A stretch of 41,991 nucleotides of DNA from Pantanalinema sp. GTDB lineage: Bacteria > Cyanobacteriota > Sericytochromatia > S15B-MN24 > UBA4093. The stretch's first letter is position 1, and each line of letters starts with the position of its first letter. The position numbers and the translations under genes were made by a program. This document shows positions 1 through 41,991 of the stretch, piece after piece. The notes beneath the pieces are model-generated. The model saw only the letters and a list, made by a program, of their open reading frames with translations. It was not told the DNA's origin and searched no databases. The stretch covers positions 1 to 41,991 of the forward strand of contig DATNQI010000082.1 in the NCBI GenBank assembly GCA_036704125.1. Direction: 5' to 3'.

Positions 1-590
1 GTGTCGGCGGTGACCTCCTGGGCGAGAATGATGGCATCCGCCACCTCCTTGAGGGGTTTGCGCTTGTCCATGCTCAGCTTCTGGATCTTGCGGAAGGCGG
101 CAGCCTCGGTCATGCCGAAGGATTCCATGAGGATGCCCTTGGCCTTCTCCACCATCTTGCGCGTCTCGAGCGTTTCCTTGAGACTGCCCACTTCCTTCTC
201 GAGGGTCGTGAGCTCCTCGGCGCGGGCGAGGACCACCTCGATGGTGGGGAGCAGGTCGTGCTCCTTGACCGGTTTGACCAGGAAGCCGAAGACTCCGAGC
301 CCCACCGCCCTCTCCACCAGCTCGGGCTGGCTGTAGGCGGTGAGCATGATGGTGGGAATACGACGGTTGTGGTTGATCCGGCTGATGGCTTCGAGCCCGT
401 CCATCTTCGGCATCTTGATGTCCATCAGGATGAGGTCGGGCGTGAGTTTCTCGGCCAGGTCGACGGCCATCTGTCCGTCCGAGGCCTCGCCCACGATCTC
501 GTGGCCTTGCTCCTTGAGCATCTCGCGCATGTCGAGGCGGATGATGGATTCGTCGTCCACCAGCAGGATGCGCAGCTTCTTCTTGTCCAT
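1..590 (-). CDS. pdtaR: ANTAR-domain response regulator, PdtaR/AmiR-NasT type (C-terminus outside window)
   Basis: Cytoplasmic response regulator expected to bind RNA through its ANTAR domain and act by transcription antitermination. About 196 codons are visible and no stop is reached. The receiver domain is at residues 5-120: acidic pocket D12/D13, phospho-acceptor D57 in LILMDIKMP, T84 and K106. A short coiled helix leads into the ANTAR domain from about 130 (MVEKAKGILMESFGMTEAAA). ATG at 590-588 lies 6 bp after the kinase stop, with AGGGG upstream. It is the last visible gene of tyrS-kinase-regulator, so the neighbouring HisKA_2 kinase is its likely phosphodonor. The family is clear; target RNAs are unknown. 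Confidence 0.93.
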   Translation of the reverse strand, partial: MDKKKLRILLVDDESIIRLDMREMLKEQGHEIVGEASDGQMAVDLAEKLTPDLILMDIKMPKMDGLEAISRINHNRRIPTIMLTAYSQPELVERAVGLGVFGFLVKPVKEHDLLPTIEVVLARAEELTTLEKEVGSLKETLETRKMVEKAKGILMESFGMTEAAAFRKIQKLSMDKRKPLKEVADAIILAQEVTAD

Positions 591-596
591 GTTGGC

Positions 597-2057
597 TTAG
601 CCCCTTTCTGAGACGGGGATGGAGACCGTGACGGTGGTACCCTGCGCGGAGCTCTCGATCGTGATGTCGCCGCGAAGGTCCTGCTGGGCAAGGGTGTAGA
701 TGATTTCCCAGCCGAGATTGGCGTCCTTCTGTGGATCGAAATCAGCGGGCAGGCCGATCCCGTCGTCGTGAAGGACGATGTGGAGCATGTCGGCCTCGGC
801 CAGGGTGACCGTCAGTTCGACGCGGCCCTGGGAGCGGCCGGTGAAGGCATGCTTGAAGGTGTTTTGCAGCAGCTCGTTGATGATGAGCGCCACCGAGGTG
901 GCCTTGGCGGAAGTGAGGGTGACGGAAGAAGAGGGCGCCATCACCCGGGCATCGATCTGCTTTTCGGGCGGGATCATGCTCTGGAGGGACGCAGAGAGGA
1001 GGTTGTAGGCGAGCTCCTTGATGTCCACCATCTCGACGTCCTCGTGCGAGAGGTACTCGTGGACCAGGGCGATGCTCGAGATACGGTCGATGCAGTCGCT
1101 GAGAATGCTCTTGACCTCGGTGTTTCGGCTCCGGCGCTGCTGCAGCCGAAGGAGCGCCGCAACCGTCTGGAGGTTGTTCTTCACCCGGTGGTGGACCTCC
1201 CGGATGATGGTCTCCTTGATGGCGAGCTCGCGGTCCTTCTCCTTGATCTCGCTGATGTCGCGAAGGAGCAGGATGGAGGCCACCTTCTCGTCGGCCGGCT
1301 CCAGGGGAAGGGTCCGAACGCTGACGGCCATCCGCGGGGTCAAGAGCTCCGTCTCCTCGTAGATGGCGCTCGTCGTGACGACGCGCTTCTCACGGTTGGC
1401 GAGGAAGGTCTCTTCCCAGGAGAGCCCCTCGAGGAGCTCTGGCAGGCCCATCCGGCGCGCCAGGTTGCCGGCTGAGTGGCTCGAATGGACGATCTGCCCG
1501 GTCTGATTGAGCAGGAGCAGGGCATCGCCCGGCTGAATCGCAGGGAGCGTCAGCTCGCTGGCGCGCGACTTCGCGAGCAGGGTCTGCACCGTGCGCGAGA
1601 TGGCCGTGCGGTAGAGTTCTCGCTTCTCCTCGGAATGCTTGACCTGGTCGTACAGGTTGCGCTCGACCACCAGGATGGCGCAGATCTCCTTGCCTGCGCG
1701 CATGGGATAGATGACCTGACTCATCGGCTGACCGTTGATGACCTTGCCCGTGGCACCTTCGGTGATCTCGCCGCTTCGCAGGGCCGCAAACAGGGGGGGC
1801 GCGGCCTCCGACTCGACAACCTGCCCGAGCAGAGAGCGCGTGTAGAAGGATTCGCGCACGGTGGGCTTGGCCTCGGCCACGACGACCAGGCGCTGTTCGG
1901 TGGTCGGGACGTAGATCAACAGGTCCGCCGGGATCATGTCCGCCAGGAAGGGTAGCTGGCGGCCCATGGCTGCGATCCAGCGCCGGTGGCCCTCGTTGGG
2001 GACGAGGTCCACCAGGTGGGGGGCGTTGGCCGCCGGCGGAACCGTGTTGATTGCCAT
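597..2057 (-). CDS. pdtaS: PdtaS-type sensor histidine kinase (GAF-like, PAS, HisKA_2, HATPase)
   Basis: Soluble sensor kinase of 486 aa expected to phosphorylate the adjacent ANTAR regulator. Residues about 20-160 resemble the GAF-like N-terminal domain of PdtaS, about 175-270 form a PAS domain, and the HisKA_2 motif EVHHRVKNNLQT puts the phospho-acceptor at about H290. The ATPase domain follows (N box IINELLQNTFKHAF, G box DDGIGLP). No membrane segment is seen. A longer frame runs upstream into tyrS, but ATG 2057-2055 sits one base after the tyrS stop (TAG-C-ATG) with a GGGG ribosome site inside tyrS, which implies coupled translation. PdtaS kinases are best known from Actinobacteria and Firmicutes; the signal sensed here is unknown. 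Confidence 0.93.
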   Translation of the reverse strand: MAINTVPPAANAPHLVDLVPNEGHRRWIAAMGRQLPFLADMIPADLLIYVPTTEQRLVVVAEAKPTVRESFYTRSLLGQVVESEAAPPLFAALRSGEITEGATGKVINGQPMSQVIYPMRAGKEICAILVVERNLYDQVKHSEEKRELYRTAISRTVQTLLAKSRASELTLPAIQPGDALLLLNQTGQIVHSSHSAGNLARRMGLPELLEGLSWEETFLANREKRVVTTSAIYEETELLTPRMAVSVRTLPLEPADEKVASILLLRDISEIKEKDRELAIKETIIREVHHRVKNNLQTVAALLRLQQRRSRNTEVKSILSDCIDRISSIALVHEYLSHEDVEMVDIKELAYNLLSASLQSMIPPEKQIDARVMAPSSSVTLTSAKATSVALIINELLQNTFKHAFTGRSQGRVELTVTLAEADMLHIVLHDDGIGLPADFDPQKDANLGWEIIYTLAQQDLRGDITIESSAQGTTVTVSIPVSERG

Positions 2058-2058
2058 G

Positions 2059-3303
2059 CTAACCCCGGGTGATGCGGGCGAAACGCCGCTTGCCCACCTG
2101 GATGACGAGGCCCTCGGCGGGAATGGCGACGGTGGCCTGCGGGTCACCGACGACGGTTGCCTCGTCACTTTGGTGCAGCTTGACGCCCCCCTGCTGGATG
2201 AGGCGCCGGGCTTCGCTGGTGGAGGCGACGAGCTTGGCGCCGCTCAGGAGGGGCAGGATGCCGGCCGGAGCGTTTGCTTCGAGGCCCAGCGAGGAGAGCG
2301 TCACCTCGGGCATGTCCTCGGGGATCTGGCGCTGCTGGAACTGGCGGACGAAGGCCTCTTCTGCGCGCGCGCCCTCCTCGGCGCCGTGGTAGCGCGTGAC
2401 GATGGCGCGCGCGAGGCGCATCTTGGCGTCGCGCGGGTGCAGGGTGCCCCCCTCGAGGCCGGCGAGCGTCTCTTCGATCTCGCCGAGCGGCAGGCAGGAT
2501 GCGAGCCGGTAGTAGTTTTCGAGCAGGGCGTCGGGAACCGACATGACCTTGCCGTACATGTCCTCGGGGGCGTCCGTGAGGCCGATGTAGTTGTTCAGGG
2601 ACTTGGACATCTTCTGGACGCCGTCGGTGCCCTCCAGGATGGGATAGAGCATGACGATCTGGGCGCTCTGCCCGGCGCTCTCCTGGAGGTGCCGGCCCAT
2701 GAGGTTGTTGAACTTTTGGTCGGTCCCGCCCATCTCGATGTCGGCTTCGATCGCCACCGAGTCGTGGCCCTGCAGGAGGGGGTACATGAACTCGTGCAGG
2801 CCGATGGGGTCGTTGCGCTCGTAGCGCTTGGCGAAGTTCTCGCGGGCGAGCATCTGGGCCACGGTCGTCTGGGCCGTGAGCTTGAGGCAGTCGATCATGC
2901 TCAGCTTGCCGAGCCACTCGGAGTTGTAGCGCACCTCGGTCCGGGACAGATCGAGCACGAGCCCGAGCTGCTCGAGGTAGGTCTTGGCGTTGTGGGCGAC
3001 CTCGTCGGCGGAGAGCGGAGGCCGGGTGGCCTCCTTGCCGGTGGGGTCCCCGATGGTTGCGGTGAAGTCGCCGATGATGATGACCACCTGGTGGCCCCTG
3101 TCCTGGAACCGGCGCAGCGCGTTGAGGACCACGGCATGGCCGATGTGGAGGTCGGGCTTGGTGGGATCGAAGCCGAGCTTGACGCGCAGGGGCTTGCCGG
3201 CGCGCTCCTTGAGCTTGGCCTCCAGTCCCCCGTGGGGGAGCACCTCGGCGGCACCTTGGGTCAGGTGGGCGATCTCGGGAGCGGGGGTGGTCTGCGCGGT
3301 CAA
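2059..3303 (-). CDS. tyrS: Tyrosine--tRNA ligase
   Basis: Charges tRNA-Tyr with tyrosine using ATP in the cytoplasm; 414 aa, normal for bacterial TyrRS. Class I signatures are intact: HIGH at 53-56 within PDLHIGHAVVL, GDFTATIGDPTGK at about 78-90, and KMSKS at 231-235. The C-terminal 65 residues look like an S4 RNA-binding domain (RRLIQQGGVKL). The sequence resembles the TyrZ-like branch more than E. coli TyrS. Start is TTG (3303-3301), 7 bp after GGAGA; the only upstream ATG runs into a stop within six codons. First gene of an operon with the kinase and ANTAR regulator, driven by the promoter at 3356-3385. No T-box leader was recognised. Confidence 0.97.
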   Translation of the reverse strand: MTAQTTPAPEIAHLTQGAAEVLPHGGLEAKLKERAGKPLRVKLGFDPTKPDLHIGHAVVLNALRRFQDRGHQVVIIIGDFTATIGDPTGKEATRPPLSADEVAHNAKTYLEQLGLVLDLSRTEVRYNSEWLGKLSMIDCLKLTAQTTVAQMLARENFAKRYERNDPIGLHEFMYPLLQGHDSVAIEADIEMGGTDQKFNNLMGRHLQESAGQSAQIVMLYPILEGTDGVQKMSKSLNNYIGLTDAPEDMYGKVMSVPDALLENYYRLASCLPLGEIEETLAGLEGGTLHPRDAKMRLARAIVTRYHGAEEGARAEEAFVRQFQQRQIPEDMPEVTLSSLGLEANAPAGILPLLSGAKLVASTSEARRLIQQGGVKLHQSDEATVVGDPQATVAIPAEGLVIQVGKRRFARITRG

Positions 3304-3355
3304 GGGGATGTCTCCATTTGTCTTCGTTTAAACAAAACTTATCACTCTTCTTTAG

Positions 3356-3385
3356 ATTATAGCGATCGCCTTCTGCCCGTGTAAA
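3356..3385 (-). promoter_or_regulatory. Sigma-70-type promoter of the tyrS operon
   Basis: On the minus strand TTTACA (3385-3380) is followed 18 bp later by a perfect TATAAT (3361-3356), about 50 bp before the tyrS start. A GCGATCGC palindrome lies in the spacer directly next to the -10 box. Confidence 0.8.
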
Positions 3386-3507
3386 GCCGCGGTTCGAATC
3401 CCCGAACGGCGTGCGGCGCCAGGCTTTCGATCGCCGAGTGAAGCCTCGCTCGCTTCGGCACCTAGCTTCGTTAGATAGCTGCCGCGCAGATGCCCCGCAG
3501 ACGGCCT

Positions 3508-3536
3508 TTGTCCTGGGGCTCCAATGGTGCTAGAAT
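3508..3536 (+). promoter_or_regulatory. Putative sigma-70 promoter of gltA
   Basis: TTGTCC (3508-3513), a 17-bp spacer and TAGAAT (3531-3536). Transcription would start near 3543 and give a leader of about 140 nt before the gltA ATG. Confidence 0.6.
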
Positions 3537-3682
3537 GTTGGTCACTTGCTAACAGCGGTCACTAGCGACAAGTCAGGTAAACCACGCTTGCTTGCGAGGT
3601 GACGTCCTCGCAGGAGCGTTGAAAATTTTACCCATGGGCTGAACCATGGAACATACCGAACGCAAGGAAAGGATTTGCGATT

Positions 3683-4828
3683 ATGATGGCTGAGAAGGTC
3701 GTTCCCTCGAAACCCTACTTCCCCGGTCTTGAAGGGGTCGTGGTGGCGATTTCGCAGATTACCTCGATCAACGGGACCGAGGGCAAGCTCATGTACCGCG
3801 GGTACAACATCCACGAGCTGGCCGAGCACTCGACCTACGAAGAGGTCGTGTACCTGTTGTTCAACGGTGAGCTGCCGACCGATGCCCAGCTGTCGGCGCT
3901 CAAGCAGCAGCTCGTGGCCGAGCGCGCGCTTCCCGCGCAGGTGCTCGACGTCCTGCGCCTGATGCCCAAGGACGCCAACCCCATGGCCGCCCTGCGCACC
4001 GCCGTCTCGGCGCTCGCCTTCTTCGACGCCGAGGCCGAGGAGATGTCGGTCGAGGCCAACCAGCGCAAGGCCTTCCGCCTGACCGCCCAGGTCGCCACCA
4101 TCGTGGCCGCCTTCGATCGCATCCGCAAGGGCAAGGAAGTCCTCGCCCCCCGTGCGGACCTCAGCCACGCCGCCAACTTCCTCTACATGCTCAACGGCGA
4201 GGTTCCCAACGAGGTCAATGCCCGCGCCATGGACGTGGCCCTCATCCTCCACGCCGACCACGAGATGAACGCCTCGTCGTTCGCCGCGCGCGTCACCGCC
4301 TCGACCCTCTCGGACTTCTACTCGGCGATCACCTCGGCGGTGGGCACCCTCAAGGGCCCCCTGCACGGCGGCGCCAACAGCGAAGTCATGAAGATGCTGC
4401 TCGCCATCGGCGACGAGGACAAGGCCGAGGAGTACGTCAAGACGGGGCTTGCCAACAAGCAGCGCTTCATGGGCTTCGGCCACCGCGTCTACAAGACCAT
4501 GGACCCCCGCGCCACGGTGCTGCGCAAGGTCTCGAAGCAGCTGGGCGAGCGCGCCGGCGACCTGAAGTGGTTCAACATGTCCGAGACCGTCGAGCGTCTG
4601 GTCAAGGCCGAGAAGGGCCTCGATCCGAACGTCGACTTCTTCTCGGCGTCGGCCTACTACATGATGGGCATCGACATGGACCTCTACACCCCGATCTTCG
4701 CGGTCAGCCGCATCGCGGGCTGGTCGGCCAACGTGCTCGAGCAGTACGCCAACAATCGCCTTATGCGCCCCGACACCGACTACACCGGTGCCAGCGAGCG
4801 CAAGTACGTCTCGATGGACAAGCGCTAG
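3683..4828 (+). CDS. gltA: Citrate synthase
   Basis: Condenses oxaloacetate with acetyl-CoA to citrate at the entry of the TCA cycle. At 381 aa it is the short form found in Gram-positives and archaea rather than the about 430-aa proteobacterial enzyme. The catalytic triad is visible: H228 in LHGGANSEV, H267 in GFGHRVYKT and D318 in PNVDFFSA; H193 in HADHEMNAS is also conserved. Two consecutive ATG codons follow AGGAAAGGA; the first is used here. It is monocistronic, with its own promoter and a G-rich hairpin terminator. mdh, whose product makes its oxaloacetate, lies 1.3 kb away on the other strand. A 2-methylcitrate synthase activity cannot be excluded from sequence alone. Confidence 0.94.
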   Translation: MMAEKVVPSKPYFPGLEGVVVAISQITSINGTEGKLMYRGYNIHELAEHSTYEEVVYLLFNGELPTDAQLSALKQQLVAERALPAQVLDVLRLMPKDANPMAALRTAVSALAFFDAEAEEMSVEANQRKAFRLTAQVATIVAAFDRIRKGKEVLAPRADLSHAANFLYMLNGEVPNEVNARAMDVALILHADHEMNASSFAARVTASTLSDFYSAITSAVGTLKGPLHGGANSEVMKMLLAIGDEDKAEEYVKTGLANKQRFMGFGHRVYKTMDPRATVLRKVSKQLGERAGDLKWFNMSETVERLVKAEKGLDPNVDFFSASAYYMMGIDMDLYTPIFAVSRIAGWSANVLEQYANNRLMRPDTDYTGASERKYVSMDKR

Positions 4829-4840
4829 TCAGAGCGTCTC

Positions 4841-4873
4841 AAGGGGGGGGTGGGCATTTGCCCGCCCCCCCTT
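4841..4873. terminator. Bidirectional hairpin between gltA and the propeller lipoprotein gene
   Basis: A G-run/C-run stem (AAGGGGGGG... pairing with ...CCCCCCCTT) extended by GGGC-ATTT-GCCC lies between two convergent genes. The U-tract is short on either strand. Confidence 0.7.
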
Positions 4874-4878
4874 GTCGT

Positions 4879-6009
4879 TCACGGGACCAGCCCGGGCCCC
4901 GAGAGCAGCGTGTCGTCGCCGGCCGCGCCGAGGGCGTCGTTGAGGATGACCAGGCCGCGAAGTTGCTCGGTGAGCAGGTCGTACTTCCAGACCCTGAAAT
5001 CATGGCCGACCCGGGTCTCGAAGATCAGGCCCTGCCCGTCCGGGCAGAAGATCGGGTCGAGAATCCGGACCGGAAACGCCCCGGAACCGACGCTCGCCCC
5101 CAGGTTGGGGTAGGGAACCGCGTCGAGCATGCCGCTGAGGCGATCGAGCACCAGCAGCCGCGTGTCGGTGGAGCCTGGCAACAACTGCGCGTCGACGGGG
5201 CGACGGTTGAGGCTGAACGCCACCCAGCGGCCGTCGAAGCTGATCGCGACGTGCCCGATCCGATCGCTGGCGCCCGCCAGGGCCTCGCCGCTCAGCGGCA
5301 GGAGCTCTGAGAGGTGCGGCAGGAGCACGTCGTAGAGGTAAAGTCGCCCGTCGATGTTGGCGACCACCCAGCGGCCGTCCCCCGAGAGGTCGAAGTCCTG
5401 GATCACCGCGCCGAGGGCGTCGCCTTCGGCTGCGATCTTGCCGAGCTCGCGGGCCTTGGTCGCGAAGATGGGGTCGCTCGGCTTGAGGACGATGATCCCG
5501 CGCTGGTTGATGTAGGCGACGAACTTCCCATCGGCGGTGAGGGTGGCACGGGGCCCCCCGCGGTCGGGTGGGCGGCCGTCGGTCGCCGCAACGATGCGGA
5601 CTTCGTTGACCAGGTCGTAGACGAAGATCGCGGTGCCGAAGGTGAACACGATCCTGTCCTTGGCGAAGGCATAGGGATTGAGCTGCTCGAGGGCGTCGCA
5701 GTCCAGGGGGGAGTCGACCTCCTTGACCAGCGGTCCCAGCCCGGCCAGGGCGCCGCTGAGGATCCAGACGTCGCCGAGGACCGCGTCCCACAGCAGGAGA
5801 CTCCCTGTCGATCGTCCGGGTCGCTCGCGGCAGGCGGTGAAGGCGATGTAGCGGCAGTCGGCGTTCCAGCGATCGGCAGGGGGGGCGGCCGTGACGGGCG
5901 AGCTGCCCCCCTTCGCAAGGAGGGCGTCGGGCGGTGTGGTGGGCCCGCCACCACACGCGGCCAGCGATGCCAGCAACAGGCAGATGGCGGCGCCTCGGAT
6001 GGTAGGCAT
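4879..6009 (-). CDS. Lipoprotein with TolB/WD40-like beta-propeller repeats
   Basis: 376-aa predicted exported lipoprotein. A type II signal peptide is visible at residues 1-19 (MPTIRGAAICLLLASLAAC, lipobox LAAC, acylated C19). The rest holds repeated blade motifs such as DGRWVVANIDGRLYLYD, FDGRWVAFSLN and CPDGQGLIFETRV, in the style of TolB/WD40 propellers. It probably folds as a periplasmic or surface propeller, perhaps a protein-interaction scaffold; no catalytic residues are recognised. ATG follows GAGGTT. It lies alone, convergent with gltA and downstream of mdh. A second lipoprotein propeller of a different (NHL) class is at 13305-14357. The specific function is unknown. Confidence 0.82.
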   Translation of the reverse strand: MPTIRGAAICLLLASLAACGGGPTTPPDALLAKGGSSPVTAAPPADRWNADCRYIAFTACRERPGRSTGSLLLWDAVLGDVWILSGALAGLGPLVKEVDSPLDCDALEQLNPYAFAKDRIVFTFGTAIFVYDLVNEVRIVAATDGRPPDRGGPRATLTADGKFVAYINQRGIIVLKPSDPIFATKARELGKIAAEGDALGAVIQDFDLSGDGRWVVANIDGRLYLYDVLLPHLSELLPLSGEALAGASDRIGHVAISFDGRWVAFSLNRRPVDAQLLPGSTDTRLLVLDRLSGMLDAVPYPNLGASVGSGAFPVRILDPIFCPDGQGLIFETRVGHDFRVWKYDLLTEQLRGLVILNDALGAAGDDTLLSGPGLVP

Positions 6010-6126
6010 GGGGTGAACCTCGTACGCATGCCGGCATGCTTGAAGCTTATCCCCCGAACCCCTGTTTGTCCCCTTTCATCCTGGACGACTTCCTTCGCCC
6101 TCTCGCCCTCTCACGGCGGAAACGCC

Positions 6127-6154
6127 GCAGGGGCGGCCTGCTGGCCGCCCCTGC
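6127..6154 (-). terminator. Terminator-like hairpin downstream of mdh
   Basis: Perfect 12-bp stem GCAGGGGCGGCC / GGCCGCCCCTGC with a 4-nt loop, 19 bp past the mdh stop. No long U-run follows, so termination may be partial. Confidence 0.6.
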
Positions 6155-6172
6155 GAAGGTGGGATCGAGCGT

Positions 6173-7153
6173 TTAGCCGAGCAGGTGCTTGACCCCGTCG
6201 CGCTCCTCGTTGAGCTCCTGGAGGGTGGCGTCCATGCGCTCCTTGCTGAAGCCGTCGATCTCGAGACCCAGGACGATCTTGTAGTCGCCGTTCTCGCAGG
6301 TGCAGGGGAAGCCGTAGACGATGCCTTCGGGGATGCCGTAGCTGCCGTCCGAGGGCACGCCCATGGTCACCCACGCGCCGTTGCTGCCGAGGACCCAGTC
6401 GCGGACGTGGTCGATGGCGGCGTTGGCGGCAGAGGCCGCCGACGACAGGCCACGGGCCTCGATGATGGCGGCGCCGCGCTTGGCGACGGTGGGGATGAAG
6501 GTGTCCTTGTTCCAGGCGTCGTCGTTGATCAGGGCCTTGACGCCCTGGCCGTCGATCGTGGCGAAGCGGTAGTCGGGGTACTGGGTCGCCGAGTGGTTGC
6601 CCCAGACGACCATCTTCTCGAAGCCGAGCACGGGCTTGCCGGTCTTGCTCGCGAGCTGCGAGAGGGCGCGGTTGTGGTCGAGGCGAAGCATGGCCGTGAA
6701 GTTGCGGGGGTTGAGGTCGGGGGCGCTCTTCATGGCGATGTAGGCGTTGGTGTTGGCGGGGTTGCCCACGACCAGGACCTTGACGTCACGCTTGGCGACC
6801 TTGTTGAGGGCCTTGCCCTGGGTGGTGAAGATGGCGGCGTTGGCCTCGAGCAGGTCCTTGCGCTCCATGCCCTTGCCCCGGGGACGGGCGCCGACCAGAA
6901 GGGCGATGTCGGCGTCCTTGAAAGCCACCTCGGGATCGTCGGTGCCGACCGTGCCAGCGAGGAGGGGGAAGGCGCAGTCCTCGAGCTCCATCATCACGCC
7001 CTTGAGGGCGGCCTGGGCCTGGGGCAGGTCGAGCAGCTGGAGGATGACCGGCTGATCCTTGCCCAGCATCTCGCCGCTGGCGATGCGGAACAGGAGGCTG
7101 TAGCCGATCTGGCCGGCGGCACCGGTGACGGCTACGCGAACGGGGGCTTTCAT
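6173..7153 (-). CDS. mdh: Malate dehydrogenase (NAD-dependent, LDH/MDH type 2)
   Basis: Oxidises malate to oxaloacetate with NAD+ in the TCA cycle; 326 aa, usual for the family that includes cytosolic-type MDH. The N-terminal Rossmann motif is [10 protein letters not shown] (G11 to G17). Substrate arginines are R90 and R92 in GARPRGKGM, the catalytic pair is D159 (RLDHNRA) and H187 in [14 protein letters not shown] follows TAAGGAG at good spacing. It is transcribed alone from a 220-bp upstream region in which TACACT near 7327 is the best -10 candidate, with a poor -35. It is functionally linked to the citrate synthase gene nearby but not co-transcribed. Confidence 0.96.
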
Positions 7154-7375
7154 CGTCGAAATTCTCCTTATGGTGGTGCGATCAGAGCAAACGTCACTCG
7201 CGTTGAGCTGCGAACTCCCGTCGTTGCCGCGGTCGGTTTAGGCCACGGTAAACGCTCTGGCTGCCCTGTGGGACTGACCGCTGGTCCAGGCGCAAAGTGC
7301 GCTCAAGCAAGCTTTTCCGACTGAGTGTAGCACGTCGGCAAAGCTTTTCGCCATTCGAGAGCTGACGCCCTCGGC

Positions 7376-8743
7376 CTACTTGCTGGGGCGGGTCGCGGCG
7401 CGCCAGAGCTGGTACAGGGCCCAGATGGCCCCCGCCGAGAGGACGCCCGCGTCGTGGCGGCGCAGAGGCGGACGAACGGCCTGGTACAGGGCGTAGACCA
7501 TGGGCGCCAGTCGGCGGTGGACCATGCGCGAGGCGGCGGATCCCTGCATGTACAGGCGCAGGGGGTGGGTCGGCGTCCTGCGCTTCAGGGGCTCGGCCGC
7601 AAGCAGCCTGCCGTGGATCATGTCCTTGAGGACGTGGTAGGCCGGCTTGAGCGCACCCGTGACATCAATCAGGCCGAAATGATTCTCGATGCCGATGACC
7701 TCGGCATGGCTGCCGTCCATCAGGTGCCCCGGCACGGCGTCGTAGAGCTCGTAGACGTTGGCGAGGTTCAGCTTGTTGTGGGGCCAGCGCTCGGGCGCCA
7801 GGCGCTCCGCCAGGTGGGGCAGGGCCTGGGCGTACCAGTCACGCATGGTCTCCGGGCTGTGGTCCTCGGGGAAAAAACGCACCCGCACCGGGCGCTTGAT
7901 GAGATCCACGTTGGGGCAGCTGGAGTACCCGAACTCGCCCACGAGCGCCGTCTTGCCGTACCACGTCGAGCGCGGGTCGTTGACCTTGCGTGCCAGCACG
8001 TCGATCGGGTCCCAGTGCAGGGGCCCGGATCCCGGGACCCAAGTGTCGGGGTAGTGGTCCAGCGCGATCGCATCCACGCAGTCCCCCGCCTGCTCCATGA
8101 ACTGGTCGGTGAAGTGCTCCCATTCGGTCCAGCCCGGATACGAGACGGGGGTGTACTCCGAGACGTTGGAGATGACGTTGTAGATGAGGAAGGCATCCTC
8201 GCCCAGCTCCTGGCGGGCGATCCGGAACAGGGGGACCAGCGCCTGCCAGCGCACCCCCACCGGCAGGGTGACGCGCCAGGAGGCCAGCGAGAACGTCTTG
8301 ACCTCGAAGAGGTTGAAGTCGTCCTTGAGGTGGGAGACGAAGTTGTTGGGCTCGTTCCAGACCTGCCAGATGCCCACCAGGTCGCCGAACTCGCGGGCGC
8401 AGAGGCGGCAGTACTGCCGCCACGCCACGAGGAAGCCGTCGAGGTCCCGATCGGCCAGCTCGCACGCCCAGGCGGGAGGGTTGTACAGGATGGCGTAGAT
8501 CGAGCGGCCGGACTGGACGAGGGCCTTCAAGTAGTGACGGTACCAGGCCACCACCTCGAGGCGCACGCGCCCCGGCTCGGGCTCCAGGTGGGCCCAGAGC
8601 AGGTCCATGCGGACGTAGCTCGCTCCCAAATCGCTCAGGTGCTCGACGGCGCGATCCCCGCTGCGGTGCAGCTCGTCGAGCGAAAAGTCGGGCGAGAGAC
8701 GGGAGGGGTTCACGTTGATGGCCCATTGCAGGGGGGTGGTCAT
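7376..8743 (-). CDS. Clan GH-A glycoside hydrolase (GH39/GH5-like)
   Basis: 455-aa protein with a TIM-barrel retaining-glycosidase signature. The proposed acid/base is E131 in WQVWNEPNNF and the nucleophile E270 in ALVGEFGYSS, 139 residues apart, as expected for strands 4 and 7 of clan GH-A. DHYPDTW near 229 is typical of the barrel. The frame is open up to 8830, but ATG 8743-8741, 7 bp after GGAGGG, starts exactly at the domain. No signal peptide is seen, and the last 60 residues are basic and aromatic-rich. Substrate cannot be assigned. It is divergent from uvrC across a 119-bp shared promoter region. Confidence 0.82.
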   Translation of the reverse strand: MTTPLQWAINVNPSRLSPDFSLDELHRSGDRAVEHLSDLGASYVRMDLLWAHLEPEPGRVRLEVVAWYRHYLKALVQSGRSIYAILYNPPAWACELADRDLDGFLVAWRQYCRLCAREFGDLVGIWQVWNEPNNFVSHLKDDFNLFEVKTFSLASWRVTLPVGVRWQALVPLFRIARQELGEDAFLIYNVISNVSEYTPVSYPGWTEWEHFTDQFMEQAGDCVDAIALDHYPDTWVPGSGPLHWDPIDVLARKVNDPRSTWYGKTALVGEFGYSSCPNVDLIKRPVRVRFFPEDHSPETMRDWYAQALPHLAERLAPERWPHNKLNLANVYELYDAVPGHLMDGSHAEVIGIENHFGLIDVTGALKPAYHVLKDMIHGRLLAAEPLKRRTPTHPLRLYMQGSAASRMVHRRLAPMVYALYQAVRPPLRRHDAGVLSAGAIWALYQLWRAATRPSK

Positions 8744-8836
8744 GCGGGGCCCTCCGGATCGTGTCCCTAGTATTGATCTTTTTCCCGCCGACTCCAAGAA
8801 CAAACCCGAGAAGCGGCAATCGTGGGGCATTCGCGG

Positions 8837-8842
8837 TATAAT
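8837..8842 (+). promoter_or_regulatory. -10 box of the uvrC-M23 operon
   Basis: Perfect TATAAT in GCGGTATAATGC, 20 bp before the start codon. No good -35 hexamer is visible. The divergent glycosidase gene may use TTGGAG-N17-AATACT in the same region, which is weaker. Confidence 0.6.
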
Positions 8843-8862
8843 GCTTCCCGACGAGGTGCTGA

Positions 8863-10710
8863 TTGGTGCAGCTTTCCGACCGAATCCAGGAGTTGCTTTC
8901 GCATTTGCCGACCAACCCGGGCGTCTACCTCATGCAAGACGCCGCCGGGGCGATCCTGTACGTGGGCAAGGCGGTCAACCTGAGGAGCAGGGTCCGGTCC
9001 TACTTCCGGGAGGACAAGGGCCACTCGCCCAAGGTCCGCGCCCTGGTGCGCGTGATCGACCGCTTCGAGACCATCTCGACCACCACCGAGGTCGAGGCCC
9101 TGGTGCTCGAGAACACCCTGATCAAGCGGCATCAGCCCTACTTCAACATCCTGCTCAAGGACGACAAGACCTACCCCTGGCTCAAGCTGACCCTCAACGA
9201 GCCCTATCCCCGCCTCGTCGTCACCCGCAAGCGCCTCAACGACGGCGCCCGCTACTTCGGGCCCTATCCGGACGCCGGGGCCATGTACGCGACCCTGCGC
9301 CTCATCAAGCAGCTCTTTCCCCTCAGGCAGCGCCCTACCCCCCAGTTCCGCGACAGGCCCTGCCTCAACTACGCCATCGGTCGCTGCCTGGGCCCGTGCC
9401 AGGGGATGGTCTCGGTCGACGCGTACCGGGCCATGGTGGACAAGGTCCTCTTCTTCCTCGAGGGCCGCCACAAGGAGCTGCTGCGCGACCTGAGGGCCCA
9501 GATGAGTGAGGCGTCCGAGGCGCTAGACTTCGAGCGTGCGGCCAAGGCGCGCGATGCGATCGCGGCCATCACGAGCCTCCTCGAGGAGCAGAAGGTTGAA
9601 GCCAGCCGCGAGACCGACCAGGACGTGGTCGCGATCGCCTGCGACGAGATCTCGGCCAGCATCCAGCTCTTCGAGGTGCGCGAGGGCAAGGTGATCGGCC
9701 GCCGCGCCTTCATCCTCGAGCGCGCCGACTCCGAGCCGGCCGAGGTGCTCGGGGCCTTCCTCGGCCAGTATTACGACGCCTCGGCGCTCGCGCGGGTGCC
9801 CAAGGAGGTCGTCCTGCCCGAGGCCGTTCCGGAGCAGGAGGTGCTCGCGGCCTTCCTGGCCGAGAGGCGTGGAAGCAAGGTGGCACTTTTGGTGCCGCAG
9901 CGCGGCGACAAGTTGAAGCTCATGGAGCTGGTGGCCTATAATGCCCAACAGGCACTCGAGCAGGAGCGCCTGAGGCGCTGGGCTGCGCTCGAGAAGGGAC
10001 CCCACAAGGCCCTGCGCGAGCTGGCCGACGCCCTGGGCCTCGCCGAGGTCCCGCACCGGATCGAGGGCTACGACATCGCCCACGTTCAGGGGTCGGACAC
10101 GGTCGCATCCATGGTGGTCTTCGAGGGGGGAGTGCCGGCCAAGGCCGCGTACCGTCGCTTCAAGATCAAGACCGTCGAGGGCATCGACGACTTCGCCTCC
10201 ATGCACGAGGTAGTCAAGCGCCGCTTCAGGCACGTGAGCGAGGGGGCGGATCCCGAGGGCCGGTGGAGCATGCCCGATCTGGTCTTGATCGACGGCGGCA
10301 AGGGGCAACTCGGCGCTGCTGTCGCCGCCCTGGATCGCCTGGGGGTGGAGGTGCCCATCTTCGGTCTGGCCAAGCAGTTCGAGGAGATCTACCTGCCCGG
10401 GCGCAAGGACCCGATCCGGCTCGGCGAGAACTCGGCGGCCCTGCACCTGATCCAGCGGGTTCGCGACGAGGCTCACCGCTTCGCCAACACCTTCCACGGC
10501 AAGCTGCGCGCCAAGCGCATGACGCGGTCGGTGCTGGACGAGGTGCCGGGCATCGGCGAGAAGCGCAAGGTCCATTTACTCAAGGCCATCGGGTCGGTGG
10601 ACGCCATGCGCGCCCTGAGCGTCGACGAGCTCGCCTCGCGAGGCGCATTGCCCCACCGGGTGGCCGAAACACTGTACTCCCGCCTGCATTCGCCTGCAGG
10701 GAACTCGTAA
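8863..10710 (+). CDS. uvrC: Excinuclease ABC subunit C
   Basis: Makes the 3' and 5' incisions around UvrAB-marked DNA damage in nucleotide-excision repair. At 615 aa it is full length. The GIY-YIG nuclease is at about 17-95 (PGVYLMQ...ILYVGKAVNLRSR), a Cys cluster at about 167-185 (PCLNYAIGRCLGPCQG), a UVR domain at about 205-240, the RNase H-like endonuclease at about 370-530 (LVLIDGGKGQLGAA), and tandem helix-hairpin-helix elements at the C-terminus (DEVPGIGEKRKVHLLKAIG). The start is TTG 8863, or GTG 8866, after GAGGTG. The M23 peptidase gene follows 15 bp downstream and is probably co-transcribed. Confidence 0.97.
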   Translation: MVQLSDRIQELLSHLPTNPGVYLMQDAAGAILYVGKAVNLRSRVRSYFREDKGHSPKVRALVRVIDRFETISTTTEVEALVLENTLIKRHQPYFNILLKDDKTYPWLKLTLNEPYPRLVVTRKRLNDGARYFGPYPDAGAMYATLRLIKQLFPLRQRPTPQFRDRPCLNYAIGRCLGPCQGMVSVDAYRAMVDKVLFFLEGRHKELLRDLRAQMSEASEALDFERAAKARDAIAAITSLLEEQKVEASRETDQDVVAIACDEISASIQLFEVREGKVIGRRAFILERADSEPAEVLGAFLGQYYDASALARVPKEVVLPEAVPEQEVLAAFLAERRGSKVALLVPQRGDKLKLMELVAYNAQQALEQERLRRWAALEKGPHKALRELADALGLAEVPHRIEGYDIAHVQGSDTVASMVVFEGGVPAKAAYRRFKIKTVEGIDDFASMHEVVKRRFRHVSEGADPEGRWSMPDLVLIDGGKGQLGAAVAALDRLGVEVPIFGLAKQFEEIYLPGRKDPIRLGENSAALHLIQRVRDEAHRFANTFHGKLRAKRMTRSVLDEVPGIGEKRKVHLLKAIGSVDAMRALSVDELASRGALPHRVAETLYSRLHSPAGNS

Positions 10711-10725
10711 CGGAGCATTCGCCGG

Positions 10726-11883
10726 TTGTCATCACCCGACTCTTTCAAGCTGATCGCCTGCGCGCTGGTGGCCACGACGCTCCTCTCGCTGGGGAGCTCG
10801 CCCGTGGCCGCCGCCCGCCAGGCCGACCCGATCAAGAGCCACCAGGACCGCCTGCAAATGATCAACCAGCGGCTGGAGGCCACGCGCCAGCGGGTCAAGA
10901 CCCTCCGGCGCCAGGAGCACAAGACGGTCGATCAGCTCACCGACCTTCAGCAGAAGCTGGAGCGCACCAGCGTCCAGCTCGAGGACTCGGAGTTCCGCCT
11001 CGATCGCGCCCAGCAGCAGCTAGAAGCGACCAAGGCCGCGCTCTCCAGGGCCAAGACCCGTTTCGCCCGCGAGCAGGTGCTCGCACGCAGCCGCCTGCGG
11101 GCCATTTACAAGCACCGGCAGGCCGATTACTGGGAGGCCCTGCTGACCGCACCGGATCTGGCCACCTTCACGACCCGCTATCAGTACTTCAAGCACATCT
11201 CCCAGACCGACGCCGAGCTGCTGAATCGCCTCGACAACCGCCTGGACGATATCACCGTCCAGAAGAAGCGCTACGGGGCGACGGTGCAGACCATCGCCAC
11301 CGTCACCGACAACATCAAGCAGCAGAAGGACGAGATCCAGGACAACACCCAAGAGACCGCCGAACTGCTCGAGCGCATCCGCAGCCAGCGGGCCGAGGCC
11401 GAGGCCGCGATCGCCCAGCTGGAGCGCGACAGCCAGCAGATCGAGGCCATGATCCGCCGCATGATGGCCGCCCGCCGGCGCATGCCGCGCCTGGGCACCG
11501 GTCGCTTCGCTCGGCCCGTCGACTCGCCGGTCGGCAGCGGCTTCGGGATGCGCTATCACCCGATCCTCCACGTCAACCGCCCCCACCGGGGCCTGGATTT
11601 CAGCGCGCCTTCCGGCACCCCGATCCGGGCGGCGAATCGCGGCGTGGTAATATGGAGCGGGTGGTTCGGCGCCTTCGGCAAGCTCGTCATCATCGACCAC
11701 GGGGGCGATCTCACCACCCTCTACGCCCACACCAGCCGCATCGTCGTCTCGAAGGGGGACGCGGTCGCGCGCGGGCAGCTCATCGCCTACAGCGGCTCCA
11801 CGGGCCTCTCGACCGGGCCTCACCTGCACTTCGAGATCCGCCACAACGGCACGCCCGTCGATCCGTTAGGTTATCTGCGATAG
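10726..11883 (+). CDS. Coiled-coil M23 (LytM) peptidase, EnvC/PcsB-like murein hydrolase or activator
   Basis: 385-aa exported peptidoglycan hydrolase or activator. Residues 1-29 form a signal peptide ending in VAAA; about 35-240 are a long heptad-rich coiled coil; about 255-385 are the LytM domain with both zinc motifs intact (HRGLDFSAPSGTP and HLHFEIRH), so it may be active, unlike E. coli EnvC. Start is TTG 10726, 10 bp after GGAG, directly behind uvrC. In many bacteria such proteins are controlled by FtsEX and encoded beside it; here ftsEX lies 23 kb away. Its stop TAG is the first triplet of repeat element copy A. Confidence 0.9.
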   Translation: MSSPDSFKLIACALVATTLLSLGSSPVAAARQADPIKSHQDRLQMINQRLEATRQRVKTLRRQEHKTVDQLTDLQQKLERTSVQLEDSEFRLDRAQQQLEATKAALSRAKTRFAREQVLARSRLRAIYKHRQADYWEALLTAPDLATFTTRYQYFKHISQTDAELLNRLDNRLDDITVQKKRYGATVQTIATVTDNIKQQKDEIQDNTQETAELLERIRSQRAEAEAAIAQLERDSQQIEAMIRRMMAARRRMPRLGTGRFARPVDSPVGSGFGMRYHPILHVNRPHRGLDFSAPSGTPIRAANRGVVIWSGWFGAFGKLVIIDHGGDLTTLYAHTSRIVVSKGDAVARGQLIAYSGSTGLSTGPHLHFEIRHNGTPVDPLGYLR

Positions 11884-11983
11884 AGCGTCTGACAAAACTG
11901 TTCCTGCTCCATGAGCCGCGGGCGCTCGAGCCGCCAGCGGCGGCCAAAGGTCAAAACATGCCTGGTTTTGTCGGATGCTCTTA
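11881..11983 (+). repeat. Intergenic palindromic repeat element, copy A
   Basis: About 103 bp. It begins on the stop codon of the M23 gene with TAGAGCGTCTGACAAAAC and ends with GTTTTGTCGGATGCTCTTA, an inverted repeat of about 17 bp with few mismatches. After the left end comes TGTTCCTG, then a central hairpin GCCGCC-AGC-GGCGGC followed by CA, then CCTGG before the right end. The same order is found in copies B (34497-34580, inverted) and C (38109-38191). No ORF is present, so it is a non-autonomous (MITE- or REP-like) element or a structured RNA. Confidence 0.85.
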
Positions 11984-11993
11984 GGGGTACACT
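11966..11993 (+). promoter_or_regulatory. Putative ctp promoter with its -35 inside repeat copy A
   Basis: TTTTGT (11966-11971), part of the right inverted repeat, lies 16 bp before TACACT (11988-11993). The predicted transcript starts near 12000, 36 nt before the ctp ATG. Confidence 0.45.
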
Positions 11994-12035
11994 GAAACCC
12001 GAGTCGACCCCGGGTCTTGCTTGGAAGGATGTCAG

Positions 12036-13247
<1,212 letters not shown>

Positions 13248-13254
13248 TCCGCTC

Positions 13255-13298
13255 AACGCGAAAGGGGGGATGGCCGAGGCCGTCCCCCCTTTCGCGTT
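13255..13298. terminator. Bidirectional terminator between ctp and the NHL lipoprotein gene
   Basis: Long inverted repeat AACGCGAAAGGGGGGA / TCCCCCCTTTCGCGTT with an inner GGCC/GGCC pairing, placed exactly between convergent stops. Confidence 0.85.
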
Positions 13299-13304
13299 GG
13301 CGCC

Positions 13305-14357
13305 TCAGTGCGAAGGCGCGGCGCTGCGGGTCGCGGGCGTCTCGCCCCGCAGCTGGTACAGGCGCCCGGCCTTGGCGTCCACGACGAACGGTGAGCCGTC
13401 GGGTGCCAGGGCGATCGCCCCCGGTGCGTCGAGGGGGGCGCGCTTGGCGTCGGCGGCCTCGTCAGAGCGGCCGGCCTTGCCGTTGCCCGCCACGGTCCGG
13501 ATGGGGCCCCCGGGCCGGATCCAGCGGATACGGTGGTTGCCCGTGTCCGAGACGAGCAGGTCGCCGGTGCTCAGTACCACCACGCCGGAGGGCGAGGCCA
13601 GCTGGCTCTGGGCGGCGGGGCCGTCGTCACCGGCGAACCCCTCCTGCCCGTTGCCGGCCACGGTGGTGATCGCTCCGTCGGGTGCGATCTTGCGGATGGC
13701 ATGGTTGCTGGTGTCGGCCACGTACAGGCTTCCGTCCGCGCCCACGTCGAGCGCCAGAGGGGAGTGCAGGGCGGCGTCCTTGGCGGGGCCCGCGTCGCCC
13801 TCGAACCTGGCGAGGCCGTTGCCCGCCACGGTGGTGATGCGGCCGTCGGTGTCCACCTTGCGGATGCGGTGGTGGCCCGTGTCGGCGATGTAGAGAGCGC
13901 CCTTGGCATCGGCCCTGACGTCGCTGGGGGCGTCGAGCTGGGCGCTGATGGCGAGCCCCCCGTCCCCGATGGGGAAGAGGGCGGTGCCGGTGCCCGCGAA
14001 GGGCTCGGGGGCACCGCCTTCGAGCATGCGGTAGATCCGGTTGGTGGGCGGATCGGCGATGAAGGTCGAGCCGGCTGCGAGGGCCAGGCCGGCTGGCCCC
14101 TTGAGGGCCTGCCCCACCGGTGCGATGACCCGCAGCTGCCCTTCGGGGCCGAGCACCGTCAGGCCTTCGAGGGTGGCGAGCAAGAACCCGTCGGGTCCGA
14201 TCGCGAGGCCGCGCGGGGCCGAAAGGTCCCCCATGACGGTCGAGAGCGCGTAGCGTGGCGCCTGATCCGCCTCGGAAGGCGGTGGAGCCTGCTTGCATGC
14301 GGCGACGGACGCGCCGAGCGCGAGCGCGGCGGCCAGGGCGAAGGGCTGATGGCGCAT
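13305..14357 (-). CDS. NHL-repeat beta-propeller lipoprotein
   Basis: 350-aa exported lipoprotein. The type II signal peptide ends at C21 (ALGASVAAC). It carries five or six NHL repeats with the recurring core ITTVAGNG, for example ADTGHHRIRKVDTDGRITTV, ADTSNHAIRKIAPDGAITTV and SDTGNHRIRWIRPGGPIRTV, giving a predicted six-bladed propeller on the membrane or cell surface. NHL propellers usually bind proteins, sugars or RNA; no catalytic centre is evident. ATG follows GGGGAAAA. Divergent from the actin-like gene with about 200 bp between them, where a minus-strand TAGAAT near 14420 could be the -10. Ligand unknown. Confidence 0.87.
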   Translation of the reverse strand: MRHQPFALAAALALGASVAACKQAPPPSEADQAPRYALSTVMGDLSAPRGLAIGPDGFLLATLEGLTVLGPEGQLRVIAPVGQALKGPAGLALAAGSTFIADPPTNRIYRMLEGGAPEPFAGTGTALFPIGDGGLAISAQLDAPSDVRADAKGALYIADTGHHRIRKVDTDGRITTVAGNGLARFEGDAGPAKDAALHSPLALDVGADGSLYVADTSNHAIRKIAPDGAITTVAGNGQEGFAGDDGPAAQSQLASPSGVVVLSTGDLLVSDTGNHRIRWIRPGGPIRTVAGNGKAGRSDEAADAKRAPLDAPGAIALAPDGSPFVVDAKAGRLYQLRGETPATRSAAPSH

Positions 14358-14559
14358 GGCGAATTTTCCCCTTACGGCAGGACGGAGCGCAGAGCCGCTC
14401 CATTATGAAGCCCCTCTATTCTAGCGAACGTTTGCTCGTTTGGACGAGGCCCCGAGCGAACATAACCCGACTGCGGAGCGCGCAAGGCTCGACCTGATGC
14501 CGACGACAGCCGGATGATGTGATAAGATATCGCCTGGACTTGGGAAATGGAGGAAACAC

Positions 14560-15663
14560 ATGGAACCGATCAATCTCGGCATCGATCTCGGCCGCTCGGA
14601 GACGCGCCTGTTCGACGGCGAGCACCTCTTCGTGATCCCCACCCTGATCGGCGGCCCCGTGGCGACCATCCGGCGTGGCACGGCCCGGATCGCGGACGAG
14701 GCCCTCGAGGGCCACCTGTCGGTCAAGATCGGCTCCCACGAGTACTCGCTCGGCCGCCATGCGCAGGAGCAGCCTTTCCTCTTCCCGGTCAACGACGTGG
14801 ACCTCTTCGCCGACGACCTCAACCTGGCCCTGGTGCTCGGCGTGCTCGGCCTCTACGTGCGCCGCATGGGGATCGAGGGCGTCCCCCCCCTCAAGCTCTG
14901 CCTCGGCCTGCCCGTGGCCCTCACCCGCCGCGCCGCCTACACCGAGGCCCGCCTGGCGGAGTGGACCAAGACGCACCACTTCGAGTTCTGCGGCGAGCCC
15001 ATGACCCTCGACATCGTCCAGGTCGACTACATCCCCCAGCCGGTCGGTGCCGTCTACGCGGCCATTCTGGCGGGCCAGCTCGACTACACCCCCACCGAGA
15101 ACATCGGCGTCATCGACCCCGGCCACCTCTCGACCGACTGGGTGGTCGTTCGCCTGCCCAACGAGCTCACCTCCTACTCGGGCCAGAGCACGGCGGCCGC
15201 GGGCTTCCGCCTGACCGAGGCGGTGAGCACCCACCTGTCCGAGCAGGGCGTGACGCGCCTCGACCCCCTCGCCATCATGGAGTCGCTGACGACCGGTGAG
15301 TACGTGGACAACGGCGAGACGATCACGGTCCGCGACGAGGTCACCTCGGCGCTGGTCGAGCGCATGGCCCAGCAGATCGCGCTGACGGTCAAGCAGAGCT
15401 GGCGCGACCTCTCCATCGATCGCATGATCCTGGTCGGCGGCTTCGGGCGCCTGCTGTATCCCCACCTGACCCAGAACTCGTACTTCCGCGACCTGCAGAT
15501 GGGGCAGGACTTCCGCTATTACAACGTTCGAGGAACCTACGAGTACGGCATGGCCACCCCCCTGCGCTCGGACGAGGTCATCGCCCAGGCGAGCGCCAAG
15601 GTCGCCAAGGCCAAGAAGGCTCCCGAGCCCTTCGCGGAGCCCTTCGCCGAGGTGGAGGCCTAG
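14560..15663 (+). CDS. Actin-like ATPase (ParM/Alp, ALP_N-type)
   Basis: 367-aa member of the actin/Hsp70 superfamily, predicted to polymerise with ATP. Visible elements are phosphate-1 GIDLGRSETR (7-16), phosphate-2 IGVIDPGHLSTDWVVV (about 186-201) and the adenosine motif ILVGGFGRLLYPHL (about 287-300). It is not MreB, FtsA or DnaK by length and motif spacing; it resembles the ParM/Alp and archaeal Ta0583-like group, whose members are often plasmid-borne. No partition partner or plasmid gene is nearby. ATG follows GGAGGAA. The coiled-coil gene starts 6 bp after the stop, and the flagellar rod operon follows on the same strand. A role in positioning flagella or the envelope is inference. Confidence 0.83.
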   Translation: MEPINLGIDLGRSETRLFDGEHLFVIPTLIGGPVATIRRGTARIADEALEGHLSVKIGSHEYSLGRHAQEQPFLFPVNDVDLFADDLNLALVLGVLGLYVRRMGIEGVPPLKLCLGLPVALTRRAAYTEARLAEWTKTHHFEFCGEPMTLDIVQVDYIPQPVGAVYAAILAGQLDYTPTENIGVIDPGHLSTDWVVVRLPNELTSYSGQSTAAAGFRLTEAVSTHLSEQGVTRLDPLAIMESLTTGEYVDNGETITVRDEVTSALVERMAQQIALTVKQSWRDLSIDRMILVGGFGRLLYPHLTQNSYFRDLQMGQDFRYYNVRGTYEYGMATPLRSDEVIAQASAKVAKAKKAPEPFAEPFAEVEA

Positions 15664-15669
15664 CCGCCG

Positions 15670-16740
15670 ATGCTGGGGGCATTTCAGGCCCAGCTCCAGC
15701 GCCTGCTGCGGCAGTCGGATGATCCGCTGGGTCTCATCACGCCGGACCAGCTCAAGGCCGTGCTCAAGTCGATCGAGGGCAAGTACAACACCCTTCGCGA
15801 CGAGAACAAGCGCCTCAAGGCCCAGGTCTCGGAGCTGCGCGAGGGCAACGACCATCTCGAGCAGCGGCTCCATGCCCAGAGCGTGGAGTTGGATCGCGAG
15901 CGCACGGCTCCTCGCCCCGACCCCGAGGAGCTGCAGCGTCAGCGCGCCGAGTTCGCGCTGGTCCAGCAGGCCTCCGAGGCCCTGCGCGAGCAGCTCGCAT
16001 CGTCCGAGGAAGCGATCGCGCGCCTCGAATCGGAGCTTCGCGCGAGCGAGGAGGGCACCGAGGCGGCGCGCGCCGAGCTGCTCGCAGCCCACGCGACCGC
16101 AGACACGCTGCGAAACGAGCTCGCCAAGTCCCAGGCCGCGTGCGACGCCTGGCGGCTGGAGCTGCACGAGGTCCGCAACGACTCCGCGCGCCTGATGGAC
16201 GAGACGGGCGAGGCCACCCTGCGCCTCGAGGCCGCCGAGGACGAGCTCAAGGAGGTCCGAGAGGAGCTCGCGACGGCGCGCGAGGCCCTCGCCGATCGCG
16301 ATCGCGAGCTCGCCGCCTTCCGCAAGACCACCATCAGCCCCCTCGAGCACGAGACCCTGGGGCAGGAGCGCGACGCCCTCAAGCAGCGCCTTGCTGCCGT
16401 CGAGACGCGTCTCAGGCAGGAAGAAGCCGCCCGCGACGCCCTGCGCGGCGAGCTGGACAACTCGCGCCACCACACTCAAGTTATCGCCGCCACGACCGAT
16501 ATCAAGATCCAGGAGCGGATCGCGTCCTTGGATCAGGAGAAGGTGACGTTGCGCAACCAGCTCGAATCCGCCCACGCCGAGACCGATCGCCTTCGCAAGG
16601 AGCTGCACGGCGCAGTCCAGTCGGCTTTCAAGCCCTCGGCCGCGCCAAAGGCCGTCCCCAAGTCCCATGCTCCCAAGCCGGCGAATGCCGAGGAGCGACG
16701 CAAGCTCCTGGCTCAGCTGATCAACGGCCAGAACCCCTAG
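15670..16740 (+). CDS. Long coiled-coil protein next to the actin-like ATPase
   Basis: 356-aa protein, unrecognised by family. Residues 1-40 look globular ([20 protein letters not shown]), about 40-310 are nearly continuous heptad coiled coil rich in Glu, Ala, Arg and Leu ([20 protein letters not shown]), and the tail is Pro/Lys-rich ending [14 protein letters not shown]. No signal peptide or membrane helix, so it is cytoplasmic. It starts 6 bp after the actin-like gene, whose last codons contain its ribosome site (GGAGG), which implies co-expression. It may be an adaptor or bundling factor for the filament; this is inference from position and fold only. Confidence 0.75.
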
Positions 16741-16756
16741 CCCGAGGCCATGCCTG

Positions 16757-17257
16757 ATGACCCCTGACGGCCTGCAAGCGATCTTCTCGCGCATCCAGGA
16801 GCTGCGGCAGACCTTCGGGGTTGCCCGCTCCGCGGCTTCTCCTGCTCCCGAGGGCGGGGGCTTCGCGGCGGCGCTCGATGCTGCGGCCGCAGGCGCTGCC
16901 GCGCCGGCTCGCTCGGTCGATCCGGCGCTGGTCAGGGCCGTGATCCAGGCCGAGTCGGGCGGCGATCCTCACGCCGTCTCGCCGGCGGGTGCCCGAGGCC
17001 TCATGCAGCTGATGCCCGCGACTGCTCGGTCGCTCGGGGTGGATCCCGACGATCCGCAGCAGAACGTGGCGGGGGGCACCCGCTACCTTCGCCAGATGCT
17101 CGATCGCTTCGACTCGGTGCCCGAGGCCCTCGCCGCCTACAACGCCGGCCCCGGCGCGGTCGAGAAGCATGGCGGCATCCCCCCCTACGCCGAGACCCGG
17201 CACTACGTCGAGCGGGTCATGGACCTGTACCGCAAGAACCAGGAGGGCAAGCGTTGA
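16757..17257 (+). CDS. Small lytic transglycosylase (SLT domain) of the flagellar operon
   Basis: 166-aa enzyme that cleaves the glycan strand of peptidoglycan, probably to open the wall for the flagellar rod. The SLT domain fills residues 54-160. The catalytic Glu is E66 in [10 protein letters not shown], followed by [13 protein letters not shown] and [12 protein letters not shown], both diagnostic. No classical signal peptide is visible; flagellar transglycosylases are often exported through the flagellar apparatus or lack one. Its stop overlaps the flgF start by 4 bp (TTGA), so the two are translationally coupled. It supplies the muramidase function missing from the short FlgJ-type protein at 18886. 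Confidence 0.92.
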
Positions 17258-18030
17258 TCCGAGGCATCTACACGTCGGCGGCCGGCATGAGCGCCGAGAT
17301 GGCGCGCCAGGAAGTCCTCGCCAACAACCTGGCGAACGTCAACACCAGCGGCTTCAAGCAGGACATGGCGGTGTTCCGCACCCGCCTCGACAAGACCGTT
17401 TACCGGGTCGAGGCGCAGGGTGGGGCCCGGGCGGGAGCGCCTGCCATCCAGAAGATGGGGGACCTGTCCTCGGGGGTCTACCTGGACGAGGTGGCGACCC
17501 GCTACGGCCAGGGCAACCTGCTTCAGACCGACGAGCCCCTCGATCTCGCCCTGTCCGGCGAGGGCTTCTTCGTGGTCCAGCCCGAGAGCGGCGAGGAGCT
17601 CCTCTCGCGCGGCGGGTCGCTCAAGCGCGACGCCGAGGGCTTTCTGGCCGACGACAGCGGTCGGCGGGTCCTGGGAGAGGGCGGCCCCATCCGCCTCGCC
17701 GCGAAGGGCAAGGTCCAGGTCGATCAGAGCGGGGTCATCACGCAGGGGCAGGCTGCCTTGGGCAAGCTGCGCCTGGTGAAGGTGGAGCGCCCCGACCAGA
17801 GCGTCGAGAAGCGCGGCGAGACCGCCTGGCGCCTGAAGGATCCCTCGGCGGTCGTCGGTGGGGCGCGCCCCGAGGTGCTCCAGGGCTACCTCGAGGCCTC
17901 CAACGTCAACCCCGTTCGCGAGATGGTCGAGATGATCACCGTGCAGCGCGCCTACGAGGCGAGCCAGCGGATGATTTCCGCCCAGGACGAGACCCTGGGT
18001 AAAGCCGTGAACGATCTCGGCCGAGGATAA
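17254..18030 (+). CDS. flgF: Flagellar basal-body rod protein FlgF (hook-basal body family)
   Basis: 258-aa proximal-rod component exported by the flagellar type III apparatus. The N-terminal signature is [12 protein letters not shown]...[16 protein letters not shown], and the C-terminal one [24 protein letters not shown], the paired helices of rod and hook proteins. The middle has the GFFVVQ domain shared with FlgG. It starts with TTG at 17254, overlapping the transglycosylase stop, with AGGAGG upstream. FlgF is chosen over FlgG because the next gene is the closer FlgG match; in Gram-positive nomenclature it could be called FlhO/FlhP-like. Confidence 0.88.
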
Positions 18031-18081
18031 GAGTAGTCAGCAACAGCCCGGGGATTTCCCCATCGAGAAAGGACGTCCAGG

Positions 18082-18867
18082 ATGCTCGGTTCCCTCTGGT
18101 CCGCCGCATCGGGCATGAAGGCCCAGCAGGTCAACATCGACGTGACCTCCAACAACCTCGCCAACGTGAACACCCCTGGCTTCAAGAAGGCCCGCGCGGA
18201 GTTCCAGGACCTCATGTACCGTACGGCGTCCGAGGCGGGAGCCCCCGTCAACAACGGCACTCGGACCCCCATCGGTTCCCAGATCGGCATGGGAGTGCGC
18301 GCCGTGGGCGTCGCGCGCTCGTTCGCGCAGGGCGACTTTCTCCAGACCGAGAACCCCTACGACATGACCATCGAGGGCGAAGGCTTCTTCCAGGTCCAGA
18401 TGGGCGACGGCACTGTCGCCTACACCCGTGACGGCGGCTTCAAGGTCGACTCCAACGGCACGCTCGTGACCTCGGAGGGCTTCATCGTCCAGCCCAACAT
18501 CTCGGTGCCGCAGGGCGCGCGCCAGGTGACGGTGACCCCCGAGGGGGTCGTGACCGCCATGATCGGCGAACAGGCCCAGAACCTGGGCCAGATCCAGCTC
18601 GTTCGCTTCGTCAACCCGGCGGGTCTCACCGCCCAGGGCCGCAACCTCTTCAAGCCGACCGAGGCCTCGGGGGACCCCCAGACCTTCGCCCCCGGCGAGG
18701 CGGGCGCCGGCACGCGGGTCATGCAGGGCGCGCTCGAGAACTCGAACGTGAAGGTGGTCGAGGAGATGGTCAACCTGATCGTGGCGCAGCGCGCCTACGA
18801 GGCCAACTCCAAGTCGATCTCGACCGCCGACGAGATGCTCGGCCAGGCCAACAACCTCAAGCGCTAG
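18082..18867 (+). CDS. flgG: Flagellar distal rod protein FlgG
   Basis: 261 aa, the standard length for the distal-rod subunit. N-terminus MLGSLWSAASGMKAQQ with [20 protein letters not shown], the FlgG-specific region with GMGVRAVGVARSFAQGDF, the GEGFFQVQMGDG core domain, and C-terminus NSNVKVVEEMVNLIVAQRAYE are all present. ATG follows AGAAAGGA. It lies 51 bp after flgF; the gap has a small GGGG-ATTT-CCCC hairpin. It forms the rod on which the hook is built. It is also a strong marker that the whole block 16757-26254 encodes flagella. Confidence 0.96.
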   Translation: MLGSLWSAASGMKAQQVNIDVTSNNLANVNTPGFKKARAEFQDLMYRTASEAGAPVNNGTRTPIGSQIGMGVRAVGVARSFAQGDFLQTENPYDMTIEGEGFFQVQMGDGTVAYTRDGGFKVDSNGTLVTSEGFIVQPNISVPQGARQVTVTPEGVVTAMIGEQAQNLGQIQLVRFVNPAGLTAQGRNLFKPTEASGDPQTFAPGEAGAGTRVMQGALENSNVKVVEEMVNLIVAQRAYEANSKSISTADEMLGQANNLKR

Positions 18868-18885
18868 AATCAGTGAGGGTGAGCC

Positions 18886-19191
18886 GTGACGTTCGATCCA
18901 CGCGTTGATCTCAGGTCCCTGCCCCAGGACAGGGGGCTCACGGCGGAGCAGAAGAAGATCAAGGCCGCGGCCCGCGAGTTCGAGGCGGTCATGATCCACC
19001 AGATGCTCAAGACCATGCGCAGCACCGTCAAGCCGGGCGACCCGGAAGGGGGCTCGGCGATGGCGACCTACCGCGACATGATGGACGAGCAGATGGCGCG
19101 GAGCATGGCCCACGGCCGAGGGATCGGTCTTGCCGACGTGATCGCGCGGCAGATGATGGGGCTGGACAAGCGCTCGCCCGACAAGCCCTGA
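18886..19191 (+). CDS. flgJ: FlgJ-type rod-binding protein (N-terminal domain only)
   Basis: 101-aa protein matching the rod-binding domain of FlgJ, the rod cap that helps rod subunits assemble. Core motif KAAAREFEAVMIHQMLKTMR (about 25-44), then MMDEQMARSMAHGRGIGLAD near the C-terminus. The muramidase domain fused to proteobacterial FlgJ is absent; the separate SLT gene at 16757 takes that place. Start GTG 18886 follows GAGGGTGA, 18 bp after flgG. A small hairpin (19216-19236) separates it from yvyF. Confidence 0.9.
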   Translation: MTFDPRVDLRSLPQDRGLTAEQKKIKAAAREFEAVMIHQMLKTMRSTVKPGDPEGGSAMATYRDMMDEQMARSMAHGRGIGLADVIARQMMGLDKRSPDKP

Positions 19192-19215
19192 GTGTTTCGC
19201 CACCCTCGCGACCGG

Positions 19216-19236
19216 GAACAACCACCTGGGTTGTTC
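19216..19236 (+). terminator. Weak hairpin between flgJ and yvyF
   Basis: 8-bp stem GAACAACC / GGTTGTTC with a 5-nt loop, followed by GTTTG. No promoter is seen between it and yvyF, so it is more likely a partial terminator or stability hairpin than an operon end. Confidence 0.4.
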
Positions 19237-19261
19237 GTTTGATCCTAAAGGAGCCTTCCCG

Positions 19262-19681
19262 ATGCCGCTCTCCAATTGTCCTCGCTGCAAGAAGCTGTTC
19301 AACAAGGTCGCTGCCAACATCTGCGATGCCTGCCGGCACCGCGACGAGGTCGACTTCGAGCTCTGCTACCGTTTCCTGCGCGACAACCCCAACTCGACGG
19401 TCGCCGCGATCGCGGATGCGACCGGGGTCGAGCAGCGGCAGATCATGGACTTCTACCGCACCGGGCGCCTGATCGCCGGCGAGGCGGGCTACCCGTGCGA
19501 GCGCTGCGGCGGACCGACGCACCGGGGCTCGTACTGCGCCAAGTGCACCGAGTCCCTGCGCTCGGGTTTTGCGCCCGGCACGCCGGCCCGTCGGGAGGAG
19601 TCGCCCCGGTCCCTCGACGACGAAGGGGGCGGGCGCGCCAAGCGCGACTTCTCGCACCAGCTGCGCATCGACCGCCGCTGA
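19262..19681 (+). CDS. yvyF: YvyF-like flagellar operon zinc-ribbon protein
   Basis: 139-aa protein of the TIGR03826/YvyF type, regularly found just upstream of flgM in Firmicutes. It has an N-terminal zinc ribbon (CPRC...CDAC, residues 6-23), a helical winged-helix-like segment (FLRDNPNSTVAAIADATGV), and a second ribbon (CERC...CAKC, about 79-95). The tail is charged and low complexity. ATG follows AAAGGAG. The biochemical role is unresolved; regulation of flagellar genes has been suggested for the family. A strong terminator follows, ending the rod operon. Confidence 0.88.
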   Translation: MPLSNCPRCKKLFNKVAANICDACRHRDEVDFELCYRFLRDNPNSTVAAIADATGVEQRQIMDFYRTGRLIAGEAGYPCERCGGPTHRGSYCAKCTESLRSGFAPGTPARREESPRSLDDEGGGRAKRDFSHQLRIDRR

Positions 19682-19695
19682 CCCCCTGCGTTCAA

Positions 19696-19729
19696 GGTCC
19701 CGCCTCTCGCGAAGAGGCGGGACCTTTTT
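19696..19729 (+). terminator. Rho-independent terminator after yvyF
   Basis: Perfect 12-bp stem GGTCCCGCCTCT / AGAGGCGGGACC, loop CGCGA, then five T. It separates the rod operon from the sigma-28-controlled flgM operon. Confidence 0.93.
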
Positions 19730-19731
19730 CC

Positions 19732-19758
19732 TAAAGTTCCGCGGATTTCGGCCGATAT
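19732..19758 (+). promoter_or_regulatory. Sigma-28 (FliA/SigD) promoter of the flgM-csrA operon
   Basis: TAAAGTTC (19732-19739), an 11-bp spacer, then GCCGATAT (19751-19758). This matches the sigma-28 consensus TAAAGTTT-N11-GCCGATAA with one mismatch in each half. It begins 3 bp past the terminator T-run and lies 48 bp before the flgM ATG. Confidence 0.93.
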
Positions 19759-19805
19759 TCAGAGCTAGAAGCCTCCCATTCGATGGATCGACAAGAGGAC
19801 CCCCC

Positions 19806-20081
19806 ATGAAGATTTCGTCCGAACAAATCCAGCAGATGCTCCAGGCCCGCGCCGTCAAGGGTGCCGGCAAGGTCCAGAAGGCGGCGCCGGTGGATCCGGT
19901 GGCCAAGGCCGACGGCGCGGCGCTCTCCGTCGCGGGCCAGGACATCACCAAGGCCCTGTCGCTGATTTCCAAGACCTCGGACGTGCGCGCCGAGAAGGTG
20001 GCCGCGCTCAAGGAGCGCGTCGCCGCCGGCACCTACGACGTGGCGGGACGCGACATCGTCGGCTCGCTTTTCGATCGCTAG
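19806..20081 (+). CDS. flgM: Anti-sigma-28 factor FlgM
   Basis: 91-aa anti-sigma factor that holds sigma-28 inactive until it is secreted through the completed hook-basal body. The C-terminal sigma-binding helices are recognisable: ALSLISKTSDVRAEKVAALK and ERVAAGTYDVAGRDIVGSLF. The N-terminal half is Gln/Lys/Ala-rich and probably disordered, as usual. The frame is open further upstream, but ATG 19806 with GAGGA 6 bp before it fits the family length. It lies behind the sigma-28 promoter, giving negative feedback on its own operon. Confidence 0.94.
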   Translation: MKISSEQIQQMLQARAVKGAGKVQKAAPVDPVAKADGAALSVAGQDITKALSLISKTSDVRAEKVAALKERVAAGTYDVAGRDIVGSLFDR

Positions 20082-20093
20082 CGGCGCGCACCG

Positions 20094-20597
20094 ATGGAGA
20101 CCCAGCTCGCGGCGCTCGAAGCCGCTCTGCGCCATGAGGCGGCGGCGTACCAGGTCCTGGTCAATCGCCTGCCCTTCAAGCTCGCGCTGATCCGCAAGAA
20201 CCGCGTCGATCAGCTGGAGCATCTCACCCGGCAGGAGGAAGCGGATCTCGCTCGCCTGCTCGGCTTCGAGCGCGAGCGCCTCGAGAGCGTGCATGCGATC
20301 CTCGGGGCGCTCCCCGCGGGCACCGAGCCGTCGCTCGCGGGGATTCTCCCCCACCTGAGCGCTGATTGGCGCTCTCGCCTCGCCCCGCTCGGCGATCGCC
20401 TCCGGGATCTGGTCGGCGCCCTGCGCGAGGGCCACGAGACCTGCAGGGTGCTCCTCAAGGCGAGCCTCGAGTACGTGGACATCACCATGCAGCTGGTGAG
20501 CCGCACCGTGGCCAACGCTCAGCCCTTGCTGTACGGCGGTGCCGACGAGGAGACCCCCCTGCACTCCCCAAGCCTCTTGCTCGACCGGAGGGCCTGA
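20094..20597 (+). CDS. flgN: FlgN-type flagellar export chaperone
   Basis: 167-aa helical protein expected to keep FlgK and FlgL soluble and deliver them to the export gate. Sequence identity is low, as is typical for FlgN, but length, all-helical composition (METQLAALEAALRHEAAAYQ) and position between flgM and flgK agree. Its TGA overlaps the flgK ATG (TGATG), implying coupling of chaperone and client translation. Confidence 0.88.
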   Translation: METQLAALEAALRHEAAAYQVLVNRLPFKLALIRKNRVDQLEHLTRQEEADLARLLGFERERLESVHAILGALPAGTEPSLAGILPHLSADWRSRLAPLGDRLRDLVGALREGHETCRVLLKASLEYVDITMQLVSRTVANAQPLLYGGADEETPLHSPSLLLDRRA

Positions 20598-22123
20598 TGG
20601 ACTATTCCCTTTACGGTCTGGGCGCCGCGTACCGCGGCATGGTCGCCGCCCAGGCGGCGCTCAACACCGTGGGCAACAACCTCGCCAACGCCAACACCGA
20701 GGGCTATTCGCGCCAGCGGGTCGAGCAGGTCCCGGCGGCCTCGATCATGCAGTACTCCTTCAACACGCCCGTGAGCCTTGCGCAGATGGGCGGCGGGGTG
20801 CAGGTGACCTCGATCAAGCGCGTGCGCGACGACTTCCTGGACATGCAGGTCCGCTACGAGACCGCCACGCTCGGGGCCAACGAGACCATGCGCGACCAGG
20901 TCAACCAGATCGAGGGCCTGTTCCAGGAGCCCGGAGAATACGGCCTCAGCGCGGTCATGACCAAGTTCTTCAACGCGTGGGATCAGCTCGCCGTCAAGGC
21001 GGATGACTCCGCGGCCCGCAGCGAGGTCCGCGAGCAGGGCGTGACGCTCGCCAACACCTTCAACGCCATGCACCGCAACCTGGTGCGCATGCGCGCCGAC
21101 CTGGACGCGCAGATCCAGCGGCAGGTGGCCGACATCAACGGCCTCACCAGCCAGGTAAGCGCCCTCAACCAGCAGATCGCTGCTTCCGGGGCCCTGGGGA
21201 CCCAGTCCAACTCGCTGATGGATCAGCGCGACGCCCTGCTGGAGAAGCTGTCCAAGATCACCAGCATCCAGACCAGCCTTCAGCCCGACGGCAAGATGTA
21301 CGTCTACATGAAGGGCCGCGGCCTGGTGGACAGCGATCGCGCCGAGCTGCTTACGACTGCCGCCAACGCGGAGGGCAACCTCTCGGAGGTGGCCTTCCGC
21401 GGCGTGGTCATCCCCCCCATGGAGATCGGGGGCAGTCTCGGGGCGCTCTTCAGCGCCCGCGATGAGGTCATCGGCCGATCCAAGGCCGAGGCGCGGCCCG
21501 GCACCCCGGTGTTGCCCGATACCCCGAACGGCGTGCTCTACCAGCTCGACGTGCTCGCCAACGAGCTCGCCCAGAAGGTCAACGCCTACCACACGACCGG
21601 TACCGATCTCTCCGGGACCATGGCGGGGACCCCGTTCTTCGTCAATAACAACCCCTACGCCTCGGTTGCCGACAACACCTTCATCGGGGTCCAGGGTTTC
21701 CTGGTCAACCTGGACATCCAGAACGGCACGCCGGGCCTCGACAAGATCGTGGCGGGCCGCCCGACCGATGCGGCGCGCCCGACCGTGCCCGGCCCGGGCG
21801 ACAACGAGATCGCCCAGAAGATCGCGAGCATTCGCTCGGAGGCGGGCTTCGGCCATCCGACCCAGACCCTCAGCGACTACTATCGCACCTTCCTCTCCAA
21901 CCTGGGGGTGGTGGGACAGTCCGCCAATCGGACGGCCGTCAATCAGACCAACCTCATCGATCACCTGCACGACCAGCGGGAGTCGGTGTCGGGCGTCAGC
22001 TTCGACCAGGAGATGTCGGATCTGGTCCGCTACCAGCACGCCTACAACGCTTCCGCCAAGGTCCTCACCATGTTCGACGAGGTCCTGGATCGCCTGATCA
22101 ACGGCGTGGCGCCGGGTCGCTAG
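20597..22123 (+). CDS. flgK: Flagellar hook-filament junction protein FlgK (HAP1)
   Basis: 508-aa first hook-associated protein joining hook and filament. N-terminus LYGLGAAYRGMVAAQAALN with GNNLANANTEGYSRQRV, the FlgK version of the rod/hook helix; a long coiled segment (about 140-230); C-terminus GVSFDQEMSDLVRYQHAYNA with VLTMFDEVLDRLI, the diagnostic ending. A longer frame runs upstream inside flgN; ATG 20597 with GGAGGG before it is the start. Second of three genes in chaperone-junction order with flgN and flgL. Confidence 0.96.
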   Translation: MDYSLYGLGAAYRGMVAAQAALNTVGNNLANANTEGYSRQRVEQVPAASIMQYSFNTPVSLAQMGGGVQVTSIKRVRDDFLDMQVRYETATLGANETMRDQVNQIEGLFQEPGEYGLSAVMTKFFNAWDQLAVKADDSAARSEVREQGVTLANTFNAMHRNLVRMRADLDAQIQRQVADINGLTSQVSALNQQIAASGALGTQSNSLMDQRDALLEKLSKITSIQTSLQPDGKMYVYMKGRGLVDSDRAELLTTAANAEGNLSEVAFRGVVIPPMEIGGSLGALFSARDEVIGRSKAEARPGTPVLPDTPNGVLYQLDVLANELAQKVNAYHTTGTDLSGTMAGTPFFVNNNPYASVADNTFIGVQGFLVNLDIQNGTPGLDKIVAGRPTDAARPTVPGPGDNEIAQKIASIRSEAGFGHPTQTLSDYYRTFLSNLGVVGQSANRTAVNQTNLIDHLHDQRESVSGVSFDQEMSDLVRYQHAYNASAKVLTMFDEVLDRLINGVAPGR

Positions 22124-22170
22124 ACCTGATTCCACGCGAAGCACCTGCTGCACAGCGAAGGGACTGAACC

Positions 22171-23067
22171 ATGCGCGTCACCAACAAGATGATCTCCGAC
22201 AGCGTCTACCGCAACGCGGGCTCGCACCTCGAGAAGATGGCGGACCTGCAGGAGAAGCTCGCGAGCGGCAAGGCCATCAACAAGCCCTCCGACAACCCCA
22301 GCGCCGTCAACGTCGCGATGCTCCTTCGCAACACCCTCGCCGACCAGGATCAGTACGTCAGCAACCTCAAGCAGGTCGACACCTGGCTCGACACCGGCGA
22401 TCAGACGATCGGCTCTGGGCAGACGGTCATGCTGCGCGCGCTGGAGCTTGCGACCCAGGGAGCCTCGGACACCGGGACCCCCGAGTCGCGCAAGGCCATC
22501 GCCCAGGAGGTGCGCGAGCTCCAGGAGCAGCTCCGAGGCATCGCCAACACCCAGCTCGCTGGGCGCTTCATCTTCGCCGGCTCCCAGACGCTCACCGAGC
22601 CCTACCCCAAGGGGGCTGCCCCCGATCCCACCAAGATCGACAACGTCGACGCCCTGACCGCCGAGATCGGCCCCGGCATCGCGATCCGCTACAACGTGAC
22701 CGGCACGGAGGTCTTCGGGGCCACCACCGATCCCAACAGCGCCTTCAAGGTCCTCGATGACCTGGCGGTGGCCCTGGAGAGCGACGACGGGAAAACCACC
22801 GGGGCCCAGATCGATCGGATCAATGCGCGCATCGACACCATGTCGTTGCAGCGCGCCGGCCTGGGAGGCAAGAAGAACCGCTCGGAGCTGTTGGCCGAGC
22901 GCTACAGCGCCACCGAGGTCAGCCTGCGCGATCTGCTGAGCGCCAACGAGGAAGTGGACATGCCCAAGGTCATCTCGCAGCTGACCCTCTCCACCAGCGT
23001 CTACCAGGCCTCGCTGGCGGCGAGCGCCCGGATCGTCCAGCCCTCCTTGATGGACTTCCTCAAGTAA
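22171..23067 (+). CDS. flgL: Flagellar hook-filament junction protein FlgL (HAP3)
   Basis: 298-aa second junction protein, flagellin-like at both ends. N-terminus MRVTNKMISDSVYRNAGSHL with LASGKAINKPSDNPSAV; C-terminus VISQLTLSTSVYQASLAASA and a helix to the end. ATG follows GAAGGGA, 47 bp after flgK. Length matches other FlgL proteins. Secreted through the flagellar apparatus. Confidence 0.95.
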   Translation: MRVTNKMISDSVYRNAGSHLEKMADLQEKLASGKAINKPSDNPSAVNVAMLLRNTLADQDQYVSNLKQVDTWLDTGDQTIGSGQTVMLRALELATQGASDTGTPESRKAIAQEVRELQEQLRGIANTQLAGRFIFAGSQTLTEPYPKGAAPDPTKIDNVDALTAEIGPGIAIRYNVTGTEVFGATTDPNSAFKVLDDLAVALESDDGKTTGAQIDRINARIDTMSLQRAGLGGKKNRSELLAERYSATEVSLRDLLSANEEVDMPKVISQLTLSTSVYQASLAASARIVQPSLMDFLK

Positions 23068-23118
23068 GGCGCCGGATGGGTTAGAATGGGGAGAGACCCC
23101 TTGAAGAGCTTGGAGCCC

Positions 23119-23565
23119 ATGACCATCACCACCCGCCAGTTCGGTCCCATCGACTACTCGGAGGAGGCCGTGATCACCTTCCCCGAGGGGCTGCTCGGCT
23201 TCGAGCGGATGCATCGCTTTCTCTTGATCGACCAGCCCGAGATCGAGCCGCTGCGCTGGCTCCAGTCGATCGACGAGCCTCAGATCGCCTTCACCGTGAT
23301 CGAGCCCGAGCTGGTATTCCCCACGTTCCGGGTCCGCCTCTCGGCGACCGATCGCGAGGGCCTCGGCCTCGGTCCCGGGAGCGAGCCGCGGGTGCTGGTG
23401 CTGGTGACGGTGCCGCAGGATCCCGCCGACATGACGGCCAACCTCCTGGGGCCCCTGGTCGTGCACCCCGACAAGAAGCTGGGCCGGCAGCTGGTACTCC
23501 ACGATTCCGCCCTCGGCACCCGCGAACGTCTCATCCCCGGCGCGGCCAGCGCCGTCACCGCCTAG
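23119..23565 (+). CDS. fliW: Flagellar assembly factor FliW
   Basis: 148-aa protein that binds CsrA allosterically and releases it when flagellin is free, so that flagellin translation follows filament assembly. Motifs: [20 protein letters not shown] then [14 protein letters not shown], and [20 protein letters not shown]. The start is uncertain: ATG 23119 fits the family N-terminus but has GGAG only 3 bp away, while TTG 23101 has GGGGAGA at ideal spacing and would add six residues. It lies between flgL and csrA as in Bacillus. Confidence 0.94.
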
Positions 23566-23582
23566 TCGCGTCAGGGGGACCC

Positions 23583-23852
23583 ATGCTCGTCTTGAGCCGC
23601 AAACCCAACCAGAGCATCATGATCGGCGACGGGATCGAGGTGGTGGTCCTCGAGGTCAAGGGGGACACCGTCAAGATCGGCCTCAAGGCTCCGCGCGACG
23701 TCAAGGTCTACCGCCAGGAAGTCTACGCCGAGATCACGCGCGAGAACGCGCGCGCTGCCGCCGCCGTGGCCCCCGCCTTGGATGCCGCCCGGCTGCTTCA
23801 GCAGGCCCTCAAGAAGAAGGCGGAGTCGACCGAGCCGCCGAGCGCAACCTAG
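23583..23852 (+). CDS. csrA: Carbon storage regulator CsrA
   Basis: 89-aa RNA-binding translational regulator acting at GGA motifs in mRNA hairpins. The core [20 protein letters not shown], then [20 protein letters not shown] (R44-equivalent retained), is canonical. It is longer than the 61-aa E. coli protein because of an Ala/Lys-rich C-terminal tail of about 25 residues; FliW contacts the extended C-terminal helix in Bacillus, so the extension fits a FliW partner. 17 bp after fliW. Candidate target hairpins are at 26519 and 28029. Confidence 0.97.
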
Positions 23853-23864
23853 CCTGGCGACCAC

Positions 23865-23894
23865 TTGAAAGCTTTTGCCCCCGGATGGTATAAA
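23865..23894 (+). promoter_or_regulatory. Sigma-70-type promoter of flhF-flhG
   Basis: TTGAAA (23865-23870), 18-bp spacer, TATAAA (23889-23894) with TG upstream (TGGTATAAA). It gives a GC-rich leader of about 130 nt. It sits just after csrA, so flhFG can be expressed independently of the sigma-28 operon. Confidence 0.75.
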
Positions 23895-24029
23895 GAGGCG
23901 ATGCCTTGCGCAGCGCCTACAGGCGTCCTCACGCGCTCGGCAGGCGTGCAGCGGCCAGGGATCGGCGCGGCGACGGGCACACGGACGGGTGCCCTGAGAC
24001 AGGCCCCCAGCGACGGGGCGAGGACCGGC

Positions 24030-25208
24030 TTGAAGATCCGCCAATACACCGCGGCCACCATGCAGGAGGCCCGACTCAAGATCAAGATGGACCTCGGCCC
24101 CGACGCCGTGATTCTTCACACCCGATCCTTCAAGCGAGGCGGGGTCTTCGGCCTCTTCGCCAAGGAGATGGTCGAGGTCCTGGCCGCGGTGGATGCGCCC
24201 GACCCCGGCGGCTACCGCCTCAGCCCCCCCCTTCCGAGCCCCACCGGCCATACCCCGACGCTCGTCTCTACCATCGCCCCCGCCCTCCCTGTTACCGGGC
24301 CAAGCGAGCCGCCGCCGCCCAGCACGGAGGTGGCCGAGCTAAAAGAAGCGGTTGTCGAGGTCAAGCGCATGCTCGGCTCCATGGCCGAGCAACTGGGCAC
24401 TGGCCGCGTCGAGTGGCCCGCCCCCTTCGCAGCCTTCTACAATCGCCTGGTTGCAAGCGAGCTTGCGCCGGAGCTCGCGCGCGCGCTGGTGACCAAGCTC
24501 GTCGAGAGCGGAGCCGCCGAGCCCACCCCCGAGGCGGTGCGCGCTCAGGAGTCGCTCATCGCGAGCTGGCTCTCCTGTTCGGGGGCGATCGCCCCACCCG
24601 AGTCGCTCGAGGCACGCCCCAAGATCGTCGCGCTGGTCGGACCCACCGGGGTTGGCAAGACGACCACCATCGCGAAGCTCGCCGCCAACTTCCGCCTCAT
24701 CCAGCAGCAAGACGTCGTGCTGATCACGATCGACACCTACCGGGTGGCGGCTGTCGAGCAGCTGCGCACGTACGGCGACATCATCGGCATCCCGGTCGAG
24801 GTGGTGGTGACGCCGAGCGCTCTCAAGGACGCCATCGCACGCTACTCCGACAAGGACGTCATCCTGATCGACACGGCGGGCCGCTCGCCCTCCAACCGCA
24901 TGCACCTGCACGAGCTGCGGGGCTTTTTGGACATCCCTCAGCCGCGGGAGGTGCACCTGGTCCTCTCGGCCACGACCAACCGCGCAAACCTCGAGCGGAT
25001 CACCGAGGCCTTCGAGCCGGTCGGGGTCGATCGGGTGATCTTCACCAAGATCGACGAGACCGGCGCATTCGGGGCCATGCTCTCGGCGGCGCACACCTTC
25101 GCCAAGCCCCTCTCCTACCTCACGACCGGTCAGAGCGTTCCTGACGACATCCGGACCGCCGACGCGGCCGCGATGGCGCGCATGCTCACCGACGAGATGC
25201 TCGTATGA
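24030..25208 (+). CDS. flhF: SRP-family GTPase FlhF
   Basis: 392-aa membrane-associated GTPase that determines where and how many flagella form. N-terminus MKIRQYTAATMQEARLKIKM (B domain), Pro-rich linker at 65-100, NG domains from about 130. Walker A is GPTGVGKT (204-211), then DTYRVAAVEQLRTYG, DTAGRSPSN and FTKIDETGAFG. A 55-codon open frame precedes it and would take the -35 box as start, but TTG 24030, 6 bp after GAGGA, starts exactly at the family N-terminus. It overlaps flhG by 4 bp (ATGA). Confidence 0.93.
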   Translation: MKIRQYTAATMQEARLKIKMDLGPDAVILHTRSFKRGGVFGLFAKEMVEVLAAVDAPDPGGYRLSPPLPSPTGHTPTLVSTIAPALPVTGPSEPPPPSTEVAELKEAVVEVKRMLGSMAEQLGTGRVEWPAPFAAFYNRLVASELAPELARALVTKLVESGAAEPTPEAVRAQESLIASWLSCSGAIAPPESLEARPKIVALVGPTGVGKTTTIAKLAANFRLIQQQDVVLITIDTYRVAAVEQLRTYGDIIGIPVEVVVTPSALKDAIARYSDKDVILIDTAGRSPSNRMHLHELRGFLDIPQPREVHLVLSATTNRANLERITEAFEPVGVDRVIFTKIDETGAFGAMLSAAHTFAKPLSYLTTGQSVPDDIRTADAAAMARMLTDEMLV

Positions 25209-26254
25209 TGGGCGATCAGGCCGAGCGCCTCCGCCAGCTGGTGCAGCGCGGCAAGGCCCCCGAGGTGCAGGTGACCCCCCCGATCCTGGTGCCGCTCACG
25301 ACCGAGCAGGATTTGGAGACCGCCCGGAAGAGCGATGCACCTGAGGCGGTACCGGCGACAGAGCCGTCGCCGGCCGCACCGGCGCCGGAGGCTGCTGGCC
25401 TCCCGCCTGGGGTCTCGCTGCCCGTGCCCGAGCCCGGAGCGCGCTCGGGCCGCACCATCGTGATCACGAGCGGAAAGGGCGGCGTCGGCAAGACCAACGT
25501 CACCGTCAACCTCGCGCTCACCTTCGCGCGGCGCGGTCGCAAGACGATCCTCTTCGACGCGGACCTCGGCATGGCCAACGTGGACGTGATGATGGGCATT
25601 TCGCCCCAGTACTCCATCGCGGACGTCCTGAAGGGGCGAAAGCCCCTCCTCGAGGTGGTCCACTGGGTCAGCGACTACCTGGGCATCGTGCCGGGTGGCT
25701 CCGGCGTCTCGGAGCTCGCGAACCTGGAGCCCGCCCAGCTCGAAACGGTGCTGGCACAGCTGGCCACGCTGGAGTCCGCAGCCGAGATCATCCTGGTGGA
25801 CACCGGGGCGGGCATCTCGCGCAACGTGGTGAACTTCGTGATGGCCGCCAGCGAGATCCTGGTGGTCACCACCCCCGAGCCCACGGCCATCACCGACGCC
25901 TACGGCATGATCAAGGAGATCGACGCGAACAACCCGTCGGCGACGGTACAACTGCTGGTCAACATGGCGGACTCGGAGGCCGAGGCGCGATCCGTCGCCG
26001 CCAAGCTCGCGATGATCGTCGAGCGGTTCCTGAGCGTCAAGATCCAGTACATCGGCTGCATCGAGCGCGACGGTCACGTGAGCCGCTCGGTCCTCATGCA
26101 GCAGCCCTTCACCCACGCCTATCCCAACTCCACCGCGACCCGGCGCCTCAATATCCTGGCCGGGACCCTGCTCGCCCAGAACGACGAGGGCAAGCCCAGC
26201 GGCGGCTTCTTCTCGCGCCTGGTGCATCAGATCTTCCGGAGCGGGCGTTCCTGA
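25205..26254 (+). CDS. flhG: MinD/ParA-type ATPase FlhG (YlxH)
   Basis: 349-aa ATPase that limits flagellar number and stimulates FlhF GTP hydrolysis. The N-terminal FlhF-activating motif DQAERLR (4-10, family DQAxxLR) is present. A Pro/Ala-rich linker of about 60 residues, longer than in most homologues, separates it from the MinD fold: deviant Walker A KGGVGKT (91-97), DADLGMANVDVMMG and VDTGAGISRNVVNF. The C-terminal part is basic and probably an amphipathic membrane-targeting helix. Coupled to flhF. No chemotaxis or sigD gene follows, unlike Bacillus. Confidence 0.95.
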   Translation: MMGDQAERLRQLVQRGKAPEVQVTPPILVPLTTEQDLETARKSDAPEAVPATEPSPAAPAPEAAGLPPGVSLPVPEPGARSGRTIVITSGKGGVGKTNVTVNLALTFARRGRKTILFDADLGMANVDVMMGISPQYSIADVLKGRKPLLEVVHWVSDYLGIVPGGSGVSELANLEPAQLETVLAQLATLESAAEIILVDTGAGISRNVVNFVMAASEILVVTTPEPTAITDAYGMIKEIDANNPSATVQLLVNMADSEAEARSVAAKLAMIVERFLSVKIQYIGCIERDGHVSRSVLMQQPFTHAYPNSTATRRLNILAGTLLAQNDEGKPSGGFFSRLVHQIFRSGRS

Positions 26255-26606
26255 TTTCATTCCTCACGAATTCCTCACGGTTTCGATCCCACTCTAGCAG
26301 ATTACCTGCTTGCTGTTACCGATCCGCCGGATGAAGAATCCTCAAGGCGCCTGCGACGCATCCGATCTCGGAATGAAGAGCTTTTTTCTAAGCGCGTTAG
26401 GTGATTTTTCTGTGAAGTTGCCCGCGAATATGCTAAATTTTTTCTCCAATCGGTCGATTGAGTGTTATAGAGGGCTATCCCGGCGGGAACAAGGGAATAA
26501 GCAAATAAGCAAGAGTTCGGGCAAGGAGGCCCACGCCCCGGATCCGGGGCTCGCCACGATCCCCTCGGGTGAGGGGATGTATCTCTCCATTACGGAAGGA
26601 GCCGAA
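26255..26606 (+). promoter_or_regulatory. 352-bp AT-richer intergenic region with promoter and structured leader
   Basis: The A+T content is clearly higher here than around it. TTCCTCACG occurs twice with an 11-bp period (26260, 26271), like an OmpR/PhoB-type half-site pair. An extended -10, TGTTATAGA (-10 at 26466-26471), would start a leader of about 130 nt. The leader holds three tandem hairpins: GGGC-aaggag-GCCC (26519-26532), the palindrome CCCCGGATCCGGGG, and ATCCCCTC-gggt-GAGGGGAT just before the ribosome site. No known riboswitch was recognised. Confidence 0.6.
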
Positions 26607-27602
26607 ATGAAAAAGACTCTCGGAATGATCGCGCTCACCGGTGGCCTGGTGGCCGCTGGCTGCGCCATGCTGCCCACCACCGGTGCGAAGGCCCCTGCTG
26701 GCCAGCCCACCGCCGTTGGCCTCAGCGGCCCCGGCAGCGCCTACATCAACATGAACGGCGACCGCGGCATCCAGGCGATCGCCGGAGGTGCCAAGGAAGT
26801 AGTTGCCCGCGTCTATGAGGCGGATGCCACCTATGGCAGCGCGTTCGCCGCATCCGGCTCGGCCGCCGCGGTCATCGAGCAGTACCAAAGCAAGGTCCTG
26901 ATGGCGACCGCCTCGGTCGTCTCGGGTACCGCCAACCTGGTCCTGCCCCCGCTGCCCGCCGGCAAGCATGTCATCAAGCTGGATGCCTACAAGTTCGCCG
27001 GCATGGTCGATGCGGCCGGTGCGGACACCGCGAGTGCCAGCACCAACCTGGTCGCTCAGTCCGAGGCCTACGTCCAGACGGTTGTCGGTCTGCCCTACAA
27101 GGCGACCTTCCCCCTGTTCATGACCTTCGCCACGACCGTCGACGCCTCGCCCTCGTCGGGCACTGCGACCCTGTCGGTGCAGGCGCCCGCCGTCGTGGCC
27201 GGCACCACCGGCCTCTTCCTGCGCATGGCGAACTGGAACTACTACGCGAACACCGCGTCCAACTCGCTGCGTCTGGTGATCACCCACCCGACCGCCTTCG
27301 CGGCCAACCTCGCGTCGGGCTCTGCGGGTACCTACGGCATCGGCGACGTGAAGGCTGCCAAGGGCTTTACGACCGGTTCGATCCCCGCCTGGAGCTGGAC
27401 GAACGATCGCAAGTATCTGTACACTGACCTGACTTTCCTTGCGGCTTCGGCCAGTGAGTATGCGTCGAATTCCTACACGGTCAAGACCACCGGCTCGCTC
27501 TCGCTCTCGCTGCCCGCAGTCTTTGCTCCCTCGGGCTACAAGCTGACGGTCATCGATGCGGCCAGCGGCTCGTCGCTGGACGGCGGCTCGACCCTCAACT
27601 AA
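26607..27602 (+). CDS. Secreted lipoprotein of unknown function, Ala/Ser/Thr-rich
   Basis: 331-aa predicted lipoprotein. The signal peptide MKKTLGMIALTGGLVAAGC ends at C19, although the lipobox (AAGC) is not ideal. The mature part is rich in Ala, Ser, Thr and Gly with beta-type alternation (TASVVSGTANLVLPPLPAGK) and few Cys, suggesting beta-sandwich surface domains. An open frame extends to 26310 but lies in the leader; ATG 26607 with GGAAGGAG is clearly the start. Followed 12 bp later by a tiny lipoprotein gene. The good ribosome site and structured leader suggest controlled, possibly high, expression. No family recognised. Confidence 0.85.
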   Translation: MKKTLGMIALTGGLVAAGCAMLPTTGAKAPAGQPTAVGLSGPGSAYINMNGDRGIQAIAGGAKEVVARVYEADATYGSAFAASGSAAAVIEQYQSKVLMATASVVSGTANLVLPPLPAGKHVIKLDAYKFAGMVDAAGADTASASTNLVAQSEAYVQTVVGLPYKATFPLFMTFATTVDASPSSGTATLSVQAPAVVAGTTGLFLRMANWNYYANTASNSLRLVITHPTAFAANLASGSAGTYGIGDVKAAKGFTTGSIPAWSWTNDRKYLYTDLTFLAASASEYASNSYTVKTTGSLSLSLPAVFAPSGYKLTVIDAASGSSLDGGSTLN

Positions 27603-27614
27603 GGGAGAGTCAGG

Positions 27615-27839
27615 ATGAAGAGGCGCTTTCTCCTCGTCCTCCTCGCAGGCTGCCTCTTGGCAGCCTGCGAGGAGGTCCCGACCGGAAACCTGCCTGCTAG
27701 CTCGGGGACGAACACGACCACGAACCAGCAGAACAACAATCAGACCGGTCAAACCGGCCAGACGGCGACCGGGAAGGACGCGGGCGGTACGATCGATGAC
27801 GGCAAGGTCGTCATCCAGTTCCCCGATACTGCGGAATAG
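27615..27839 (+). CDS. Small lipoprotein with Asn/Gln/Thr-rich linker
   Basis: 74-aa lipoprotein: signal peptide MKRRFLLVLLAGCLLAAC (lipobox LLAAC, C18), then a Thr/Asn/Gln/Gly-rich disordered stretch (about 30-55) and a short C-terminal piece KVVIQFPDTAE. It is 12 bp behind the larger lipoprotein and probably its partner or a tether. A perfect 15-bp terminator hairpin ends the unit. No family recognised. Confidence 0.82.
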   Translation: MKRRFLLVLLAGCLLAACEEVPTGNLPASSGTNTTTNQQNNNQTGQTGQTATGKDAGGTIDDGKVVIQFPDTAE

Positions 27840-27864
27840 GTCAAGGCCCTCTTCCTGCTTGCAA

Positions 27865-27904
27865 TCGAAGACCCCTCACGGCCCTGGCTGTGAGGGGTCT
27901 TCGA
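27865..27904. terminator. Bidirectional terminator after the lipoprotein pair
   Basis: Perfect 15-bp stem TCGAAGACCCCTCAC / GTGAGGGGTCTTCGA with a 10-nt loop. It can serve the rightward lipoprotein operon and the leftward gene at 28073. Confidence 0.85.
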
Positions 27905-28072
27905 ATTCGAACGGCGATTGTTCCACGACGCGAAACTGCCGGAACTTCGGCTCTGCGCTCACAGTGGGCGATTTGCATGTCGGTTTAGCGTCGTGTGAAC
28001 AAACGTAAAAGCGAACAAGCATTCTCTGGGGCAAGGAGGCCCGCACTTCGCACGCTGATGCAACGATATCGA
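27905..28072. other. Non-coding stretch holding the second GGGCAAGGAGGCCC hairpin
   Basis: No plausible ORF. At 28029-28042 it holds the same 14 bases found in the lipoprotein leader at 26519-26532, preceded by a matching AAGCRAAYAAGCA block. It lies 3' of the leftward gene 28073-28618. It could belong to a small RNA reading rightward; no clear promoter was found. Confidence 0.5.
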
Positions 28073-28618
28073 TCAGTTCGAGCGTCGATCGAGCAAGTCT
28101 AGCTTTTGGTTGTAGGATCGAGCGGCATCCCAGGCCTCCTCGTATCCGACGATCGGGCCGCCGGAGCGCGCCAGGTAGGCGATGCCGGCGCCTGCTGCGG
28201 CCGCCAGGTCGACGGCCGACACTGCGAGCCAGGTGCGGGTGAAGACGCCGTCGGGTTTGCGCTGGTAGTTGGTGACGAACAAGCCCAGAAACACGGGGGC
28301 GAGGGCCAAGAGGCCGAGCGACGTCACGCCGAGGGCGGTTCGCGCGTTTTGCTCCGCCTTCACCTGGGGCATGAGCGAGGGGTGTGCCTCGAGTCGCTCC
28401 ACCGCCTCGATGAAGCGATCGCTCGAGATGGGATGATCGCCCATTCGAAGGATATAATTGCCGTTGCCGGTGGGGGTGACGTTGACGTACTCGATGTCGC
28501 CGCTCACCTTGAGCTTCGGCAATCCCGAGGCTACGGCGAGGCCCGGCAGCTGAAGTTGCAGGGCGGTGAGCGCGAGGGTGGTCAATCCCAGTCGGGTCTG
28601 GTTTCTGCGTTGGCTCAT
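28073..28618 (-). CDS. Exported membrane protein of unknown function
   Basis: 181 aa, unrecognised. An N-terminal signal sequence (about 10-31, LTTLALTALQLQLPGLAVAS), a short beta-like segment (EYVNVTPTGNGNYILRMGD), a helix, and two membrane segments at about 97-115 and 130-150. The C-terminal piece ends in EAWDAARSYNQKLDLLDRR. The order signal, YxxR-G segment, AE-x-x-R helix, two membrane helices and D/A..YN.KL tail is also seen in the N-terminal half of the protein at 39017, suggesting distant paralogy. It is monocistronic. Confidence 0.72.
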   Translation of the reverse strand: MSQRRNQTRLGLTTLALTALQLQLPGLAVASGLPKLKVSGDIEYVNVTPTGNGNYILRMGDHPISSDRFIEAVERLEAHPSLMPQVKAEQNARTALGVTSLGLLALAPVFLGLFVTNYQRKPDGVFTRTWLAVSAVDLAAAAGAGIAYLARSGGPIVGYEEAWDAARSYNQKLDLLDRRSN

Positions 28619-28649
28619 GCTCTCTTAGTACCCTGTTTTGCGCCCAATG

Positions 28650-28685
28650 AAAAGGGCCCGCGGCCGCTGCGGCGGTCACGAGCCC
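28650..28685 (-). terminator. Terminator of the RodZ-like gene
   Basis: On the minus strand GGGCTCG pairs with CGGGCCC around an inner GC-rich hairpin, followed by TTTT. It lies 17 bp past the stop of the gene starting at 29514. Confidence 0.75.
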
Positions 28686-28701
28686 TGGTATGAAGCGTGT
28701 C

Positions 28702-29514
28702 TTAGCTGTCCTGAGTCTTGCGGCGGCGGCTCTGGAGGAAGGCCCGGCCGTTGCGGACCGTCTGCAGCGAGCGGTTCACCTCGTTCTCGAGCTGCGCCAG
28801 GACCTGGTCGGCGTAACGCTCGGCCGAGGTCCGAAGCTCCATGGCCTCGCGCTGGGCGTTCGCGATGATCTGCTGGGCCTGGAGCTTGGCCTGCTGGATC
28901 TCCTGCGCGGTCGGGCTGATGAAGTCGGGCATGGGCATCGCCTCGCGCAGCGAGGGCTCCTTGGCGATGGGGGCCTCGACGACGGGCGAGCGCTCGGGCT
29001 CTATCCGGATCGGTTCGCGCAGCGAGGGCTCTTTGGTCTGAACGTCACGCAGCTCGGGGTGGAGGGCCAGCGCGGCCTTGCGAAGCGAGCTATCGAAGGC
29101 AGGGGCCTCCACGATGGGCTGGGGGATCGCTGCCGGCCGCTTCAGCGACTCCTCGCGCAGATCGGGCGGCAGGGTGCGCACGGCCGTCGGGGCGCTCACG
29201 GGATCCTGGGCGCCCACCTCGGCCTCCGAGGAGAGCAGCGATCGCACGCTCGTGGATACCGAGACCTTGGGCGCGGGGCCCCGGCCTGCGTCCTGTTGGT
29301 ACTGGAGCACCAGGTCGCTGCCGTTGAGGCCGAGGAGCTTGGCGTACTGGCGGATGTACCCGTGGATGTAGACCGGAGCGGGCAGCTTCGCGATGTCGCC
29401 TTCCTCGAGCGCGACGAGATAGGGCAGCTTGATGTAGGTGCGCTGGGCCACCTCTTCGAGGGTGATCCCCTTGGCTTCGCGGGTCTGGCGCAGCGTCTGG
29501 CTGACGGATGACAT
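28702..29514 (-). CDS. RodZ-type HTH protein fused to a DivIVA-like coiled coil, no membrane segment
   Basis: 270 aa. Residues 5-75 are the HTH_25 domain of RodZ (TLRQTREAKGITLEEVAQRT, then PVYIHGYIRQYAKLLGL). Residues 80-205 are a low-complexity acidic/Pro linker with repeats of EPSLRE. About 210-265 is a coiled coil (AQQIIANAQREAMELRTSAE, then ADQVLAQLENEVNRSLQT) resembling the membrane-curvature and cell-pole protein class DivIVA. RodZ normally has a membrane helix and a periplasmic domain here; both are missing. It may link MreB-type or other cytoskeletal elements to the envelope; inference only. Good promoter at 29567-29595. Confidence 0.8.
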   Translation of the reverse strand: MSSVSQTLRQTREAKGITLEEVAQRTYIKLPYLVALEEGDIAKLPAPVYIHGYIRQYAKLLGLNGSDLVLQYQQDAGRGPAPKVSVSTSVRSLLSSEAEVGAQDPVSAPTAVRTLPPDLREESLKRPAAIPQPIVEAPAFDSSLRKAALALHPELRDVQTKEPSLREPIRIEPERSPVVEAPIAKEPSLREAMPMPDFISPTAQEIQQAKLQAQQIIANAQREAMELRTSAERYADQVLAQLENEVNRSLQTVRNGRAFLQSRRRKTQDS

Positions 29515-29566
29515 CGGAAGGCTGGCTCCTCAGTGGTTTCGGGCAAACGGTTCCTTGATGGCGTCA

Positions 29567-29595
29567 ATTCTAGCAGGGAGGCCCTCCCCTTCCAA
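29567..29595 (-). promoter_or_regulatory. Sigma-70-type promoter of the RodZ-like gene
   Basis: Minus strand TTGGAA (29595-29590), 17-bp spacer, TAGAAT (29572-29567), about 55 bp before the ATG. Confidence 0.75.
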
Positions 29596-29708
29596 GTCCT
29601 CGCGTGGCTCCAACGTGACTGTCGTCACATGTAAGCATGGAGAAATCGTCGTCATGAAGCGCGTTTTACCTCTTTGTTAAAAATCGTTGCGCGTCGTTTT
29701 CCCGCTGG

Positions 29709-29736
29709 TTTTCCGGGGAGCGGCGCTTGGTACAAT
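29709..29736 (+). promoter_or_regulatory. Putative recN promoter with extended -10
   Basis: TGGTACAAT (-10 hexamer 29731-29736) with TTTTCC 16 bp upstream; the start lies about 24 nt before the recN ATG. No LexA-type operator was recognised. Confidence 0.6.
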
Positions 29737-29766
29737 AGGCCTGTCGCCCTTCACAGAGGTTGCCTC

Positions 29767-31476
29767 ATGCTGCAAAGCCTGCGAATCGAGAATTTCATCC
29801 TGATCGAAGCCCTGGACCTCCAGTTCCACGAGGGGATCTGCGTGCTGACGGGCGAGACGGGCGCCGGTAAGTCCATCATCATCGACGCGGTGAGCGCCAT
29901 TCTCGGCGGCAAGGCCGGGCCGGACACGATCCGGGCCGGAGCCAGCCGCGCGCGCCTCGAGGCGACCTTCAAGCTGGACCCGGTGGCGGCCCCCATCGCG
30001 ACCTGGCTCGAGGCGGAGGGGATCGAGCCGGCCCTGGCCGGGGAGCTGCACATCTCGCGAGACATCACCCCCAAGGGCAGCCGGTGCCGCATCGAGGGGG
30101 TGCCCATCCCGCAGTCGGCCCTGCGCGAGCTCGCCGAGTCGCTGGTGGACATCCTGGGCCAGCACGAGCACACGCTGCTGACCCATGCTCGTGAGCACCT
30201 GACGCTCCTGGACCGCTTCGGCGGGCCGGATCTCGAGGCGCTGCGGGCTGAGGTGGGCGCGACCCACCACAAGCTGCAGGCCACCGCCCGCGAGATCACC
30301 GAGCTCACAGCGGCCGCCGTCGAGCGCGAGCGCCAGCGCGACTTCTGGCAGTACCAGCTCGCCGAGATCGAGGAGGCCGACCTGCGCTCCGAGACCGAGG
30401 AAGAGGAACTCAAGGCCGAGCGAGCGATCCTGGCCAACGCCGAGGACCTGCGCCACGACCTGGTCGGGATCCATCAGGCTCTCACCGCCGGAGAGGAGGC
30501 GCCCAGCCTGGTGGACGGCCTGGGCGACGTGATCGGCCGCCTGCGCTCGGCCGCCTCGGTGGACCCTGACCTTCGCGGGACGGTGGACTCCCTGGAGGAC
30601 GCCCTTTCGGCGTTGCAGGAGGCAAGCCGCGATGTGCGCCGGCGCTTCGAGCGCCTGGAGGCGGACCCCGAGCGCCTGCGCGAGGTGGAGCAGCGCCTCG
30701 ACACCCTGCGCGACCTGCTGCGCAAGTACGGGCCGACCCTCTCGGAGCTGTGGAGCTACCGCGATCGCATCCAGCAGGACCTGGAGCTCGCGGACACCGC
30801 AGGAGAGCGGATCGCCCGCCTCCACCGCGACCGCGACGTGCTGGAGGCGAGCCTCGAAAAGCTCGCCAAGGCCCTCTCCGAGGCCCGCGTCGCCGCCGCG
30901 GCCCGAATGGAGGCAGGCATGACCAAGGAGCTCGCCGACCTCGGGATGAAGGAGGCGCGCTTCAGCGTCGCCTTCCGCGCCCTGGCCTCCGTCGGGCCCG
31001 AGGGGGCCGAGACGGTGGAGTACCTGCTCGCGCCCAATCCCGGCGAGCCCCTCAGAGCGCTGGCCAAGACCGCCTCGGGCGGCGAGCTCGCGCGCCTGAT
31101 GCTCGCCCTGAAGACGGTCCTGGTGCGCGGGGCCGCGACCCCCACCCTCATCTTCGACGAGGTGGACACCGGCATCTCCGGGCGTGCCGCCCAGGTGGTC
31201 GCCCAGAAGATCGCAAGCCTCGGGCACCGCTACCAGATCCTGCTCATCACGCACATGCCGGCCATCGCGGCCATCGCCGACTGCCATTGGCACCTGGAGA
31301 AGCGCACGGAAGAAGGGCGCACCCGCCTGCACGTCTCGCCGCTGGACGCCGAGGGCCGCGTCGCCGAGCTCGCGCACCTCGCCTCGGGCGACGCGAGCTC
31401 CGGGGCTGCCACCGACCATGCCCGCGAGCTGCTCTCGAAGGCCCACGCCTTCAAGGGGCAGGAGGTGGTCCGTTGA
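29767..31476 (+). CDS. recN: DNA repair protein RecN
   Basis: 569-aa SMC-like ATPase acting early in double-strand break repair. Walker A GETGAGKS (29-36) follows MLQSLRIENFILIE; a long coiled coil occupies about 150-400; then signature SGGELARLMLALK and Walker B LIFDEVDTGISGRAA. ATG 29767 has AGAGGTT upstream and gives the usual N-terminus; the open frame upstream contains the promoter. Its TGA overlaps the next TTG start (TTGA). Confidence 0.96.
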   Translation: MLQSLRIENFILIEALDLQFHEGICVLTGETGAGKSIIIDAVSAILGGKAGPDTIRAGASRARLEATFKLDPVAAPIATWLEAEGIEPALAGELHISRDITPKGSRCRIEGVPIPQSALRELAESLVDILGQHEHTLLTHAREHLTLLDRFGGPDLEALRAEVGATHHKLQATAREITELTAAAVERERQRDFWQYQLAEIEEADLRSETEEEELKAERAILANAEDLRHDLVGIHQALTAGEEAPSLVDGLGDVIGRLRSAASVDPDLRGTVDSLEDALSALQEASRDVRRRFERLEADPERLREVEQRLDTLRDLLRKYGPTLSELWSYRDRIQQDLELADTAGERIARLHRDRDVLEASLEKLAKALSEARVAAAARMEAGMTKELADLGMKEARFSVAFRALASVGPEGAETVEYLLAPNPGEPLRALAKTASGGELARLMLALKTVLVRGAATPTLIFDEVDTGISGRAAQVVAQKIASLGHRYQILLITHMPAIAAIADCHWHLEKRTEEGRTRLHVSPLDAEGRVAELAHLASGDASSGAATDHARELLSKAHAFKGQEVVR

Positions 31477-31943
31477 GCGAGAGCCGGATCCGGATCAGGC
31501 AGGGCGATCGCGAGCTGGAGCTTGCGGGGGACGCCGCCTTCGTCGCCGCCCAGCTGGATCGGCTCTGGCCCCTCGCCTTCGGCCAGGGGGCTCCCGTCGC
31601 ATCCCCTTCTCCCTCCGGCCAGGCGCCTGACGACCGGCGCGTGAGCGCGACCTTCGCGGTCAAGAAGAACCTCTCGTTCGAGGCCTTCGCCGCCCTCAAG
31701 GACCCGACGAGCGATCGCGATCGCCTCCTGGTGCTCGCCTACTACCAGGAGAAGTACGCCGACCAGCAGGCCTATCCGGTCGCCGTCCTCGCCGAGGCCT
31801 GGGCGCTCGCCTGGCCCGAGCTGCCGTGGGACGAGGGGGTCTGGAAAGAAGCGGTCGAGGGAGGCTTCCTCCAGTGGCAGGAAGACGGGCGTCTGACGCT
31901 CAGCTTCGCCGGCGACCAGTACGTCCGGGACGGCCTCGCTTGA
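31473..31943 (+). CDS. Unknown protein translationally coupled to recN
   Basis: 156 aa, no recognised family. N-terminal 30 residues alternate as short strands (IRIRQGDRELELAGDAAFVA), a Pro/Ser linker follows (about 42-52), then a helical domain (LSFEAFAALKDPTSDRDRLL, EVWKEAVEGGFLQW-like). Start TTG 31473 overlaps the recN stop by 4 bp with GGAGGTGG upstream. The C-terminal half may be a winged-helix-like fold by its helix spacing and a final beta hairpin (EDGRLTLSFAG). Coupling to recN is the only functional hint. Confidence 0.75.
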   Translation: MSESRIRIRQGDRELELAGDAAFVAAQLDRLWPLAFGQGAPVASPSPSGQAPDDRRVSATFAVKKNLSFEAFAALKDPTSDRDRLLVLAYYQEKYADQQAYPVAVLAEAWALAWPELPWDEGVWKEAVEGGFLQWQEDGRLTLSFAGDQYVRDGLA

Positions 31944-32025
31944 CGGCTTGAGCCGATGACGATTGGGCGAAAGGCGCTAGCGGCGCCACGCCCGCTCCAC
32001 TACAGTCGAACCGAATGCAAGGGAC

Positions 32026-32041
32026 CATCCGGTACCGGATG
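32026..32041. promoter_or_regulatory. 16-bp perfect palindrome upstream of a lipoprotein gene
   Basis: CATCCGGTACCGGATG, immediately before the ribosome site (GGAAGGAGG) of the gene at 32062. It could be a repressor operator or an mRNA hairpin close to the ribosome site. Confidence 0.4.
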
Positions 32042-32061
32042 CCCTGGAAGGAGGTCCGTCT

Positions 32062-32949
32062 GTGCGCGTGCGACCCCATCGCGCTGCCCTCTTCGCGCTG
32101 GCCGTCACCGTGGGCTCGATCGGTTGCAACCAGGCCCCTTCGAACGCGCCTCTTCCTCGGCAGGAGAGCGTCGTTCCCACCGAGAAGCCCGATTTCGTCG
32201 CCGCCCCGACCCCCAAGCCCAGCGGTCCCCCCGGCGTGAGGGCGGACTGGCCGAGCGTCATGGGCGGTCGCGGCAGCTACGTGGCCGACTTCGACGCGCC
32301 GAGCACCACCCTTTCGGACTGGAAGGACCCGCGCCAGGACGACGGCCACACCGCCTATCCCTGGCTCTACTCGGGCACCTGGAGCCTCGTGCCCTCCGTC
32401 GGGGGAGCCGCCTCCGGCAGCCTGCGGCTGGTGTCCGGCGGCGGTCGCGCCCTCGAGCACAACGACCTGCGTCCCCAGCCCTACCTCTCGTTTCGGCGCT
32501 ACGCCGGCAAGGCCTTCGGCACCGACGACGGGCAGCTGCCCGCCCAGTACCGGGTGAGCCTGCAGGTGACGCCGATCGCCTCGCGCGAAGAGTTCTACCC
32601 GCCGGTCGGTGACCAGGGGACGCCCATCTACTACCTGGACCCCACCCACTACGTGGAGGTCCTCCTGAAGGCCAACACCTTCGAGGTCTGGGAGTGCAAC
32701 GGGGGCGAGCCCCTCAAGTGGCGCGGCTGGCGCGAGCTCTACGGCGAGAGCGCCTCCCACTCGGCCGGCGTCCCCGTCACCCTCGGCGCCGAGGTCAACT
32801 CCAGCACCGGCACCATCCGGGTCTACTACAACGGGCAGTTCCGGCGCGAGGTCAAGAGCGAGATCGTCAAGCCCTACACCCACTACTTCGCCCTGCGCGG
32901 GGCGAGCAACCGGGTGCAGTTCGACAACCTCATGATCCAGGGATACTGA
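32062..32949 (+). CDS. Lipoprotein with LamG/concanavalin-like domain
   Basis: 295-aa predicted lipoprotein. GTG start after GGAAGGAGG; signal peptide ends at C22 (TVGSIGC). A Pro-rich spacer (about 25-62) leads to a beta-sandwich-like region (YVADFDAPSTTLSDWKD, SGSLRLVSGG, IRVYYNGQFRREV, NRVQFDNLMIQGY), the pattern of concanavalin A-like jelly-roll domains. Such domains usually bind sugars; no catalytic residues can be assigned. It is convergent with the DUF2892 gene across a 16-bp-stem hairpin. Confidence 0.8.
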   Translation: MRVRPHRAALFALAVTVGSIGCNQAPSNAPLPRQESVVPTEKPDFVAAPTPKPSGPPGVRADWPSVMGGRGSYVADFDAPSTTLSDWKDPRQDDGHTAYPWLYSGTWSLVPSVGGAASGSLRLVSGGGRALEHNDLRPQPYLSFRRYAGKAFGTDDGQLPAQYRVSLQVTPIASREEFYPPVGDQGTPIYYLDPTHYVEVLLKANTFEVWECNGGEPLKWRGWRELYGESASHSAGVPVTLGAEVNSSTGTIRVYYNGQFRREVKSEIVKPYTHYFALRGASNRVQFDNLMIQGY

Positions 32950-32952
32950 CGC

Positions 32953-32990
32953 CGCTAGCTCAGGGCGCCCGAGCGCGCCCTGAGCTAGCG
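32953..32990. terminator. Bidirectional hairpin between convergent genes
   Basis: Perfect 16-bp stem CGCTAGCTCAGGGCGC / GCGCCCTGAGCTAGCG with a 6-nt loop. It includes the stop codon of the leftward gene. No U-run follows. Confidence 0.7.
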
Positions 32991-33347
32991 GGTGCTGATG
33001 CCGAAGGGCTGGTAGAGGGCGCAATAGCCGCTCAGGCCGGTGAGCCCGAGGACGCCGCCCGCGGCCCCCGCGGCGATCTGGCCGCCCTGCGGCATGCCGG
33101 TCGGATTGGCCGCGGCGAGGTAGACCAGGCCCGCGCCTGCGACGAGGCGAAGGGCGCGATCGAGCGTCCCCTCGTTCGCCTCCACCTTTGCCAGGCCGAG
33201 GAACATCAGGGGCTGGTTCGGGGCGTTGTCCCACGGGGCCACCCCCCACGCGAGGGGGCGCTCGGCGGGCATGGCGATGGTGTCGGCCATCGCGGGGGCG
33301 GCCATGGCCCCCAGGGCGAGCAGGCCGACGATCAACTGTTTTACCAT
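32985..33347 (-). CDS. DUF2892 (YgaP-like) membrane protein with signal peptide
   Basis: 120 aa. The signal peptide MVKQLIVGLLALGAMAAPAM ends near A21. A short loop follows, then the DUF2892 core: NEGTLDRALRLVAGAGLVYL (about 58-77), a second helix GGQIAAGAAGGVLGLTGLSG and the ending CALYQPFGIST. This is the membrane module also found in YgaP, without its rhodanese domain. ATG follows AGGAGG. The role of the stand-alone module is unknown. Confidence 0.85.
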   Translation of the reverse strand: MVKQLIVGLLALGAMAAPAMADTIAMPAERPLAWGVAPWDNAPNQPLMFLGLAKVEANEGTLDRALRLVAGAGLVYLAAANPTGMPQGGQIAAGAAGGVLGLTGLSGYCALYQPFGISTR

Positions 33348-33405
33348 GGGGGGTATCCTCCTTCATCGCGGTGCGGGAAAGCGTTGTGACGCCGCGATCT
33401 CCATG

Positions 33406-33411
33406 ATTATA
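33406..33411 (-). promoter_or_regulatory. -10 box of the DUF2892 gene
   Basis: Perfect TATAAT on the minus strand about 60 bp before the ATG; no good -35 hexamer is visible. Confidence 0.5.
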
Positions 33412-33479
33412 GAGGTTGCCGCCGGTCGCATCCGAAGATAATACGCAATAGGACGATCGGTCGTGGATCGGCTCTCTGA

Positions 33480-34475
33480 CTAGCGCCGCATGAGGCGGTC
33501 CAGCAGCCGGATGCCCCCCACCAGTATGTTGGAGGCCCCCTGCAGGAGCATGAGCAGCCCTCGCAGCGGCAGGTTCAGGAGCCACTCCAGCTTCGCGCCC
33601 GCCTGGTCCATCGCCCCCATGGCCTTCTCAACCCCGTCGCCGGTCTTCTGGAGGCCGGTGGTGAGCTGGCTCTTCACCTTGGCGGACTGCTCATGGAGGG
33701 CCGAGGTGCGGTAGGTGGCCTTGACCTGGTACAGGCTGCGCTCCAGCTCCTGCCAGAAGTCGCCGGTCCTCGGCTGCGAGAGGCTCTCCTGCACCCGGGG
33801 CAGCGCCGCCTGGAAGGTCTGGAGCATCTGCTCCAGGACCCTCGGATCGGCCTTGCGGATGGCGGTCTGGAGGAACAGGTAGTGGCTGCGCGAGGTGGGG
33901 GTGTCGCTGTACTGGGCGATGATGCCGCAGACGGCGCCGTCCTCGCGCGGCACGAAGTACATGGCGATCGCCGCCAGCACCCGGGTGAGGCCGTACATCT
34001 TCTCGTCGGCCTCCATGAGGGCGCGGGGGATGAGGTCCCGGAAGATCAGCTCCATGGAGGGATCCACCGGCCGCAAAATCGCGCCTCCCTGGGCGACCTC
34101 CTGCATGGGCAGCATGGGGAAGTTGAAGGCGGCGCCCACCGGCGACTGGCCGAGCTCCTTGCAGAAGCCGGCTTTCCAGACGATGCCCTGGACGTTGAAG
34201 GTGACGACGCGCGATCGCTTCGCCAGCTTCTGGATCATCAGGGCGTCGTTTCCCTCGGCCTCGCGAACCGAGGGGCCGAGGGCGCTGTTCAGCTGAGCGG
34301 TCGTCTTGTTGACGCGCTGGTAGGCGGCCTGGATGTAGGGGTCGCCCGGGGCGAGCTGCATGTCCGCGAGGTCGTCGGGATTGGCGGGCAGCCTGGGCGT
34401 CGGGGGCACGACCGGCCGTGCCGAGTCCGTTTCGGGACGCGCGCGCCGGCGCGGGTCGCGCGGCTGGTTGGGCAT
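33480..34475 (-). CDS. Unknown protein downstream of ftsX
   Basis: 331 aa, family not recognised. Residues 1-35 are Arg/Pro-rich and disordered. The middle looks globular, with conserved-looking blocks VVTFNVQGIVWKAGFC, AAFNFPMLPMQEV and YGLTRVLAAIAMYFV. The C-terminal 40 residues (KLEWLLNLPLRGLLMLLQGA, then IRLLDRLMRR) are amphipathic and may bind the membrane. The open frame continues to 34544 through repeat copy B, but ATG 34475 has a GGGGGGGAG site 5 bp upstream. It follows ftsX on the same strand with only the repeat between them, so it may be read from the same operon. Confidence 0.75.
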   Translation of the reverse strand: MPNQPRDPRRRARPETDSARPVVPPTPRLPANPDDLADMQLAPGDPYIQAAYQRVNKTTAQLNSALGPSVREAEGNDALMIQKLAKRSRVVTFNVQGIVWKAGFCKELGQSPVGAAFNFPMLPMQEVAQGGAILRPVDPSMELIFRDLIPRALMEADEKMYGLTRVLAAIAMYFVPREDGAVCGIIAQYSDTPTSRSHYLFLQTAIRKADPRVLEQMLQTFQAALPRVQESLSQPRTGDFWQELERSLYQVKATYRTSALHEQSAKVKSQLTTGLQKTGDGVEKAMGAMDQAGAKLEWLLNLPLRGLLMLLQGASNILVGGIRLLDRLMRR

Positions 34476-34496
34476 GGGCTCCCCCCCCTTTGCGTG

Positions 34497-34580
34497 CTTA
34501 GAGCATCTAACAAAACCAGGCCTGTGTCGATTATTGGCCGCCACAGGCGGCTTGGAGGAACAGTTTTGTTAGACGCCCTA
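34497..34580 (-). repeat. Intergenic palindromic repeat element, copy B (inverted relative to A)
   Basis: About 84 bp. Read on the minus strand it begins on the ftsX stop codon with TAGGGCGTCTAACAAAAC, then TGTTCCT, the central hairpin GCCGCC-TGT-GGCGGC with CA after it, and ends with GGCCTGG and GTTTTGTTAGATGCTCTAAG. Both ends pair over 17 bp. It is in reverse orientation on the chromosome compared with copy A. Confidence 0.85.
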
Positions 34581-35474
34581 GCTGGGTTTACGGTGCAGGT
34601 TGCGCGTCACCGAGAACAGGCTCCCGACGGCTCCGATGCCCATTCCGATCGCGGCGAGGTAGCCGACGATTCTGAGCGTCTCCACGGGGTCGGCGGAAAG
34701 CGGGATGAAGGGGAAGAGCTCCTGGAGCTTGCTCACCACGAAGATGCGCCAGCTGAACAGCACCGCCGCCGTGATGGCCGCCCCGGCGAAGCCGAAGAAC
34801 ATCCCTTCCAGGATGAAGGGCCAGTGGATGAAGCCTTCGCTCGCCCCCACCAGCTGCATGATCTCGATCTCGCGCCGGCGGTTCTGGACCGCGAGGCGGA
34901 TGGTGTTGCCGATGACCGCGAGCGTCGCCATCAAGAGCAGGCCGGTGACGACGAGGCCCAACAGCTGGGTGAAGCCCGCGATCTGCTGGATCTTGGCGAG
35001 CAGCTCGCGCCCGTACTTGAGGTCCTCGACCGCCGAGAGCTTCGAGATCCGCTCGGCGACGGCCGGGGTGGCGTCAGGGTCGGTCATCTTGACCCGCAGG
35101 GTGTTGGGCAGCGGGTTCTCGACCAGGTTCTCGAAGCGGAACTCCGACTGCATCTCGCTCTGGAGGTTCTTCCATGCCTCCTCGCGGGTGATGAGGTCCA
35201 CCGAGGCGACATCCGGCAGCTGGCGGATGAGCGAGGCCGTCGCGTTGGGGCCCGCGTCGTCCCTGAGGAAGACCATGATCTCGATCTTGGAGCCGACCGA
35301 GCGCGCCAGGGCGTTGAGGTCCTCCGAGAGCAGCCAGAAGCCGCCCAGGATCGAGAGCGAGACCGCCATGGTCACGATCACCACCCAGCTCATCCAGAGC
35401 GAGCGGGTGATCGAGGCGAGGGCTTCCTCGCAGATGAATTCGAACTGTCGCCAGAGGCGCTTAATTGACTCCAA
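34578..35474 (-). CDS. ftsX: Cell division protein FtsX
   Basis: 298-aa permease-like subunit of FtsEX, which transmits ATP hydrolysis in the cytoplasm to peptidoglycan hydrolases outside. Four membrane segments: about 23-47 (WVVIVTMAVSLSILGGFWLL), about 172-194, about 222-245 and 268-288, with the large extracytoplasmic loop at 50-165. EIEIMQLVGASEGFI is the family motif before segment 3. TTG start 35474 lies 14 bp inside ftsE. No lipidation is predicted. The stop TAG is the first triplet of repeat copy B. Confidence 0.94.
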   Translation of the reverse strand: MESIKRLWRQFEFICEEALASITRSLWMSWVVIVTMAVSLSILGGFWLLSEDLNALARSVGSKIEIMVFLRDDAGPNATASLIRQLPDVASVDLITREEAWKNLQSEMQSEFRFENLVENPLPNTLRVKMTDPDATPAVAERISKLSAVEDLKYGRELLAKIQQIAGFTQLLGLVVTGLLLMATLAVIGNTIRLAVQNRRREIEIMQLVGASEGFIHWPFILEGMFFGFAGAAITAAVLFSWRIFVVSKLQELFPFIPLSADPVETLRIVGYLAAIGMGIGAVGSLFSVTRNLHRKPS

Positions 35475-36150
35475 CCGAGTAGACTCCCTTCGCCTGGTCC
35501 AGGACCAGGCGCCCGTTATCGATGGTGACGACGCGGCGCCGCATGTTGTCGACGACCAGCTTGTTGTGGGTGGCGACCACGACCGTGGTGCCGTGCATGT
35601 TGATCTTGGTCAAAAGCCGCATGATCTCCCAGGACGTCTCGGGGTCCAGGTTGCCCGTCGGCTCGTCCGCCAGCAAGAGCGGGGGGGTGTTGACGATGGC
35701 GCGCGCGAGGCAGACCCGCTGCTGCTGGCCCCCCGAGAGCTGGTGGGGCAGCGCGTCCGAGTAGTCGCGCAGGCCGACCAGGTCCAGCGAGGACCTGACC
35801 CGCTTCTCGAGCTCGTTGCGGGCCGTGCCCTGGATCTTGAGGGCGAAGGCCACGTTCTCCCGGACCGTCCGCTGCGGCAGGAGCTTGTAGTCCTGGAACA
35901 CCACCCCGATGCGCTGGCGCAGGGTCGAGAGCTGGCGGTGGGGCAGGCGGCTCACGTCCACCCCCCCCACCATGATCTGGCCCGAAGTGGGGAGCTCGGA
36001 TCGGTAGAGCAGCTTGAGCAGCGTGGACTTGCCCGCGCCGGAAGGCCCGACCAGGAAGACGAACTCGCCGCTCTGGACCTCGAGGTTGAGGCCGACCAGG
36101 GCCTTGACCCCGGTGGGGTAGATCTTTGAAACCTGCTTGATCCGAATCAC
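35461..36150 (-). CDS. ftsE: Cell division ATP-binding protein FtsE
   Basis: 229-aa ABC ATPase partner of FtsX. Walker [10 protein letters not shown] (35-43), Q-loop [12 protein letters not shown], signature [15 protein letters not shown], Walker [13 protein letters not shown] and H-loop VVVATHN are all intact. The frame is open far upstream, but GTG 36150, after GGAGAGAA, starts at the canonical N-terminus [14 protein letters not shown]. It overlaps the wecG stop by 4 bp (GTGA) and contains the ftsX start. Confidence 0.96.
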
Positions 36151-36878
36151 GCCCGGTTCTCTCCTAACTTCTCGCTCAAGACCAGCCAAGCGAAGCGGGG
36201 CAGCGTCGCGCTCATGCGCCTCCAGCGCCAGGGCTCCTGGATGAGGCGGAAGAGCCATTCGAGGTGAAGGCGCCTGAAGGCCAATGGCGCCCGCTTGACC
36301 CGATCCGCGAGCACGTCGAAGCTGCCGCCGACCCCCATCGCGACGGGGACCCCGAGGAGCGCCTGGTGTTCTTGGATCCACTTCTCCTGCCGGGGCACGC
36401 CGAGCGCCACCAGCAGCACGTCGGGCCGCGCCGCGCGGATCTCCTCGAAGATGGCGCCCTCCTCTTCCGGAGCGAAGAAGCCCGAGCGGACACCGGCGAT
36501 TTCAAGGCCCGGGTAGCGCGCCGTCAGCGTCGCGGCGGCCGTGGCGGCGACCCCCTCGCCCGCCCCGAACAGGTACATGCGCTTGCCGTTTGCCGCGCAC
36601 CACTCGGCCATGTGGCCCACGAACTCGACCCCGGCGAGCTTCTGGACCGGCCGGCCCTGGCGCCGGATGGCCCAGACCACCCCCGAGCCGTCGGGCAGGA
36701 CCAGCCCCGCCCCGCGCAGGACGTCGCCCAGCTCGGGGTCCGCCATGCCCTGGATGGCCATCTCGGCGTTGATGGTCACCACCTGCAGCGGCTGGGCGGG
36801 TGTGGCCGCCTGGACCCGCGCGATCGCGTCGTCGACGCCGAGCGGATCGATCGGAAAACCGAGGACGTTGACTCTCAC
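36147..36878 (-). CDS. wecG: WecG/TagA/CpsF family glycosyltransferase
   Basis: 243-aa membrane-associated transferase of family GT26, adding N-acetylmannosamine-type sugars to lipid-linked precursors of teichoic acids, enterobacterial common antigen or other cell-surface polymers. Motifs: TINAEMAIQGMADPELGDVL, LPDGSGVVWAIRRQG, FGAGEGVAATAAATL and LGVPRQEKWIQEHQ. GTG 36878 lies one base after the csaB stop with a GGGGGG site; an ATG at 36905 inside csaB is possible but less well placed. Part of csaB-wecG-ftsE-ftsX. Confidence 0.92.
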   Translation of the reverse strand: MRVNVLGFPIDPLGVDDAIARVQAATPAQPLQVVTINAEMAIQGMADPELGDVLRGAGLVLPDGSGVVWAIRRQGRPVQKLAGVEFVGHMAEWCAANGKRMYLFGAGEGVAATAAATLTARYPGLEIAGVRSGFFAPEEEGAIFEEIRAARPDVLLVALGVPRQEKWIQEHQALLGVPVAMGVGGSFDVLADRVKRAPLAFRRLHLEWLFRLIQEPWRWRRMSATLPRFAWLVLSEKLGENRA

Positions 36879-36879
36879 G

Positions 36880-38031
36880 TTATACCCCCCTGCCGGGCGC
36901 ATCAACCGCGCCGGCGGCCCTCGGCAGGCCGAGAAGCGCCTCGATCGCCTCGAAGTTGAGCCGCGCCTTGGCGCGCCAGGTCTCGCTCACTCCTGCCATC
37001 AGCGCCGCGCGCGCCTCGCGCGCGCTCCACGCCGAGCGCAGCAGGTCCTCGAAGCTGCGGGCGTCGTCCAGGTCGCTGAGGCTGGGGACCGCCGGGAAGT
37101 TCCACTGGCTGCACAGGTGGGCCACCTTGGGGTCGTAGACCAGGCCCAGGGCCGGCACCCCCGAGGCGGCGGCCATGATGAGCGCGTGAAGGCGCATGCC
37201 GACCACGAGGTCCATCCGGCCGATGAGCCCCATCATCTCGGCGGGGCTCAAAGGGGTCTTGAGCTGGGCGACGGGCGCGTGGTGCCCCTCGGGGCGGTAT
37301 TCCAGGCAGGCGCGCAGCTCCTCGGTGATCCGCCCGTCGCCGGGCAGCTGGAACGGAAGGAGCACCACCTGGGCGTCGTGGTCGACGGCGACCTGGGTGA
37401 GGGCGCTGGTGAGGACCTTGAACTGGCGCTCGTACCAGGTATGCCAGGGACGCAGGGCGACCGCGATGGTGGGTCGGCCGGGCTCGATGCCGATGGCCTC
37501 CGCGATCGCGTCGATGCGCGCGGAAGGCGCGCTCTCGAGGCACAGCACCGGATCGGCCGCGAGGGTGAGGCGATCCTTTCGGATGCCGAGCTCGCGCAGG
37601 AGGTCGTAGCTCGCCTGATCCCGCACGGTCAGGGCCCTGGCCGAGGAGAAGGCGAAGCGGGTCAGCATGCGGCTCAGGGGCTGGCTGAGCGGGCCGACCC
37701 CCTGGCCGAAGACCATGTTGGGCACGCCCAGCAGGCGCGCCATGGTCATCAGGCCGCCGTAGTAGGGGACCGAGACGAGGCCCGTCACGTCCTGCATGAG
37801 GCCGCCGCCGCCGCTGAGGAAGAGGCTCGCCCCGCGCAGCTCGCGGGCGATCGCCTTGAGGTCCAGGCGGGAGACGGCGCGCACGCCGAAGGCCGCCTCG
37901 GTCTGCTCGGGGTTTGCCGACAGCACGACGAGCTCGCAGCGCTGGCCCAGCTGCTGGACGATGGTCGCGAGGATGGCCTCGTCTCCGAGGTTGCCGAAGC
38001 CGTAGTAGCCTGAAACGACGATCCGGTGCAA
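36880..38031 (-). CDS. csaB: Polysaccharide pyruvyl transferase CsaB
   Basis: 383-aa enzyme that puts a ketal-linked pyruvate on secondary cell-wall polysaccharide, the anchor for S-layer (SLH) proteins. The start region HRIVVSGYYGFGNLGDEAIL is diagnostic; further motifs are LFLSGGGGLMQDVTGL, VFGQGVGPLSQPLSR and VVGMRLHALIMAAASGVPAL. The frame is open to 38094, but that GTG would be nearly at the predicted transcription start; TTG 38031, 5 bp after AGGAGAG, starts at the family N-terminus. Together with WecG it predicts a pyruvylated surface polymer and probably SLH-domain proteins elsewhere in the genome. Confidence 0.93.
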   Translation of the reverse strand: MHRIVVSGYYGFGNLGDEAILATIVQQLGQRCELVVLSANPEQTEAAFGVRAVSRLDLKAIARELRGASLFLSGGGGLMQDVTGLVSVPYYGGLMTMARLLGVPNMVFGQGVGPLSQPLSRMLTRFAFSSARALTVRDQASYDLLRELGIRKDRLTLAADPVLCLESAPSARIDAIAEAIGIEPGRPTIAVALRPWHTWYERQFKVLTSALTQVAVDHDAQVVLLPFQLPGDGRITEELRACLEYRPEGHHAPVAQLKTPLSPAEMMGLIGRMDLVVGMRLHALIMAAASGVPALGLVYDPKVAHLCSQWNFPAVPSLSDLDDARSFEDLLRSAWSAREARAALMAGVSETWRAKARLNFEAIEALLGLPRAAGAVDAPGRGV

Positions 38032-38095
38032 TAGTCTCTCCTGCCCCGATCCGGGTGCCGAGCGTTCGCCGGGGCTCTTACCCGTCAAAGACACA

Positions 38096-38124
38096 ATTGT
38101 ACCAGGATTAGAGCGCCTGACGAA
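38096..38124 (-). promoter_or_regulatory. csaB operon promoter at the edge of repeat copy C
   Basis: Minus strand TGGTACAAT (-10 hexamer 38101-38096). The position 17 bp upstream (38124-38119) is TTCGTC, part of the left inverted repeat of copy C. Confidence 0.6.
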
Positions 38125-38191
38125 ACTGTTCCTGCCAGCCGCCCTCGGCGGCCAGAGGCTATCTCCTGCCTGGTTTTGTCAGGTACCCTTG
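38109..38191 (+). repeat. Intergenic palindromic repeat element, copy C
   Basis: About 83 bp: TAGAGCGCCTGACGAAAC, TGTTCCTG, central hairpin GCCGCC-CTC-GGCGGC with CA after it, then CCTGCCTGG and TTTTGTCAGGTACCCTT. Its outer repeat is more diverged than in copies A and B. It lies between the csaB promoter and the 3' end of the gene at 38203, starting about 78 bp upstream of the csaB start. Confidence 0.82.
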
Positions 38192-38202
38192 AAGCGCCCT
38201 GT

Positions 38203-38922
38203 TCAGCTCTCCATCAACTGCTGAGCGAGCGCTGCGCTCACGGCCTGCACGTCGCAGAAGCCCAGCTGGATGAGCACCTGGCCCAGCATGTGTCCGGTGA
38301 CGGTCTGCTCGGCAAGCGCCACCTGCAGCTGCTCGGGAGACAGGGCGCCGCGCTCGAGCAGGATCCGGCCCAAGCGGGTCTCCTGCAGCTTCAGGCGCAG
38401 GGTCTCGCGGACCTGCTCGGCCGTCACGAGCCCCAGCTCGACCAGGATCTCGGTGAGCTGCCGCTCGGGCTGGGCAGCGAGCACCGAGAAGGCCCGCTCC
38501 AGCCCCGCGTGGTCGATGAGCCCGCGACGCAGGAAGATGGCGCCGGTTCGCTTCTCGGCGCTCTGCTGGGCGAGGGCCCAGTCCACGACCTCGGCCGTGG
38601 AGGCGCCCGCCTCGATCAAGAGCTCGCCGAGCATTCGTCCGGCCCGGGTCTGGGCCTCGAGCGCCGCTTGAAGGTCCGTGAGCGCGATCGCCTCGATCCT
38701 TAGCAGGATCTGCCCGAGCCGGGCGTCGCGCAGCTGCTCCTTGAGGGCCGCGTCCACGGCCTCGAAGGTCGTGAGGCCCATCTCGACCAGGCTCTCGCCG
38801 AGCTTCTGGCCGGGAGTCCGCTGCGCGAGGGCGGCCTCCAGGTCCTCTTGGCCAAGGGCGCCGGCGCGGATCAAGAGGGCGCCGAGGCGGGTGTCTTCGG
38901 TGGGCTCCAGGCGGTTGCTCAT
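38203..38922 (-). CDS. Protein of four tandem MshEN-like (T2SSE N-terminal) units
   Basis: 239 aa made almost wholly of four repeats of about 57 residues starting at 12, 68, 125 and 183. Each has the bipartite pattern R-L-G-x-x-L...L-x-x-A-L-x-x-Q...L-G-x-x-L: RLGALLIRAG, RLGQILLRIE, RTGAIFLRRG, RLGRILLERG at the starts and KLGESLVEMG, MLGELLIEAG, QLTEILVELG, MLGQVLIQLG in the second halves. MshEN domains of type II secretion and pilus ATPases bind c-di-GMP through such RLG motifs. No ATPase is fused here. Unit 3 is the most degenerate. c-di-GMP binding is inference. Confidence 0.82.
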   Translation of the reverse strand: MSNRLEPTEDTRLGALLIRAGALGQEDLEAALAQRTPGQKLGESLVEMGLTTFEAVDAALKEQLRDARLGQILLRIEAIALTDLQAALEAQTRAGRMLGELLIEAGASTAEVVDWALAQQSAEKRTGAIFLRRGLIDHAGLERAFSVLAAQPERQLTEILVELGLVTAEQVRETLRLKLQETRLGRILLERGALSPEQLQVALAEQTVTGHMLGQVLIQLGFCDVQAVSAALAQQLMES

Positions 38923-39004
38923 GCGCTCCTCGCTGCAGTGGGGCGGAATGGGCTCAGTTTATCAGCCGCTTCTTCGGGCCACAACTCCGGCCCCTCGCAA
39001 ATGG

Positions 39005-39010
39005 TACAAT
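39005..39010 (+). promoter_or_regulatory. Extended -10 that predicts a leaderless mRNA
   Basis: TGGTACAAT ends 6 bp before the ATG at 39017, so transcription would begin at or beside the start codon. There is no ribosome binding site in the interval. Confidence 0.55.
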
Positions 39011-39016
39011 GCCCCC

Positions 39017-40231
39017 ATGCGCCCGCGTCACACCATCGCCGTCGCCCTTGCTGCGACCATCCTCATGCTCGGTGCCTCAGCCGGCTACGCCGACGTCCCC
39101 GATGACAAGTCCGGGCGCGTGCGCGAGTACAAGGAACGCCACTTCGAGCTGACCACCCCGTCGAGCCACAGCTACGAGATCCGGCAGGGCGAGGGCACCG
39201 CCTCGGTGAGGGTGGGCGATCGCGCCCTCGTCGAGCGCACCGACGATCAGGAGCTCAGCGAGCGCCTTGTTGGCGCCGAGCGCACCCGCGCAGCCTGGCA
39301 GCTTGCCTGGGGAGTGGCCATCCCGCTAGGCCTGTTCGTCTTCTACGACAACTTCCTGGGCAAGCCGCGCCCGACAGGGGAGGGCCTGTCCCAGCTGCCT
39401 GCCCCGGTCGTCTCCTTCTATCCGGGCAATGACCTTCGCTCGTATGCGATCGCAGCCCTCGGCGCGGTGGCCGCGGGCTACGGGGCCGGCAACGTGGGCT
39501 CCTGGGCCGCCGAGCGATTCGGCTGGGCGTTCCCCAACCTGCTCTCCCAGGACGACGCCAAGCGCGGCGTCAAGCGGGCAAATGATCGCCTGCTCGACGA
39601 GCTCGCCCTGGTGCCCGCGGACCTGCTGGCTGCGAGCACCAGCGTCGCGACCGCAGAGACGACCGAGAGCGCCAGCGCCTCCGCTACCCTCCGGGGGGAG
39701 ACCGGCAGCGCCGCCCACTACCTCGAGAAGGCCGCCTCGACCCTGCACAACCAGCGGGGCGAGGGCTATCGCCTCTACCTGGTCTACACCAAGGACCTCG
39801 CCGACAAGTCCGGCAAGCTCCAGAACGGCAGCTGGCGCTACCTCTTCTACAACTCCCAGAAGCTCGAGGCGATGGAGGTCGCGGTGCCGATCTTCGGGGC
39901 GAGCCCGACGGTGGGCCCCGCGCCGGACGCCTTCAAGGAGTGGCGGACCGGGACCAACCTGGCCGACACCTGGAAGGTCGACAGCCCCAAGGCCATGACC
40001 GATCTCCAGAACGCCCTGGTCGAGCGCGGGGTGCCCTGGCTCACCGAGGACACGACCATGATCCTCTATCCGCGCTACGGCAACTTCCAGACGCCCATCT
40101 GGCTGCTGGATCAGGGCCAGGGTCCCCTGTCGCTCGGCGTGGGGATCGACGCGGCCTCCGGCCTCGTGGTCGATCTCAAGCAGGCGGGACTGGGCCTCGG
40201 CGCCGGCATGAACCCGGGCGGCGGCAAGTAA
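39017..40231 (+). CDS. Exported membrane protein of unknown function
   Basis: 404 aa, family not recognised. Signal peptide at 1-25 (VALAATILMLGASAGYAD). N-terminal segment YEIRQGEGTASVRVGDRALV and helix AERTRAAWQLAWGVAIPLGL, a membrane pair (about 95-110 and 140-160), then a helical region ending KRANDRLLDELALV. The C-terminal 200 residues look globular (YRLYLVYTKDLADKSGKLQN, MILYPRYGNFQTPIWLLDQG). The N-terminal half parallels the protein at 28073. Start ATG 39017 marks the signal peptide; the frame is open upstream but lies opposite the MshEN gene. Probably leaderless. Confidence 0.78.
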   Translation: MRPRHTIAVALAATILMLGASAGYADVPDDKSGRVREYKERHFELTTPSSHSYEIRQGEGTASVRVGDRALVERTDDQELSERLVGAERTRAAWQLAWGVAIPLGLFVFYDNFLGKPRPTGEGLSQLPAPVVSFYPGNDLRSYAIAALGAVAAGYGAGNVGSWAAERFGWAFPNLLSQDDAKRGVKRANDRLLDELALVPADLLAASTSVATAETTESASASATLRGETGSAAHYLEKAASTLHNQRGEGYRLYLVYTKDLADKSGKLQNGSWRYLFYNSQKLEAMEVAVPIFGASPTVGPAPDAFKEWRTGTNLADTWKVDSPKAMTDLQNALVERGVPWLTEDTTMILYPRYGNFQTPIWLLDQGQGPLSLGVGIDAASGLVVDLKQAGLGLGAGMNPGGGK

Positions 40232-40335
40232 GATAAAGCTTCAATTAAGCTTTGGCGAGGGATCGTCAGCATCCCCCTCCCCGGCGCGACAACTCCCACT
40301 GGAGCCCGATCCTTCTTTGCGCGAGGCTGTTGCCC

Positions 40336-41049
40336 ATGGCCATCCGATCGAATCCGACCGTCCTTCGCTCGCCCGTTCGCCCGGCCTCCTTCGCCGCGCC
40401 GGTCGCCGCTCAGGGGGACGTGACGCCGGCCCTTCCCGCCAAGAGCGACGCCCCTGCGCTGCCCGACCCCGGCAAGGCCAAGGCGCTCGCCGATCTGGTG
40501 ATGCACCCGATCAAGACGGTGAAGGCGGCCTTCGACTGGGGCAAGAACATCCTCTCTTTCGATCGCCTGGGAGCCATCACCCCCGCGAACGCGCCGCAGG
40601 CCCAGGCGACGCTCGGAGCGGCGGATCAGGCCCTGGGGAGCCTCGCCAAGCTCTTCCCCTTCATGTTTCGCGCCGTTGATCGGCGGGCGGCCCAGGCGGT
40701 GACGCAGCTGCGGCCCGGCATCGAGCAGGGGCTTTCGGAGCGCAGCCTGCACGGCATCAACATCGTCTGGCCGGTGGGCGGCTCCAACCTCTCGGCCCTG
40801 AAGGAGCTGACCGCCTTCGAGCGCGTTTTCGCGAACGCGCCCGATGCGACGGTCCAGAAGGCCCTCAGCGGCATCTCCGAGATCAACGTGCAGCGGCTGA
40901 GCCTCTGGGACGTGGCGAACCCGATCAAGCGCCAGGCCGCGACCCTCGTCATCCAGCGCCCCCTCACCTGGCTCCCCGGACAGAAGTCGGTCGAAGAGAG
41001 CATGAGGGCCTATCTCGATGCCCAGGGTACCGTCAAGGCCGCGATCTAG
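40336..41049 (+). CDS. Unknown protein with N-terminal disordered segment
   Basis: 237 aa, no family recognised. Residues 1-50 are Pro/Ala-rich (SPVRPASFAAPVAAQ). A helical globular part follows (LADLVMHPIKTVKAAFDWGK, LSALKELTAFERVFANAPDA). No signal peptide or clear membrane helix. ATG 40336 follows GAGG; the frame is open to 40252 without a better start. Its stop shares CTAG with the stop of the convergent gene at 41046. Confidence 0.7.
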   Translation: MAIRSNPTVLRSPVRPASFAAPVAAQGDVTPALPAKSDAPALPDPGKAKALADLVMHPIKTVKAAFDWGKNILSFDRLGAITPANAPQAQATLGAADQALGSLAKLFPFMFRAVDRRAAQAVTQLRPGIEQGLSERSLHGINIVWPVGGSNLSALKELTAFERVFANAPDATVQKALSGISEINVQRLSLWDVANPIKRQAATLVIQRPLTWLPGQKSVEESMRAYLDAQGTVKAAI

Positions 41050-41297
41050 ACGAGCCGCAGCGTGCGGACCCCCGCCCAGACCCCGGCGTTCTTGAGGCGC
41101 TCGGTCTCCTCGCCGAGGAAGTCGTCGTCGGTGGCTCGGCGCTCGAAGCGCTGGAAGCGGTTCTCCATCTCGCCCGACTCCAGCTTCATCATGGGGCGGT
41201 AGCGGTAGCCCAGCGACACCAGCTTGTGCTTGAGTAGCTGCGAGGCCACGGTCTCGGCGCCGCGGAAGCGAGTTTCGAGCAGAAAGCGCGTTCCCAT
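41046..41297 (-). CDS. Small basic protein of unknown function
   Basis: 83 aa, rich in Arg, Glu and Leu (MGTRFLLETRFRGAETVASQ, then LKHKLVSLGYRYRPMMKLES); no signal peptide, Cys cluster or known motif. A very good ribosome site (AGGAGAGG) precedes ATG 41297, which supports it being a real gene. It follows the tRNA-Ala(CGC) terminator and overlaps the stop codon of the convergent gene. Confidence 0.65.
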   Translation of the reverse strand: MGTRFLLETRFRGAETVASQLLKHKLVSLGYRYRPMMKLESGEMENRFQRFERRATDDDFLGEETERLKNAGVWAGVRTLRLV

Positions 41298-41350
41298 ATT
41301 CCCTCTCCTGGCGTGATGCGGCCAGAGGCGTTATACCCCGGCAAGCACGA

Positions 41351-41381
41351 AAAAAAAGAGAGACGGGTCCGTGGACCCGCC
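41351..41381 (-). terminator. Terminator of tRNA-Ala(CGC)
   Basis: Minus strand 8-bp stem GGCGGGTC / GACCCGTC with a 4-nt loop followed by TCTC and eight T, 10 bp past the tRNA end. Confidence 0.9.
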
Positions 41382-41390
41382 TCCGTCGAG

Positions 41391-41463
41391 TGGAGGTAAG
41401 CGGATTCGAACCGCTGACCTCTGCAGTGCGATTGCAGCGCTCTACCAACTGAGCTATACCCCC
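41391..41463 (-). tRNA. tRNA-Ala (anticodon CGC)
   Basis: 73 nt folds fully: acceptor GGGGGTA/TACCTCC, D stem GCTC/GAGC, anticodon stem CTGCA/TGCAG with loop ATCGCAC (anticodon CGC, codon GCG), T arm AGCGG-TTCGAAT-CCGCT, discriminator A. CCA is not encoded. Position 32 is A, which is unusual. It has its own promoter and terminator and is not part of the rRNA unit. Confidence 0.95.
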
Positions 41464-41475
41464 GCGACATTGCTG

Positions 41476-41504
41476 AGTGTCGCAGAGGACGCCAGCCTTG
41501 TCAA
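41476..41504 (-). promoter_or_regulatory. Promoter of tRNA-Ala(CGC)
   Basis: Minus strand perfect TTGACA (41504-41499), 17-bp spacer, GACACT (41481-41476), about 12 bp before the tRNA. Confidence 0.65.
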
Positions 41505-41569
41505 GCTTGGCCTCTCGTCGCGAGGCGTTTCAACCCTTCCAAGCGACGCGGAAGATGATGGAGCTGCGA

Positions 41570-41603
41570 AAAGGCGGGTCGCGCTCGAGCGCGACCCGCC
41601 TTT
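41570..41603 (-). terminator. Strong terminator of the 16S-tRNA-Ile-tRNA-Ala unit
   Basis: 34-bp perfect palindrome: 15-bp stem AAAGGCGGGTCGCGC / GCGCGACCCGCCTTT around TCGA, with a T-run on the minus strand. It lies 17 bp past tRNA-Ala(TGC), where 23S rRNA would begin in a linked operon. Confidence 0.93.
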
Positions 41604-41620
41604 GGAAACCTGGAATTCAG

Positions 41621-41693
41621 TGGAGGATAGCGGATTCGAACCGCTGACATCCTGCTTGCAAAGCAGGCGCTCTACCAGCTGAGCTAATCCCCC
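41621..41693 (-). tRNA. tRNA-Ala (anticodon TGC)
   Basis: 73 nt: acceptor GGGGGAT/ATCCTCC, D stem GCTC/GAGC, anticodon stem CCTGC/GCAGG with loop TTTGCAA (anticodon TGC), T arm AGCGG-TTCGAAT-CCGCT, discriminator A, no encoded CCA. Its usual place is the 16S-23S spacer, and it follows tRNA-Ile here. Confidence 0.97.
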
Positions 41694-41709
41694 GCAGAAC
41701 ACGAGAAAG

Positions 41710-41783
41710 TGGGCAATACTGGATTCGAACCAGTGACCTCACCCTTATCAGGGGTGCGCTCTAGCCAACTGAGCTAATCGCCC
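41710..41783 (-). tRNA. tRNA-Ile (anticodon GAT)
   Basis: 74 nt: acceptor GGGCGAT/ATTGCCC, D stem GCTC/GAGC, anticodon stem CACCC/GGGTG with loop CTGATAA (anticodon GAT), T arm ACTGG-TTCGAAT-CCAGT, discriminator A. It is the standard first tRNA after 16S rRNA. Confidence 0.97.
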
Positions 41784-41980
41784 GAGAAATCGATCGGTTG
41801 TACTCAAGGTCTCCAAGCCAATTCCCCACATCGCTGCGGGGATCGAGCCGAGGGCCTTGACGACTAGATAGCGAATGAGCCGCTGGGTCATTACCCAGCC
41901 TGAGAGTAGAAAGTGCGGGTCTTGTATCAACCTGGTTCGACATATGGGGTTTCGCGCTGAGGCAAACCCCGTGTCTCCCT
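41784..41980 (-). other. Spacer between 16S rRNA and tRNA-Ile
   Basis: 197 bp without ORF. A GGGGTTT/AAACCCC stem (41946-41970) stands 10 bp after the 16S 3' end and a CCCCGCAG-type short hairpin lies near 41825-41840; both may be processing structures. Confidence 0.6.
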
Positions 41981-41991
41981 AGAAAGGAGGT
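41981..41991 (-). rRNA. rrs: 16S rRNA, extreme 3' end
   Basis: The minus strand reads ACCTCCTTTCT, the universal 16S 3' tail with the anti-Shine-Dalgarno CCTCC. The rest of the gene lies beyond the window. tRNA-Ile and tRNA-Ala directly downstream confirm it. Confidence 0.9.

Follow-up and report, generated by a model that had tools for sequence, protein, structure and literature searches.

The genome analyzed here very probably carries an unlinked (split) rRNA operon, in which 16S, tRNA-Ile, and tRNA-Ala form one unit and 23S and 5S form another. The window, by which we mean the whole stretch of DNA analyzed, is a single complete contig (C82) of 41,991 bases from a 3.5-Mb draft genome (G000) that comprises 102 contigs and is 96% complete. 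Because C82 ends on its right inside 16S, the unlinking is not visible from the window alone, and the first-pass annotation, which had proposed it, is borne out by the remaining contigs of the genome. Sericytochromatia is a non-photosynthetic class of Cyanobacteriota, related to the cyanobacteria, and split rRNA operons are uncommon but known; Brewer et al. (2020) reportedly dealt with bacteria whose 16S and 23S-5S genes are unlinked. Such genes are well known in bacteria (PMC7761764; PMC8172020), and their unlinking has been associated with symbiosis, genome reduction, and A+T richness (PMC7761764). They are classed as unlinked when 16S and 23S lie more than 1500 bp apart (PMC7761764) or more than 2000 bp apart without possible co-transcription (PMC8172020). 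On C82, no 23S occurs in the 41.4 kb downstream, and two hairpins resembling terminators intervene, together with a reading frame that runs the other way.

The 16S end and spacer tRNAs of C82

The last 9 to 10 nt of 16S, ACCTCCTTTC, which constitute its anti-Shine-Dalgarno end, lie on the minus strand at positions 41982-41991 and are cut off by the contig end. The junction between 16S and the spacer is that of a relative (G007:C332), where the match to the 16S model ends. The 11-nt tail motif has two further matches in the assembly, in C25 and C47, and no 16S was found in either. The 5' half of the 16S-23S internal spacer follows on the minus strand (about 200 nt; 41784-41981) and includes the 3' arm of a 16S processing stem (41855-41881). 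Next come tRNA-Ile(GAT) (41709-41783), the only copy found in the assembly, and tRNA-Ala(TGC) (41620-41693), in the normal operon order that the first-pass annotation had described.

Beyond tRNA-Ala, the minus strand contains a hairpin of 15 perfect base pairs with a short T run (41570-41603). Its folding energy is -32.5 kcal/mol (z = -5.6), and none of 200 shuffled sequences was equally stable. This hairpin had initially been called a 15-bp perfect terminator. The perfect stem stands; the terminator scan omits it because just four T follow the G+C-rich stem. It is probably the terminator of the 16S-Ile-Ala unit. The minus strand continues with tRNA-Ala(CGC) (41390-41463), which does possess its own terminator, a canonical intrinsic one found by both the terminator scan and folding (41359-41384). 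The proposal that this tRNA is separately promoted fares less well. By eye, we recognized a weak minus-strand candidate, TTGACA-17 nt-GACACT (41476-41504), whose TTGACA lies at 41504-41499 and whose -10 element (GACACT) is poor, and no site passes in a promoter scan ahead of the tRNA.

Protein-coding sequence, not 23S or 5S, lies past tRNA-Ala(CGC), as the first reading had it. The first open reading frame, of 83 amino acids on the minus strand (41046-41297), stands where a linked operon would have 23S; its product has no Pfam match and no relative in a scan of genome contigs. It is followed by a long open reading frame in the opposite orientation (40252-41049). No rRNA family scored above threshold anywhere in the window, and both 23S and 5S are absent from the roughly 41 kb past tRNA-Ala(CGC). 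C82 thus has no 23S behind its spacer tRNAs, in contrast to the relative G011.

16S and 23S flanks on other contigs

An Rfam search of the whole assembly did not find the 16S and 23S bodies above threshold, and no contig spans either gene; it recovered one copy of 5S (C52:24-139). The ends of 16S and 23S were located by BLAST, using the rRNA of relatives as queries. This search found one 5' end of 16S, which closes C8 (69292-69407 of 69408), and one 5' end of 23S, which opens C89 in reverse orientation (1-57). As to copy number, we found a single flank of each kind, in an assembly that lacks the rRNA bodies. Tetranucleotide correlations among C8, C82, C89, and C52 range from 0.96 to 0.99.

The 16S leader on C8, GACCTTGACAACTAGATAGCGAATAAGCC, is complementary to the C82 spacer, with a perfect core of 14 nt in an ungapped helix search, a length reached by 2 of 200 random pieces. 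We used this search in place of duplex energies, which did not discriminate when calculated for long leader and spacer pieces. When extended by eye, the pairing reaches 25 of 28 positions, and a 26-nt stem has the same role in the linked relative G011. The pairing indicates that C8 and C82 lie on either side of one and the same 16S and supports the layout C8-[16S]-C82. Two promoter-like sites precede 16S on C8 (TTGACT-18-TAGGAT and TTGACG-18-TAGAGT).

The single 23S start has quite different surroundings. The first-pass annotation had recognized that a 23S still preceded by 16S-Ile-Ala would speak against a split, yet the sole 23S 5' end, C89:1-57, lies behind promoter-like sites, a hairpin, and a protein gene. 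The element TTTGACAACTGCATAG precedes the 23S start, and upstream are TTGACA-18-TAGAGT and TTGACT-18-TAATAT, both well placed and resembling the pair ahead of 16S on C8; this stretch of C89 holds three promoter-like sites, against 0.1 expected. Further upstream are the hairpin and then the protein gene, which is short, beyond which another gene appears by eye to run in the opposite direction. Neither 16S nor a tRNA occurs upstream of 23S in the 20 kb of C89 that we read. C52 begins 23 nt before 5S and lacks the 23S 3' processing arm, which was not assembled, so the layout C89-[23S]-C52 is joined by elimination only.

Alternative readings

A mixed genome would also carry a linked operon, lost when rRNA repeats collapsed in assembly, and the window would then represent a stray 16S-Ile-Ala copy. 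Mixed arrangements exist in other bacteria (270 of 15,521 genomes; PMC7761764), and the 16S and 23S bodies are indeed missing from this 96%-complete draft, as is common in draft genomes. However, a linked copy would imply another spacer and another set of flanks, none of which survived assembly, whereas we find a single flank of each kind and a single tRNA-Ile(GAT). Nor did we find a native linked operon in other members of the order, the only linked one in their assemblies (G007:C149) being most likely a contaminant. We consider a mixed genome improbable, although, with neither gene body assembled, it is the chief reservation about the split.

An assembly or binning error, in which the tRNAs were falsely attached to the 16S tail or C89 and C52 come from another organism, is less probable still. 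The contigs do end inside rRNA genes, but the order 16S-Ile-Ala-Ala(CGC), again with no 23S behind it, was independently assembled in G007, and the 23S arrangement recurs in G006. Moreover, C8 and C82 are tied together by the leader-spacer pairing, and all four contigs agree in composition. The stretch at 41560-41640, where a break had initially been considered, is the interior of a continuous contig; the assembly breaks inside 16S itself. It is also conceivable that 23S lies farther downstream in the same direction and is co-transcribed by read-through, since the short T run at the first hairpin may allow only partial termination. This we regard as extremely unlikely given 41.4 kb of continuous sequence with no 23S, a second and canonical terminator behind tRNA-Ala(CGC), a next long open reading frame that points the other way, and a 23S start with different neighbors on C89.

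Linked and split arrangements in the class

To place the split operon among its relatives, we compared genomes of the class, 18 of which are in the collection examined. PsaA/PsaB is missing from all 18 and occurs in 20 genomes from elsewhere in the phylum, which makes the phylum Cyanobacteriota and, by elimination, the class probably Sericytochromatia. Two members of another order of the class are linked. G011:C80 has a complete operon with 23S about 165 nt past tRNA-Ala, and the contig G013:C15 covers 16S, Ile-Ala, and the spacer as far as the 23S leader, at which point it stops. Between tRNA-Ala and 23S, both spacers contain a promoter-like element recognized by eye, TTTACG-17-TAAGAT in G011 and, at the same place, TTGACG-17-TAATCT in G013, which resembles the TTGACG-17-TAAGAT sites of a second 23S leader in G006. 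Within the same order as our genome, G007:C332 carries 16S-Ile-Ala(TGC)-Ala(CGC) with no 23S in its remaining 4.6 kb, and G006 has 23S-5S without 16S or a tRNA in 2.4 kb upstream. A contig of G008 begins at the end of a tRNA-Ala and continues into Ala(CGC), as judged by DNA match. On G003:C45, tRNA-Ile(GAT) and tRNA-Ala(TGC) stand alone (3921-4074) behind a protein gene and with their own terminator-like hairpin, and no 16S occurs in the 4.7 kb upstream of the pair. The gene order flanking 23S-5S is not conserved between families, so synteny is of no help here. The 16S-end pattern, scanned across genome contigs, matches 60 stretches, which are from other groups.

Gene positions, the 16S stem, the composition match, and the promoter-like sites are read directly from the sequence, from which we infer that 16S and 23S would be made as separate transcripts. 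The 16S-tRNA-Ile-tRNA-Ala unit would start at the tandem promoters on C8 and probably end at the hairpin at 41570-41603, while the 23S-5S unit would start at its own tandem promoters on C89 and continue into C52, provided that the predicted promoters and hairpin act. The similar promoters may hold the two units in balance. The split itself appears to derive from the linked order, and the break would fall in the stretch that joins tRNA-Ala to the 23S leader in linked relatives: tRNA-Ala and everything before it in the spacer would have stayed with the 16S unit, and the final portion, with the TTGACAACTGCATAG element adjoining 23S, would have gone with the 23S unit. Because each precursor could still fold into a processing stem of its own, 16S and 23S would be able to mature independently.

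The first-pass suggestion that the tRNAs behind 16S preserve a step of the split fits these relatives, although it is itself interpretive. Taken further, the class may tentatively be viewed as a graded series of break-up, from linked (G011 and G013) through 16S-Ile-Ala apart from 23S-5S (G000 and G007) to Ile-Ala apart from both (G003). In this speculative scheme, the promoter-like element already present in the linked spacer may have made the split possible, as 23S could stay expressed once separated.

Compared with other unlinked bacteria, this genome similarly has 16S and 23S separated far beyond 1500 to 2000 bp, with protein genes and terminators between them, and a separate promoter region ahead of 23S, represented here by promoter-like sites. 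It differs from those of PMC7761764 in its size (3.5 Mb) and its G+C content (about 67% in the stretches read). Borrelia also has 16S apart from 23S-5S and tRNA-Ala beside 16S (PMC4370689), which weakens any claim of rarity; however, in Borrelia tRNA-Ile lies close to the 23S-5S repeats and on the opposite strand (PMC4370689), whereas here Ile and Ala both come after 16S with their usual order and orientation. The linked operons of the class (G011:C80 and G013:C15) share the order 16S-spacer-Ile-Ala, the processing stems, and TTGA(A/C)AACT elements before 16S and 23S. In G011, tRNA-Ala is followed by 23S, in contrast to the hairpin, tRNA-Ala(CGC), and protein genes found here. Linked relatives in the same class place the break within a stretch of about 165 nt and make the steps of break-up comparable. 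No earlier report combining Sericytochromatia with rRNA operons or unlinked genes was among the top 20 matches listed in our literature search. New, as far as that search goes, is the lineage, along with the mapped break, the occurrence in a larger genome rich in G+C, and the range of states found in a single class. Split rRNA operons are thereby extended to a neighbor of the cyanobacteria, and to a 3.5-Mb, G+C-rich genome as opposed to the small, A+T-rich genomes usually linked with unlinking. Such organisms would be overlooked in amplicon surveys that reach from 16S into 23S.

Several further observations concern the relatives. A complete linked 16S-Ile-Ala-23S-5S operon in G007 (C149, 3250-8595) was set aside as a probable contaminant: its 16S and that of G011 are about 74% identical, whereas the C332 fragment reaches about 90%. 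Composition by itself does not set this contig apart. In family f9, whose genomes measure about 2 Mb, tRNAs that match the spacer pair occur on their own, and the several kilobases around them contain no rRNA. The second 23S-type leader of G006, near-identical and with its own promoter-like sites, lies at a contig end (C11, 10240-10659); its promoter-like region is seemingly duplicated in tandem, with TTGACG-17-TAAGAT occurring twice, 134 nt apart. The 16S fragment of G007:C332 (1-337) has about 110 extra nt near its 3' end (about 127-237), parts of which, CCAGATGCGAG and ACGAAGCAGATGG, reappear in the spacer (about 505-540). On the same contig, the 31-nt 3' end of tRNA-Ala(CGC) (784-814) has a copy 3.9 kb downstream (4665-4695), and between these repeats lies a serine recombinase gene with Resolvase and Recombinase domains (1913-2833). 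This looks like an element integrated at tRNA-Ala(CGC), and a related recombinase is found behind the same tRNA in G008.
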